NCBI GenBank assembly: GCA_903873185.1
Contig: CAIQNN010000051.1
Coordinates: 1-54,899 of the forward strand
DNA: 54,899 nucleotides
Source of the DNA: an uncultured Actinomycetes bacterium
GTDB taxonomy: Bacteria; Actinomycetota; Actinomycetes; Nanopelagicales; Nanopelagicaceae
Direction of reading: 5' to 3'
Positions 1-54,899 of the stretch are shown here, in pieces. The notes beneath the pieces are model-generated. The model worked only from the letters and a program-made list of their open reading frames with translations. It was not told the DNA's origin and made no database searches. The position numbers and the translations under genes are program-made. Positions within the stretch are counted from its first letter, which is position 1. Each line of letters starts with the position of its first letter.

Positions 1-2
1 CG

Positions 3-125
3 TATCTCGTACTAGCCGAGGGTGCGGTTCGAAAACTGCCTGCGCCTGCGATCTTTTTCGGCATCTTTGCCTTTGCCACGCTCTCACTCTTGCTCTACTT
101 CGTTCTTCGACTAGACCGGGATTAA
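3..125 (+). CDS. C-terminal end of a membrane protein (partial)
   Basis: The frame is open from the window edge to TAA at 123-125 and gives about 40 residues. They contain one clear hydrophobic segment (AIFFGIFAFATLSLLLYFVL) followed by a short charged end (RLDRD), so the last transmembrane helix leaves a small tail, probably cytoplasmic. The family cannot be named from this fragment. Its stop overlaps the proposed start of nadD, so the two are probably co-transcribed. Confidence 0.6.
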   Translation, partial: YLVLAEGAVRKLPAPAIFFGIFAFATLSLLLYFVLRLDRD

Positions 126-714
126 AACGATCTCCAAAGGCCAGCGACGGGTAGGAATTCTCGGCGGCACTTTCGACCCCATTCATCGAGGCCATCTTCA
201 TATTCTTGAAGCAGTGGCGAATCGTTTTGAGCAGATTTTGGTTATCCCATCAGGGCAACCATGGTTGCGAGCAGAGCCGCCAGTTGCAAGCGGAGCCGAT
301 CGACTAGAAATGTGCAGCAAGGCGCTCGACGATCTTCCCAGTGAACTACAAGAAGTTGTAGCGCTGACGGATATCGAGATTCAGCGCTCCGGACCAACTT
401 ACGCAATTGAAACAGTTTCCCAATTAAAGGCGTTCTTTCCGGGCGATCAATTTACTTTGATACTCGGCAGTGATGCTGCGGCAACTTTTGATCAATGGCA
501 TCGTGCGAAAGATTTACGAACCATCGCCGAAATCTTGGTAGTGCGTCGTCCAGGCCAGGCAAAGTCCAAGTTTGCCGAAGTCGAAATTGACGCGATTGAT
601 ATATCGGCAACGCAAATTCGAGCATTACTTGAAAGTGGCGAAGATGTTTCGCCATATATTTCCAATTCGGTTCTAACCTATATAAAAGAGCGAGGCCTGT
701 ATGGCAGCAAGTGA
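121..714 (+). CDS. nadD: Nicotinate-nucleotide adenylyltransferase (NadD), start codon non-canonical
   Basis: NadD joins nicotinate mononucleotide and ATP to give deamido-NAD in NAD synthesis. The nucleotidyltransferase signature GGTFDPIHRGH, which contains the HxGH ATP site, is encoded at 163-195. The C-terminal ISATQIR motif near 601-621 matches the ISSTxxR signature of the family. The first ATG/GTG/TTG in frame is GTG at 214, which lies downstream of the catalytic signature and would give a dead enzyme. The frame is open back to a stop at 112-114 and has no standard start. The best guess is ATT at 121, overlapping the upstream TAA; it gives about 197 aa, the usual family length. ATC at 130 is an alternative. 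The end overlaps rsfS by 14 bases. Confidence 0.9.
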   Translation: MKTISKGQRRVGILGGTFDPIHRGHLHILEAVANRFEQILVIPSGQPWLRAEPPVASGADRLEMCSKALDDLPSELQEVVALTDIEIQRSGPTYAIETVSQLKAFFPGDQFTLILGSDAAATFDQWHRAKDLRTIAEILVVRRPGQAKSKFAEVEIDAIDISATQIRALLESGEDVSPYISNSVLTYIKERGLYGSK

Positions 715-1063
715 GCAAGTTAAGAAGATCACCGAGATCGCAGCACAGGCAATTGCCGACAAGCTGGGGTATGACATTGTCGCTCTGGATATGACGGAAC
801 AACTTCTATTATCGGAAGTTTTTCTGATTGCAACTGGTGCAAATGAGCGCCAAGTCGATGCCATCGCGGAAGCAGTCTTTGAGAAACTGGCAGCCTTTGG
901 CGAGAAGCCGGTTCGCAAAGAGGGTAAAGGCCAGTGGCTGTTATTGGATTACTCGGATCTAGTAGTTCACATTCAAACTGAAGAACTTCGGGGCTATTAC
1001 ATGCTTGATCGCCTTTGGAATGATTGCGCTCGAATTCCGTTAGATATTGAAGAAACTCGCTAG
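701..1063 (+). CDS. rsfS: Ribosomal silencing factor RsfS (YbeB/Iojap family)
   Basis: RsfS binds ribosomal protein L14 on the 50S subunit and blocks subunit joining when nutrients run low. The 120-aa protein is a complete single DUF143 domain. Characteristic parts are visible: the LGYDIVALDM opening strand, FLIATGANERQVDAIA, the GQWLLLDYSDLVVHI core, and the RGYYMLDRLW end. It starts inside nadD in another frame, and the nadD-rsfS pairing is conserved across bacteria. Translation is probably coupled to nadD. Confidence 0.95.
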   Translation: MAASEQVKKITEIAAQAIADKLGYDIVALDMTEQLLLSEVFLIATGANERQVDAIAEAVFEKLAAFGEKPVRKEGKGQWLLLDYSDLVVHIQTEELRGYYMLDRLWNDCARIPLDIEETR

Positions 1064-1081
1064 TCAGCGGATCGTCAATAA

Positions 1082-1732
1082 ATGAGTTCTAATCCCAAGC
1101 CGAGAATCCTGCTGTGGCGCCACGGTCAAACTGATTGGAATATCGAGAACCGATTCCAAGGTCACTCGGACATTCCGCTAAATAAAGTTGGTCACTGGCA
1201 GGCGGCACATGCTGCAAAGATTTTGGCGGGCATGAACCCCACCAAAATTGTCTGCAGTGATTTAATTCGAGCCAAGGAGACCGCTGCTGCGCTGTCAGCA
1301 GTGACGGGGCTCCAAATAGAGATCGACCCCGAATTGCGCGAAACCAATGGCGGCAATTGGGAAGGTCAAACTGGTCACGAGAATCGAGCGGCGGATAGTT
1401 CTAGATTTCTAGGTTGGTTGGCTGGGAGCGATGAGCCAGCTGGTGAAACGGGTGAGCGACGAAGTGAAGTGGCCATTCGCGGCGTTCGAGCAATTTCACG
1501 AGCGATAGAAGGTGCCTCGGGACTGATTGTGATTGTCACCCACGGCGGTACCACGAGATCCATATTGGGAAAGCTGTTAAATCTTCCGGTAACTCAATGG
1601 GGGGTGCTCGGCGGACTTTCGAACGCCTCTTGGTCGATCCTAGAACCTGATTTCATCGGCGGCTGGACCCTGGTGGAACACAATTCGGGATCCATCCCAG
1701 AACCGCTGTTTGGCAACGAGAGCACTGAGTGA
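1082..1732 (+). CDS. Histidine phosphatase family protein (phosphoglycerate-mutase-like)
   Basis: This 216-aa protein belongs to the histidine phosphatase superfamily. The catalytic RHG motif is at residues 13-15 (WRHGQTDWN). The second conserved His is in VTHGGTTRSILG, and the GNWEGQ segment carries the usual acidic region. In Actinobacteria a gene like this commonly follows nadD-rsfS and is annotated as phosphoglycerate mutase or GpgP-like phosphatase. The true substrate (phosphoglycerate, glucosyl-phosphoglycerate or another phosphoester) cannot be read from the sequence. It begins 18 bases after rsfS, so an operon is likely. Confidence 0.85.
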   Translation: MSSNPKPRILLWRHGQTDWNIENRFQGHSDIPLNKVGHWQAAHAAKILAGMNPTKIVCSDLIRAKETAAALSAVTGLQIEIDPELRETNGGNWEGQTGHENRAADSSRFLGWLAGSDEPAGETGERRSEVAIRGVRAISRAIEGASGLIVIVTHGGTTRSILGKLLNLPVTQWGVLGGLSNASWSILEPDFIGGWTLVEHNSGSIPEPLFGNESTE

Positions 1733-1759
1733 GATAAGGTCTGACCCGTAAGAAAAGAC

Positions 1760-1832
1760 GGGGCTGTGGCGCAGCTGGTAGCGCACTTGCATGGCATGCA
1801 AGGGGTCAGGGGTTCAAATCCCCTCAGCTCCA
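1760..1832 (+). tRNA. tRNA-Ala (anticodon GGC)
   Basis: A 73-base cloverleaf. The acceptor arms are GGGGCTG and CAGCTCC, with discriminator A at 1832. The anticodon stem CTTGC/GCAAG encloses the loop ATGGCAT, which gives anticodon GGC (reads GCC). The T arm is AGGGG-TTCAAAT-CCCCT. The 3' CCA is not encoded. An SDR gene begins only 7 bases beyond the tRNA end. Confidence 0.97.
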
Positions 1833-1839
1833 CGTAGAT

Positions 1840-2796
1840 ATGGATCGGAAGGTTATGACAACTCAGTATGCGATTCCCGCCGGTTGGGATGTCGCTGATA
1901 TTCCAGATTTAACGGGAAAGCGCTACCTAATCACTGGTGGAACGAGCGGCTTGGGCCGGGCATCAGCCTTGGAGTTAGCCCGTCATGGCGCTGATGTGAC
2001 CATTACGGCGCGCAGCGCCGAAAAAGGAGCGCGCGCGATCTCTGAGATTGGCCGAGCTAATTTTTTGGAAATGGATTTAACAGATCTAGCCAGCGTTAGA
2101 GCAGCGGCAGCTTCAATCACTACCGGTTTCGATGTTGTCATTCTCAATGCCGGTGTAATGGCAACCCCGTTAAAATCAACAAAAGATGGTTTTGAGCTGC
2201 AGATGGGCACAAATCACCTGGGTCATTTTGCCTTTGCGGGATTGATAAAAGATTTCATTAAAGAGCGCCTAGTAGTTATGACCAGCCAAGCGCATCGCAT
2301 GGGCGGGTTTGATTCTGGCTCGCTGGAAGATATCCGTGGCCGTTGCATCGGCGCTGGAAGTTACTCACCGTGGTCGGCATACGGCGCCAGTAAATTGGCG
2401 AATCTGCTCTTTGTTGCCCATCTAGAACGGCTTCGCATTATTAACGGCTGGAGTTTTATCCCTTTGGCGGCACACCCAGGGTATGCAAACACCAATTTGC
2501 AATCAGTTGGCCCGGTCATGCGCGGCAATTTATTGCAAGAACGTTTTATAAATATTGGCAATCGAGTGATGGCCCAGAGCGCCGAAAGTGGCGCTCGCCC
2601 TGGGCTATGCGCTGCGACTTTCCCGGGATTGATCGGGGCTTCGTACTTAGGGCCCGATGGATTTATGGAGATGCGTGGTCACCCAAAACTAACGCGCGGG
2701 CGAGCGATTGCTTATGACCAAACACTTGCAGCCAACCTTTGGCAGGTTAGTGAAGAGTTAACCGGCGTGAAGTGGGAGGATGCTCCTCATGCATGA
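1840..2796 (+). CDS. Short-chain dehydrogenase/reductase
   Basis: A Rossmann-fold NAD(P)-dependent oxidoreductase of 318 aa. The nucleotide-binding motif TGGTSGLG is at residues 32-39, NAGVM follows the fourth strand, and the catalytic YGASK is present with an upstream Ser in VVMTSQAHR. The form resembles the retinol dehydrogenase/protochlorophyllide reductase-like branch, which is longer than FabG; the substrate is unknown. Two starts are possible: ATG 1840, 7 bases after tRNA-Ala, or ATG 1855 ([10 protein letters not shown]), which has GGAAGG just before it but too close for ideal spacing. The 3' end overlaps leuS by 8 bases. Confidence 0.88.
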
Positions 2797-5245
2797 GGCT
2801 TATGACATCCACGGCGTCCAGGCTAAATGGCTGCCGATTTGGGATGAGCTAACGCCATTTCGATCCGGCAGTGCTGACGACGCTCGGCCAAAGAAGTATG
2901 TCTTAGATATGTTCCCCTACCCATCGGGTGATTTACATATGGGCCATGCCGAGGCCTACGCGCTAGGTGATGTGATTGCACGTTACTGGATTCAAAAAGG
3001 TTTCAACGTTATGCACCCAATCGGTTGGGACTCATTTGGGTTGCCGGCAGAGAATGCGGCAATCAAGCGTGGAGTAGACCCGCGCGCTTGGACCTATGAA
3101 AATATTGCGATTCATAAAGCCTCTATGCGCCGTTATGCCTGTTCCTTTGACTGGGATCGCGTGCTTCACACGAGCGACCCCGAGTACTACAAATGGAATC
3201 AGTGGCTCTTTCTTGAACTTTACAAAAAGGGTTTGGCGTATCGTAAAGATTCTGCAGTGAACTGGTGCCCAACCGATCAAACGGTATTGGCCAATGAGCA
3301 AGTTGTTGCTGGGCTCTGTGAACGTTGTGATACCCCAGTAACAAAGAAGAAATTGAATCAGTGGTACTTGAAGATTACTGACTATGCCGATCGCTTATTA
3401 GTTGACATGGATCAGCTCGAAGGTAATTGGCCCGAGAAGGTCATGTTGATGCAGCGCAACTGGATCGGCCGATCTAGCGGCGCCGAAGTTTCCTTTGTAA
3501 TTGAGGCTCGCGCCGAACCGATCGTGGTTTACACCACCAGGCCAGACACTTTGTACGGCGTGACATTTATGGTTGTCGCCGCTGACAGCGAGCTAGCTGC
3601 AGAACTGGTTGCCGGTTCTGAGATTGAACCAGAGTTCAAGGCTTACGTTGACGGCGTTAAAGCTGCATCAGATATTGATCGTTTAGCAACGGATCGACCA
3701 AAGACTGGCATCTTCCTAAATCGATATGCTATAAACCCAGTAAATGGGGAGCGACTACAAATCTGGGCGAGCGATTATGTACTTTCCGATTATGGAACCG
3801 GCGCAATCATGGCTGTGCCTGGGCATGATCAACGCGACTTAGATTTTGCCAGAGCGATGAAACTTCCAGTTGTCGTTGTATTGGATACTGGCGAAGAAGA
3901 TCCAAATCAAACTGGTATTGCAACGGCAGGTGAAGGCACTCTCATTAATTCGGGCTCATTAAATGGGCTAAGTAAAACCGATGCCATCACCAAGATCACC
4001 GCTGAATTAGTGGAAAAAGGTTTAGGCAAGAGCGCTAAAAATTATCGCTTACGTGACTGGTTAATTTCTCGTCAGCGCTTTTGGGGTACTCCAATTCCAA
4101 TCATTCATTGCGATTCATGCGGGGAAGTTCCGGTCCCGCAAGATCAACTTCCAGTTCGCCTACCTGATGCCGCTGGCTTAGATCTGAAACCAAAAGGTTC
4201 ATCACCGCTTGGGGCGGCGCAAGATTGGGTTAATGTTTCCTGTCCTAAATGTGGAGCGCCAGCAAAGCGCGATGCCGACACCATGGATACTTTCTTTGAC
4301 TCATCTTGGTATTTCCTTCGCTACACCAATCCTTTTGATGACGTGAAAGCGTTTGATGCCGAACTAGTCAATCAGTGGCTTCCGGTTGATCAATATGTCG
4401 GCGGTGTAACACATGCAATCTTGCACTTGCTTTACTCCCGTTTTTTCACCAAAGTGCTATTTGATATAGGGTTATTGAACTTTACGGAACCATTTACTCG
4501 GTTGCTAAACCAAGGCATGGTTTTGATGGATGGCTCGGCAATGAGCAAATCTCGTGGAAACTTGGTAACGCTTTCTGAGCAGTTGGATATGCATGGTGTT
4601 GATGCAGTCCGACTATCACTGGTTTTTGCTGGGCCACCAGAAGATGATGTGGACTGGGCTGATGTTTCACCGACTGGCTCGCTAAAGTTTTTAAACCGAG
4701 CTTGGCGAATTTCCGGCGACATCACCAGCGAGCCTGGGGTGGATTTTACAACCGGAGAGCTTTCGCTTCGAAAGGTAACGCATAAAGCGCTCCACGATAT
4801 TGGTTTCGCCGTCGAATCATTCCGATTCAATGTCGCTGTTGCTCGAATCATGGAATTGGTCAATGCAACTCGTAAAGCTATCGATAGTGGCTGCGGTCCG
4901 AAGGATCCGGCAGCGCGAGAAGCTGCAGAAACAATTGCAATTGCGCTCTCTTTGGTTGCGCCATATACCGCCGAAGAAATGTGGGAACGCTTGGGCCATA
5001 AACCAGCGATCGCAAAAGCAGGTTGGCCAACACTCGATGAATCGTTACTTGAAGCTGACGCAGTTACGGCAATCCTTCAGATCAACGGAAAGATTAAGGA
5101 TCGAATCGAAGTTTCTCCTTCAATCTCCGAATCTGAACTCGAGAAATTAGCCTTTGCAAATTCTGAGATTTCATCAGCAATTGCCGGGGCAACCATTTTG
5201 AAGGTTATTGTTCGAGCGCCAAAGCTCGTCAACATCGTCTTGTAA
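2789..5245 (+). CDS. leuS: Leucyl-tRNA synthetase
   Basis: Charges tRNA-Leu with leucine. This class I synthetase has its HIGH motif as HMGH at residues 50-53 and its KMSKS motif as MSKS at 585-588. The CP1 editing domain is present ([24 protein letters not shown]), as are the zinc-type Cys pairs (CERC, and CDSC...CPKC). The length of 818 aa is complete. I chose ATG 2789 over ATG 2780 because GGGAGG at 2774-2779 lies 9 bases before 2789 but abuts 2780. The start lies inside the SDR gene (8-base overlap), which suggests translational coupling. Confidence 0.97.
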
Positions 5246-5290
5246 TTCACAAGCTCTAAGCGATGGCGTAATTTCCGCTGTTGTAGGAAT

Positions 5291-5296
5291 TACCTT
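5291..5296 (+). promoter_or_regulatory. -10 hexamer TACCTT, leaderless-type start of comEA
   Basis: TACCTT fits TANNNT and is followed by 6 bases and the GTG start at 5303. No Shine-Dalgarno sequence precedes the start. This spacing places transcription initiation on the start codon. Confidence 0.5.
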
Positions 5297-5302
5297 TCGC
5301 GG

Positions 5303-5923
5303 GTGAACCTTCCCGAGCTTGTCGATATAACTTCCTCGCAACGCAGAGGGTTGGCAATTCTCGCTAGTTCGGTGCTGCTTTTGGGCGCCTTCTATCTCTA
5401 CCTTGGACAGGGCAGGGCAATTGAGAGCGCCTCGGCCAATACCCCGCCAGAAATTGGCCAACTGATCACGCCATCGCCATCACCCAGCCCGACACTTCTC
5501 TTAGTTATAGATGTTGCTGGTCGGGTGAAGCGCCCCGGCGTGTATTCGCTTCCGTTTAACTCTCGGGCGATCGATGCAATTAAGGCTGCTGGTGGTGCCC
5601 TACCGGGCGTGGATTTAAGCGATATCAATTTGGCACAACTGGTGGTTGACGGGGAACAAATTTTGGTCGGGCGCATAGTTCCCTCACCAGTCACTAAAAC
5701 TAATTCAAAGAGCAAATTGCCTTCCAGCACTGGGATCATTCCGATCAACTCAGCTACTGCCGCAGAATTGGACTCGCTGCCTGGTATCGGCCCAGTAATC
5801 GCGAAACGAATCATTGATTATCGGATGAAGAACGGGCCCTTCACCTCACTCGATCAATTGCGGAAAGTTTCCGGAATGGGTGCCGCCAAATATCAGGTGA
5901 TCAAATCTCATCTAAGACTTTAG
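5303..5923 (+). CDS. comEA: ComEA family DNA-binding competence protein
   Basis: A membrane-anchored DNA receptor for natural transformation, 206 aa. An N-terminal membrane segment lies at about residues 15-35. A short Pro/Ser-rich linker follows, then a SLBB-type domain (about 69-118, DVAGRVKRPGVYSLP) and a C-terminal helix-hairpin-helix pair (INSATAAELDSLPGIGPVIAKRIIDYR ... LRKVSGMGAAKYQVI). It sits directly upstream of comEC, the usual pairing. No pilus or ComFA genes occur in the window, so whether the cell is competent cannot be judged here. Confidence 0.93.
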   Translation: MNLPELVDITSSQRRGLAILASSVLLLGAFYLYLGQGRAIESASANTPPEIGQLITPSPSPSPTLLLVIDVAGRVKRPGVYSLPFNSRAIDAIKAAGGALPGVDLSDINLAQLVVDGEQILVGRIVPSPVTKTNSKSKLPSSTGIIPINSATAAELDSLPGIGPVIAKRIIDYRMKNGPFTSLDQLRKVSGMGAAKYQVIKSHLRL

Positions 5924-5949
5924 GAAATAAATCTGAGCCCTCTTATCTG

Positions 5950-8208
5950 TTGCTAGGCATCGGCATGGGTTTGTGGTTAGGTTCGGCGGCTTCGCTGTGG
6001 CAGAGTTTTTGGATTCTTGCTTTAACGATTGTTTTGATGGGGTTTACCTATAACTTCTATCGGAACTTGACGTTGGTCCTTTTGCTTGCGATAGCTACTG
6101 GTGCAATCGGAATGGCGTTCAGAGAGGTAGCGCTCTCCAGAAACTTGGTCAGCCTTGCCGCCAAAGATCACAGTCAAGGATCGATCACGGCGTTGCTGCT
6201 AACTGATCTCCACCAAGGAAGTGCCAAGGTTATTGGCTCTCATTTACGAGCTGGTAATTATTCGGCACTAGTTAAAACTGCAACCGTGAAGATCGCCGAA
6301 CGCGAGTATCGAATTCGCCTCCCGCTTCGGCTAATCAGCCGAAGTCCGATTGCAGCGATCCCAGGAGATCACCTGTTTTGTAATGGGCAATTTCTCTTGG
6401 GCACCGAACGTAAAGTTGCAGCGCTATTTTCAATCACGGGAAAATGTCAGATTCGCCGGAGTAAAAATCCACTTGATCTAATTACTTCTCAAATTCGAAC
6501 GACCTTTCGTGCGCAAGCCAGAGTTATCCCGGGTGATGCCGGAGCTTTAATCCCAGGATTAGTTCTGGGGGATACCACTCTCGAGAGTTCTGCCTTCGCA
6601 ACCCAGATGCGCCGGACTGGGCTGACTCACTTGACCGCCGTAAGCGGTGAAAATTTCGCCATTATTGCCGCTTTTCTTGCCTTCTTATTGCAATGGATAA
6701 TTCCGAGGTTACGGATCCGATTGCTTATAACAGCGGTCTTTTTGCTTGGGTTTATTTTTCTGGTTCGACCTTCGCCTTCGGTAATGCGTGCCTGTGTGAT
6801 GACAGCGGTTCTGTTATTCGCAAAAGCTAAGGGGGAACGCAGTTCCCCGCTACCGGCGCTGGGGTTAGCGATTTCAGTCTTGTTGGTAGTTGATCCATTC
6901 CAAGCGGTAGATCCGGGATTCTCACTTTCAGTCGGCGCAACTGCCGGAATTTTGCTATTTTCGCCAAAATTAATCGCGACGTTAGAGCCGACCTTGGGTC
7001 GCTGGTCGGAGAGTATTGCGATTCCCTTGTCGGCGACGTTGGCCTGTTCGCCAATAATAATCGCCCTCTCTGGTCAGCTCTCGCTGGTAACGCTGCCTGC
7101 CAATCTGCTAGCTGCTGGCGCGGTAGCTCCAATAACCATCCTGGGATTGATCGCGGCGCTGCTTCCATTTATTAGTCATCCATTGCTTATCGCCGACTCA
7201 CCTTTTGCCAAGTGGATTGCGTTAATTGCCCACAAGGGGGCTGCGATGCCATTACTGCTGCTGCCCAAGAGTGCGTACGGAATTCTGATTGGAATCACAC
7301 TGGGAGTATTCCTTTTGCGCAGATCGTTCAAGCTTTTAATTGCAGCCGGAGCGCTGTTGGCGCTTTTGATCTGGTCGCCGGTCACCGTTTGGCCTGGTCG
7401 CAATTGGGTATTTGTAAATTGCAATGTGGGGCAAGGCGATGGTGCCGTGATCAATTTAGGAAACCACTCGGCAATTGTGATTGACACGGGACCAACGCCG
7501 GCGTTAATTGACGAATGCCTATCTGCACTTCAAATTCGCACGGTGTCACTCTTGGTGCTAACCCATTTCCACGCCGATCACGTGATGGGATTGGCAGGAG
7601 TTTTGCATCGGCGCAAAGTTGGTGCAGCATGGATAACGAATTTGGCAGAACCAGCTATTGAGTATCAAGAGACAATGCAGTTGTTGCATGCGATCCCAAC
7701 CATAAAAGTTCACCAAGGTGAGAAGATTTCGTTAGCTGAGATATCAAGCGGTCGAACTTACGGCGATATCAATATCTTGTGGCCAAAGCTCTTGCCAACC
7801 GAGTTAGCCAACCTCCCAGGGGATGGCTCAAAAGTTAATAACGCGAGCATCGCGCTTTTGATAAATATCAATGGAATGAAGATTTTTGCCGGCGGCGATA
7901 TTGAACCTCCCGCTCAAGAACTCATCGCAACTTCTAAATTGCTACCGGTGGTTGACATCTTGAAAGTTAGCCATCACGGCTCGGCATATCAATATTTGCC
8001 GCTGCTCGATCAATTGCGCCCGAAAATCGCGGTGATCAGCGTCGGGGCTGGTAATTCCTATGGCCACCCGGCGCTAACCACGCTCAGTGCGTTAAAGGCC
8101 CGAGCAATTCCTACCTACCGAACTGACGTTGATGGCGCGATTGCCGTTGACTCCTCCTTTAAGATCAGGGTTCTAAAGAAGGATTGGTGGCGGATCTCGT
8201 GGGGTTAG
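5950..8208 (+). CDS. comEC: ComEC/Rec2 family DNA internalisation protein
   Basis: The inner-membrane channel that takes up single-stranded DNA. The 752-aa protein has many hydrophobic segments. The competence domain includes HLTAVSGENFAIIAAF and RPSPSVMRACVMT. A C-terminal metallo-beta-lactamase-like domain carries H539-x-H541-x-D543-H544 (THFHADHVMG) and VSHHGS. The start is taken as TTG 5950, because the region between comEA and this point offers no ATG or GTG in frame; a slightly earlier start is possible. Its end overlaps the start of holA. Confidence 0.93.
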   Translation: MLGIGMGLWLGSAASLWQSFWILALTIVLMGFTYNFYRNLTLVLLLAIATGAIGMAFREVALSRNLVSLAAKDHSQGSITALLLTDLHQGSAKVIGSHLRAGNYSALVKTATVKIAEREYRIRLPLRLISRSPIAAIPGDHLFCNGQFLLGTERKVAALFSITGKCQIRRSKNPLDLITSQIRTTFRAQARVIPGDAGALIPGLVLGDTTLESSAFATQMRRTGLTHLTAVSGENFAIIAAFLAFLLQWIIPRLRIRLLITAVFLLGFIFLVRPSPSVMRACVMTAVLLFAKAKGERSSPLPALGLAISVLLVVDPFQAVDPGFSLSVGATAGILLFSPKLIATLEPTLGRWSESIAIPLSATLACSPIIIALSGQLSLVTLPANLLAAGAVAPITILGLIAALLPFISHPLLIADSPFAKWIALIAHKGAAMPLLLLPKSAYGILIGITLGVFLLRRSFKLLIAAGALLALLIWSPVTVWPGRNWVFVNCNVGQGDGAVINLGNHSAIVIDTGPTPALIDECLSALQIRTVSLLVLTHFHADHVMGLAGVLHRRKVGAAWITNLAEPAIEYQETMQLLHAIPTIKVHQGEKISLAEISSGRTYGDINILWPKLLPTELANLPGDGSKVNNASIALLININGMKIFAGGDIEPPAQELIATSKLLPVVDILKVSHHGSAYQYLPLLDQLRPKIAVISVGAGNSYGHPALTTLSALKARAIPTYRTDVDGAIAVDSSFKIRVLKKDWWRISWG

Positions 8209-9140
8209 TGCTTTTACTCGGAGCGGAATCGCTCTTGGCTGACCGTGCGATCTCTGGCCTGTTATCAAAACGCCCTGGCGCGCAATCCACAACTATTGAA
8301 GGTAGCGAATCAGAGATTGGTGCGATCACCGATGCATTGGCGCCTTCGCTCTTCGGCGAGGAGCGAGTAGTTGTTGTTCGAGAACTACAAGAGCTTATTG
8401 CTGAACAACAAGAAGAGATCACCAGCTATTTGGAATCACCTGATGACCAAGTAACCCTGGTTCTGTGGCATAAGGGCGGAGTAAAAGGGAAAGCTCTTCT
8501 CGATAAAATAAAGAAGTTGAACCCAGAAATTATTCCTTGTGAAGCAATAAAGAAAGAGAGCGAGAAGCTCGAATTCGTGCAACGCGAATTCACCAGACTT
8601 GGGCGCAAGATCGCTCCAAGTGCGATTCAAAAGTTGGTCGACGCGCTCGGAAGTGACCTGCGGGAGTTGGGCGGAGCTGCTTCCCAACTCGCTTCGGATG
8701 TGGTCGGGGGCAAGCTCATCGATGAAAGCGATGTGGCTCGTTACTACCAAGGTCGGATTGAGACGACAGGGTTTGACGTGGCCGATGCCACCCTCGATGG
8801 CAAGACTGATGCGGCGCTCATTGCCCTTCGCAATGCCCTCGACACTGGGGTCGACCCAGTTCTTGTAATCAGCGCCATCGCTGGTTCGCTTCGAACCCTG
8901 GCTAAGGTCTCTGGTGCCAGTCGGGGATTAAAGTCCTTTGATCTAGCCTCGAGCCTGGGACTTCCACCTTGGCAGATCGAGAAGGCTCGTCGCCAATTAG
9001 GTGGATGGAGTCCGCTTACGCTTGCGGCGGCAGTGGTAACGATTGCCCAGGCGGATGCCGATATAAAAGGGGCGGCAGCCGATCCCGGCTATGCGCTCGA
9101 GCGAGCGATCATTCAAATCACACGGGCGCGGGTCAAATAG
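8187..9140 (+). CDS. holA: DNA polymerase III delta subunit
   Basis: HolA is the clamp-loader subunit that opens the beta sliding clamp. The 317-aa protein begins with LLLGAESLLADRAISGLL, matching the start of domain 1. It continues through the AAA+ like region (WHKGGVKGKALLDKI) to the helical C-terminal collar. The gene starts within the last codons of comEC. GTG 8187 is preferred; TTG 8184 is directly against the AAGAAGGA sequence. The comEA-comEC-holA-rpsT order is common in Gram-positive bacteria. Confidence 0.93.
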   Translation: MADLVGLVLLLGAESLLADRAISGLLSKRPGAQSTTIEGSESEIGAITDALAPSLFGEERVVVVRELQELIAEQQEEITSYLESPDDQVTLVLWHKGGVKGKALLDKIKKLNPEIIPCEAIKKESEKLEFVQREFTRLGRKIAPSAIQKLVDALGSDLRELGGAASQLASDVVGGKLIDESDVARYYQGRIETTGFDVADATLDGKTDAALIALRNALDTGVDPVLVISAIAGSLRTLAKVSGASRGLKSFDLASSLGLPPWQIEKARRQLGGWSPLTLAAAVVTIAQADADIKGAAADPGYALERAIIQITRARVK

Positions 9141-9276
9141 CTCGATTTTGCTCGGTTTGAGCCCGAGGCGCTTGGACTGGTAACCTTTCGCGCTTGGGCC
9201 GGCTTTACTCTGGCTCGAACTCTTAGTTCAACCCAATTTCGGGGATCTTTTAGATCATGGAAGAAAGTAGTTTGAA

Positions 9277-9546
9277 GTGGCAAATATCAAGTCGCAGATT
9301 AAGCGTATCAAGACGAATGAGAAGGCCCAGGATCGAAATAAGGCTGCCCGCTCATCCATCAAGACTGCGATCCGCCGTTTCCGCGATGCTCTAACCGGTG
9401 GCGATGCCAAGGTGATTGCTGACGAACTTCGACTAGCTTCCAAGCAACTAGATACCGCGGTTAGCAAAGGCGTAATGCATGCCAACGCAGCAGCAAACCG
9501 TAAGTCAGCTATGGCCAAGCAGGCCAATAAAGCTGTCGTTCGTTAA
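9277..9546 (+). CDS. rpsT: 30S ribosomal protein S20
   Basis: An 89-aa basic helical protein that binds 16S rRNA early in 30S assembly. The family opening [18 protein letters not shown] is clear, and it ends in the usual Ala/Lys-rich helix ([14 protein letters not shown]). GTG start, with GGAAGAAAG about 12 bases upstream. It has its own 136-base upstream region (9141-9276), which holds a small hairpin of CTCGG/CCGAG type and presumably the promoter. Confidence 0.97.
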
Positions 9547-9568
9547 TTTCCTCGTTTAACAAAAGTTC

Positions 9569-11437
9569 ATGCCAGCCATAGAACTTTCCAAAGCACCGCA
9601 ACCTGCCGCAACGAACCCGGAGCAGATTCGTAACTTTGGCATCATCGCTCATATCGATCACGGTAAATCAACCCTGGCTGACCGCATGCTCGGAATCACT
9701 GGTGTTGTAGATCAGCGCAATATGCGCGCCCAGTATCTGGACCGAATGGATATTGAACGCGAGCGCGGAATCACGATTAAGAGTCAGGCGGTTCGATTGC
9801 CATGGCGCTCGGGCTTAGATGGCCAAGAATATATTTTAAATATGATCGATACGCCCGGGCACGTCGACTTCACTTATGAAGTTTCGCGCTCGCTAGCTGC
9901 TTGCGAAGGTGCGGTTCTTCTCGTCGATTGCGCACAAGGTATCGAAGCTCAAACTTTAGCCAACCTTTATTTAGCGATGGAGAACAACTTAACCATCATT
10001 CCGGTTCTCAATAAGATCGATCTACCAGCTGCTCAACCAGAGAAATTTGCCGAAGAGCTCGCCAATCTAATTGGCTGCCAACCCGAAGATTGTTTAAGAG
10101 TTTCGGGCAAGACCGGCATGGGTGTTGAACTTTTGCTGGATCAGATCGTTCGACAAATCCCGCCACCGGTTGGCGATGCCAATGCACCTGCCCGTGCCCT
10201 GATCTTTGACTCGGTATATGACTCTTATCGTGGCGTCGTTACCTATGTGCGTGTTGTTGATGGTCACCTTTCAACGCGCGATCAGATTCAGATGTTTTCA
10301 ACTGGTGTCCGACACGAAATGCTTGAAGTCGGAGTAATTTCGCCCGAGCCAGTAGTCAGCAAAGGTTTGGGAGTTGGCGAAGTAGGTTATGTAATCACCG
10401 GCGTAAAAGATGTTCGCCAGTCTCGCGTGGGTGACACCATCACGACCTATCACAATCCAGCCACCAAAGCGCTAGCTGGATACAAAGATCCAAAACCAAT
10501 GGTCTTCTCTGGGCTCTACCCGCTAGATGGTGCTGATTACCCACTACTTCGTGAGGCGCTCGACAAATTGCAATTGAATGATGCCGCTTTGGTATATGAG
10601 CCAGAAACCTCAGCCGCACTTGGATTTGGATTCCGTTGTGGCTTTTTGGGTCTGTTGCATATGGAAATTGTTCGTGAACGGCTAGAGCGCGAAGCCAATC
10701 TCTCATTAATATCGACTGCGCCAAACGTGGTCTATCGCGTTACCAACGATGATGGCAAAGAGATGATCGTTACCAACCCCAGCGAATACCCGGACGGAAA
10801 AGTTGCTTCGGTATTTGAACCAATCATTCGCGCCACAATTTTGGCGCCCTCGGAATTCATTGGCGCCATTATGGAACTTTGCCAGCAACGACGAGGCTTG
10901 CTAAAGGGCATGGATTACCTATCGGAAGATCGAGTTGAGATTCGATACACCCTGCCACTTGCGGAAATTGTTTTCGATTTCTTCGACCAACTCAAATCAA
11001 AAACTCGGGGCTACGCCTCTTTGGATTACGAACCGATTGGTGAAGCCGAGGGTGACTTAGTCAAAGTGGATATTTTGCTTCAAGGTGAAACCGTAGATGC
11101 CTTTAGCGCGATTGTGCACCGAGATAAGGCATATACCTATGGGGTAATGATGACCTCAAAGCTTCGTGAACTAATTCCCCGTCAGCAATTTGAAATTCCG
11201 ATTCAGGCTGCGATTGGCTCCAGAATTATTGCGCGCGAGAGTATCCGAGCGATTCGAAAAGATGTATTAGCCAAATGTTACGGCGGCGATATTTCCCGAA
11301 AACGAAAATTGTTAGAGAAGCAAAAAGAGGGCAAGAAGCGCATGAAGATGGTGGGTCGAGTCGAAGTGCCACAAGAAGCCTTTATTGCCGCGCTTGCTAC
11401 TGGCGACGATGCGGATAAGGCCAAGGCGAAGAAGTAA
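9569..11437 (+). CDS. lepA: Elongation factor 4 (LepA), ribosomal back-translocase GTPase
   Basis: A translational GTPase of 622 aa that binds ribosomes and affects translocation and assembly. G1 is AHIDHGKST at residues 27-35, G3 is DTPGHVDF, and G4 is NKID. The LepA-specific C-terminal domain is present ([22 protein letters not shown]). It starts 22 bases after rpsT; lepA then hemW is a conserved order. Confidence 0.97.
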
Positions 11438-11439
11438 CC

Positions 11440-12588
11440 GTGATCGATTCAGCGCCGCTGCTTTCGTTCTATCTTCACATTCCATATTGCTTAAGGCGCT
11501 GTGGCTACTGCGATTTCAACACTTACACTCCAGGAGAACTTCGAACCGGTTCTGATTTAAGCGAAGTTTCGCAGGGATATATAGATTTAATGATTGCGGA
11601 AATCGATCAATCACCGGCTGGAATAGAAATCCCAACGATCTTTTTTGGTGGTGGTACGCCAACCTTGATGGAGCCCGAGGATTTAGGTCGAGTTCTTCGA
11701 CATCTTGAAATCCGAAATGGCTTGACTTCAGATTGCGAAATCACGATTGAAGCGAACCCGGATACTGTTACTGCTGAAAAGTTAGAGCGCCTAAGAGCGA
11801 TTGGAATCAATCGAATCTCATTTGGAATGCAATCCGCGACAACGCACGTTCTGAAAACATTGGACCGAACTCATAATCCAGAGAATGTTTTAAAAGCTAC
11901 TGCTGGCGCGGTCGCCGCTGGATTTGAGCAAATCAGCGTAGATCTCATTTATGGTGCGCCGGGGGAGAGCGTTTCGGATTGGACGCAAACCATTGAAACC
12001 GCGCTAGCTCTCCCAATTACTCATATTTCGGCATATGCGCTAATTGTTGAAGATGGAACAAAACTTGGTGCGCAAGTTAAGCGTGGTGAAATCGTCATGC
12101 CCGACGAGGACGAGACCGCAGATAAATATCTACTAGCCGATTCGAAGTTTTCCGAAGCTGGTTTGAATTGGTACGAGATAAGCAATTGGGCTAAGCCAGG
12201 GGCGGAATGCAAACATAACGTGGCCTATTGGGAAGGCAAGAATTGGTGGGGTGTAGGTCCTGGGGCTCATTCACATCTGGATGGCCGAAGATGGTGGAAT
12301 GTAAAACATCCAACTGCTTATCGCGATCGAGTGGCCAAAGGTCAGAGCCCGCTTCAAGGTGAAGAGATTCTCACAGCTTCCGAAAAGGAGAGCGAGCGAG
12401 TAATGCTAGAAATTCGAATGCCAGCTGGAATCGAACTATCGACACTTGGATCCGCCGCTGCCGCAAGAATCTCCAATTATTTGGCATCGGGACACATTAA
12501 TGCGCAGATTTGGGAGCAAGGCCGCCTCTCTTTAACTTTGAGTGGGCGCTTAATTGCAGACCGAATCGTGCGCGAAATCTTGGTGTAG
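11440..12588 (+). CDS. hemW: HemW-type radical SAM protein (putative heme chaperone)
   Basis: A radical SAM protein of 382 aa. The [4Fe-4S] ligands are C17, C21 and C24 in the CxxxCxxC motif (CLRRCGYCDF), and the following FFGGGTPT is typical. HemW proteins were long annotated as oxygen-independent coproporphyrinogen oxidases. The family is now known to include heme-binding chaperones, and the position after lepA favours HemW over HemN. GTG start 2 bases after the lepA stop, so translation is probably coupled. Confidence 0.92.
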   Translation: MIDSAPLLSFYLHIPYCLRRCGYCDFNTYTPGELRTGSDLSEVSQGYIDLMIAEIDQSPAGIEIPTIFFGGGTPTLMEPEDLGRVLRHLEIRNGLTSDCEITIEANPDTVTAEKLERLRAIGINRISFGMQSATTHVLKTLDRTHNPENVLKATAGAVAAGFEQISVDLIYGAPGESVSDWTQTIETALALPITHISAYALIVEDGTKLGAQVKRGEIVMPDEDETADKYLLADSKFSEAGLNWYEISNWAKPGAECKHNVAYWEGKNWWGVGPGAHSHLDGRRWWNVKHPTAYRDRVAKGQSPLQGEEILTASEKESERVMLEIRMPAGIELSTLGSAAAARISNYLASGHINAQIWEQGRLSLTLSGRLIADRIVREILV

Positions 12589-12594
12589 TAGCGT
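12589..12594 (+). promoter_or_regulatory. -10 hexamer TAGCGT, leaderless-type start of the DoxX-like gene
   Basis: TAGCGT fits TANNNT. It is followed by 6 bases (AAGACC) and ATG 12601, with no Shine-Dalgarno sequence. Confidence 0.45.
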
Positions 12595-12600
12595 AAGACC

Positions 12601-12945
12601 ATGCATTTAACCCATAACATCTTGATAGCGTTACTGGCGCTCATCTTCCTAATTTCTGGGTTATCAAAAGCTTCCGGCAGCCCTAAGGGCCTCTCTGGAA
12701 CCAGAGAACTTGAAGTTAAAGATATTTTTGCGCGTGCCGTCGGGGTGCTTGAAGCCCTCGCCGCACTCTTGTTGATCTATGGCTTGCGGTATCCAGATTC
12801 GTTTATTGCGTGGGGTGCGCTCGTTTTCCTCTGGTGCGTTATGGGCGGTGCCATTTATCGCCATTCGAAGCGCAACAAGATGTCTACCTCTTTCCCACCC
12901 TTTTTTTTGTTAACTTTGATATCCATCGTCTTAGTAATCTCTTGA
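12601..12945 (+). CDS. DoxX/MauE-like small membrane protein
   Basis: A 114-aa protein with about four hydrophobic segments (starting ILIALLALIFLISGLSK, then GVLEALAALLLIYGL, FIAWGALVFLWCVMGGAIYR, FFLLTLISIVLVIS). The opening LALIFLISGLSK and the VGVLEALAALLL segment resemble the DoxX family, whose biochemical role is poorly defined. It lies between hemW and hrcA, 16 bases before hrcA. The family assignment is moderate and the function unknown. Confidence 0.75.
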   Translation: MHLTHNILIALLALIFLISGLSKASGSPKGLSGTRELEVKDIFARAVGVLEALAALLLIYGLRYPDSFIAWGALVFLWCVMGGAIYRHSKRNKMSTSFPPFFLLTLISIVLVIS

Positions 12946-12961
12946 TCCGGGACGCCAGCTG

Positions 12962-13975
12962 ATGCAAGACCGACAACTTGAGATCCTTCGCGCGATAGTC
13001 GATGAGTATGTTGCCACCGAAGAGCCGGTCGGCTCCAAAATAATCGCGCAACGCCATAGTTTGGGAGTTTCACCTGCAACGATCCGCAATGAGATGGCGA
13101 TATTGGAAGAGGCAGGCCTGATCACTCAGCCACATACCAGCGCTGGAAGAATTCCCACGAACCTGGGCTATCGAGTCTTTGTTGATAAATTAACTGATGT
13201 AAAGCCGCTCAGTACCCCAGAACGTAAAGCGATAGAGACTTTCCTGGAAGGTGCCTTGGATTTAGATGACATCGTCACCAGAACGGTAAAACTATTAGCC
13301 CAAATTACGAAGCAGGTAGCAGTAGTTCAATATCCATCGCTAACAAAGTCGCGGGTGCGTCACCTGGAACTTGTGCTACTTCATCCATCGCGCGCCATGC
13401 TGATTTTAATCACCGATACCGGTCGAGTTGAGCAGCGAATAATTGAACTTCCATTTGATATTTCGGAAGCGAGTTTGGCGGTTTTACATGGGCAAATTAA
13501 TAGCGCAATAGTTGGCCATCCACTTTCGAGCGTTGCCAGCCAGGTTGACGGAATAATTTCGGCATTTAATGAACTCGAACGAAATTCCGTTGCAGTCATA
13601 ATTGCTAGCTTGATTGAAGTAGCTGTCGAAAGATCAGAAGAGAAAGTTGCGTTGGCAGGAACCGCGAACTTGGCTCGATCTAATCCAGAATTCACCCAAA
13701 CTATTCACCCGATCCTAGAAGCCCTTGAAGAGCAAGTTGTGTTGCTTCGTTTGCTAGCGGATGCGGGCTCTTCAGTTCAAGTTAGAATTGGTGATGAACA
13801 AAATGAGAAGAGTTTGATCTCAACTTCATTGGTAACAATGGGTTACGGCTCAAATGATGCTTCAGCAGGTGCGCTGGGGATTTTGGGACCGACCCGAATG
13901 GATTACGCCAGCTCTATGGCAGCAGTACATGCAGTTGCTCGCTATATCGGTCACTTTTTGAATGAGGCTCATTAA
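12962..13975 (+). CDS. hrcA: Heat-inducible transcription repressor HrcA
   Basis: HrcA represses chaperone genes by binding CIRCE operators. The 337-aa protein has an N-terminal winged helix ([23 protein letters not shown] ... [30 protein letters not shown]), a very well conserved family signature, then a GAF-like dimer domain. The C-terminal [16 protein letters not shown] is also typical. I see no CIRCE element upstream, so its targets (groES/groEL) probably lie elsewhere. Its stop overlaps the dnaJ start by one base. Confidence 0.96.
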
Positions 13976-15096
13976 TGTCAGATTATTATGAATTATTAGG
14001 TGTCGGACGAGACGCGTCGGCTGAGGAAATTAAGCGCGCCTATCGGAAGTTGGCCCGGGAATATCACCCTGATGTTAACCCCGACCCCAGCACCCAAGAT
14101 AAATTCAAATTAATTTCAACCGCCTACGAAGTCCTGAGCGACCCGCAGAAGCGACAAACTTACGATTTAGGTGGCGATCCGTACTCACAATTCGGCGGCG
14201 GTAATTTTGGTTTTGGCGACATCATGGATGCCTTCTTTGGTGGCGGAGCATCATCTCGAGGTCCCAGAGCTCGCTCGCGTGCGGGTCAGGATGCGCTTAT
14301 CCGAGTTGAAGTTGACCTCTCGGAGGCATGCTTTGGAACCACCAGGGAATTGAGCGTCGAAACCGCAGTCTCTTGTACAAAATGTGAAGGCACCGGCTGT
14401 GCAAATGGCAGCGCTCCCAAGACCTGCGAAATTTGCCGCGGTCGCGGTGAGACTCAGCAAGTTACACGGTCATTTATTGGTCAGGTAATGACATCGAGAC
14501 CTTGCGCTAATTGCCAAGGTTACGGCTCAGTCATAACCGATCCATGTGCGGAGTGCGCCGGCGATGGTCGCGTTCGGTCGCGGCGAAACTTGTCGGTGAA
14601 GATTCCGGCCGGCGTCGAGACCGGTAACCGGATTCAGATGTCAGGTCAGGGCGAAGTGGGACCTGGTGGCGGTCCTGCTGGTGATTTATATATTGAAATA
14701 ATCGAGCGGCCGCATGAAACCTTGGCTCGAGAGGGTTACAACTTACATATTGCGATTGCAATTCCAATGACCTCGGCTGCTCTCGGCGGAAAGGTCAGCA
14801 TCGAGACCCTTGATGGTCCAAAGGATGTTTCGATCAAAGCAGGCTTGCAAAGCGGGAGTACGGTGACGCTCAAAGACCTCGGAATCACCAAACTTCGCGG
14901 TGGCGGGCGTGGGGATTTGATCGTTCACGTCGAAGTAACCATTCCTACGAAACTAAATAAAGAGCAAGAAGAATTATTACGTTCATTAGCAACCGCCCGT
15001 GGTGACACCGGAGAGAGCGCTCAGATTCATAAGATCGGCGAGCGAAATTCAGATGGCGGCCTCTTTGGACGCTTTCGAGATGCGTTTAATCGATAA
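13975..15096 (+). CDS. dnaJ: Chaperone DnaJ (class A J-protein)
   Basis: A co-chaperone that delivers substrates to DnaK and triggers ATP hydrolysis. The 373-aa protein has a J domain with HPD at residues 31-33, a Gly/Phe-rich linker, and a zinc domain starting at C134 with four CxxCxGxG-type modules ([33 protein letters not shown]). The second and third are canonical. The C-terminal substrate domains follow. It is translationally coupled to hrcA (TAATG), an arrangement typical of actinobacterial dnaJ2. Confidence 0.97.
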
Positions 15097-15097
15097 A

Positions 15098-15823
15098 ATG
15101 TTATCGCTGTACTTTGCGCCAGCTTTGCCGGAGTCGGGCATCGTCTCGATTACTGACGAAGAAGCACATCATGCAATTTCAGTGATGCGAACTAAAGTTG
15201 GCGACTCTGTTCTACTAACCGATGGCAAAGGTGAATGGGCCGAGGGCTACGTTCGTGAAATTTCCAAAAAAAGTTTTGAAGTTGAAATTACCAAACGTGG
15301 GTTTCAATCGGAAGTTTTACCCCGATTAGTTGTTATCCAAGCTCTAACTAAAAGTGATCGAATTAAAGAAACCCTTGAGCTCCTCACTGAAGCTGGCGCC
15401 GATCGAATTATCCCTTGGCAAGCTCAGCGTTCGATCTCTCAATGGCAACCAGATCACAACGCTAAATGGAGCGCGACCCTTCGCGCTGCAACCAAGCAAT
15501 CTCGCCGGTTTCGAATTGCGGAAATTGGTCAGCCGTTCGATCTGGCAACTGCAACGTATCTGAAATCGCCTAAATCAAAAGTAATTCTTTTTCACGAATC
15601 AGCGACGACGAAGCTTTCGGAATATTTTAAAATTGGCCCGGGTGATGAAGTTGAAGAGATCGTGATCGTCATCGGCCCTGAAGGTGGGATAACCGAGGCA
15701 GAACAAGAAGGTTTCCGCGAACTAGGAGCACAAATCGCACACCTGGGTGAACCGGTTTTTCGCTCGGCGCACGCGGGCGTAGCGGCACTAGCTGCAATCC
15801 AAGCGCTCTTGGCACGCTGGTAA
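15098..15823 (+). CDS. rsmE: 16S rRNA (uracil-1498-N3)-methyltransferase RsmE
   Basis: Methylates U1498 of 16S rRNA using SAM. The SPOUT/trefoil-knot signature is clear: VIGPEGGITEAE and the final FRSAHAGVAALAAIQALLARW. The EEAHHAISVMR motif is in the N-terminal PUA-like part. The frame is open further upstream into dnaJ, but ATG 15098, two bases after the dnaJ stop, gives a normal 242-aa protein that begins at the conserved YFAPALP region. Co-transcribed with hrcA-dnaJ. Confidence 0.94.
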   Translation: MLSLYFAPALPESGIVSITDEEAHHAISVMRTKVGDSVLLTDGKGEWAEGYVREISKKSFEVEITKRGFQSEVLPRLVVIQALTKSDRIKETLELLTEAGADRIIPWQAQRSISQWQPDHNAKWSATLRAATKQSRRFRIAEIGQPFDLATATYLKSPKSKVILFHESATTKLSEYFKIGPGDEVEEIVIVIGPEGGITEAEQEGFRELGAQIAHLGEPVFRSAHAGVAALAAIQALLARW

Positions 15824-15829
15824 TAGAGT
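15824..15829 (+). promoter_or_regulatory. -10 hexamer TAGAGT, leaderless-type start of the HIT gene
   Basis: TAGAGT fits TANNNT, followed by 7 bases and ATG 15837. No Shine-Dalgarno sequence is present. Confidence 0.5.
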
Positions 15830-15836
15830 TTCTCTT

Positions 15837-16172
15837 ATGAGTTGCCTCTTTTGCGCCTTCGCCTCTGAAGAGATTCCAGTTCCCATGACCTACGAAAGCG
15901 ATGCCGTTTTTGCAATCGCCGACATAAATCCGCAGGCCCCGACGCATCTTCTGATTCTGCCAAAAGTGCATGTTGAAAACGCAGCCGTGTTGGCAGCAGA
16001 GCACCCGAACGTCTTAGCCGAGCTCGTTACGGTCGCCGCAAATTTGGCCAGCAATTTGGAACTAACTGGCTATCGATTGGTTTTCAACACCGGAAGCAGC
16101 GCTGGACAGAGCGTTTTTCACGCTCATCTACACCTATTGGGTGGACGCGCATTCGCATGGCCACCGGGATAA
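15837..16172 (+). CDS. HIT family nucleotide hydrolase/transferase
   Basis: A complete 111-aa HIT protein. The histidine triad is H95-A-H97-L-H99 (SVFHAHLHLLGG), and the HINT-like N-terminus CLFCAFASEEIP carries a CxxC pair (C3, C6). HINT proteins hydrolyse AMP-linked phosphoramidates and may clear aminoacyl adenylates. The placement between rsmE and phoH is conserved in Actinobacteria. It probably has its own leaderless promoter. Confidence 0.93.
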   Translation: MSCLFCAFASEEIPVPMTYESDAVFAIADINPQAPTHLLILPKVHVENAAVLAAEHPNVLAELVTVAANLASNLELTGYRLVFNTGSSAGQSVFHAHLHLLGGRAFAWPPG

Positions 16173-16175
16173 AAG

Positions 16176-16181
16176 TAAGAT
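16176..16181 (+). promoter_or_regulatory. -10 hexamer TAAGAT, possible leaderless start of phoH
   Basis: TAAGAT fits TANNNT, followed by 8 bases and ATG 16190. The spacing is one base longer than in most other cases in the window. Confidence 0.35.
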
Positions 16182-16189
16182 AGTTGGTA

Positions 16190-17191
16190 ATGGAGCCCGC
16201 ACTTATAACCGTCCCCACCGCAATTCCCATGGTTGCTTTAGTCGGGGCGCACGATGCCTACCTGCGAATCTTAGATTCGACCTTTACTGATCTAACGATC
16301 ACGGTTCGAGGCAATGAGATCTTTGCCCACGGCGATCTCTCACAATTAGCCCAATTCGATGCTTTAGTTCGCGAGCTACTGGTTTTGCTTCGCGCTGGAC
16401 AATCTTTAAGCGAAGAGGTTTTGTTTCGCGCAATTTCGATGATCCGCCATGATCCGACTGAACATCCGGCCGAAGTTCTCTCATTAAATATTTTGAGCAA
16501 TCGTGGCAAATCAATTCGTCCCAAGACTTCAAATCAGAAGCGATACGTTGAAGCGATCGACGAGCACACTATTACCTTTGGAGTTGGACCGGCAGGAACC
16601 GGAAAGACTTACCTTGCCATGGCAAAGGCGATTCAGGCGCTCCAGGCCAAAACCGTTAACCGAATTATTCTGACTCGACCAGCCGTTGAAGCGGGGGAGC
16701 GATTGGGATTTCTCCCAGGAACTCTTCAAGAAAAGATTGATCCCTACCTTCGCCCGCTCTTCGATGCGTTGCACGACATGATTGATCAGGATTCAATTCC
16801 AAGACTTATGCAATCGGGAATTATCGAAATTGCGCCGCTGGCTTATATGCGCGGAAGAACTTTGAATGATGCCTTCGTTATCTTGGATGAAGCTCAAAAT
16901 ACCTCGGCTGAACAGATGAAAATGTTTCTTACTCGGCTTGGCTTCGGCTCAAAAATGGTGATCACTGGCGATGTGACTCAGGTCGATTTACCTAACGGAA
17001 CGCCTTCTGGTTTGCGCGTTGTTCATGAGATTCTCGATGGCGTCGACGATATTTGTTTCATGCACTTAACCGCAGAAGATGTAGTTCGAAACCGGCTAGT
17101 TGGTGACATCGTCAGTGCATACGAAGTATTTAATGAGAAGTCACCCCAACCAAATGCCAGAGCCCTCAGATCTGGAACTGGTGATCGATAA
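16190..17191 (+). CDS. phoH: PhoH-like ATPase
   Basis: A cytoplasmic P-loop ATPase of about 333 aa. Walker A is GPAGTGKT at residues 133-140 and Walker B is VILDEAQNT. An N-terminal KH-like region precedes it (TVRGNEIFAHGD). PhoH proteins are associated with RNA metabolism, and the phoH-ybeY-corC order is broadly conserved with rRNA maturation genes. The start is taken as ATG 16190 rather than TTG 16184 because of the upstream -10-like hexamer. Confidence 0.94.
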   Translation: MEPALITVPTAIPMVALVGAHDAYLRILDSTFTDLTITVRGNEIFAHGDLSQLAQFDALVRELLVLLRAGQSLSEEVLFRAISMIRHDPTEHPAEVLSLNILSNRGKSIRPKTSNQKRYVEAIDEHTITFGVGPAGTGKTYLAMAKAIQALQAKTVNRIILTRPAVEAGERLGFLPGTLQEKIDPYLRPLFDALHDMIDQDSIPRLMQSGIIEIAPLAYMRGRTLNDAFVILDEAQNTSAEQMKMFLTRLGFGSKMVITGDVTQVDLPNGTPSGLRVVHEILDGVDDICFMHLTAEDVVRNRLVGDIVSAYEVFNEKSPQPNARALRSGTGDR

Positions 17192-17215
17192 GCCTTGCGA
17201 AAGCGAGCTATCTTT

Positions 17216-17656
17216 ATGAATATCGAAATCAGCAACTCTTCCAACATGGAGTGTGACGAATCAGCTTTGGTTGATGTCGCCTATTTCACGCTGTTGAAAA
17301 TGGGGATTCATCCCGAATCGGAACTAAGTATCACTTTGGTGGATGAAGCAAAAATAACTGAATTACATATCGAGTGGATGGATTTGCCTGGGCCAACTGA
17401 TGTCCTCTCCTTCCCAATGGATGAAATGCTCCCGAATTCGGCTGCAAATGGTCCTGGAATCGTTGGCGATATCGTCTTGTGTCCAAGTTTTGCGTTGACT
17501 CAGGCAAAGGACCACTCGTTGGCGGATGAACTGGCCTTGCTCACCGTTCATGGCGTGCTGCACCTTTTGGGCTATGACCATGCGGAATTATCTGAAGAGC
17601 GAGTGATGTTTGAGCTCCAAGATACTTGTTTGGCCGAATGGAAAGCGCAACGATGA
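17216..17656 (+). CDS. ybeY: Endoribonuclease YbeY
   Basis: A zinc-dependent RNase for 16S rRNA 3'-end maturation and ribosome quality control. The metal site H112-x3-H116-x5-H122 (HGVLHLLGYDH) is intact, as is TDVLSFP. I chose ATG 17216 (MNIEISN), giving 146 aa; the frame is open up to 17195, but that would add a non-conserved basic extension. Its last bases overlap corC in an ATGA junction. Confidence 0.94.
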   Translation: MNIEISNSSNMECDESALVDVAYFTLLKMGIHPESELSITLVDEAKITELHIEWMDLPGPTDVLSFPMDEMLPNSAANGPGIVGDIVLCPSFALTQAKDHSLADELALLTVHGVLHLLGYDHAELSEERVMFELQDTCLAEWKAQR

Positions 17657-18960
17657 ACATCGTGACCATTCTTCTTGTCATTTTATTGCTGCTCTTTGCT
17701 GGCTTCTTGGCGGGCAGCGAGTCTGCGCTGAATTCAATTTCTCGGGTAATCGTTGATGACTTGATAGCCAATAAGCCGAAACAGGCACAGCGATTGATGA
17801 AGGTAATTCAAGAGCCATATCGGTACTTGAACGTTCTCTTATTAGTTCGCAAGACTTGTGAGTTAACGGCGACCGTTTTGGCTGCCGATGCCTTTTTAGC
17901 TCATACGCATCATCATGCACTTAGCATCGCGATCACAATTGCCGTGATGGTCACGCTTTCATATGTAGTCGTTGGAGTTGGCCCCAGAACTTTGGGTCGC
18001 CAACATGCAATGTCGTGGGCTAGACCTGCTGCGATCGTCGCTGATTTCTTGGCGATGATTCTTGGCCCACTTACTACTCTGTTGATTGCAATTGGAAATG
18101 CCATTACTCCAGGTCGCGGTTTTAGGACTGGTCCTTTTTCCAGCGAAGCAGAACTTCGAGATCTCGTTGATCAAGCCAGTGAAAGAGGTCTGGTAGAAGA
18201 GTCTGAGCGCGAAATGATCCACTCGGTATTTGATTTGGGCGAGACGTTGGTTCGAGAGTTAATGGTGCCCCGTACCGATATGGTCTGGATTGAAGGAAAC
18301 AAAACTTTGCGCCAAGGCCTTTCACTCGCACTTCGCTCTGGATTTACCCGCATCCCGGTCATCACCGAAAATCTTGATAATGTCATTGGAATCGCATATG
18401 TAAAGGATTTGGCGAAGCGCGTTCATGAACACCATGAATCGGAACAGCTTGAAAAGGTAGAACAACATCTGCGCGCCGCGACCTTTGTCCCGGAAACTAA
18501 GACTGCTGCCGAATTACTCAAGGAGATGCAGCGCGATCAGATTCACATGGCGATCGTTATTGACGAATATGGCGGGACGGCTGGACTAATTACCATTGAA
18601 GATATTCTGGAAGAGATTGTTGGCGAAATCGCCGACGAATATGACGAGACCGAAGAAGAGGTGGAGTGGTTAGATCCACAGACCGCCAGAATTTCGGCTC
18701 GCTTCCATGTCGAAGACTTTGAAGATGCCTTTGAGATCGAATTTACCGATTCCGATCGCGAAGATGTGGACAGCATCGGCGGACTTTTAGCTAAGCAGTT
18801 GGGCCGAGTTCCGATTCCAGGAAGCACAATCACAATCGCGGGCTGGAAACTGACGGCAGAACGTCCAATCGGACGACGCCACCGAATCGGTACCGTGCTT
18901 GCAACCAAGGTAGAAACGAGCGAAACTCCAAATACTGAAGTAATTGCGCAGGAGCAGTAG
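17653..18960 (+). CDS. CorC/HlyC-type hemolysin family protein (DUF21 and CBS domains)
   Basis: A 435-aa membrane protein of the CNNM/CorC type, thought to act in Mg2+ or Co2+ transport. The order is an N-terminal DUF21 domain with about four hydrophobic segments, the acidic EESEREMIHSVFDLGE linker, two CBS domains (LMVPRTDMVWI..., FVPETKTAAELLKEM...IDEYGGTAGLIT) and a C-terminal CorC_HlyC domain (DSIGGLLAKQLGRVPIPG). The start at ATG 17653 overlaps the ybeY stop by 4 bases. In many relatives era follows this gene; here it does not. Confidence 0.92.
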   Translation: MNIVTILLVILLLLFAGFLAGSESALNSISRVIVDDLIANKPKQAQRLMKVIQEPYRYLNVLLLVRKTCELTATVLAADAFLAHTHHHALSIAITIAVMVTLSYVVVGVGPRTLGRQHAMSWARPAAIVADFLAMILGPLTTLLIAIGNAITPGRGFRTGPFSSEAELRDLVDQASERGLVEESEREMIHSVFDLGETLVRELMVPRTDMVWIEGNKTLRQGLSLALRSGFTRIPVITENLDNVIGIAYVKDLAKRVHEHHESEQLEKVEQHLRAATFVPETKTAAELLKEMQRDQIHMAIVIDEYGGTAGLITIEDILEEIVGEIADEYDETEEEVEWLDPQTARISARFHVEDFEDAFEIEFTDSDREDVDSIGGLLAKQLGRVPIPGSTITIAGWKLTAERPIGRRHRIGTVLATKVETSETPNTEVIAQEQ

Positions 18961-18994
18961 TAACCCCAAAAAATGGCAAGAATCGCATTCGCGG

Positions 18995-19000
18995 TAGAGT
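18995..19000 (+). promoter_or_regulatory. -10 hexamer TAGAGT, leaderless-type start of the FAH-family gene
   Basis: TAGAGT fits TANNNT, followed by 6 bases and ATG 19007. No Shine-Dalgarno sequence is present. Confidence 0.5.
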
Positions 19001-19006
19001 TCGCCA

Positions 19007-19798
19007 ATGCGCATAGTTCGATTTGCCCCGTTGGAAAGTGCTCATTTGGGCTCGGATCCACTCTTTGGCGTTCTAAACGATCAAGATAAAATTTTGGTTC
19101 TCAAGGGCGATCCGATCTACGCCGGCATAGTTCCCACAGAGAAAGTCATTGATTTAGCTCATGCCAGGTTGCTCGCTCCCGTGATTCCTCGGAGCAAGGT
19201 CGTTTGTATTGGCAAAAATTATGCCGATCACGCCGCGGAGATGGATTCACAAGTTCCAGAAGAGCCAATAATTTTCCTTAAACCCAACACTTCGGTTGCG
19301 GGCCCCAACGATGTTATTCAGTGGCCACGAATGAGCGAACGCGTGGATTTCGAGGGTGAGCTGGCAATTGTTATCGGTCGCATTTGTAAAGAAGTGCCAA
19401 AGGAGAAGTATCGCGATGTAATTTTTGGCTTTACCATCGCAAACGATGTCACAGCTCGGGATCTTCAAAAGAAAGATGGTCAGTGGACTCGGGCTAAGGG
19501 CTTCGACACTTTCTGTCCGATCGGACCATGGATCGAAACCGCATTTGAACCCGCAGAGCAACGGATCAGCACCACGCTAAATGGCGAGATCAAGCAATCG
19601 GAGCCGCTATCTTCCATGATCTTCAAGGTCCCAGAGATCATTGCCTTTGTTACATCGGTGATGACCTTGTTACCTGGCGACATTATTCTTACCGGCACAC
19701 CGGCCGGAATTGGTCCAATGCCCGAACACTCGGAAGTCACTGTGACTATCGAAGGTATCGGCTCACTATCGAATCGGGTCTCATCTCGTGCCAACTAA
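19007..19798 (+). CDS. Fumarylacetoacetate hydrolase (FAH) family protein
   Basis: A 263-aa FAH-fold protein. The metal-binding acids lie in VDFEGELAIVIGR, with KNYADHAAEM and the TGTPAGIGPM loop as family signatures. Members act on C-C bonds of acylpyruvates or as 2-hydroxyhepta-2,4-diene-1,7-dioate isomerases; the substrate cannot be assigned here. A gene like this next to gltX is a conserved actinobacterial pair. The end overlaps gltX by 11 bases. Confidence 0.9.
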   Translation: MRIVRFAPLESAHLGSDPLFGVLNDQDKILVLKGDPIYAGIVPTEKVIDLAHARLLAPVIPRSKVVCIGKNYADHAAEMDSQVPEEPIIFLKPNTSVAGPNDVIQWPRMSERVDFEGELAIVIGRICKEVPKEKYRDVIFGFTIANDVTARDLQKKDGQWTRAKGFDTFCPIGPWIETAFEPAEQRISTTLNGEIKQSEPLSSMIFKVPEIIAFVTSVMTLLPGDIILTGTPAGIGPMPEHSEVTVTIEGIGSLSNRVSSRAN

Positions 19799-21248
19799 TC
19801 GTCCCGTCCGTGTTCGCTTCGCACCATCTCCAACTGGGGATCTGCACGTCGGAAATATTCGCACTGCCCTCTTTGATTGGGCATATGCCCGCCATACTGG
19901 TGGAACCTTTATTTTTCGCATCGAGGATACCGATACCGATCGAGTCACTGATGAATATATTGCTGCCGCGTTGGATACTTTGCGCTGGTTAGGACTGAAT
20001 TGGGATGAGGGTCCTGAAGTGGGCGGAGAATATGGCCCATATCTGCAGAGCCAACGGTTGGATATTTATGCTGAATATGCGGCGAAGTTTTTGGCACAAG
20101 GCGATGCTTATTATTGCTACTGCTCGGCAGAAGAGCTTGAAGCTCGCCGAGAAGCCCAGCGTGCCGCCAATGTGGCACCAGGTTATGACGGAAAATGTCG
20201 TTCTTTAAGTGCCGAAGAAGTTTCAGCCTTCGTTGCGCTCGGTCGCAAGCCAGTCGTTCGAATGCGCATGCCGGATGGTGAAACCACTTTCACCGATCTA
20301 ATCAGGGGTGAAGTAACTTTCGATCATAATTTTGTTCCGGACTTTGTTCTAGCGCGCGGGGATGGCTCCCCGCTCTACACCTTGGCTGTTGCGGTTGATG
20401 ATGTTCTTATGAAGGTAACCCACGTTTTGCGTGGTGAAGATTTGCTCTCTTCCACCCCGCGGCAAATCCGGGTTTACCAGGCAATGGGGCTTACTCCAGA
20501 GGAATATCCAGCCTTCGCCCACTTGCCATTTGTGATGGGTCAAGACAACGCCAAACTTTCAAAGCGCAATGGTGAAGTTTCAATTGCTTGGTATCGCGAC
20601 GCTGGTTACTTGCCAGAGGCAATTTGTAATTACCTGGCACTGCTTGGTTGGTCACCCGGAGATGATCGCGAAGATGTTTCGCGTGAAGAGATCGCGGAAC
20701 TATTTACCGTTGAACGCGTTCACAGCAGCCCAGCCCGCTTCGATATGAAGAAGTTGGAAGCGATCAACGGCGACAAGATTCGCGCGCTTGAGCTGGATGA
20801 TCTTCTGGCTCGAGTAACACCTTTTCTCCATCGCGATGGGGTAATTGAGGGGACTGCGGCCGAGCTCGCGGTCGTAAAATTGACGCTGCCTTTAATTCAA
20901 GAGCGAATTGCCACCTTGGCAGAGGTCAGCGCCATGGTGAAGTTCCTTTTTGTAAAAGAGTTTGCCATTGAAGCCGATTCCTTGCCCAAGGTTTCAGATG
21001 AGCAATCGCAATCAGTTCTTCAGGTAGCGCTAAGTACCTTGGAATCAGTTGCCGATTGGAAGCATGCCGATATTGAAGCGGCGCTACGAACGGCGCTAAT
21101 CGATGGGCTCGCCTTGAAACCTCGAATTGCCTTCGGAGCGATCCGAATTGCAGTAACCGGCAGCCATATTTCACCACCACTTTTCGAGTCGATGGAGTTG
21201 CTGGGGCGCGAGCGTTCCATGGCCCGAATCGCCGGCGCCGTTAAGTAA
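19788..21248 (+). CDS. gltX: Glutamyl-tRNA synthetase
   Basis: A class Ib synthetase of 486 aa that charges tRNA-Glu. The HIGH motif reads HVGN at residues 20-23 within RFAPSPTGDLHVGNIRTAL. The KMSKS motif reads KLSKR at 256-260. GTG start inside the end of the FAH-family gene. A tRNA-Gln and a tRNA-Glu gene follow within 200 bases. Whether the enzyme is discriminating or also charges tRNA-Gln depends on whether a glnS gene or gatCAB is present, which this window does not show. Confidence 0.96.
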   Translation: MPTNRPVRVRFAPSPTGDLHVGNIRTALFDWAYARHTGGTFIFRIEDTDTDRVTDEYIAAALDTLRWLGLNWDEGPEVGGEYGPYLQSQRLDIYAEYAAKFLAQGDAYYCYCSAEELEARREAQRAANVAPGYDGKCRSLSAEEVSAFVALGRKPVVRMRMPDGETTFTDLIRGEVTFDHNFVPDFVLARGDGSPLYTLAVAVDDVLMKVTHVLRGEDLLSSTPRQIRVYQAMGLTPEEYPAFAHLPFVMGQDNAKLSKRNGEVSIAWYRDAGYLPEAICNYLALLGWSPGDDREDVSREEIAELFTVERVHSSPARFDMKKLEAINGDKIRALELDDLLARVTPFLHRDGVIEGTAAELAVVKLTLPLIQERIATLAEVSAMVKFLFVKEFAIEADSLPKVSDEQSQSVLQVALSTLESVADWKHADIEAALRTALIDGLALKPRIAFGAIRIAVTGSHISPPLFESMELLGRERSMARIAGAVK

Positions 21249-21308
21249 GCCGCTTTTTTCAGGGTATTCTTGCCACTTGCCAATTCGCGAGCCTAGCTCG
21301 AGGCTTGG

Positions 21309-21380
21309 TGGGGTATGGGGTAATTGGCAGCCCTGCTGATTCTGGTTCAGTAAGTCTAGGTTCGAGTCCTGGTACCCCAG
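21309..21380 (+). tRNA. tRNA-Gln (anticodon CTG)
   Basis: A 72-base cloverleaf with acceptor arms TGGGGTA/TACCCCA and discriminator G at 21380. The anticodon stem GCTGA/TCAGT has one G-U pair, and the loop TTCTGGT gives anticodon CTG. The T arm is CTAGG-TTCGAGT-CCTGG. CCA is not encoded. The U1-A72 end pair is a typical tRNA-Gln identity feature. Confidence 0.95.
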
Positions 21381-21420
21381 CGAAAAGCTTTAAGTTTTAA
21401 CTTTTATCTCTACCAACTAG

Positions 21421-21496
21421 GGCCCCGTCGTCTAGCGGCCTAGGACTCTGGCTTCTCAAGCCAGCTACGAGGGTTCGAATCCCTTCGGGGCTACCA
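21421..21496 (+). tRNA. tRNA-Glu (anticodon CTC)
   Basis: A cloverleaf with acceptor GGCCCCG/CGGGGCT, anticodon stem CTGGC/GCCAG and loop TTCTCAA, which gives anticodon CTC. The T arm is GAGGG-TTCGAAT-CCCTT. The bases after discriminator A (21493) read CCA (21494-21496), so the 3' end may be encoded, unlike the two other tRNAs in the window. Confidence 0.95.
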
Positions 21497-21501
21497 AAGT
21501 G

Positions 21502-21528
21502 ACCACTGCAGTTAAAAAATGCAGTGGT
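21502..21528. terminator. Bidirectional hairpin between tRNA-Glu and the IclR regulator
   Basis: A perfect 9-base stem, ACCACTGCA (21502-21510) with TGCAGTGGT (21520-21528), around a 9-base A-rich loop. It lies between the end of tRNA-Glu on the plus strand and the stop of the regulator on the minus strand at 21531. The T-rich tract to its right (around 21536-21543) supports termination of the plus-strand transcript. Confidence 0.65.
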
Positions 21529-21530
21529 AC

Positions 21531-22250
21531 TCACTTACTTTTTGCTAAATACTCCGTAAGCCGGGCCGCAGTTGCCACAACCACCGCGGCATGCAGCCGT
21601 CCAGGTTGGCGCCCGAGCCGCTCCATTGGGCCGCTGATGCTCACGGCCGCAATTACTTTGTTATTTGGACCGCGCACAGGTGCTGAAACTGATGCGACGC
21701 CAGCTTCGCGCTCGCCAACCGATTGCGCCCAACCGCGGCGCCTGACGGCGGAGAGGCTAGCGGCGGTAAATTTCGAATTAATTATGCCCCGGTGCAGTTT
21801 TTCGGGCTCTTCCCATGCAAGCAGGACTTGTGCGGCTGAGCCAGCCTGCATCGTTAAGACGGTACCTACCGGAACTGAATCTCGAAGACCGCTGAGACGT
21901 TCCGCGGTAGCCACGCAAATTCGAAGCTCGCCTTGGCGACGGTAGAGCTGGGCGCTCTCCCCACAGGCATCGCGCAACGCGGCTAGTGCTGGCGCGGCAA
22001 TTGCTAAGAGTCGATCTTCACCGGCTGCCGCAGCAAGTTCAGCGGAGCGGGCGCCTAAAACGAATCGACCCATAAAGTCTCTTGAGACCATGCGGTGAAA
22101 TTCCAGGGCAACGGCCAAGCGGTGGGCGGTGGGACGGGCAATGCCGGTGGCGCTGACTAGCTCTGAGAGGGAGTGGGGGCCAGATTCTAAGGTTGCCAAA
22201 ATCCGCACGGCTTTATCTAGTACGCCAACTCCGCTATTCTTCTTGTCCAC
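21531..22250 (-). CDS. IclR family transcriptional regulator (LtbR/NdgR-like)
   Basis: A 239-aa regulator with an N-terminal winged helix (VLDKAVRILATLESGPHSLSELVSATGIARPTAHRLAVAL) and a C-terminal IclR ligand domain (RDSVPVGTVLTMQAGSAAQVLLA). It is divergent from leuC with 89 bases between the starts. In Actinobacteria the IclR protein in this position (LtbR in Corynebacterium, NdgR in Streptomyces) controls leuCD and other amino-acid genes, so the same role is inferred here. GTG start. Convergent with the tRNA genes across a hairpin. Confidence 0.9.
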   Translation of the reverse strand: MDKKNSGVGVLDKAVRILATLESGPHSLSELVSATGIARPTAHRLAVALEFHRMVSRDFMGRFVLGARSAELAAAAGEDRLLAIAAPALAALRDACGESAQLYRRQGELRICVATAERLSGLRDSVPVGTVLTMQAGSAAQVLLAWEEPEKLHRGIINSKFTAASLSAVRRRGWAQSVGEREAGVASVSAPVRGPNNKVIAAVSISGPMERLGRQPGRLHAAVVVATAARLTEYLAKSK

Positions 22251-22282
22251 AATCTGATAATGCCATCTTATCTAGTGAGACG

Positions 22283-22307
22283 CAAGATTTTAAGCAATTA
22301 AATCTTG
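22283..22307. promoter_or_regulatory. Inverted repeat in the regulator-leuC intergenic region, candidate operator
   Basis: CAAGATTT (22283-22290) and AAATCTTG (22300-22307) form perfect 8-base arms with a 9-base spacer. They lie 33 bases before leuC and 33 bases before the divergent regulator gene. A second, imperfect symmetry (TCTTA...TGAGA, about 22266-22280) lies just to its left. The position fits autoregulation and control of leuCD. Confidence 0.5.
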
Positions 22308-22339
22308 CCGGCTAGCAAAGAAGCAAAGGTGAGGGAGTT

Positions 22340-23737
22340 ATGGGTAAAACGTTAGCGGAAAAGATTTGGGCTGATCACATCGTCAGTAGCGCGGAAAACG
22401 AGCCTGACTTGATTTACATCGACCTCCACCTCATTCATGAGGTAACTAGCCCACAGGCTTTTGATGGCCTTAGGTTGGCTAATCGTCAGGTTAGGAGAGC
22501 CGATCTAACGATCGCCACAGAGGATCACAACACTCCAACCCTGAATATCGATCAACCAATTGCTGACCCAGTTTCAAGGCTACAAATTGAAACGCTGCGA
22601 AAAAATTGCGCAGAGTTCGGCGTGCGAATTCACTCGTTGGGCGATATCGATCAAGGAATTGTTCACGTTGTCGGACCGCAACTGGGAATCACCCAGCCCG
22701 GCATGACGATTGTCTGCGGCGATTCCCATACTTCAACGCATGGTGCCTTTGGCGCACTTGCTTTCGGTATTGGTACCAGCGAAGTTGAGCATGTTTTGGC
22801 TACTCAAACTTTGCCGCTCGTTCGCCCAAAGACGATGGCGATTAATGTCGACGGTGTTTTGCCAGCTGGTGTAACCAGCAAAGATATTATTTTGGCGATC
22901 ATCGCCGAGATCGGTACCGGCGGTGGCCAAGGCTATGTCTTGGAATATCGTGGCAGCGCGATCCGTGCGCTCTCAATGGAATCTCGAATGACGGTATGTA
23001 ACATGTCAATCGAAGCAGGAGCCAGAGCAGGATTGATAGCTCCAGATCAAACCACTTTTGATTATGTTAAAGGTAAAGCACATGCGCCGATCGGCGAAGA
23101 TTGGGACGCTGCAGTTGAGTACTGGAAGACGCTGAAGTCAGATAATGACGCACTCTTTGACAAGGAGATCTTCCTAAACGCTGCTGACTTAGCGCCATTT
23201 GTTACTTGGGGGACCAACCCTGGACAAGGGCTTCCACTTAGTGCAAATGTGCCAAACCCCGCAGAGATCGCAGATGTTGAAGAGCGCGGGGCCGCTGAAC
23301 GAGCCCTTACATATATGGGCCTAACGGCCGGCACCCCTTTGAAAGAGATTGCGGTTGATACCGTCTTTCTTGGTTCATGCACCAATGGCCGGATCGAAGA
23401 CCTTCGAGCAGCTTCGCAAGTTCTTGCTGGAAAGCAGATCGCAGCCGGAGTTCGAATGTTGGTTGTTCCTGGATCAGCCCGAGTTCGGCTACAGGCCGAA
23501 GCTGAAGGTCTGGATAAATTATTTATCGCAGCCGGCGCCGAATGGCGAATGGCTGGCTGTTCAATGTGTTTAGGAATGAACCCAGATCAGTTAGCGCCAG
23601 AAGAACGATCAGCTTCGACAAGCAATAGAAATTTCGAAGGGCGTCAAGGAAAAGGTGGGCGCACCCACTTGGTCAGTCCTCTGGTTGCAGCTGCTACTGC
23701 AATTCGCGGCACGCTCTCATCACCGGCAGATTTGTAG
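22340..23737 (+). CDS. leuC: 3-isopropylmalate dehydratase large subunit
   Basis: LeuC and LeuD together isomerise 2-isopropylmalate to 3-isopropylmalate in leucine synthesis. The 465-aa protein has the aconitase-fold [4Fe-4S] cysteines C347 (GSCTNGR), C407 and C410 ([10 protein letters not shown]), and the [20 protein letters not shown] signature. A good Shine-Dalgarno sequence (GTGAGGGAG) precedes ATG 22340. leuD follows after 9 bases. Likely controlled by the divergent IclR regulator. Confidence 0.97.
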
Positions 23738-23746
23738 GAGGACATA

Positions 23747-24346
23747 ATGGAAAAATTTATAAACCACACCGGAACCGCGCTGCCATTGCGACGAAGCAAT
23801 GTTGACACCGACCAAATCATTCCTGCCGTTTATTTAAAGCGAGTCACAAAGAGTGGCTTTGAGGATGGTCTCTTTGCCGCTTGGCGAAACGATCCAGAGT
23901 TTGTGATCAACCGACCAGAATATGCCGGCGCAACAGTTTTGGTTGCCGGCGCAGATTTCGGAACTGGCTCTTCACGCGAGCATGCGGTTTGGGCGCTGCA
24001 AAATTATGGTTTTAAAGTAATTATCTCCAGCCGGTTTGCCGATATCTTTCGCGGAAATTCGCAAAAGGCCGGACTGCTCACCGTGGTTTTGCCGCAGGAT
24101 GAAGTCGAAACGATTTGGAGTGCGATCGAAGCCAATCCAGCACTGGCAATAACGGTGGATTTAGCCTTAGAAACCGTTACTTACAATGAGATTTCGCTCC
24201 CATTCCATATTGATTCCTACACCAGGTGGCGATTGATGGAAGGCCTGGATGACATCGGGCTAACGTTAAAGAAGATCGATCAGGTCAGTGCCTACGAGGC
24301 CAAAAGAGCGAGTTTTAAGCCTAAAACACTTCCGATTCGTCACTGA
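23747..24346 (+). CDS. leuD: 3-isopropylmalate dehydratase small subunit
   Basis: The swivelling-domain partner of LeuC, 199 aa. Family motifs are [18 protein letters not shown] near the start and [44 protein letters not shown] in the centre. The Shine-Dalgarno sequence is TAGGAGG, about 6 bases before ATG. The transcript ends at the strong hairpin starting 14 bases after the stop. Confidence 0.97.
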
Positions 24347-24359
24347 AGCAAAGAAATTG

Positions 24360-24403
24360 AAATTGCTAGTCGAGTAAAAATTGAAAGTCTCGACTAGCAA
24401 TTT
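24360..24403. terminator. Perfect 15-base hairpin after leuD
   Basis: The arm at 24360-24374 is the exact reverse complement of 24389-24403, around a 14-base loop. There is no immediate T tract, so it could be a factor-dependent terminator, an RNA-stabilising end, or a protein-binding site. A second hairpin follows directly. Confidence 0.6.
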
Positions 24404-24444
24404 AGGGTTATAACGCGAAAAACCCTTGATTTTCACTGTTTTTT
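24404..24444 (+). terminator. Second hairpin and T tract between leuD and HU
   Basis: AGGGTT (24404-24409) pairs with AACCCT (24421-24426). A run of six T at 24439-24444 comes 12 bases later. Together with the preceding 15-base hairpin this probably ends the leuCD transcript. Confidence 0.4.
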
Positions 24445-24508
24445 ATCGCGCGACACACCGATTTAGATGTCACTACTTCTCCTTGGCCCTGCGTAGATTT
24501 CTACTTAC

Positions 24509-24540
24509 GTTAGGCGAGTGCCTAACATTTACGCGTAAAT
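24509..24540. promoter_or_regulatory. Paired palindromes in the HU promoter/leader
   Basis: GTTAGGC-GAGT-GCCTAAC (24509-24526) abuts a perfect 14-base palindrome, ATTTACGCGTAAAT (24527-24540). Both lie just upstream of the HU ribosome-binding site (AAGGGG, about 24541) and ATG 24552. They are candidate operator sites or a leader stem-loop. Confidence 0.45.
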
Positions 24541-24551
24541 AAGGGGATTTA

Positions 24552-25034
24552 ATGAACAAGGCCCAGTTCATCGCATTGCTGGCACCACATTTTGATAACA
24601 ACAAGAAAGAGACCGCGCGTGCGGTAGATATCGTTTTTGATTCAATCGTTCGCACCATCTCCAAGGGTGAAGATGTAATGATCAATGACTTCGGCAAGTT
24701 CAAGAAGGTTGATCGCGCTGCTCGCAAGGGTCGCAACCCATTCACCGGCGAAACCATTCAGATCAAGGCAAGCAAGAAGGTACGTTTCCTTCCTGCAAAG
24801 GCGCTCAAGGAAGTTATCTCAGGCGCTCGTAAGCTCGAGGCAGCTCCAAAGCCACCTGTAAAGGTTGTTGCCAAGGTTGCCCCAGCCAAGAAGGTAGTCG
24901 CCAAGAAGGCTCCAGCTAAGAAGGCTCCTGCTAAGAAGGCCCCAGCCAAGAAAGTAGCGGCCAAGAAGGCTCCTGCTAAAAAGGCCCCAGCCAAGAAGGC
25001 TCCTGCCAAGAAGGCTCCAGCCAAGAAGAAGTAG
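24552..25034 (+). CDS. hup: HU-type nucleoid protein with Lys/Ala/Pro tail (HupB-like)
   Basis: A nucleoid-associated DNA-binding protein of 160 aa. Residues 1-90 form a normal HU core ([46 protein letters not shown]). From about residue 96 a long basic tail follows, made of PAKKA-type repeats. This two-part form is characteristic of actinobacterial HupB/HupS, where the tail resembles linker histone and helps DNA binding. leuC-leuD-hup order is conserved in mycobacteria. Separate promoter region upstream and a strong terminator downstream indicate its own transcript. Confidence 0.96.
24873..25031 (+). repeat. Coding tandem repeat, PAKKA pentapeptides of the HU tail
   Basis: The region encodes about ten copies of a five-residue unit (consensus PAKKA, with KVV and KVA variants). 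At DNA level the units are 15-base near repeats with synonymous changes (GCT/GCC, CCA/CCT), so copy number could vary by slippage. Confidence 0.85.
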
Positions 25035-25042
25035 TTTTAACT

Positions 25043-25079
25043 AAAAAAGAGCGGGCGCAAATTGCACCCGCTCTTTTTT
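25043..25079 (+). terminator. Rho-independent terminator of the HU gene
   Basis: The arms GAGCGGG (25049-25055) and CCCGCTC (25067-25073) are extended by A6/T6 on the outside and by GC/GC inside a single mismatch. The T run follows directly. Because it is flanked by A and T tracts it could work in both directions. Confidence 0.9.
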
Positions 25080-25087
25080 ATTGCCCA

Positions 25088-25093
25088 TAGGCT
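25088..25093 (+). promoter_or_regulatory. -10 hexamer TAGGCT, leaderless-type start of plsC
   Basis: TAGGCT fits TANNNT, followed by 6 bases and ATG 25100. It lies just after the HU terminator, and no Shine-Dalgarno sequence is present. Confidence 0.5.
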
Positions 25094-25099
25094 TACCTC

Positions 25100-25894
25100 A
25101 TGTCGGAGAATCTGGGTTCCGTCGCTGAGCCGATTTATGCCCCCCCAAGTGGGTCGCCGCTTGGCACCAATAATTATTTTAAATATGCCGCTGCAATTGT
25201 TATCCCAATCTTAAAACTTGTAACAAAACGAGATTGGCGAGGAGTAGAAAATATTCCGCGCTCCGGCGCCGTCATCGTTGTTTCAAATCACATCTCATAT
25301 GCCGACCCCTTAGTTTTTGCTCACTTTCTATTTGCAAATGGTCGCGCTCCTCGCTTCCTTGGTAAGGCTTCGGTCTTCAGAATTCCGATAATCGGAAAGA
25401 TCATTGCTGGCTCTGGGCAAATTCCAGTAGAGCGAGAGAGTTCCAACGCTTCCAATGCATTGCTCCACGCTGTGGCATTTCTCAAAGCCGGTCACTGTTT
25501 AGGCGTTTATCCGGAAGGCACCTTGACTCGAGATCAGGGATATTGGCCTATGGTGGGTAAAACTGGCATTGCACGTTTGGCAATCATGACGCAAGCAACC
25601 GTTATTCCTTGTGCCCAGTGGGGCGCCCAAGAGTTACTTCCTGCTTATGGGAAATTGCCTCGAATTTGGCGACGCACAAAGGTTACGGTTATTGCCGGAG
25701 CGCCGCTGGATTTTTCAAAGTGGATCGGCAAGGCAGAAGACCAAGCTGCCTTAGTTGAAGCTACCGAGTATGTGATGAGCGAATTGACCGCTATGGTGGC
25801 GAGGATACGTGGTGAAGAGGCGCCTAAGGTGCGATTTGATCCGCACTCATCAGACTTACCGAAGACCGGTAATTACAAGAAGGGCAAGCATTGA
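25100..25894 (+). CDS. plsC: 1-acyl-sn-glycerol-3-phosphate acyltransferase
   Basis: Adds the second acyl chain to lysophosphatidic acid at the membrane. The catalytic H64-x4-D69 (NHISYADP) and the glycerol-phosphate-binding YPEGTLTRD motif are intact in a 264-aa PlsC-fold protein. It is followed with a 4-base overlap by gpsA, which makes the glycerol-3-phosphate precursor, so the pair forms a phospholipid-synthesis operon. Confidence 0.92.
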   Translation: MSENLGSVAEPIYAPPSGSPLGTNNYFKYAAAIVIPILKLVTKRDWRGVENIPRSGAVIVVSNHISYADPLVFAHFLFANGRAPRFLGKASVFRIPIIGKIIAGSGQIPVERESSNASNALLHAVAFLKAGHCLGVYPEGTLTRDQGYWPMVGKTGIARLAIMTQATVIPCAQWGAQELLPAYGKLPRIWRRTKVTVIAGAPLDFSKWIGKAEDQAALVEATEYVMSELTAMVARIRGEEAPKVRFDPHSSDLPKTGNYKKGKH

Positions 25895-26889
25895 GCAATG
25901 TAACGGTTCTCGGTTCTGGAGCTTGGGGAACGACGATGGCTCAGGTTCTTTGCGACGCCGGCCAAGAAGTACTTTTATGGGGTCGTAATGAGAGGGTCGT
26001 AGCTGAAATTAATTCAGCTCATACCAATGAAAAGTTTCTTGCCGGTATCAAACTGCCGGATTCTTTGAGAGCCACAACTGATGTCGCCCACGCGATTGAA
26101 TTTGGCAGCGCTTTGGTATTGGCAGTGCCGGCACAATCGCTCCGAACAAACTTAAACGAATGGCGAAACTACCTTCGTCCTGAAGTTCCGATCATAAGTA
26201 CGCTCAAGGGCATCGAAGCCGATACCTATCTTCGAATGACTGAAGTGGTAGCTGAAACTTTGAACCTGCCCGACCTGAAACTGGGATTAATTACCGGTCC
26301 GAATTTGGCGGGGGAGATGTCACTTCGTCAACCTGCTGGGGCAGTGGCTGCTTCGGTTCATGCCGACCTCACTGAATTAATGGTTGAGCTTTTCACCACC
26401 CCCTATTTTCGGGTTTACCCTTCTGATGATCTCGTGGGTTGCGAGCTAGCCGGCGCCGCCAAGAGCGTAATTGCGCTGGCTGTTGGAATGGCAATCGGCC
26501 TTGGCCTAGGTGAGAACACCCAAGCAATGATCATCACACGTGGGCTAAGCGAGGTAGCCAGATTTGGTACCGCCTATGGCGCACATCCGCTGACTTTTCT
26601 TGGGCTAGCCGGCATGGGGGATTTGGTAGCAAGTTGCGGTTCCGCGCTCTCGCGAAATCGAACTTTTGGCGAGGTTCTGGGTCAAAGTGGCTCGATCGAG
26701 ATCGCCAGAGACCAAGTTTCAAAGACCGTAGAGGGTGTTGCTTCTGCTGGCGCAATCCTAGAGTTAGCACATCGGGTCGGCATCGAAGTTCCGATCATTG
26801 AAGTCGTTTCCGATGTTGTGAACGCGGCGCTATCTCCCCAGGACGCGATCACTCGTTTAATGACCGTCAGCATGAGAGCGGAGATCTAA
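25891..26889 (+). CDS. gpsA: Glycerol-3-phosphate dehydrogenase [NAD(P)+]
   Basis: Reduces dihydroxyacetone phosphate to glycerol-3-phosphate for membrane lipids. The 332-aa protein has the N-terminal dinucleotide motif GSGAWG (residues 8-13). It also has the conserved STLKGIE, TGPNLAGE, ELAGAAKSVIALAVGMAIGLGLGENTQAMIITRGLSE and GLAGMGDLVASC blocks. TTG start overlaps the plsC stop. ddl follows one base after the stop. Confidence 0.96.
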   Translation: MSNVTVLGSGAWGTTMAQVLCDAGQEVLLWGRNERVVAEINSAHTNEKFLAGIKLPDSLRATTDVAHAIEFGSALVLAVPAQSLRTNLNEWRNYLRPEVPIISTLKGIEADTYLRMTEVVAETLNLPDLKLGLITGPNLAGEMSLRQPAGAVAASVHADLTELMVELFTTPYFRVYPSDDLVGCELAGAAKSVIALAVGMAIGLGLGENTQAMIITRGLSEVARFGTAYGAHPLTFLGLAGMGDLVASCGSALSRNRTFGEVLGQSGSIEIARDQVSKTVEGVASAGAILELAHRVGIEVPIIEVVSDVVNAALSPQDAITRLMTVSMRAEI

Positions 26890-26890
26890 C

Positions 26891-27964
26891 GTGAGCGGCA
26901 AAGTTCGAGTTGGCATTCTTTGCGGTGGAATGAGCAGCGAACATGAGATTTCCTGCATTTCCGCCAGCGGGGTTCTGGCCGCGATAGATCGCAATCGTTT
27001 TGAACCAGTGCTGATTGGCATTACAAAATCAGGCAAATGGGTTTTACCTCCCGATGAAGCCGTTCTAACAATGACTGATCGACATATGCCAGAAATTTCT
27101 TCAGAGTGGCCCGCGGTTAATACTGACGTTGCTGGATTTAGCGGCAACGGCCAAGCTTTAAATCTTGATGTTGTCTTCCCACTTCTTCATGGACCATATG
27201 GCGAAGATGGCACCGTACAAGGGCTCCTTGAAATGGCCGCTATGAAATATGTTGGTTCCGGAGTACTGGCAAGCGCCGTTGCAATGGATAAGTCTTTTGC
27301 GAAATCGATTTTCACCGCGAATGGACTCGAAGTCGCAGATGGAATAGTGATACACGAACGCGAATGGGAGGAGATCTCCCACTCGAAAGTCTTGAAAGCG
27401 GCAGAGTACTTAGGACTTCCACTTTTCGTTAAGCCGGCTCGCAGCGGTTCAAGTCGTGGCACTTATAAAGTTAAACGCTTTGCAGATTTAGAAAGCGCTG
27501 TATCCAAAGCGCTTGAATTCGATACCAAAGTTCTGGTCGAGAGAGCCATCATTGGCCGCGAAATCGAATGTGCGGTCCTGCAGTCCCAAGGTGAAGTTTT
27601 AGCCTCACCAGTTGGCGAAATCGTGATTCTGGGTAGCCATGAATTCTATGATTTTGAAGCAAAGTATTTAGACAACTCCACCCGGGTTGATTTTCCAACC
27701 GATCTTCCCCGCGGAGTTAGCGACAAGATTCGAGCGGCGGCGATCACCGCTTTCAACGTTCTGGGGTGTGAAGGTCTAGCTCGCGTCGACTTCTTTTACT
27801 CCAAGTCCGACGGAATCATCATTAATGAGATCAATACGATGCCCGGCTTTACTGCTACATCGGTCTATCCAAAGCTCTGGGGCCAATCTGGATTAACTTA
27901 TGCAAATTTACTGACCAAATTAATTAATTCTGCGCTGGATCGGCCATTGGGAGTAACTAGGTGA
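26891..27964 (+). CDS. ddl: D-alanine-D-alanine ligase
   Basis: Makes the D-Ala-D-Ala dipeptide of peptidoglycan. The ATP-grasp protein of 357 aa has GGMSSEHEISCISA at the N-terminus, PLLHGPYGEDGTVQGLLEM, KPARSGSSRG and the C-terminal NEINTMPGFTATSVYPKL. GTG start. plsC-gpsA-ddl run without gaps. Confidence 0.96.
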   Translation: MSGKVRVGILCGGMSSEHEISCISASGVLAAIDRNRFEPVLIGITKSGKWVLPPDEAVLTMTDRHMPEISSEWPAVNTDVAGFSGNGQALNLDVVFPLLHGPYGEDGTVQGLLEMAAMKYVGSGVLASAVAMDKSFAKSIFTANGLEVADGIVIHEREWEEISHSKVLKAAEYLGLPLFVKPARSGSSRGTYKVKRFADLESAVSKALEFDTKVLVERAIIGREIECAVLQSQGEVLASPVGEIVILGSHEFYDFEAKYLDNSTRVDFPTDLPRGVSDKIRAAAITAFNVLGCEGLARVDFFYSKSDGIIINEINTMPGFTATSVYPKLWGQSGLTYANLLTKLINSALDRPLGVTR

Positions 27965-28003
27965 CTGGACCAAAAGTCGATAGGTGATAACTAATTTCGG
28001 GAT

Positions 28004-28009
28004 TAGCAT
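28004..28009 (+). promoter_or_regulatory. -10 hexamer TAGCAT, leaderless-type start of the secreted propeller gene
   Basis: TAGCAT fits TANNNT, followed by 7 bases and ATG 28017. This supports the internal ATG as the true start rather than GTG 27984. Confidence 0.5.
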
Positions 28010-28016
28010 TCCTTAT

Positions 28017-29012
28017 ATGAGACGTATTTTTGTGATTAGTGCGCTGATTTCACTTCTAGTTTCTGGCCTTTTGCTGCCGAGCGCCATAGCTTCATCGGCA
28101 AAGGCGCCATTTACTGGCAACATAATTATTGCCGACGAAGGTAACAATCGATTGGTGGTTATAAACAATGCTGGTCAAGTTAAATGGACCTTCCCGCAAC
28201 CCGGAGATCTAGCTCCAGGTCAAACTTTTAAGACCCCCGATGATGTTTTCTTCTCCGCCGACGGCAAGCAATTGATTGTTACTGAATCAGAACATCAGAT
28301 GATTGCGATCGTGGATATCGCAACCCGAAAAATTGTTTACCAGTATGGCGTTGCTGGCAAAGCTTCATCTGCAAAAGGACATCTTCATAATCCTGATGAC
28401 GCGATGTTGCTAAGTGACGGTCGAATAGTTATTGCCGATATTGCAAATTGTCGAGTTCTCTTTGTGAATCCAAAGAATTCAAAGACTTCACAATTTGGAT
28501 TTACTGGTTCATGTATGCACAACCCTCCAAAGCGATTCGGTAGTCCGAATGGCGCCTTTCCAAATGCTGCTGGGAACTTCATTGTCACAGAAATTAATGG
28601 GGACTGGATCGATGAGATGACGCTGACCGGAAAGATTCTCTGGTCTGCGCATGCACCAGGTGTCAGTTATCCATCCGACACCAACGAAATTTCGGCGAAT
28701 CGCTATTTAACCGTGGACTTCGTAAATCATGGTCAAATTGTGGAATTTAATCGTGCTGGCAAGTTGCTCTGGCGTTATCGACCCGCGGGTGCGCTCTCAC
28801 TTGATCATCCATCCCTCGCCTTGCCGCTACCTAACAAGATGGTGATCGCTACCGACGATGCCAATCATCGAATCATCATCGTGGATCCCAAAGTTAATTC
28901 GGTGATTTGGCAGTACGGCAAGAAGGGTAAAGCTGGAACCGCTGCGGGATTTTTAAATAATCCTGATGGATTGGACTTCGTACCAGCGGGATCGCCACTC
29001 GCTAAGTATTAG
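28017..29012 (+). CDS. Secreted NHL/beta-propeller protein of unknown function
   Basis: A 331-aa protein. From ATG 28017 it begins with a classical signal peptide: MRR, a hydrophobic run (IFVISALISLLVSGLLLPSA), and a likely cleavage after IASSA. The mature part contains repeated propeller-blade motifs (NIIIADEGNNRLVVINNAGQVKWTFP, GRIVIADIANCRVLFVN, ATDDANHRIIIVDPKVNSVIWQYG) and GxxGxAxGxLNNPDGLDF, as in NHL-repeat proteins. No catalytic residues are recognised. It might bind a polymer or ligand outside the membrane. The frame opens earlier at GTG 27984, but that would put a polar stretch before the signal peptide. Confidence 0.75.
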   Translation: MRRIFVISALISLLVSGLLLPSAIASSAKAPFTGNIIIADEGNNRLVVINNAGQVKWTFPQPGDLAPGQTFKTPDDVFFSADGKQLIVTESEHQMIAIVDIATRKIVYQYGVAGKASSAKGHLHNPDDAMLLSDGRIVIADIANCRVLFVNPKNSKTSQFGFTGSCMHNPPKRFGSPNGAFPNAAGNFIVTEINGDWIDEMTLTGKILWSAHAPGVSYPSDTNEISANRYLTVDFVNHGQIVEFNRAGKLLWRYRPAGALSLDHPSLALPLPNKMVIATDDANHRIIIVDPKVNSVIWQYGKKGKAGTAAGFLNNPDGLDFVPAGSPLAKY

Positions 29013-29015
29013 AGT
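29010..29015 (+). promoter_or_regulatory. -10 hexamer TAGAGT, leaderless-type start of the second SDR
   Basis: TAGAGT fits TANNNT, followed by 6 bases and ATG 29022. It overlaps the stop codon of the upstream gene. Confidence 0.5.
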
Positions 29016-29021
29016 TCGGCA

Positions 29022-29774
29022 ATGACTAATCGCGCGGTACTTATAACTGGTGGATCAAGAGGGATTGGCGCAGCTATTGCTCGAGAATTCGCTTCGGCTG
29101 GTGACCGAATCGCCATTCATTATGTCTCCTCTAAAAGGGATGCTGAAAGCGTAGTCAGTTCTTTGGCAGGAAGTGGTCATGTAACTTCACAAGCTGATTT
29201 GCGCGAACCGGCTGCGATTCGAGAAATGGTTGATCGGGTGGCGGCTGAATTTGGGAAAATCGATATCCTGATTAATAACGCCGGTATCTTTATTGATCAT
29301 CCAATCGAGGCAACAACTTATGAGCAGTGGCAACAAGCATGGGCAGACATAATTGGTGTGAATCTAATTGGAGCGGCAAATGTAACTTGGTGCGCGTTGC
29401 AACATATGCCAAAGAACGGAAATTCGCGGATCGTAAATATTGGTTCTAGAGGTGCGTTTCGTGGCGAGCCAACAAATCCAGCTTATGGAGCGTCAAAGGC
29501 AGCGATCGTTGCCTTTGGCCAATCGATCGCAAAAGCGTTGGCGCCGATGCAGATCGGGGTCACAACCCTGGCGCCTGGTTTTGTTGAAACTGAAATGGCA
29601 GAAAGACTTCTGGCTGGTCCAGAGGGCGATGGAATTCGAGCTCAAAGCCCGTTTAATCGCGTTGCCAAGCCAGAGGAATTAGCAAAGGCAGTTTTCTTTT
29701 TGGCTTCCCCCGACAGCGAGTGGGCCAGCGGCGCCGTTTTAGATTTTAACGGTGCTTCTTATTTAAGAATGTAA
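29022..29774 (+). CDS. SDR family oxidoreductase, FabG-like
   Basis: A classical SDR of 250 aa. The cofactor motif is TGGSRGIG, followed by NNAGIF, the catalytic Ser in VNIGSRGAF and YGASK, and the final WASGAVLDFNGASYLRM. The size and motifs match 3-oxoacyl-ACP reductase-like SDRs, but no other fatty-acid genes are adjacent, so the substrate is open. Its stop codon directly abuts the stop codon of the convergent RAM-domain gene (TAATTA). Confidence 0.87.
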   Translation: MTNRAVLITGGSRGIGAAIAREFASAGDRIAIHYVSSKRDAESVVSSLAGSGHVTSQADLREPAAIREMVDRVAAEFGKIDILINNAGIFIDHPIEATTYEQWQQAWADIIGVNLIGAANVTWCALQHMPKNGNSRIVNIGSRGAFRGEPTNPAYGASKAAIVAFGQSIAKALAPMQIGVTTLAPGFVETEMAERLLAGPEGDGIRAQSPFNRVAKPEELAKAVFFLASPDSEWASGAVLDFNGASYLRM

Positions 29775-30011
29775 TTAGTAAGAAGTGACCGGGCAAGTCA
29801 AAGTGCGAGTAATGCCTGGAACTACTTGGACTTTTGAGAGAATTACGCGACCAAAATCCTCCATGCTGGGAGCTTCAGCGCGCATAATGACGTCATAAGG
29901 CCCAGTTACACCTTCGGCCAAAGTGACGCCGGCGATGGCGGAAACTGCCTTGGCAACGCTAGAAGCCTTGCCGACTTCGGTCTGAATCAAAATGTAGGCC
30001 TGAACTGACAT
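29775..30011 (-). CDS. Stand-alone Lrp/AsnC ligand-binding (RAM) domain protein
   Basis: A 78-aa protein consisting only of the RAM/alpha-beta sandwich domain of Lrp/AsnC regulators (AYILIQTEVGKASSVAKAVSAIAGVTLAEGVTGPYDVIMRAEA...). There is no helix-turn-helix. Such single-domain proteins are known as SraA-like or DM1/DM2-type modules, which can bind amino acids and may pair with full-length Lrp proteins. A strong Shine-Dalgarno sequence (AAAGGAGA on the minus strand) precedes ATG 30011. Divergent from thiL. Confidence 0.85.
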   Translation of the reverse strand: MSVQAYILIQTEVGKASSVAKAVSAIAGVTLAEGVTGPYDVIMRAEAPSMEDFGRVILSKVQVVPGITRTLTCPVTSY

Positions 30012-30100
30012 TGTGGGGTCTCCTTTTGCGAGCGGCTCAGTAGGCTTCTAGGCTACCGCGTTCATCCGTTTTATGGGAGCAGGATTTGAAAGGGGGCATG

Positions 30101-31072
30101 ATGGCCACTGAGGCGCAATTCATTGCGGCCCTAACTGCGGTTTTCGAATCCCCCTCCTGGTTTTCAACTGCCGAGCCACTCGAGGTTGGCATTGGCGATG
30201 ATGGCGCCGTTTTTCGCTTTGGTGAGCGTTTTATGGTTGCCGCCGCCGACATGTCAGTTGAAGGTGTGCATTTCAAACGCGAGTGGAGTTCGTTGCTTGA
30301 GATTGGCGCGAAAACTACCGCTGCTAATTTGGCAGATATTTACGCAATGGGCGGCAAGCCACTTTACTTATTGGTTACCGCTGGGCTCCCAGTTGGTTTT
30401 ACCGAAGATGAAATTGCCCAGCTGGCAACTGGGATTGCTTCGACTGCATCCGAGGTAGGTGCTCGTGTCATCGGCGGCGACCTTTCCAGTTCACCGGTTC
30501 TGACTCTGTCTATCACAGTGCTCGGCGAGGTAGCTAAACCTATTCGAAGGGCTGGAGCAAAAGTTGGCGATCGAGTCGCTATCACCGGAGTGCCGGGATG
30601 GTCCGCTGCCGGATTGCACCTACTGAAGAGCGATCTAAGCGGTTCGAATTTTGAGAGTACGGCTAAAGCTCTGATTTCACATCGCTCTCCGCAGGTCGAC
30701 CATAGAACCGCACTAAGGCTGGCTGAAACCGGCGTTAGTGCAATGTGCGATATCAGCGATGGCCTCTTATCTGAAGTAAATCACATTGCCAGCGCTTCAA
30801 ATGTGGGAATCGAAATTAATTTAGAAATGCTCGAGAGCCACTCAGAATTTATTGCGCTAGAGAAATTAGCCGAAGACCTTGGCGCTGATATCTGGGAATG
30901 GGTTTTAACTGGGGGCGAAGATCACCACTTTTTGGCGACGCTCCCACAGGGAATTGATTTACCTGAAGGCGCCATTGAAATCGGAAAAGTTGTAACCGAA
31001 ATTGACGTGCGAATCAGACTTGATGGTGAAGTAATCAGCAAGTATGAAGCGGGCGGATGGCGCCACTTCTAA
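30101..31072 (+). CDS. thiL: Thiamine-monophosphate kinase
   Basis: Phosphorylates thiamine monophosphate to the active diphosphate. This PurM-like protein of 323 aa has GIGDDGAV near the start, AAADMSVEGVHF, the metal site region KTTAANLADIYAMGGKP, CDISDGLLSEV and the final LTGGEDHHFLATLP. ATG 30101 is preferred because AGGGGG at 30091-30096 is better spaced for it than for ATG 30098 or TTG 30086. Confidence 0.95.
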   Translation: MATEAQFIAALTAVFESPSWFSTAEPLEVGIGDDGAVFRFGERFMVAAADMSVEGVHFKREWSSLLEIGAKTTAANLADIYAMGGKPLYLLVTAGLPVGFTEDEIAQLATGIASTASEVGARVIGGDLSSSPVLTLSITVLGEVAKPIRRAGAKVGDRVAITGVPGWSAAGLHLLKSDLSGSNFESTAKALISHRSPQVDHRTALRLAETGVSAMCDISDGLLSEVNHIASASNVGIEINLEMLESHSEFIALEKLAEDLGADIWEWVLTGGEDHHFLATLPQGIDLPEGAIEIGKVVTEIDVRIRLDGEVISKYEAGGWRHF

Positions 31073-31081
31073 AAAGGAAGG

Positions 31082-31267
31082 TTAGCGAGTGACCTTTCCG
31101 GCCTTGAGGCAGGAAGAGCAGACGTTCTGACGCTTTGGGGTACCAGCAACGAAGGTACGAACTCGTTGAATATTTGGATTCCAGCGGCGGCGAGTCTTAC
31201 GCATTGAGTGGGAGACATTGTTGCCAAAGCTGGGGCCTTTGCCGCAGATATCGCAGTTAGAAGCCAC
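31082..31267 (-). CDS. rpmB: 50S ribosomal protein L28 (zinc-binding form)
   Basis: A 61-aa ribosomal protein. The two Cys pairs C5/C8 and C50/C53 form a zinc ribbon, making this the C+ type. MASNCDICGKGPSFGNNVSHS and RRRWNPNIQRVR are typical. A good Shine-Dalgarno sequence (AGGGAGT on the minus strand) precedes the start. It is divergent from recG and convergent with thiL, so it forms a single-gene unit. The rpmB-recG pairing is conserved. Confidence 0.96.
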   Translation of the reverse strand: MASNCDICGKGPSFGNNVSHSMRKTRRRWNPNIQRVRTFVAGTPKRQNVCSSCLKAGKVTR

Positions 31268-31377
31268 GTTTAACTCCCTAAAAAGTAGTGATGAATACTA
31301 AGCGGGGAAGATTACCGCGTTGCGCTATGAAAAGGCGAATCCAGACGGGAAGTTGAGCGATCTGAGCGTGAAATGCG

Positions 31378-31398
31378 GGTCAATGGCGCCAGTTGACC
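31378..31398. promoter_or_regulatory. 21-base palindrome upstream of recG
   Basis: GGTCAA (31378-31383) and TTGACC (31393-31398) flank TGGCGCCA plus one G, giving an almost perfect palindrome. TTGACC resembles a -35 hexamer on both strands. It lies in the rpmB-recG divergent region and is a candidate operator. Confidence 0.4.
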
Positions 31399-31405
31399 AT
31401 ACAAA

Positions 31406-31422
31406 GGCGCGAAGATAGCGCC
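31406..31422 (+). promoter_or_regulatory. GC-rich hairpin against the recG start codon
   Basis: GGCGC (31406-31410) pairs with GCGCC (31418-31422) over a 7-base loop. The second arm ends at the base before ATG 31423. If the transcript includes it, it would hinder ribosome access. Confidence 0.35.
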
Positions 31423-33636
31423 ATGGCCAACTTGGAGACCCGACTGAGTGATCTCTTAGGAGACCGCACGGCAAAAGTGCTGGCTTCGGGATTTGGCATG
31501 AGCAGCGTTGAGGACCTCTTGCGCCACTATCCCAGACGTTATGTAGTTCGAGGCGAGCTCTCAGATATTGGAGCCTTGGCCGAAGGCGATGAGGTCACGG
31601 TTTTGGCTGAAGTTGAATCGGTAAGAGTCCGCCGGGCAAATGGCCGAAATATCTTAGAAGCGATTTTGAGCGATGGCAGTGCAAAACTTTCGCTCACCTA
31701 TTTCAACCAACCATGGCGAGAGAAAGAACTCCGCGCTGGCCGTTCTGGGCTCTTTGCCGGCAAAGTTGGAATCTTTAACGGCAAGCGACAACTCTCACAT
31801 CCGGATTATCAGCTGATTCCAGATGGCGAAGATGTTGATGCTGCAATTGCGGAATTCGCCGGAAAATATTTACCTGTATACCCTGCAACTGCAAAGTTGC
31901 CAACATGGAAAATAACAGCTTGCCAGAAGTTGGCCTTGGACTCCTTGGATGAAATAGCGGATTACTTGCCGGCGCAGATCGCAACGAAATTTAACTATCC
32001 TGATTTGAAAAGCGCTTTTATCTATCTGCATCAACCGGAAGATCTTGATCAAGTTGAACGCGCTCGCGAACGATTAACCTTTGACGAAGCTCTGTTACTG
32101 CAATTAATTCTTGCGCAGCGACGGGCCGAGATTCGAAGCCAATCGGCAGTGCCAAGACCAATTCGCAATGATGGCTTGGTCGCGGCCTTTGAAGCACAGC
32201 TTCCTTTTAAATTAACGGATGGCCAAATTGAAGTTGGCAATGAGATAGAAAAAGATTTATTGCAACCACATCCCATGCACCGACTACTCCAAGGTGAAGT
32301 CGGTTCCGGCAAGACGGTGATCGCACTGCGAGCGATTTTGGCGGTAGTCGATAGTGGCGGGCAAGCTGCACTGCTCGCTCCAACAGAAGTACTTGCACAG
32401 CAACATTACAAAACGATTTCAGCGCTCTTAGGTCCGTTGGCGCAGGCTGGCATGCTTGGTGGAATCGGGGAGGGTACCCAACTCGCCTTGCTAACGGGTT
32501 CGCTAAACGCCGCAAATCGTAAATTGGTACTCGGCAAGATTGCATCAGGTGAAGCTGGGATTGTGATCGGCACTCACGCCCTACTCAGTGAAGGTGTTAA
32601 CTTTCATGACCTCGGTTTGATCGTAATCGATGAACAGCACCGTTTTGGGGTTGAACAACGAGATGCGCTAAAACTGAAAGCTCAAATGCCGCCACATCTT
32701 TTGGTCATGACCGCAACCCCCATCCCAAGGACAGTAGCAATGACTATCTTTGGAGATTTGGATATTTCTACTTTGCGGCAATTACCTGCTGGTCGAACCC
32801 CAATTGAAACCCACGTAGTTGCGGTCGCCGAGAAGCCTCATTTCTTGGATCGGGCATGGGTACGCGTTCGAGAAGAGGTAGCCAAAGGTCACCAGGTTTA
32901 TGTTGTTGCACCTCGAATTGTCGGCGGCAGTGAAGATAAGAAGAGCACCATCACCGAGCGCGATCGAAATATGGCAGCGCTAATGGGAGCGACCCTAGAA
33001 GAAGATCAAATTACTGGTGAGGGCGAAATGACCGCCGTAGAAGAGTTAGCACCGTCATTAGCTGCTGGAGCGCTGAAGAGTTTGAAGATCGCGGTTCTAC
33101 ATGGGCGTCTTTCTTCGGAAGAGAAAGACGCAACCATGGCTGCTTTTGCCAATCACCAGATCGATGTATTGGTTGCCACGACGGTAATTGAAGTTGGCGT
33201 TGATGTTCCAAATGCTTCGATGATGGTGATTATGGATGCCGATCGATTCGGAGTATCGCAACTTCATCAACTCAGAGGTCGAGTTGGACGCGGCAAAATT
33301 GCCGGACTGTGTTTATTAGTCTCCGGAGCAGAAGCGGATTCACCGGCAATGGCGAGATTGAGCGCAGTTGCGGCGACACTCGATGGTTTCGAATTATCAC
33401 GAATCGATTTAGACCAACGACGAGAAGGCGATGTCTTAGGTCGAGCGCAATCTGGAACCAGATCGCATTTGCGGCTACTTCGAGTTTTACGAGATGAACA
33501 TTTGATCGAAGAAGCTCGAAGAGTTTCAAACTCACTAATTGCAGAAGATGCTTCGCTCCTAAAGTGGCCAGCCCTTGCCGCCGAGGTTGAATCGCTGAAG
33601 GCGGAAGAGCGATCCGCCTTTTTAGATAAAGGGTGA
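31423..33636 (+). CDS. recG: ATP-dependent DNA helicase RecG
   Basis: Remodels stalled replication forks and Holliday junctions. The 737-aa protein has an N-terminal wedge/OB region (EDLLRHYPRRYVVRGEL), Walker A GEVGSGKT at residues 291-298, the DEQH box at 403-406 (DEQHRFGVEQRD), MTATPIPRT, and the C-terminal helicase motifs TTVIEVGVDVPNAS and QLRGRVGR. I chose ATG 31423 (MANLETRLSDLLG); the frame runs back to TTG 31393 without conserved sequence. Downstream rsmD has its own -10-like site. Confidence 0.95.
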   Translation: MANLETRLSDLLGDRTAKVLASGFGMSSVEDLLRHYPRRYVVRGELSDIGALAEGDEVTVLAEVESVRVRRANGRNILEAILSDGSAKLSLTYFNQPWREKELRAGRSGLFAGKVGIFNGKRQLSHPDYQLIPDGEDVDAAIAEFAGKYLPVYPATAKLPTWKITACQKLALDSLDEIADYLPAQIATKFNYPDLKSAFIYLHQPEDLDQVERARERLTFDEALLLQLILAQRRAEIRSQSAVPRPIRNDGLVAAFEAQLPFKLTDGQIEVGNEIEKDLLQPHPMHRLLQGEVGSGKTVIALRAILAVVDSGGQAALLAPTEVLAQQHYKTISALLGPLAQAGMLGGIGEGTQLALLTGSLNAANRKLVLGKIASGEAGIVIGTHALLSEGVNFHDLGLIVIDEQHRFGVEQRDALKLKAQMPPHLLVMTATPIPRTVAMTIFGDLDISTLRQLPAGRTPIETHVVAVAEKPHFLDRAWVRVREEVAKGHQVYVVAPRIVGGSEDKKSTITERDRNMAALMGATLEEDQITGEGEMTAVEELAPSLAAGALKSLKIAVLHGRLSSEEKDATMAAFANHQIDVLVATTVIEVGVDVPNASMMVIMDADRFGVSQLHQLRGRVGRGKIAGLCLLVSGAEADSPAMARLSAVAATLDGFELSRIDLDQRREGDVLGRAQSGTRSHLRLLRVLRDEHLIEEARRVSNSLIAEDASLLKWPALAAEVESLKAEERSAFLDKG

Positions 33637-33641
33637 GGGGC

Positions 33642-33647
33642 TAATCT
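33642..33647 (+). promoter_or_regulatory. -10 hexamer TAATCT, leaderless-type start of rsmD
   Basis: TAATCT fits TANNNT, followed by 7 bases and GTG 33655. No Shine-Dalgarno sequence is present. Confidence 0.5.
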
Positions 33648-33654
33648 TTCCACC

Positions 33655-34230
33655 GTGAGAATTATCGCTGGCAGCAGCAAAGGAATGAACTTGCTCTCTC
33701 CGGGCGAGAAGACCAGGCCAACTTCCGATCGAGCTAGAGAAGGACTCTTCTCTTCTTTGGAGTCGAGTTTCGGAACACTTGCCGGGCTAAATTTTCTCGA
33801 TCTTTTTTCCGGCTCAGGAGCGGTCGGCATCGAAGCGCTATCTCGAGGGGCAAATTTGGTTCACTCGGTAGAAAAAGATGACGATGCTTGCGAAGTTGCG
33901 ACAAAGAATTTCAATTTGTTAAAGAACGCTGCCGGCGAGCATCATCTGTTTCGAATGTCGGCTGTCACTTTTGTGCAGAGTTCACGTGGTCTGGCCTACG
34001 ACATTATCTTCATGGATCCGCCTTACGAAATCTCTAATCACACGATCGAAGAAATCCTGCAGAGCATCTTGACTCACAAGCTATTGACGCCAATTGGGAT
34101 GATCGCAATCGAACGGCGCTCCAAAGGTGATCCATTCACCTGGCCAGCGCCATTGACTTCGGAAAAAGTTCGCTCATATGGTCAAGGAAGTATCTTCTAC
34201 GGAGGCTACTCTGCTAGCGTTTTGTCGTGA
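33655..34230 (+). CDS. rsmD: 16S rRNA (guanine-966-N2)-methyltransferase RsmD
   Basis: Methylates G966 of 16S rRNA with SAM. The 191-aa Rossmann methyltransferase has the RPTSDRAREGLFSSL opening, the SAM motif LDLFSGSGAVGIEALSRGA and the catalytic DPPYE. GTG start. It overlaps coaD by 4 bases (GTGA), a widely conserved rsmD-coaD pair. Confidence 0.95.
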   Translation: MRIIAGSSKGMNLLSPGEKTRPTSDRAREGLFSSLESSFGTLAGLNFLDLFSGSGAVGIEALSRGANLVHSVEKDDDACEVATKNFNLLKNAAGEHHLFRMSAVTFVQSSRGLAYDIIFMDPPYEISNHTIEEILQSILTHKLLTPIGMIAIERRSKGDPFTWPAPLTSEKVRSYGQGSIFYGGYSASVLS

Positions 34231-34721
34231 GAAAAGTTGTTTGTCCAGGATCCTTTGATCCCATCACCTTCGGGCACCTAGATATCATCGCTCGAGCGAG
34301 CTCAATTTTCGACGAAGTTGTGGTTGCAGTCTTGGTAAATCGCACCAAAAAGTCGTTATTTACCGTAGAAGAGCGGATTGCCATGATCCGAGAGGTAACG
34401 ACTGTCTATCCAAATGTTGTCGTTGACTCTTGGTCCGGCTTGCTGGTCGATTACTGCAAGCAAAATGATATTCCAATTATTGTTAAGGGTCTGCGAGCTA
34501 TAACGGATTTCGACTACGAGCTTCAAATGTCGCAAATCAATTTACAGCTGCAAGGGGTTGAAACACTATTTATGTCTACCGCACCTGCACACTCATTCCT
34601 TTCGTCTTCGATAGTTAAAGAGGTTGGAAGTTACGGCGGCGATGTTTCAAGTTATGTTCCACCACTGCTACTAGAACGTTTAAAGACTCGGTTAGCCTTA
34701 AATATGAATCAGCAATCGTAA
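34227..34721 (+). CDS. coaD: Phosphopantetheine adenylyltransferase
   Basis: Makes dephospho-CoA from ATP and 4'-phosphopantetheine. The 164-aa nucleotidyltransferase has PGSFDPITFGH (T14-x-G16-H17) and the C-terminal SSSIVKEVGSYGGDVS. The KGLRAITDFDYELQMSQIN block is diagnostic. GTG start overlapping rsmD. Confidence 0.97.
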   Translation: MRKVVCPGSFDPITFGHLDIIARASSIFDEVVVAVLVNRTKKSLFTVEERIAMIREVTTVYPNVVVDSWSGLLVDYCKQNDIPIIVKGLRAITDFDYELQMSQINLQLQGVETLFMSTAPAHSFLSSSIVKEVGSYGGDVSSYVPPLLLERLKTRLALNMNQQS

Positions 34722-34743
34722 AGTTAGAGCAACGGAGTTAGTT

Positions 34744-35220
34744 ATGGATGCAATCGAAAGAGTTCAATCAGCGATCACTATGGTTGAAGAGGCACGTTCT
34801 GTTCCACTTTCGGCGAGCTGTGTAGTGCACCGTGGCGAATTACTAGAAATTTTGGATCAAGCCCAAAAATCTTTTCCGGTGGATTTTGATTTAGCGCAGC
34901 AGATTTTGTTGCAACAGGATCAGATTTTAGAGGAGGCGCGAATCAGTGGTGATCACATAATTGCCATGGCTCGTGAAGAAGTGGCGCAAATGGTCGAGCA
35001 GACGGAAATTGTGAGCGCTGCTCGCAAAGAATCACAACGGATATTAGATGAGGTCGATGCCGAAGCAAAGAAAGAGCGCGAAGAGATTGAGGCCTATATC
35101 GATTCTCGCCTTGCGACGTTAGAAGTAATCCTAAATAAAACGCTTGAGGTAATTAGCCGTGGTCGCGATCGTCTTGGTGGCCTAGAAGAAAATCATGCGC
35201 TCTCCGAATTGGCAGAGTGA
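34744..35220 (+). CDS. Coiled-coil protein of unknown function (DivIVA/ATP-synthase-b-like)
   Basis: A 158-aa, mostly helical, highly charged protein without membrane segments. The central region (about 65-125) reads as a continuous coiled coil rich in Glu/Ala/Arg (EEVAQMVEQTEIVSAARKES, ILDEVDAEAKKEREEIEAYI). Similar proteins between coaD and DUF177 in Actinobacteria are annotated as ATP synthase F0 subunit B-like or cell-division-initiation proteins. Neither function is shown here. GGAG lies about 7 bases before ATG 34744. Confidence 0.8.
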   Translation: MDAIERVQSAITMVEEARSVPLSASCVVHRGELLEILDQAQKSFPVDFDLAQQILLQQDQILEEARISGDHIIAMAREEVAQMVEQTEIVSAARKESQRILDEVDAEAKKEREEIEAYIDSRLATLEVILNKTLEVISRGRDRLGGLEENHALSELAE

Positions 35221-35228
35221 TTAGATAA

Positions 35229-35810
35229 ATGGCTTTTCATCCCTTTCATTTTGACACTCATGATTTACCTCGTCGCGCCGGGGAGATGCGCGAATATTTT
35301 CTAGAGATCGATGAACACGAGCCGATGGGCTTTGATGTAATTTCAATTCCGGATTACGAGCCAATCGATATTGAGCTTCGCCTCGAATCTGTCACCGGAG
35401 GAATTCTCGTTACGGCTACGGTTGCCGCAGAAGCCGTCGGAGAATGCACCCGCTGTTTGGATCGCGTCGAATTTAGTATTGACGAAAAGTTTCAAGAGCT
35501 CTTTGAGTACGAAGTGGATTATCGCCAGAAGAAGAAGCCGGCGAAGAAGAGTTCAGCCAAAGCTGATGAAGAGCTGGATGAGGAATCCGATGATGTTCGC
35601 CAAATGGTTGGGGATATCATCGATCTAGAACCATCGGTCCGAGATGCCATTATTTTGAATCTGCCAATAAACCCGCTTTGTTCGCCAGATTGCCCCGGGC
35701 TCTGCCCAGATTGTGGAATCAAGTGGACCCTTCTCCCGGTAGATCACGAGCATGCCGTGGCCGATATCAGGTGGGCTGGGCTCGAAGGCTGGAAGAGCCC
35801 AGAAGCCTGA
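35229..35810 (+). CDS. DUF177 (YceD) family protein
   Basis: A 193-aa protein of the YceD family, which pairs with rpmF across bacteria and is linked to 23S rRNA or L32 metabolism. The Cys pair CTRC at mid-protein and the C-terminal CSPDCPGLCPDCG cluster (four Cys) suggest metal binding. A charged Lys/Glu/Asp linker (RQKKKPAKKSSAKADEELDEES) separates the halves. rpmF follows 110 bases downstream. Confidence 0.92.
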   Translation: MAFHPFHFDTHDLPRRAGEMREYFLEIDEHEPMGFDVISIPDYEPIDIELRLESVTGGILVTATVAAEAVGECTRCLDRVEFSIDEKFQELFEYEVDYRQKKKPAKKSSAKADEELDEESDDVRQMVGDIIDLEPSVRDAIILNLPINPLCSPDCPGLCPDCGIKWTLLPVDHEHAVADIRWAGLEGWKSPEA

Positions 35811-35920
35811 TTTTTCCAGATTCTGAGTTCATTTTTACTTCTTGCCAGGTTTGAGGGATACTTCTCCTCTGTTCAAGGAGCGTTTATCTAACGCCCACGC
35901 TTTAAGAGAAAGGGTTAATC

Positions 35921-36094
35921 ATGCCGGTCCCAAAGCGAAAGATGTCCCGTTCTCGCACCCGTCATCGTCGTAGCTCATGGAAAACCACTCCAGCACCTTT
36001 GGCGCCTTGTGGTCAATGCCAGCAACCTAAGTTGATGCATGCAGCCTGCCCAACCTGCGGTACCTATAACCGTCGTCAGGTTCTCGAGGTCTGA
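35921..36094 (+). CDS. rpmF: 50S ribosomal protein L32 (zinc-binding form)
   Basis: A short 57-aa ribosomal protein: MPVPKRKMSRSRTRHRRS at the start, then CGQC and CPTCG Cys pairs (zinc ribbon, C+ type) and the end TYNRRQVLEV. AAAGGG lies about 10 bases before ATG. The leader at 35811-35920 contains a small hairpin (GCGTT/AACGC) just upstream. rnc begins within or immediately after this gene. Confidence 0.97.
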   Translation: MPVPKRKMSRSRTRHRRSSWKTTPAPLAPCGQCQQPKLMHAACPTCGTYNRRQVLEV

Positions 36095-36095
36095 T

Positions 36096-36776
36096 CTGTA
36101 CGCTCGTCTAACCGAAGCTCTCGGAATTTCGGTTACTGATGAGTTGTTGGAATTAGCCCTGACCCACCGTTCTTTTGCTTACGAATCTGGTGGCATACCT
36201 ACTAACGAGCGCTTGGAATTCTTAGGCGATAGTGTTTTAGGTTTGGTAGTTACCGAAGAGCTTTACGCAAAATTCCCAGATTTCGATGAATCCCGGCTCT
36301 CGCCACTGCGCTCTGGTGTAGTCAATATGAGAGCCCTGGCGCAGATTGCTCGCACGCTTGAACTTGGCGAGCACCTTCGAATCGGCAAAGGCGAGGAAAG
36401 CTCTGGTGGCCGTGACAAGAACTCAATCTTGGCCGACTCCCTCGAGGCGCTAATTGGTGCCATCTATCTCGAGCATGGTTTTCAAAAGTGTGCCGAAATA
36501 ATTTTGAAGTTGGTTCGTCCAGCAATTGCGCAAGCACATTCGCAGGGGATCGGGCTGGATGGCAAAACGGCGCTCCAGGAATTGGCCGCAGCAAGAGGTC
36601 TCACCTCCCCGGAATACGAAATCACCGAATCTGGTCCTGATCACGACAAGGCATTTACTGCTGCTGCGATTCTTTCGGGCGAAAAATTTCCAATCGGCGA
36701 GGGTAAAAGCAAACGAGAAGCGGAACAGGTCGCAGCCCGCTTGGCATACGAGGCGTTAATTGCCAGAACTTCCTGA
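36096..36776 (+). CDS. rnc: Ribonuclease III, start codon uncertain
   Basis: The double-strand RNA endonuclease that processes rRNA precursors. The protein has the signature NERLEFLGDSVLGLVV, the second acidic cluster in DSLEALIGAIYLEHG, and a C-terminal dsRNA-binding domain (DGKTALQELAAARGL ... KREAEQVAARLAYEAL). The only standard start in frame is ATG 36039, which overlaps rpmF by 56 bases, lacks a Shine-Dalgarno sequence and adds 19 unconserved residues. CTG 36096 lies one base after the rpmF stop, with GAGGT 5 bases upstream, and gives a normal-length N-terminus (YARLTEALG). I favour CTG. Overlaps mutM by 17 bases. Confidence 0.93.
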   Translation: MYARLTEALGISVTDELLELALTHRSFAYESGGIPTNERLEFLGDSVLGLVVTEELYAKFPDFDESRLSPLRSGVVNMRALAQIARTLELGEHLRIGKGEESSGGRDKNSILADSLEALIGAIYLEHGFQKCAEIILKLVRPAIAQAHSQGIGLDGKTALQELAAARGLTSPEYEITESGPDHDKAFTAAAILSGEKFPIGEGKSKREAEQVAARLAYEALIARTS

Positions 36777-37626
36777 AGTTGAAACAGTCCGGAGCGGTTT
36801 AGCAAACGCAATAGTTGGACGAACAATCCGCAACACTTCAATCTTTCACCACCGCGCCATCAATCCAAAGAGCGAATTCGATTTTGCGATTCTTGAAGGA
36901 CAGAAAGTAATTTCAGTTGGACGGCGGGGAAAATTCCTCTGGATTCGAACTCAAGGTTCACTAAATCTAGTTGCTCATCTAGGCATGAGCGGTCAATTCC
37001 TAATTCAGCCGAAGCGCAAAACCGACGAGGTGCACCTGCGAGCGCGAATCTCATTTACAAAAGGCACGGATGAACTGAGGTTCATCGACCAACGCACCTT
37101 TGGCTGGTTGGCAATTTCCGGTGACGGGCCCGAAGTGCCATTGATGGCATCTCATATCGCCCGCGACCTCTTCGACCCAGAATTTAATACCAAGCTCGTA
37201 GTTGAAAGCATTCTGCTGAAAAAGAGTGAGATCAAGCGAGTGCTTCTGGATCAAAAGGTTCTTAGTGGAATCGGCAATATCTATGCCGATGAATCACTTT
37301 GGCGCGCCCGAATCCATCCACAAACCGCTGCTAACTCTTTGACCAGGCGCCAACTTTCCAATCTGCTGCGTCAGGCAACGGCCGTGATGTCGGAGGCGCT
37401 CGCGGTGGGAGGAACTTCCTTTGATGAGCTTTATGTCAATGTGAATGGTCAAAGCGGGTACTTCGATCGGACGCTGGCGGTTTATGGTCGCGAAGGCGAA
37501 CCTTGTGACAGGTGCGGCACGCCGATTATTCGAATCTCCTTCGCCAATCGCTCCTCGCATCTGTGCCCGAAGTGTCAAATTTGGCCGGCTATTAGCGCCG
37601 GCGGAACGATTTTTGAGAATCGCTAG
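36760..37626 (+). CDS. mutM: Formamidopyrimidine-DNA glycosylase
   Basis: Removes 8-oxoguanine and other oxidised purines, then nicks DNA. The catalytic Pro2-Glu3 are in the PELPEVETVRSGL opening, with the conserved Lys in GRRGKFLW. The H2TH region (VLSGIGNIYADESLWRARIHP) and the C-terminal zinc finger (CDRCG...CPKCQ) are complete in 288 aa. TTG start overlapping rnc. The rnc-mutM-smc-ftsY order is standard in Actinobacteria. Confidence 0.96.
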   Translation: MPELPEVETVRSGLANAIVGRTIRNTSIFHHRAINPKSEFDFAILEGQKVISVGRRGKFLWIRTQGSLNLVAHLGMSGQFLIQPKRKTDEVHLRARISFTKGTDELRFIDQRTFGWLAISGDGPEVPLMASHIARDLFDPEFNTKLVVESILLKKSEIKRVLLDQKVLSGIGNIYADESLWRARIHPQTAANSLTRRQLSNLLRQATAVMSEALAVGGTSFDELYVNVNGQSGYFDRTLAVYGREGEPCDRCGTPIIRISFANRSSHLCPKCQIWPAISAGGTIFENR

Positions 37627-37670
37627 TGGTTGCTGAGCCTGATTCGGTTCAAGAAGGCAACGCGAACGGG

Positions 37671-37676
37671 TAGGTT
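37671..37676 (+). promoter_or_regulatory. -10 hexamer TAGGTT, leaderless-type start of smc
   Basis: TAGGTT fits TANNNT, followed by 6 bases (TTCCCC) and GTG 37683. No Shine-Dalgarno sequence is present. Confidence 0.5.
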
Positions 37677-37682
37677 TTCCCC

Positions 37683-40600
37683 GTGTATTTGAAGAGTATG
37701 ACCCTCAAGGGCTTCAAATCCTTCGCCTCGGCTACCAGCCTCAATTTTGAGCCTGGAATTACCTGCGTCGTTGGACCAAATGGCTCGGGCAAGAGCAACG
37801 TTGTCGATGCCCTTTCCTGGGTCATGGGCGAGCAAGGGGCCAAATCTCTACGCGGGGGAAAGATGGAAGATGTCATCTTTGCGGGCACCTCGGGGCGGGC
37901 ACCTCTAGGCCGGGCCGAAGTCTCAGTCACAATCGATAACACCTCCGGAACGCTTCCAATCGAATTTGCCGAAGTAACAATTACCCGAATTCTCTTCCGA
38001 AATGGCGCCAGCGAGTATCAGTTAAATGGTGATGCCACCCGGCTGCTAGATATTCAAGAGCTCTTAAGCGATAGCGGCATTGGTCGCGAGATGCATGTCA
38101 TCGTTGGCCAGGGCCAACTCGATGCCATCTTGCTTGCCAACCCCGAGGAGCGTCGCGCCTTTATCGAAGAGGCGGCCGGGGTACTGAAACATCGAAAGCG
38201 TAAAGAGAAGGCGCTGCGAAAGCTAGATTCTATGCAGGCCAACTTAGCGCGAATCACGGATTTAACCGTGGAACTTCGTCGACATTTAAAACCACTTGGT
38301 AAACAAGCCGAAGTAGCTCGCAAAGCCTCAACTATTCAATCAAATTTGCGCGACTCCAGGCTGCGACTTCTTGCTGATGACCTGATGCAACTTCGATCCA
38401 CTTTAGATGCCGAAGTAGCTGACGAGACTTCGCTTCGACTCCGACGCGATCAGGTAGAAGCTGCGCTCAACGAATCACGCGCTCGCGAAGAAGAGATTGA
38501 TCGCATCAGCGCCTCCGAAAATCCGCAACTTATTGCAGCCCAAGAGAATTATTACAAGCTCACGGCGCAACGGGAAAAGTTTCGCGGCATTCAAAATCTT
38601 TCTTCGGAACGCGCCCGTTTTCTTGCCGAAGATGGCGAGGAAGCTCGGGGTAGCGGTCGTGATCCAGAGTCCATGGAGGCTGAAGCCAGAACGCTACGAA
38701 TTGAAGAAGGCGCGCTAAAGGAAGAGTCGGTTGGCGCCGGCGAAAACCTAACGGTCGTCTCTGGCACTTTGCATACCCTTGAAGCCGATTTAGCTTTAGA
38801 AGAAAATCGAGTCTCGGCCGCCCTTCGCGCCATTGCCGATCAACGTGAAGGTACCGCTCGACAAGAAGGTCACATCAATGGTTTGAAATCTCGAATCGAT
38901 GCCACAAACGCCGAGATAACTCGACTCACTAAATCTCGTGACGATGCCAGCGAGCGTTATAAAGCCTTCCAACAAGAATTTGCGATCCTAGAAACTCAGA
39001 TCGCAAGCCTCGATGCCAGCGAGCCCGATCTTGATGCGCGTTTTGAAGCGGCGAAATCGGTCATGGAGCAAGCTCAAGTCGAGCATGCAGCGCTAATCGA
39101 AAGCGGACAAATAGCCGAGCGCGCTCGTGCTGGACTTGAGGCTCGAAAGAGTGCGCTCCAAGAGAGCTTGGTGCACCGCGATGGCTCCGGTGTTGTCCTA
39201 TCTGGACGCAATGGCGTTCGAGTTCGCGGAAAATTGGCCTCGCTCATTTCGGTAGAACCAGGCTGGGAAGCGGCTGTTGCTGCTGCGCTTGGGCCACTAG
39301 CAGATGCAATCGTTGTCGAAGATTTGAATTCGGCTGTCGCCGCATTGACTATGTTGAAGAGCGAATCTGCTGGGCAGTCCGAACTTTTAGTTATTGATTC
39401 CGCTGCGGTTGATTCTGCGCTACTGACCAATTTGCCAGCCGGGGCTAAACCATTAGCTTCACTAATTAGCTCATCCAAAGTTGGCGACCTGGTTCATCAA
39501 TTACTGCATCGCTATGTTGCTATCGAATCTTTAGCACAGGCACAAGCCATCTTGGCTCATGACTCTTCGTTAATTGCAGTCACCAAAGAAGGTGACGTTG
39601 TTGGCAGCGTTCGCGTGCGCGGCGGTTCAGCACAGCAGAGTTCGGCCATTGAGATCACGGCGTTAGTGGAACGAACTGCCGCAGAACTCGCCAAAATTGT
39701 GGCCAACTGCGAACAAATCAAGTTTGAAATTATTCGCTCAGATGAGGCTTTAACGTCCAAGAAAAATGGCTACGAACTTCAACTTGCAAAGTTAAATGAA
39801 TCCGATGCCAAGATGTCCGGCCTTGCTGAACAAATGGCAGTAGCTGGTCAAAATGTTAAAAGCGCTCAGGCTGAAGTCGAACGTGCCAGCGCCTCTTTGG
39901 TAGAAGCATCCAATCAACGGGCCTCAGATGAACAAGATTTAGAAGCGGCACTTTCACAATTTGAATCTCATCAAGAGCCAGCAGAACCAGATCTAACTCA
40001 TTTAGAAGATCTTCGCTCCAAGGTTTCAGCTTCAAGATCCCTTGAAGTTGAAGCTCGTTTACATCTTCGTACTCTGGAAGAACGATTCGCCGCGCTCGCG
40101 CAACGGGCCCTAACTTTAGAGCAGAGCGCCGTAACCGAGCGCGAAGCAGCTTCCAAAGCGATCGTTCGCAGAGAGCAACGAACCATTGCCTCGGTAACTG
40201 CCCAGGCTATTGCAGATACCGCCTACGAAGCGTTAATTCAGATTGAACTGTCGATTGCAAAGGCAGCTGCGGAGCGCGAGCGGCTGGAACTTGCCCGCAC
40301 TGCACGCGAAGGCGAAATTTTGGCAATTCGAAGTCAGAGCCGCGAACTAACTACTGAGCTCGATCAATTAACTTCAAGTGTCCATCGTGATGAGCTTGCA
40401 CGTGCCGAACAGCGGATGCGAATCGAAGTCCTCGAAGATAAAGCGGTAGAAGAACTTGGGGTCGATGTAATTACTTTGCTGGCGGAGTACGGCCCGGCTA
40501 GCGATGTACCCACATTTGTTGAAGATGCTGAAGGCAACTTTGTTCCTGGAGATCTAATTCCATATCGCCGAGAGCAACAAGAGAAGCGATTAGCTCAAGC

Positions 40601-41231
40601 TGAACGCGAACTTGCCATGCTTGGAAAGATCAATCCACTTGCGCTTGAGGAGTACACGGCTCTTGAAGAGCGACTACGTTACTTGGCCGAACAACTGGAA
40701 GACCTAAAGAAGACTCGACGAGATTTGTTGGAAATTATCAAAGAGGTAGATGAGAAGGTTCAGCAAATCTTCCTGGACGCGTACAACGACACGGCGCGAG
40801 AATTTGAAATTATCTTCGCCAGATTATTCCCAGGTGGCGATGGTCGATTAATACTCACAAACCCAGATGACATTATGGCCTCGGGAGTTGATGTAGAAGC
40901 AAGACCCCCAGGAAAGCGAATTAAACGGCTCTCATTACTTTCCGGTGGCGAACGATCGCTAGTTGCAGTTGCGATGCTGGTTGCAATATTTAAAGCCAGA
41001 CCAAGTCCGTTCTACGTTATGGATGAGGTCGAGGCAGCGCTCGATGACACCAACCTTGGTCGACTACTGGGTGTCTTCGAAGAGTTGCGCGAAAAATCAC
41101 AACTAATCATTATTACTCACCAAAAGCGCACAATGGAGATTGCCGATGCCCTTTATGGCGTGACTATGCGTGGCGATGGCGTCTCCGAAGTAATTTCCCA
41201 GCGACTTCGCGAGTCCGAAGCAAGCGTTTAA
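37683..41231 (+). CDS. smc: Chromosome segregation protein SMC
   Basis: The condensin ATPase that organises the chromosome. The 1182-aa protein has Walker A GPNGSGKS at residues 31-38, two long coiled-coil arms, and a central hinge around residues 500-650 (VRVRGKLASLISVEPGWEAAVAAALGPLADAIVV...). The C-terminal head has LSGGE at 1086-1090 and Walker B YVMDEVEAALDD. The length is normal. GTG start. scpA/scpB are not in the window. ftsY starts 9 bases after the stop. Confidence 0.97.
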   Translation: MYLKSMTLKGFKSFASATSLNFEPGITCVVGPNGSGKSNVVDALSWVMGEQGAKSLRGGKMEDVIFAGTSGRAPLGRAEVSVTIDNTSGTLPIEFAEVTITRILFRNGASEYQLNGDATRLLDIQELLSDSGIGREMHVIVGQGQLDAILLANPEERRAFIEEAAGVLKHRKRKEKALRKLDSMQANLARITDLTVELRRHLKPLGKQAEVARKASTIQSNLRDSRLRLLADDLMQLRSTLDAEVADETSLRLRRDQVEAALNESRAREEEIDRISASENPQLIAAQENYYKLTAQREKFRGIQNLSSERARFLAEDGEEARGSGRDPESMEAEARTLRIEEGALKEESVGAGENLTVVSGTLHTLEADLALEENRVSAALRAIADQREGTARQEGHINGLKSRIDATNAEITRLTKSRDDASERYKAFQQEFAILETQIASLDASEPDLDARFEAAKSVMEQAQVEHAALIESGQIAERARAGLEARKSALQESLVHRDGSGVVLSGRNGVRVRGKLASLISVEPGWEAAVAAALGPLADAIVVEDLNSAVAALTMLKSESAGQSELLVIDSAAVDSALLTNLPAGAKPLASLISSSKVGDLVHQLLHRYVAIESLAQAQAILAHDSSLIAVTKEGDVVGSVRVRGGSAQQSSAIEITALVERTAAELAKIVANCEQIKFEIIRSDEALTSKKNGYELQLAKLNESDAKMSGLAEQMAVAGQNVKSAQAEVERASASLVEASNQRASDEQDLEAALSQFESHQEPAEPDLTHLEDLRSKVSASRSLEVEARLHLRTLEERFAALAQRALTLEQSAVTEREAASKAIVRREQRTIASVTAQAIADTAYEALIQIELSIAKAAAERERLELARTAREGEILAIRSQSRELTTELDQLTSSVHRDELARAEQRMRIEVLEDKAVEELGVDVITLLAEYGPASDVPTFVEDAEGNFVPGDLIPYRREQQEKRLAQAERELAMLGKINPLALEEYTALEERLRYLAEQLEDLKKTRRDLLEIIKEVDEKVQQIFLDAYNDTAREFEIIFARLFPGGDGRLILTNPDDIMASGVDVEARPPGKRIKRLSLLSGGERSLVAVAMLVAIFKARPSPFYVMDEVEAALDDTNLGRLLGVFEELREKSQLIIITHQKRTMEIADALYGVTMRGDGVSEVISQRLRESEASV

Positions 41232-41240
41232 GCCGACGGC

Positions 41241-42080
41241 ATGTCGCTCTTTGGAAAACTTTTTTCAAAGCTCCGATCTGGATCGCTCTCTAATTCAGAT
41301 TGGGAGGAGATCGAGCGCGCTCTAATTGAATCTGATCTAGGAGCAGGCGCGACAGCAGAAGTGATCGCGCTAGCAAAGAAGATTAAGGGCGAGAGCCCCG
41401 AAGAGTTAGTTCTAGGAATTTTGCAATCCTGGCTTAGCAAATCCCCACGCGAAGTAGCAGCCGCGATTGATCGGCCAACAACGGTATTGGTAGTTGGCGT
41501 GAATGGCACTGGCAAAACCACCTCAGTAGCAAAATTGGCCGGCTTGTTAAAAGCTCAAGGCAATTCAGTAATCGTTGCTGCGGCCGATACCTTCCGAGCG
41601 GCAGCAACTGAGCAGTTGCAAACCTGGGGCGCTCGATTAGATATTCCAGTAGTCGCCGGAAAGGCGCAAGGCGACCCCGCAGCGGTCGCATTTGATGCAA
41701 TTACGCGAGCCAAAGCCGATCAGATCAATTATTTGGTGGTTGATACAGCCGGTCGATTGCACACCAAATCTGGATTGATGGATGAGCTAGAGAAAATTGC
41801 TCGAGTAATTTCCAAGAGCTCGCCGGTCGATGAAGTGTTGTTGGTGATTGATGCAACGACCGGACAGAACGCGATTTCGCAGGCGAAAATTTTCACTGAG
41901 AGCGTTGGAGTCACTGGCTTAATTCTTACAAAGTTAGATGGCTCCGCCAAAGGCGGCATTGCGCTGGCGATTGAGCGAGAAACCGGGTTGCCGATCAAGT
42001 ACGTAGGAACCGGCGAGACCTTGGCCGACATCGCCATTTTCGATGCTGGCGCCTACCTGCAAGGGCTGATGGCGGAATAG
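41241..42080 (+). CDS. ftsY: Signal recognition particle receptor FtsY (minimal NG form)
   Basis: Docks the SRP-ribosome complex at the membrane. The 279-aa protein carries only an N-terminal amphipathic helix (MSLFGKLFSKLRSG) and the NG domain. G1 is GVNGTGKTT at residues 86-94, then DTFRAAATEQL, DTAGRLHTKSGLMDEL and TKLDGSAKGG. The long acidic A domain found in many actinobacterial FtsY proteins is absent. Follows smc as usual. Confidence 0.95.
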   Translation: MSLFGKLFSKLRSGSLSNSDWEEIERALIESDLGAGATAEVIALAKKIKGESPEELVLGILQSWLSKSPREVAAAIDRPTTVLVVGVNGTGKTTSVAKLAGLLKAQGNSVIVAAADTFRAAATEQLQTWGARLDIPVVAGKAQGDPAAVAFDAITRAKADQINYLVVDTAGRLHTKSGLMDELEKIARVISKSSPVDEVLLVIDATTGQNAISQAKIFTESVGVTGLILTKLDGSAKGGIALAIERETGLPIKYVGTGETLADIAIFDAGAYLQGLMAE

Positions 42081-42113
42081 CCGAAACCTAGTTGTAACAA
42101 ATCAGGTCAAAGT

Positions 42114-42129
42114 GTCACCTTCTTGAAAC
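42114..42129. promoter_or_regulatory. GlnR-like box upstream of amtB
   Basis: GTCAC-N6-GAAAC matches the GTNAC-N6-GAAAC form known for GlnR sites in Actinobacteria. It lies 77 bases before the -10-like TATATT, which suits an activator. A partial half-site (GTAAC at 42094-42098) is upstream. Confidence 0.5.
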
Positions 42130-42147
42130 TAATTTAGGTAGTTAGTC

Positions 42148-42165
42148 GTAACCCTTAAGGGTCAC
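42148..42165. promoter_or_regulatory. 18-base near-palindrome in the amtB promoter region
   Basis: GTAACCCTTAAGGGTCAC is symmetric except for one base pair. Its ends are GTAAC and GTCAC, the same half-sites seen in the GlnR-like box, but with a spacer of 8 rather than 6. It may be a second regulator site. Confidence 0.4.
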
Positions 42166-42205
42166 CCTTCACTCCTCTCAACGACGAGACCGACGGTCAC
42201 TTACC

Positions 42206-42211
42206 TATATT
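42206..42211 (+). promoter_or_regulatory. Possible -10 of amtB (TATATT)
   Basis: TATATT lies 17 bases upstream of ATG 42229. The transcript would then carry a very short leader with GGAG about 6 bases before the start. Confidence 0.4.
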
Positions 42212-42228
42212 CGTTCTTTGGAGCCCTT

Positions 42229-43853
<1,625 letters not shown>

Positions 43854-43872
43854 TTAAAAATGGTTTGACTAG

Positions 43873-43931
43873 TTTGGCCTAACTTCTGCTTCCCATGAGA
43901 AGTATTTCGTTGAAAGGGAAGTTAGGCTAAA
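43873..43931 (+). repeat. 14-base inverted repeat between glnK and glnD
   Basis: 43873-43886 pairs with 43918-43931 (core GCCTAACTTC/GAAGTTAGGC, one G-U pair outside it) over a 31-base loop. The right arm contains the -10-like TAGGCT of glnD. A shorter, mutually exclusive stem is possible between CTTCCC (43889-43894) and GGGAAG (43916-43921). Confidence 0.6.
43923..43928 (+). promoter_or_regulatory. -10 hexamer TAGGCT, leaderless-type start of glnD
   Basis: TAGGCT fits TANNNT, followed by 6 bases and ATG 43935. It lies inside the right arm of the inverted repeat. AGGGAAG (43915-43921) is too far upstream (13 bases) for a good Shine-Dalgarno sequence. Confidence 0.45.
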
Positions 43932-43934
43932 ACT

Positions 43935-46196
43935 ATGAGCACTCGAGAGCGACGGGAACGGTCTGATAGTTCCGACGTTGTGCTCCAAGAATTATTCCGC
44001 GAGAGTGTAGAAAAATTTCCAAAGTTTATGGGCGCCCTAGCAATCGGTGCGGTTGGTGGCTATGGTCGAGGCGAACTCTCTCCGGGCTCAGATTTAGATC
44101 TACTTATCATTCACGATGGTTCGATGCCGTCAGAGTCACTTCTGGAATTTGTTAACTCCGTCCTTTATCCATTGTGGGATCAGGCTCGCGCAGTTGATCA
44201 TTCGGTGCGCACCAGGGCAGAGACGAAAGTGGCAGCTGAAGCCGATCTTAAAGTGGCTATGGGACTTCTGGATTTGCGAGCAATCGCAGGAAATTTCGAA
44301 CTTGTAACAGCCGTTGCCCAGGAGGCGCAGGAAAGTTGGCGCCGAAATTTCAAAAGAAATTTTGCAGGGATAGTTAGTTCGGTATTGGAACGAGAGAGTC
44401 GATCCGGGGAACTGGCCTATTTGCTGGAGCCAGATTTGAAGGAATCCCGTGGTGGGCTTCGAGATATAACAACGATCCGAGCGATGGCACTTACCGGTTC
44501 GGTACCGATTGCGCTGGATCGATTGGCAGCTGCCGAAAATTTATTAGCAAATGTTCGAGACTCACTGCATCAATGTTCCGGACGAGGCAGAGACCAACTC
44601 TTGCTAAGCCAACAGGACGCTGTAGCTAAGGCAATGAATTTCGCTGACGCTGATGCATTGATGTTAGAGGTCGCTAAATCGGCTCGAACTGTTGACTATG
44701 TAATGAGTTTGACGATTCACCGAATCGAAAATACCAAGGCCAAGAAGTTATTTCGAAAACGAAGTGATTCCGTAATTGGGCTCGGTCTTCGCGTTCATAA
44801 TGAAGAGGTAGTTCTCGAGCCGGCGGAGATTTCTGAGGGTGATTCCGGCTTTGGACTGCGAGCGGCCGCGGCCGCGGTTCAACTGGGGTTGCCACTTTCG
44901 ATAGATGCCACTGTGTACATAGCCGAAAACTTTACGGCGTTGCCAACGCCTTGGCCCAGACAGAGCCGAGAGGATTTGGTTGCCCTACTTGGCGCAGGGG
45001 AGTCGTTGATCAAAGTTTGGGAGGCGCTTGACCAAGAAGGAATAGTTGAGAGTTGGATACCAGAGTGGTCTCACGTGCGTTTTTTGCCTCAACGAAATGC
45101 GTTACACCGACACACAGTTGATCGTCATATGCTCGAAACCGCCGTACGCGCCTCGGCGCTAATCAGAAATGTTCATCGTCCAGATTTACTCTTAGTAGCC
45201 GCGGCCTTGCACGATTTGGGTAAGGGTTTCTTGGATTTAGACCATTCCGAATATGGCGAAGTATTGATGCGCCCGCTCGCTCATCGTTTGGGATTCTCCG
45301 ATGAAGATTGCGAAACCCTGGCTTTGCTTGTACGTGAGCACCTGCTTCTCTCCACTGTGGCAACCAGAAGAGATCTAGATGATCCGGCAACGATTGCCCA
45401 TGTTGTGCAACATGTAGGTAACGCCGAAACTTTGGAGCTACTTCACGCCCTCAGTATTGCTGATGGTGAAGCAACTGGTCGTACCGCTTGGAGTGATTGG
45501 AAAGCCAGGCTGGTAGCCGATCTGGTTTCCAGATCGCTTTCGGCGATGGCAGGTATCGAGCCAGCGGCTCAGTTAGAACTGACACCTTCGCAGATCGCCC
45601 GATCGGCAGAAGGCGAGTTATGGATAGAAATTAGCGCTCACGAAAATAATTTTGAGATTGAAATAATTTCACCTGATCAAGTTGGGCTGCTATCAATGGT
45701 TGCCGGTGCACTTACTATTTCTCGGCTTAACGTTCGCTCCGCCAGAACTCGTACTGTTGGCGAGTCAGCGGTAATGAAGTGGATCGTTGTTTTGGATCCT
45801 CATGCTGAATTGCCTACCGCGGTTAAGTTAGAAGAGCTTCTGCGCCGCGCTTTTCGGGGTGAGCTAGATTTATCAGATCGCTTGAGTGAACGAATTGCAA
45901 ATTATCGGAAATTTCCTGGCATTCCGGTTGCGCCCCCGATAGTGCGAGCCAGTAATGATTTAGCAACCAATGCCACGGTGCTGGAAGTGCGAATGCACGA
46001 TCGGCCCGGGATTCTTTACACGGTGGCCAAAGCGGTCTCAAGGTTTGGTGTCGATATCCGGGCTGCGATTGTGGCCACTTTGGGGGCCGAGGCTTTTGAC
46101 ACCCTCTATTTAACTGACCTCCAAGGCAATGCACTTTCGGAAGAGCGCGCTGTTTTGCTGGCTAATCAAGTTGAGCAGCTGCTGCTGACGCAATAG
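43935..46196 (+). CDS. glnD: [Protein-PII] uridylyl/adenylyltransferase GlnD
   Basis: Modifies and de-modifies PII according to glutamine level. The 753-aa protein has a nucleotidyltransferase motif GGYGRGELSPGSDLDLL (G51-S52-D53-x-D55), a helical linker, an HD phosphohydrolase domain with H426-D427 (ALHDLGKG), and two C-terminal ACT domains (EIISPDQVGLLSMVAGAL; RMHDRPGILYTVAKAVS). The N-terminus before the NT motif is short. In Actinobacteria GlnD usually adenylylates PII; which nucleotide is used here is inference. Confidence 0.95.
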   Translation: MSTRERRERSDSSDVVLQELFRESVEKFPKFMGALAIGAVGGYGRGELSPGSDLDLLIIHDGSMPSESLLEFVNSVLYPLWDQARAVDHSVRTRAETKVAAEADLKVAMGLLDLRAIAGNFELVTAVAQEAQESWRRNFKRNFAGIVSSVLERESRSGELAYLLEPDLKESRGGLRDITTIRAMALTGSVPIALDRLAAAENLLANVRDSLHQCSGRGRDQLLLSQQDAVAKAMNFADADALMLEVAKSARTVDYVMSLTIHRIENTKAKKLFRKRSDSVIGLGLRVHNEEVVLEPAEISEGDSGFGLRAAAAAVQLGLPLSIDATVYIAENFTALPTPWPRQSREDLVALLGAGESLIKVWEALDQEGIVESWIPEWSHVRFLPQRNALHRHTVDRHMLETAVRASALIRNVHRPDLLLVAAALHDLGKGFLDLDHSEYGEVLMRPLAHRLGFSDEDCETLALLVREHLLLSTVATRRDLDDPATIAHVVQHVGNAETLELLHALSIADGEATGRTAWSDWKARLVADLVSRSLSAMAGIEPAAQLELTPSQIARSAEGELWIEISAHENNFEIEIISPDQVGLLSMVAGALTISRLNVRSARTRTVGESAVMKWIVVLDPHAELPTAVKLEELLRRAFRGELDLSDRLSERIANYRKFPGIPVAPPIVRASNDLATNATVLEVRMHDRPGILYTVAKAVSRFGVDIRAAIVATLGAEAFDTLYLTDLQGNALSEERAVLLANQVEQLLLTQ

Positions 46197-46202
46197 TAGG
46201 AT
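46197..46202 (+). promoter_or_regulatory. -10 hexamer TAGGAT, leaderless-type start of ffh
   Basis: TAGGAT fits TANNNT, followed by 6 bases and ATG 46209. It starts right after the glnD stop, and there is no Shine-Dalgarno sequence. Confidence 0.5.
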
Positions 46203-46208
46203 CGCGCC

Positions 46209-47684
46209 ATGTTTGATTCGCTCTCCGCTAAATTCTCGACCGCCTTCGTTTCGCTGCGAAAGAAAGGGCGAATCAAGGCTGATGATGTTGCCGAGATCGC
46301 GGCCGAGATTAAATTGGCACTTTTGGATTCCGATGTATCGCTGGAAGTTACCGAAAACTTTATCGCTCGAATTTCAGAGCGAACCTTGGAAGCACTTCCG
46401 GATATCAATAAAGGGATTAATCCTTCACAACAGATTTTTGACATTGTCCATGAGGAACTCGTAGATATTCTTGGCGGCAGCGCCAGGCGGATTCGCTATT
46501 CCAAACGCCCGCCGACAGTAATTTTACTTACGGGACTCCAAGGCGCCGGAAAAACTTCGCTCGCGGGAAAGTTAGCAAAGTATTTGAAAGATCAAGGCAA
46601 TACGCCGTTGCTGGTTGCCTCGGACTTGCAACGCCCCAATGCGGTTACGCAACTTCAAGTTGTTGGTGAGTCAATATCCGTTCCAGTATTCGCACCTGAG
46701 CCAGGTAATGGCGTCGGAGATCCGATTGCCGTAGCTAAGGCCGGCGTGAAGTTCGCTGCTGACAAACTTCACAACATAGTGATCGTCGATACCGCCGGAC
46801 GTTTAGGCGTTGATGAAGAGCTGATGATGCAGGCAAAATCGATCAGAGATGCAATCACCCCAGATGAAGTTCTATTCGTCGTCGATGCCATGATCGGACA
46901 AGATGCGGTTCGCACCGCTCGTGCTTTTCTCGAAGGTGTTGGTTTCGACGGCATTGTTCTGACCAAACTCGATGGTGATGCCAGAGGCGGCGCTGCGCTC
47001 TCGATAACCAAGAGCACTGGCCGTCCGATCATGTTTGCCGCTACTGGTGAGAAGGTGGGAGATTTCGATCTTTTCTACCCAGAACGAATGGCATCTCGAA
47101 TACTTGGACTCGGCGATGTTGCAACCTTGGCCGAGCAGGCAAAGAAGGCCTTTGATAACGAAGCTGCCGCAAAATTGGAGAGCAAGTTTGCCAGCGGCGA
47201 AGATTTCACTCTTGATGATTTTCTCCAACAGCTTGAAGCCATGAAGAAGATGGGTTCGATGACCAAACTCTTGGGAATGCTTCCCGGAGTGAATTCAGGT
47301 GCCATGAAGAAGCAGTTGGAAAACTTTGATGAGGGCGAGCTGGTTCGAACGCAGGCAATCGTCCAATCTATGACCCCAGTCGAGCGAAATGACCCCAAAG
47401 TCCTAAATGGGAGCCGGCGCCTTCGCATCGCCAAGGGGAGTGGTCGCGCCGTCTCTGAGGTTAATAATTTGGTCGATCGCTTCACTTCGGCCCAAAAGAT
47501 GATGAGGCAGATGCGCGCATCTGGCGGTCGTTCCCTACCGCCTGGGATGGCGCTTCCGCCCGGAATGGCCCTGCCGCCTGGAATGGGTGGTAATTCAGCC
47601 GCTGGCCCTCGACCTGGCCAAACGCCACCGAAGAAGAAGTCCAAATCGGGTAATCCCGCTAAGCGGGCAGCCGAAAGCGGCTAA
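46209..47684 (+). CDS. ffh: Signal recognition particle protein Ffh
   Basis: The SRP GTPase that binds signal sequences and 4.5S RNA. The 491-aa protein has an N domain, G1 GLQGAGKT at residues 109-116, DLQRPNAVTQL, DTAGRLGVDEELM and TKLDGDARGG. The Met-rich M domain follows (LEAMKKMGSMTKLLGMLPG, with the RNA-binding GSRRLRIAKGSGR). The end carries three LPPGMA-type repeats (443-460) and a basic tail. No SRP RNA gene was recognised nearby. Confidence 0.96.
   Translation: MFDSLSAKFSTAFVSLRKKGRIKADDVAEIAAEIKLALLDSDVSLEVTENFIARISERTLEALPDINKGINPSQQIFDIVHEELVDILGGSARRIRYSKRPPTVILLTGLQGAGKTSLAGKLAKYLKDQGNTPLLVASDLQRPNAVTQLQVVGESISVPVFAPEPGNGVGDPIAVAKAGVKFAADKLHNIVIVDTAGRLGVDEELMMQAKSIRDAITPDEVLFVVDAMIGQDAVRTARAFLEGVGFDGIVLTKLDGDARGGAALSITKSTGRPIMFAATGEKVGDFDLFYPERMASRILGLGDVATLAEQAKKAFDNEAAAKLESKFASGEDFTLDDFLQQLEAMKKMGSMTKLLGMLPGVNSGAMKKQLENFDEGELVRTQAIVQSMTPVERNDPKVLNGSRRLRIAKGSGRAVSEVNNLVDRFTSAQKMMRQMRASGGRSLPPGMALPPGMALPPGMGGNSAAGPRPGQTPPKKKSKSGNPAKRAAESG
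47535..47588 (+). repeat. Three 18-base coding repeats in the Ffh C-terminus (LPPGMA)
   Basis: Codons for LPPGMA-LPPGMA-LPPGMG. The DNA copies differ mainly at third positions. They add methionines and prolines after the RNA-binding part of the M domain. Confidence 0.8.
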
Positions 47685-47836
47685 TTTGGGTTTGACCCGA
47701 TGGGGTGGCAAGATTGGCACCCTGCTCTAGGGCCCTCTACCCCTAAGCAACAATGTCCAACATGGCTGGTTAGAACTTCGACGCTCCCACTGTCGCAAGG
47801 TTTTAACTGTCCGAATAACTCAAGGAGAACGCCTTC
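47685..47836 (+). other. Leader/promoter region of the rpsP operon
   Basis: A 152-base gap between ffh and rpsP. It contains short GC-rich self-complementary stretches (GGGT/ACCC at 47689-47700; GGGTG/CACCC around 47703-47722) and ends with AAGGAG before GTG 47837. GTCGCAAGGTTTT followed by CCGAA and ACTC (47792-47821) is similar to the region before the DUF4193 gene. No clear promoter could be fixed. Confidence 0.4.
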
Positions 47837-48367
47837 GTGGCTGTAAAAATTAAATTAATGCGTCTTGGAAAAATTCGCACCCCGCACTACCGAATTGTTG
47901 TTGCTGATTCTCGCACTGCCCGAAACGGTCGCGCCATCGAAGAGATCGGTCGCTACTCACCAGGGTCAGAGCCATCGCTTATCGAGGTCAACACTGAGCG
48001 CGCTCAGTACTGGCTTGGCGTCGGAGCTCAGCCAACTGAAGCTGTAGAGGTTTTGCTTAAGATCACCGGTGATTGGCAAAAAGCTAAGGGCCTACCTGGC
48101 ACCGAAGGAACACTTCGCGTTGCTGCTGAAAAGCCACACAAGCGTTTAGCTTATGAAGCTGCTGTTAAAGAAGCCATGGATGAGCCAAAAGAAGGCGCAA
48201 CAACCATGAAGAAGAAGGCCGCTGACAAACTCGCTGCAAAGAACGCACCTGTAGTTGAAGAGGTCGTTGTTGAAGCCGTTGTTGAAGCACCAGCCGAAGC
48301 AGTTGTTGAAGCAGTTGTTGAAGCACCAGCCGAAGCAGTTGCCGTTGAAGAAAGTGCAGCTGAATAA
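47837..48367 (+). CDS. rpsP: 30S ribosomal protein S16 with long acidic Ala/Val/Glu extension
   Basis: A ribosomal protein needed for 30S assembly. Residues 1 to about 85 are a normal S16 ([32 protein letters not shown]). The protein runs to 176 aa, about twice the basic length. A Lys-rich helix ([28 protein letters not shown]) is followed by an acidic tail with two [12 protein letters not shown] units at 144-167. C-terminal extensions on S16 occur in other Actinobacteria; their role is not established. First gene of rpsP-KH-rimM-trmD. GTG start with AAGGAG. Confidence 0.95.
48266..48337 (+). repeat. 36-base tandem repeat in the rpsP 3' end
   Basis: Two copies, 48266-48301 and 48302-48337, that differ at one synonymous base (GCC/GCA). 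Each encodes [12 protein letters not shown]. The near identity points to recent duplication or slippage. Confidence 0.85.
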
Positions 48368-48369
48368 GA

Positions 48370-48609
48370 ATGATCGATGAGGCCCTAGAACACCTCGTCA
48401 AAGGGATTGTGGACAACCCCGGCGATGTAGTCATCACTGAGAAGACTCATCGTCGTGGGACCACCCTTGAAGTTCGGGTTCATCCGGATGACATTGGCAA
48501 AGTGATTGGCCGCAATGGTCGCACTGCACGTGCCTTAAGGACCGTCGTTAGCGCGATCGCAGGTCGCTCAATCAGAGTTGATCTAATCGAGGCTGACGAG
48601 GCTCGCTAA
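48370..48609 (+). CDS. KH-domain RNA-binding protein (KhpA-like)
   Basis: A 79-aa single KH domain with the GxxG loop in VIGRNGRTARALRTVVSAIAG. KhpA-type proteins bind RNA with KhpB/Jag and influence translation and cell shape. The position between rpsP and rimM is conserved in Gram-positive bacteria. ATG 48370 is 2 bases after the rpsP stop. Confidence 0.93.
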   Translation: MIDEALEHLVKGIVDNPGDVVITEKTHRRGTTLEVRVHPDDIGKVIGRNGRTARALRTVVSAIAGRSIRVDLIEADEAR

Positions 48610-48611
48610 TA

Positions 48612-49121
48612 GTGCTCTTGGTCGTTGGCCGAATTGGCCGAGCGCATGGAGTTCTTGGTGAAGCAACAATTGAAGTTCGTACCGATCTACCTGAAGAGCG
48701 TTTTGAGATTGGGTCAGTCTTAACTACTGACCCGCTCGAACGTGGTCCATTAACGGTGAAATCTGCTCGCGTTCACAACGGCACCTTACTTCTTGGATTC
48801 AATGGCGTTGCCGACCGAAACGATGTCGAAAAACTTCGCGATACTGTTCTTCTGGCCGAAGTTGATATTTCTGAAGGTGCGATCGACGAAGATGATTTTC
48901 ATGTTTTGCAACTCATTGATTGCATCGTCGTAACGGAAACTAATGAACGTCTGGGAATAGTTACTGACGTCATTCCATTACCTGGCCAAGATTTATTGGC
49001 CGTAGCCACCGACACCGGTGAAGTGCTAATTCCCTTTGTTCGTGAAATTGTCCCAACCGTTGATGTGCTCAATAAATTAATCACCGTTATTCCACCTCCA
49101 GGATTACTTGATGACAAATAG
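48612..49121 (+). CDS. rimM: Ribosome maturation factor RimM
   Basis: Helps assemble the 30S head around S19. The 169-aa protein has the N-terminal RimM domain ([22 protein letters not shown]) and a C-terminal PRC-barrel ([18 protein letters not shown]...[15 protein letters not shown]). GTG start 2 bases after the KH gene. It overlaps trmD by 11 bases. Confidence 0.95.
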
Positions 49122-49851
49122 CGAAACTAATAAAAACCGAATAAGTGTCATCTCGATATTTCCGGAATACCTTGCTCCGCTTGAGCTTTCGTTAATTGGA
49201 AAAGCCCGCGAGGCTGGTTTGCTGGAAATTGTCGTGACTGATTTACGCGACTTCACCACCGATATCCATCGGACGGTTGATGACACGCCATATGGGGGTG
49301 GCGCCGGAATGGTGATGATGCCAACCATTTGGGGCGAAGCGATTGATCAAAGTGCAGCCAACTCTGAAGCTGAAATTCATGACTTAGTTATTCTGACACC
49401 CGCCGGTGAACTTTTTACCCAAGCTAAGGCCCAAGAAATGAGCACTTGTGCGCATCTAATTTTCGCCTGTGGCCGTTACGAAGGAATTGATCAACGAGTG
49501 ACCGATCATTACCGCTCCCGGCCAGAGTTTCGAGTGCGCGAAGTTTCAATCGGCGATTATGTACTTAACGGTGGCGAGGCGGCAGCGCTTGTTATGATCG
49601 AAGCCATTGTTCGGTTGATCCCGGGCGTAATAGGCAACCCAGCATCCCTTGAAGAGGAGTCACACACGATTTCAGAAGCGCAGCTGCCTGGAGCGTTGTT
49701 GGAGTACCCCACCTATACCAAACCGCCAGTGTGGCGAGAGCTCGCTGTTCCAGAAGTTCTAACTTCAGGCAACCACGGTTTGATTCAAAAATGGCGTCGG
49801 GAGATGGCGTTGGCACGCACCCGGCGAATCCGAGGGCTAACTCGCGAGTAG
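49111..49851 (+). CDS. trmD: tRNA (guanine-37-N1)-methyltransferase
   Basis: Methylates G37 next to the anticodon and so prevents frameshifting. This SPOUT-fold protein of 246 aa has [25 protein letters not shown], the knot loops [11 protein letters not shown] and [20 protein letters not shown], and the C-terminal RTRRIRGL-type end. ATG 49111 lies within the end of rimM. In many Actinobacteria rplS and lepB follow; here a desaturase gene does. Confidence 0.96.
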
Positions 49852-49931
49852 CCCCCTCTTGTGGGGTAGCGTTCCACCTCTAAAGATCGATCAATTCTTT
49901 AACTTGAGACTGAAAGTAAGGTACTTAGCCC

Positions 49932-50900
49932 ATGGCACAACCGAGCGAATCCGTGCAATCTCGACTCATTCGAGATTTGGAACCGGTCGTTGCCGTGGAG
50001 TTAGATCGCCATCTGCGCACAACCAAGGATTGGTATCCGCACGAGTATGTTCCTTGGAGCGAGGGTCGTACCTTCGCCGGACCACTAAATGGCGATGCCT
50101 GGGAAGCTAAAGATTCCAAGCTCACTTCAATTGCGCAAGATTCCTTAATTTTGAATTTGATGACTGAAGATAATTTACCTAGTTATCACACCGAGATTGC
50201 ACTTTCGATGGGTAGCGATGGCGCCTGGGGCAATTGGTTGAATCGTTGGACCGCAGAAGAGGCGCGCCACAGCATCGTAATGCGCGATTATTTAATGGCC
50301 ACTCGTGGTGTTGATCCAAAAGAGCTTGAAGATTTGCGCATGGCTCACATGCAAGTTGGCTACGAAACGCCATATGTAAATGACATGTTGCATACCGTCG
50401 CTTACGTAACCTTTCAAGAGCTCGCCACCAGAATTTCCCACCGCAATACAGGGAAAATATCCGATGACGCAATTTGCGAAGGCATGCTGGCTCGAGTCGC
50501 TCTTGATGAAAATCTGCACATGCTTTTTTATCGCAATCTTTTGGGTGCTGCTTTGGAACTAGAACCAAATTCCGCAATGCGGGCGATAACTGATGTCGTT
50601 ACTAATTTTCAGATGCCAGGAGCGGGAATGCCTGGGTGGGGTCGCAAGTCGGTACAGATCGCGCTGGCCGGAATTTATGATCTGCAATTGCACCTAGATG
50701 ATGTGGTTCAACCCGTTCTTCGAGCTTGGGATATCTTCAATTTGCAGACGCTCTCCGACGATGGCGCCGCGGCTCGCGACGAACTAGGAGCCTGGTTGGA
50801 AGGGGCAGCCTCGGATGTTTCGATCTTTACCGAAAAGCGCGATGCCCATTTTGATCGATTAATAGCCCGCGGTCAGAACCCAATTCGCCTACAGCCCTGA
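49932..50900 (+). CDS. Acyl-ACP desaturase (fatty acid desaturase type 2)
   Basis: A soluble di-iron enzyme that introduces a double bond into acyl chains. The 322-aa protein has the ligand motif E109-E110-x-R-H113 (WTAEEARHSIVMRDYL) and the second D192-E193-x-x-H196 (ALDENLHMLFY), plus the upstream Glu in LMTEDNLPSY. It is related to mycobacterial DesA1/DesA2. A near -10 sequence (TAAGGT, 49917-49922) lies upstream. No ferredoxin partner is adjacent. Confidence 0.92.
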   Translation: MAQPSESVQSRLIRDLEPVVAVELDRHLRTTKDWYPHEYVPWSEGRTFAGPLNGDAWEAKDSKLTSIAQDSLILNLMTEDNLPSYHTEIALSMGSDGAWGNWLNRWTAEEARHSIVMRDYLMATRGVDPKELEDLRMAHMQVGYETPYVNDMLHTVAYVTFQELATRISHRNTGKISDDAICEGMLARVALDENLHMLFYRNLLGAALELEPNSAMRAITDVVTNFQMPGAGMPGWGRKSVQIALAGIYDLQLHLDDVVQPVLRAWDIFNLQTLSDDGAAARDELGAWLEGAASDVSIFTEKRDAHFDRLIARGQNPIRLQP

Positions 50901-51110
50901 TTTTTCGGGGATAAGCCCCCCGTGATCAGGCTCACTGATTGGGGCTACCCCGCTCATGTTGGGGAATAATCTCGACACGCCGATGGTTAATTAGGCAGAA
51001 CATGGGCGCATAGTGGAGTATCCGCCCGTCGCAAGTTTTTGTTCAATCCGAACATTTACTCGAAGTAATCTGGCCCCGGCTGATTACAGAATTAGTTATA
51101 AGGAGGTGCC
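50901..51110 (+). other. 210-base gap with stem-loops and DUF4193 leader
   Basis: The largest gene-free stretch in the window. CGGGG (50906-50910) pairs with CCCCG (50918-50922). An alternative larger fold pairs AGCCCC (about 50914-50919) with GGGGCT (50940-50945) around ATCAG/CTGAT. Neither has a T tract. Further right are GTCGCAAGTTTTT (51028-51040), a small inverted repeat TTACT-CGA-AGTAA (51056-51068) and a strong AAGGAGG ribosome-binding site before ATG 51111. Confidence 0.4.
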
Positions 51111-51407
51111 ATGGCTACCGATTACGACACCCCGAGAAAAACGGATGAAGAGTTACATGAAGAGTCACTAGAAGAGCTCAAAGCTCGACGAGCTGATGCT
51201 CAGTCAGGCCAAGTTGATATCGATGAAGAAGATGCTGCCGAGAATATCGAACTCCCTGGAGCTGATCTTTCAGGTGAAGAATTAACCGTTCGAGTAGTTC
51301 CAAAGCAGAGCGATGAATTTACCTGTTCGCGTTGCTTCTTGGTTCATCATGTTACGCAGTTGGCTAAGGGCGAAGGCGCCAAAGCTGTCTGTAAAGATTG
51401 CGAATAG
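51111..51407 (+). CDS. DUF4193 family protein (zinc-ribbon-like)
   Basis: A 98-aa acidic protein with a C-terminal four-Cys cluster, C72/C75 and C94/C97 (TCSRCFLVHH...VCKDCE), a likely zinc site. The N-terminal half is rich in Asp/Glu (KTDEELHEESLEELKARR, DIDEEDAAENIELPG). DUF4193 is an actinobacterial family of unknown function, commonly near DUF3093 and dut. Strong Shine-Dalgarno sequence AAGGAGG. It ends 2 bases before the convergent DUF3093 gene. Confidence 0.9.
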   Translation: MATDYDTPRKTDEELHEESLEELKARRADAQSGQVDIDEEDAAENIELPGADLSGEELTVRVVPKQSDEFTCSRCFLVHHVTQLAKGEGAKAVCKDCE

Positions 51408-51409
51408 TT

Positions 51410-51844
51410 TTAAACCTTAACCAAAGCCGCCAATAATTTGGTGGCGTTTCGCGAACTTATTAACCAGTATGGCGTTCGGTCTCGAGGATCGGTTAGCGAA
51501 ATTCTGAGACCGGAAGTTGCCCAAAATCTAAGGGCCAGGTAGGCCGCTGGATCAAGATTGGGACCTCGCGCCCGTTGTAACTCCTTTGCCGCAAGCGCGG
51601 TAATTTCGCCTAGGAATCTGCGCTCGATTTTTGCTCGCCCCACGAAGAGCCATTCCTCAGAGACGGAAATCTTTAACGAACTTGCCCGCTCAAAGATAAT
51701 AAGCAGGAGAAGTTGTGCGAGCGAAATTATGATCGCGCTCTTGATTCCGAGCGCGGCCCAAACGGCCAGCGAGAGTGAAGCGGCCAAGAAGGCTAGAAAT
51801 AGCCATAACCAGATTGGCCATCTGAGAATCTCCCGATATTCCAT
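51410..51844 (-). CDS. DUF3093 family membrane protein
   Basis: A 144-aa protein with two adjacent hydrophobic segments near the N-terminus (WPIWLWLFLAFLAASLSLAVWAAL; SAIIISLAQLLLLIIFE) and a soluble C-terminal domain (ISVSEEWLFVGRAKIERRFLGEITAL ... YWLISSRNATKLLAALV). This is an actinobacterial family without known function. It is divergent from the thioesterase gene with 45 bases between the starts, and convergent with DUF4193. Confidence 0.87.
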   Translation of the reverse strand: MEYREILRWPIWLWLFLAFLAASLSLAVWAALGIKSAIIISLAQLLLLIIFERASSLKISVSEEWLFVGRAKIERRFLGEITALAAKELQRARGPNLDPAAYLALRFWATSGLRISLTDPRDRTPYWLISSRNATKLLAALVKV

Positions 51845-51850
51845 AGCGCT

Positions 51851-51856
51851 AAGTTA
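51851..51856 (-). promoter_or_regulatory. -10 hexamer TAACTT, leaderless-type start of DUF3093
   Basis: On the minus strand TAACTT fits TANNNT and is followed by 6 bases (AGCGCT) and ATG at 51844. Confidence 0.45.
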
Positions 51857-51867
51857 CGGCATTTCGT

Positions 51868-51884
51868 TAAGGGCATTACCCTTA
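51868..51884. promoter_or_regulatory. Inverted repeat TAAGGG-N5-CCCTTA over the thioesterase -10
   Basis: Perfect 6-base arms with a 5-base spacer. The right arm overlaps the -10-like TACCCT (51877-51882), which is 7 bases before ATG 51890. It is a candidate operator for the divergent pair. Confidence 0.4.
51877..51882 (+). promoter_or_regulatory. -10 hexamer TACCCT, leaderless-type start of the thioesterase gene
   Basis: TACCCT fits TANNNT, followed by 7 bases and ATG 51890, with no Shine-Dalgarno sequence. It overlaps the inverted repeat at 51868-51884. Confidence 0.45.
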
Positions 51885-51889
51885 GAGCC

Positions 51890-52474
51890 ATGAGTCGTAT
51901 TCCGAGCACCGTTGCCCCGTCGGGCTCAACTATCCCCGAACGACACGCAAAGGCACCGCTTCCAGGTTCAAAGATCCCTTCCCATTTCGGTCACTGTTTC
52001 GGTTGTGGCGACTTACATCCAACGGGATTGCATCTGGTGGCACATGCCGGATCGGGACAAAATCTCACGGCGGTTTTCACGGTAACGGAAAATCATCAAG
52101 GAGCTCCAGGCCTGGCACATGGCGGCTTGCTTTCATTGGCCTTTGATGAAGCTCTTGGAAAATTGATGTGGTTAATTCGCTCTCCTGCAGTAACTGCCCG
52201 ACTCGAAACTGATTTCCTGTTGCCAGTACCGATGGGCTCGACGCTACATATCAGCGCTGAAATCACTGGACAGGTAAACCGAAAGGTCTATACCGCTGCA
52301 ATTGGAAGATTAAATTCTCCTGATGGTCCGATCGCAGTTCGCGCTGCTGCGTTATTTGTGATTGTTCCAATGAAACACTTTATGGAGAATGCGCCGAAAG
52401 AATATTTGGCTCACGTAACTGCGCACCCAGAACTTCTCGCCTTTGTTGATCCAGATTTCGAGATCAACCCTTGA
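51890..52474 (+). CDS. PaaI-type hotdog-fold thioesterase family protein
   Basis: A 194-aa protein. The N-terminal CFGCGDLHPTGLHL and the HQGAPGLAHGGLLSLAFDEALG segment, whose GLAHGG loop and following Asp/Glu mark the hotdog active site, point to the acyl-CoA thioesterase/PaaI superfamily. The substrate is unknown. The end overlaps dut by 4 bases. The adjacent acyl-ACP desaturase hints at lipid metabolism, which is inference only. Confidence 0.82.
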   Translation: MSRIPSTVAPSGSTIPERHAKAPLPGSKIPSHFGHCFGCGDLHPTGLHLVAHAGSGQNLTAVFTVTENHQGAPGLAHGGLLSLAFDEALGKLMWLIRSPAVTARLETDFLLPVPMGSTLHISAEITGQVNRKVYTAAIGRLNSPDGPIAVRAAALFVIVPMKHFMENAPKEYLAHVTAHPELLAFVDPDFEINP

Positions 52475-52911
52475 GCGTTGAAGTATTAATTACGCGATTA
52501 GACAGCTCGGTCGCCCTTCCGTTCTACGCGAAACCTGGCGATGCGGGCGCGGATCTAACCTCTCGAATTGAAATTACCTTGCAACCGGGGGAGCGCGCCC
52601 TGGTTCCAACTGGGATTGCAATTGCGCTGCCCGATGGTTATGCCGCCTTTGTGCATCCTAGGTCCGGGTTAGCAATTAAGCATGGCGTTTCTATGGTTAA
52701 CACTCCCGGCACCGTTGATGCTGGATTTCGAGGAGAGCTTCAAGTGATTCTCATAAATCACGATCCGAAGGCTGCTATTACCTTTCACAAAGGTGATCGA
52801 ATAGCCCAGTTGGTAATTCAGAAAGTTGAGCGCGCGCAATTTGTTGAAGTTGAAGTTTTACCGGGATCGCATCGCGGCGATGGCGGCTTTGGATCCACGG
52901 GGGCAAATTAA
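52471..52911 (+). CDS. dut: Deoxyuridine 5'-triphosphate nucleotidohydrolase
   Basis: Hydrolyses dUTP to dUMP, keeping uracil out of DNA and feeding dTMP synthesis. The 146-aa trimeric dUTPase has motifs AGADLTS (1), PRSGLA (2), GTVDAGFRGELQVILIN (3), RIAQLV (4) and the C-terminal RGDGGFGSTG (5). TTG start overlapping the thioesterase stop. It shares one base with the next gene. Confidence 0.96.
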   Translation: MSVEVLITRLDSSVALPFYAKPGDAGADLTSRIEITLQPGERALVPTGIAIALPDGYAAFVHPRSGLAIKHGVSMVNTPGTVDAGFRGELQVILINHDPKAAITFHKGDRIAQLVIQKVERAQFVEVEVLPGSHRGDGGFGSTGAN

Positions 52912-53549
52912 TGAGCTATGACGGTCATCAAGAAGATAAAGCGAAGATCATTAGCGCTTTGGGCGGGACCCGAGGCTTAATTGATTCTGGTCTACCCTCG
53001 CTGGTCTTCCTAATAGTTTTCAATTTGGCTCACCTTGTAAATACGGCGGCGATTTCGGCTCTAATTCTTTCTGCGCTTTTAACGCTTATGCGGTTAGTTC
53101 GACGCGAGACTTTGCAGCATGCCATTTCGGGAATTGCTGGCATTGCCATCTGTGCGTTGCTTTCCAGGCATACCGGAAAGGCGGCGGACTTCTATCTGCC
53201 AGGGTTGATCACAAATGCTGTTTATAGCGTTCTGTATGCTGCTATGAACTTGGCTGGCTGGCCGCTGTTGGGTCTTAGCTTGGGACCACTGTTGGGGGAG
53301 AACCTGCAATGGCGCAAGAACCCAGCCCGCAAAAGTGCTTATGTTCGTGCCGGTTGGCTTTGGGTAGCGCTGTTCGTGGCTCGGTTAGCAGTTCAATATC
53401 CGCTCTATCGCGCTGGCAATTTGAATCTTTTAGGTACCGCCAGATTGGTAATGGGCTACCCACTCTTTATTGCAGCTGGTTGGGGAACTTGGATGATTTT
53501 GCGAAAAGTACCAACGGTAAAAATTCCATCCGATAAAGCGTCAGACTAG
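52911..53549 (+). CDS. DUF3159 family membrane protein
   Basis: A 212-aa protein with about five to six hydrophobic segments (LPSLVFLIVFNLAHLV, AAISALILSALLTLMRLV, ISGIAGIAICALL, LITNAVYSVLYAAMNLAGWPLLGLSLG, WLWVALFVARLAVQYPLY, YPLFIAAGWGTWMILRK). DUF3159 is an actinobacterial family of unknown function, typically between dut and the trkA genes, so a link to membrane or potassium physiology is possible but unproven. Its stop shares the CTAG tetramer with the stop of the convergent trkA. Confidence 0.88.
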   Translation: MSYDGHQEDKAKIISALGGTRGLIDSGLPSLVFLIVFNLAHLVNTAAISALILSALLTLMRLVRRETLQHAISGIAGIAICALLSRHTGKAADFYLPGLITNAVYSVLYAAMNLAGWPLLGLSLGPLLGENLQWRKNPARKSAYVRAGWLWVALFVARLAVQYPLYRAGNLNLLGTARLVMGYPLFIAAGWGTWMILRKVPTVKIPSDKASD

Positions 53550-54205
53550 TTATCGATAAAGCATTTCTTTATTAGCGCTTCTGCTTCTGAAGTAGCAACG
53601 AATAGCAGTTCATCGCCGGCAGCAAACATGTCATGTTGATGCGGGGAGATAACGCGGCCATCGCGAACAATGGCGGCTAGCGATGCTCCTTCGGGAAGCG
53701 GAATCTCATTGACTGTCTTGCCATTGCATGCGGCACCATCAGGCAAGGTAATTTCTACTAGGTTGGCTTCGCCGCGGCGTAATGAGAAGAGTCGAACCAC
53801 ATCGCCCACGCTTACTGCCTCTTCAACTAGCGCTGAGATAATTCTTGGAGTCGACACTGCGACATCAACGCCCCATGAGTTGTCAAAAAGCCATTCATTT
53901 TTGGGATGATTGACCCGCGCCACTACTCGGGGCACCCCATATTCGCTCTTAGCTAAAAGCGAGGCGACCAGATTTACTTTGTCATCGCCCGTTGCGGCGA
54001 TCATTACCTGACAAGTATCTAGCTTGGCATTATCAAGTGCAGTGATTTCACAGGCATCGGCCATTAGCCATTCGGCATCTGGAACGCTCTCCATTTTAAG
54101 CGCCTTTGGATCTCGGTCGATCAACAAGACATGATGGCCATTTTCCAATAGCTCACGAGCGATTGCTCGTCCCACATTTCCAGCTCCAGCAATCGCAATT
54201 CGCAT
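53546..54205 (-). CDS. trkA: Trk potassium uptake regulatory subunit TrkA (second copy)
   Basis: A 219-aa cytoplasmic RCK protein that gates a TrkH/KtrB-type K+ channel by binding NAD(H). The order is TrkA_N Rossmann domain (IAGAGNVGRAIARELLENGHHVLLIDRD) then TrkA_C (VVRLFSLRRGEANLVEITLPDGA...). It follows the other trkA directly. Two adjacent single-unit TrkA genes match the CeoB/CeoC arrangement of mycobacteria. The channel gene is not in the window. Confidence 0.93.
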   Translation of the reverse strand: MRIAIAGAGNVGRAIARELLENGHHVLLIDRDPKALKMESVPDAEWLMADACEITALDNAKLDTCQVMIAATGDDKVNLVASLLAKSEYGVPRVVARVNHPKNEWLFDNSWGVDVAVSTPRIISALVEEAVSVGDVVRLFSLRRGEANLVEITLPDGAACNGKTVNEIPLPEGASLAAIVRDGRVISPHQHDMFAAGDELLFVATSEAEALIKKCFIDN

Positions 54206-54868
54206 TTAGTGATCCTCTGGTGATTTAGCTAGCGCAAGTTCGACGAGCGCTAGATCGCTTTCGGTGACAAGTACATGGACCAAATCGCCCTCTTGAAGAA
54301 CTGTGTGCTCATTTGGAATCAGACCTTCACCAAGACGAGTTATGAAGGCAACTCGAGCCGGCGTCGAAGTTTCGATTAAATGCGCGGGGTTTCCGTACCA
54401 GTCAGAATGCATATGAACTTCACAGAGCGCCACGGTTCCGCTGGCATCGCGCCATTCTGAGCGCGAACCTTCCGGTGCTAAGCGGCGCATAATTTGATCG
54501 GTGGTCCATAGAACAGTGGCAACAGTTGGAATTCCAAGGCGCTGATAGATCTCGGCGCGCGCTGGGTCGTAGATACGAGCAACGACATTTGCCACGCCAT
54601 ATGTCTCTCTGGCGACTCGAGCAGCCAGAATATTTGAGTTATCGCCATTAGAAACAGCGGCAAAGGCATCAGCTTGTTCAATTCCAGCTTCGAGCAAGGT
54701 ATCGCGGTCGAAACCAACTCCGGCGACGGTGCGCCCATTGAAATCGGCTCCCAATCGGCGAAAGGCTTCGCGATTTTGGTCGATGACGGCGACGGTATGG
54801 CCCGCAGCTTCGAGATCTTTGGCAAGACCCGAGCCGACTCGGCCGCAACCCATAATGACTACGTGCAC
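54206..54868 (-). CDS. trkA: Trk potassium uptake regulatory subunit TrkA (first copy)
   Basis: A 220-aa RCK protein with GCGRVGSGLAKDLEAAGHTVAVIDQN as its nucleotide-binding start and a TrkA_C domain (LIETSTPARVAFITRLGEGLIPNEHTVLQEGDLVHVLV). GTG start at 54868 has no Shine-Dalgarno sequence but is preceded by a -10-like TAAGTT. Probably forms a heteromeric ring with the adjacent TrkA. Confidence 0.93.
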   Translation of the reverse strand: MHVVIMGCGRVGSGLAKDLEAAGHTVAVIDQNREAFRRLGADFNGRTVAGVGFDRDTLLEAGIEQADAFAAVSNGDNSNILAARVARETYGVANVVARIYDPARAEIYQRLGIPTVATVLWTTDQIMRRLAPEGSRSEWRDASGTVALCEVHMHSDWYGNPAHLIETSTPARVAFITRLGEGLIPNEHTVLQEGDLVHVLVTESDLALVELALAKSPEDH

Positions 54869-54875
54869 GGGAGAG

Positions 54876-54881
54876 AACTTA
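54876..54881 (-). promoter_or_regulatory. -10 hexamer TAAGTT, leaderless-type start of trkA
   Basis: On the minus strand TAAGTT fits TANNNT and is followed by 7 bases (CTCTCCC) and GTG at 54868. Confidence 0.5.
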
Positions 54882-54899
54882 CACCCTTAGGCTCATCCC

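Follow-up and report, generated by a model that had tools for sequence, protein, structure and literature searches.

A probable AUC start codon of nadD conserved in three genera of Nanopelagicaceae

The nicotinate-nucleotide adenylyltransferase gene (nadD) of an uncultured member of the Nanopelagicaceae is predicted to start with AUC, and comparison of relatives indicates that AUC is the conserved nadD start codon across the three genera most similar to it (g1, g2 and g10). Ribosomes normally avoid AUC as a start codon, and nadD is essential in bacteria where it has been studied. It is very probable that nadD is intact, that its true start is the AUC at 130-132, read as fMet, with initiation there that would be weak, fed by ribosomes from a small upstream ORF and set in its yield by IF3; the weakness, the coupling and the IF3 control are the parts that we infer. 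We regard the clade-wide AUC start (elsewhere AUU) on a gene of NAD synthesis, together with a CUG start on rnc, as a real feature of these bacteria. Gene finders that accept only ATG, GTG and TTG would truncate NadD beyond its catalytic motif or miss the gene, and could misplace RNase III. Named genera of the family are abundant in freshwater, according to an excerpt of PMC7527133.

The nadD gene of the window

The window, the whole stretch of 54,899 nucleotides that was analysed, begins with the first base of contig 51, and therefore the ORF upstream of nadD lacks its 5' end but retains its stop (Table 1). The nadD product scores 129.2 bits against the TIGR00482 profile, above the curated cut-off of 112.45, and also matches the Pfam profile PF01467. 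It is the only nadD match in the genome, and both nucleotidyltransferase signatures are present, if ISATQIR is, as we assume, the second of them. The nadD frame is open from the TAG at 112-114 on, and its first in-frame ATG, GTG or TTG is the GTG at 214, the only place where the ORF listing of the window puts the nadD start. This GTG is downstream of the ATP-binding motif, so that a start there would delete the catalytic signature. The sequence-only reading, that no standard start codon precedes this motif, is thus confirmed.

Table 1. Features of the nadD and rnc regions of the window
Feature	Position	Strand	Remarks	Basis
Small membrane-protein ORF, 3' end	3..125	+	stop TAA 123-125; 5' end missing
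Shine-Dalgarno-like GGGA	118..121	+	8 nt ahead of ATC	anti-SD duplex -4.1 kcal/mol
ATT overlapping upstream stop	121..123	+	rejected as start	like ATT in 14/48 g1/g2/g10 loci
ATC, proposed nadD start codon	130..132	+	4 nt past upstream stop	comparison of relatives
nadD, nicotinate-nucleotide adenylyltransferase	130..714	+	194 aa counted from ATC 130	TIGR00482, PF01467
GGTFDPIHRGH, ATP-binding signature	163..195	+		translation
ISATQIR	601..621	+		translation
rsfS	701..1063	+	ATG start; 14-nt overlap with nadD end	TIGR00090
rpmF (L32)	35921..36094	+	stop TGA 36092-36094, directly before rnc	TIGR01031
rnc (RNase III)	36096..36776	+	proposed CTG start 36096-36098, 1 nt past rpmF stop	TIGR02191

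Genomes and loci compared

The NadD protein was matched in 257 of the 296 genomes of the order, all in one family and representing 17 genera; 39 genomes gave no match. The 5' end of nadD was read in 139 loci from 138 genomes and 15 genera, with 48 of these loci in g1, g2 and g10. Outside this set lie L191 (G071), in which the motif was not found, two matched g2 genomes (G016 and G017) and most g11 matches; g5 is represented only by loci resembling that of CP015606, and g6 by none. A locus was counted as having a standard start if ATG, GTG or TTG occurs at or upstream of position -9 from the motif, a definition that excludes the TTG at -3, a leucine codon directly before GGTFDP that is found in at least five genomes. 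One bin, G085, carries two nadD matches (L132 and a second contig) and is perhaps mixed.

A start without ATG, GTG or TTG

No standard codon able to give the conserved NadD N-terminus is found in 47 of the 48 loci of the three genera (3/3 in g1, 17/18 in g2 and 27/27 in g10). Across the family such a start is missing from 62 of the 139 loci, including 14/17 in g8 and 1/1 in g14. Each locus read in the ten other genera has one, although g7 and g15, which are counted as standard, are uncertain assignments in which a TTG is within the small ORF or an ATC or ATT is close by. In other families of the class, a standard codon occurs in frame within 75 nucleotides of the motif in 28/29 loci, with L400 as the exception.

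What takes the place of a standard codon in g1, g2 and g10 is an in-frame ATC located 0 to 20 nucleotides past the stop of the small ORF, which is present in 46 of the 48 loci. The gap between stop and ATC is 4 nucleotides in 37 loci, 0 in two, 3 in one, 12 in one, 15 in four and 20 in one. The two remaining loci have ATT, at +4 in G019 and at -1 and +5 in G026; G019, a member of g2, also carries a TTG 16 nucleotides past the stop, which is a possible alternative start. A second in-frame ATC, at -11 and within the small ORF, is an additional start candidate, although it is less conserved (17/48).

The distance from ATC to the motif varies while the codon stays close to the upstream stop. It is at -33 in G001 and in the window, in the latter because of a 12-nucleotide insertion relative to g10 genomes, at -57 in G002, and at -21 in others. 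Five g10 genomes reverse this pattern, with ATC fixed at -21 and the gap to the upstream stop widened to 12-15 nucleotides. Taken together, these distances suggest that the codon is mostly anchored to the upstream stop and not to the motif. In four genomes the frame leaves little choice: it opens just 21 nucleotides before the motif in G006 and G024, where ATC is its first codon, and 24 and 30 nucleotides before the motif in G103 and G109, making ATC the best candidate. The N-terminus that results from the proposed start is presumably as long as that of Bacillus NadD.

Two start candidates had been offered from the sequence of the window, ATC 130 and ATT 121, and only the first is borne out by the relatives. 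It is very improbable that nadD starts at ATT 121, which overlaps the upstream stop as ATTAA. This ATT is in frame in the window and has an equivalent in 14 of the 48 loci, and a stop-overlapping ATT looks like the nadD start in g8 and g14; however, the position reads ACT in G001 and most g10 genomes, and ATT versus ACT tracks GAT versus GAC in the last codon of the upstream ORF.

A sequencing error had also been proposed as what would dispose of the unusual start. Relatives were compared, and the occurrence of ATC in 46 of 48 assemblies excludes such an error. The wider alternative, that the start site is a sequencing or assembly artefact or that nadD has decayed, has a negligible probability. 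The window nadD does sit at a contig end, but a standard start is missing from 47/48 loci of separate assemblies, the ATT form occurs in G065-G067 and CP015606, and the single nadD match in the genome has both signatures intact.

Codon constraint and phylogeny

The start codon is conserved beyond its amino-acid meaning. Full-length nadD genes were available for 24 of the 27 g10 loci, and they share 69 amino-acid-invariant columns, methionine and tryptophan excluded. Only five of these columns have a single codon in all 24 genes: the ATC start and four columns at the 3' end (187, 193, 194 and 196), in the part of the gene that is shared with rsfS in the window. Of the seven invariant isoleucine columns besides the start, six use two or three codons each.

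In a quick, single-gene tree of 86 NadD proteins, in which the ATC label was applied by rule within g1, g2 and g10 only, the ATC rows form one clade (SH-aLRT 99) that includes G019 and G026. ATT rows are placed outside this clade, in g8 and in a group of g14 and IMCC26077 type.

Genus g8 and some other genera appear to use ATT as the nadD start. The ATT that overlaps the stop (TAATT) in g8 and g14 resembles a start there, and starts of the ATT type also occur in the single-contig genomes G065-G067 and in CP015606. Among 51 motif matches in loci L058-L110, a standard nadD codon is found in 43, and all eight loci that have none carry GATCACTAATTC at the junction, with ATT in frame. The nadD start elsewhere in the family appears to be AUU in some lineages and UUG, GUG or AUG in others. 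L084, a contig titled Candidatus Fonsibacter lacus, has the same nadD junction (GATCACTAATTC) as the actinobacterial loci and is probably mis-binned.

The junction with the upstream ORF

The small ORF is complete in L033 (about 2350-2500), where it encodes 49 amino acids with one hydrophobic stretch and is flanked by ligA on one side and nadD on the other. The ORF and its LRLDRD-like C-terminus are widespread in the family, and no Pfam profile matched the ORF above the cut-off. The spacing of the ORF and nadD, 4 nucleotides in most loci of the three genera and a TAATT overlap in g8 and g14, is that of coupled gene pairs, which overlap or lie a few nucleotides apart. According to the excerpted text of PMC6728339, hand-over of ribosomes has been proposed for termination-reinitiation pairs that overlap, for example, as ATGA or TGATG. 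The junctions described here resemble these pairs in having stop and start a few nucleotides apart, but with AUC or AUU (nadD) or CUG (rnc) as the start. Reinitiation, which had been suggested as another route to NadD, is a plausible route to the AUC and is not an alternative to it.

A frameshift from the upstream gene had been suggested as well, and does not hold as a common route, given that in G006, G024, G103 and G109 the upstream ORF shares the frame of nadD and ends at a stop. We consider it highly improbable that NadD is a fusion product of the upstream ORF, made by frameshifting or by readthrough of its stop. The two reading frames abut and differ in the window, as such a mechanism would have it. 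However, their relation is not constant between genomes, which argues against both frameshift and readthrough, and an open path is also missing: with a gap of 0, 12 or 15 nucleotides (7/46) the upstream ORF already shares the frame of nadD and ends at its stop, so that a shift is of no help; two stops separate the ORFs in G103 and G109; and readthrough cannot reach nadD where the gap is 4 nucleotides (37/46).

The ribosome-binding site of nadD is ordinary. Ahead of the ATC, the median strength of Shine-Dalgarno pairing is -4.0 kcal/mol (range +0.4 to -6.0; 46 loci), similar to the median of -4.5 kcal/mol for 39 standard-start sites of the window, whose starts were assigned by rule. It is not the strong or extended Shine-Dalgarno sequence of infC, sigR and ccpN. 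The five g10 genomes with the wider gap have AGG or GGG 7-8 nucleotides before the ATC. A conserved RNA fold was not found over the g10 nadD junction (RNAalifold -2.1, 27 sequences), where folding has a median z of -0.4 against mononucleotide shuffles, a crude control; a dedicated RNA switch thus finds no support in the fold. Among TTG-start nadD loci, L049, L051, L052, L053, L055 and L056 carry a perfect short hairpin, CGGGAC-TAATTT-GTCCCG, that spans stop and start.

A proposed CUG start on rnc

A second gene with an apparently non-canonical start is rnc, which follows rpmF. Its start position reads CTG in 21 of the 27 family loci that could be located (29 were examined), in genera g1, g2, g8, g10, g11 and g12. 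Five g10 genomes with a longer rpmF-rnc junction (G096, G102, G103, G109 and G121) have ATG at the homologous position, and G135 has another standard start. In 8 of the 21 CTG loci, the open frame also contains some standard codon, which lies far upstream in six and near in G178 and G271. CTG is likewise found in four further g11 loci, in one of which an ATG follows three codons later. In other families, a standard codon occurs in the searched rnc stretch in all 21 located loci. The alternation of CTG and ATG with junction length makes rnc a natural test of whether ribosome hand-over relaxes the choice of start codon.

IF3 and the meaning of the weak start

AUC and AUU starts are disfavoured by IF3, and the gene for IF3, infC, itself uses AUU, AUC or AUA in an autoregulatory arrangement. 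The rare start of infC had been drawn on as a parallel to nadD, and aptly: the infC start position reads ATC in 47 of 49 family loci with one search pattern and 48 of 49 with another, counts that include L226, L227 and L233 by pattern alone, without visual inspection. A standard codon is present farther upstream in the open infC frame in 26/49 loci and in none of the other 23, and the infC AUC consequently rests on position and precedent. The two genes are alike in having AUC at the start position, a codon class disfavoured by IF3, within one family. They differ in that infC encodes IF3 itself and has a far stronger Shine-Dalgarno site (median -8.1 kcal/mol, 49 loci), whereas nadD combines an ordinary site with an abutting upstream ORF. 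In L239 (G178), the infC start is seemingly GTC rather than ATC, the codon reported for Streptomyces sigR.

If the AUC start of nadD functions as these comparisons suggest, its weak initiation would keep NadD low. Ribosomes or 30S subunits that finish the small ORF could supply much of the initiation across the 4-nucleotide gap, and the level of IF3, whose own gene apparently starts with AUC here, might set the yield. NAD synthesis would then follow the IF3 level and the state of translation.

A different possibility, to which we give a little less than an even chance, is that AUC is tolerated and unregulated: a ribosome that has just finished the small ORF would be at hand, so that the start codon would come under relaxed selection and drift to near-cognates. 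The predominance of the 4-nucleotide gap (37/48 loci) is consistent with this proposal, as are the TTG, GTG or ATT nadD starts of other genera and the parallel of rnc, with CTG where rpmF ends 1 nucleotide upstream and ATG in five g10 genomes whose rpmF-rnc gap, as judged from the sequences, is wider. Several g12 genomes, in which nadD directly follows a LigA-like end of EAQFKKLL type and starts with ATG or GTG, also fit. However, ATC is held in 46/48 loci, and there is no drift among near-cognates in the clade. Moreover, G096, G102, G103, G109 and G121 retain ATC for nadD at a gap of 12-15 nucleotides yet have ATG for rnc, which hints at selection for a weak codon beyond mere tolerance. Because these five genomes form one small clade, they represent one observation and not five.

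More speculatively, and with more doubt than belief, the family may use weak starts to place a few genes under the control of IF3: infC (AUC), nadD (AUC or AUU), rnc (CUG) and perhaps comEC. NAD synthesis and RNA processing would then depend on the level of IF3 and on how ribosomes pass over gene junctions.

Comparison with known systems

The closest precedents also concern conserved non-canonical starts. E. coli pcnB reportedly has an AUU start of this kind that lowers translation. Experimental characterisation is limited to very few non-canonical starts, according to an excerpt of PMC5472188, which describes an ATC start for Streptomyces infC and, for Streptomyces sigR, a GTC start with experimentally established repression by IF3. 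Like nadD, sigR is an actinobacterial gene other than infC with a conserved non-canonical start; unlike nadD, a metabolic gene whose AUC is put forward from comparison only, it has an extensive ribosome-binding site and experimental proof in the excerpted text. In S. aureus, the AUU of cvfC1 and the AUA of ccpN are reported to lower yield (excerpt of PMC13009471); their starts are conserved as in nadD, but both genes have extended Shine-Dalgarno motifs in that account. Other non-canonical starts are likewise described with strong Shine-Dalgarno sites in the excerpts of PMC13009471 and PMC5472188. Among titles and abstracts of open-licence papers, we found no report of a non-canonical nadD or rnc start.

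Other genes of the window

As a control, the starts of 54 genes of the window that have a G098 counterpart were screened. Six were flagged, and after inspection nadD, comEC and rnc were left without a convincing standard start in one or both genomes, rnc lacking a standard start in G098 only; the other three reflect incomplete or short alignments, or an alignment that continues past a good ATG on its upstream side. Another screen, over 48 plus-strand frames of the window, flagged nadD and rnc, and also frames at 1738 and 5246 that have ordinary starts.

The comEC gene (5818-8208) has a conserved N-terminus without a standard start in a number of g1, g2 and g10 genomes. In the window it has a TTG at 5950, and the comEA stop is at 5921-5923. 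The comEC start may lie further on, or the gene may be reached by a -1 frameshift or an unusual reinitiation. The end of comEA and the frame of comEC overlap as NTAA or NTAG; G096 and G103 have GTGA at this place.
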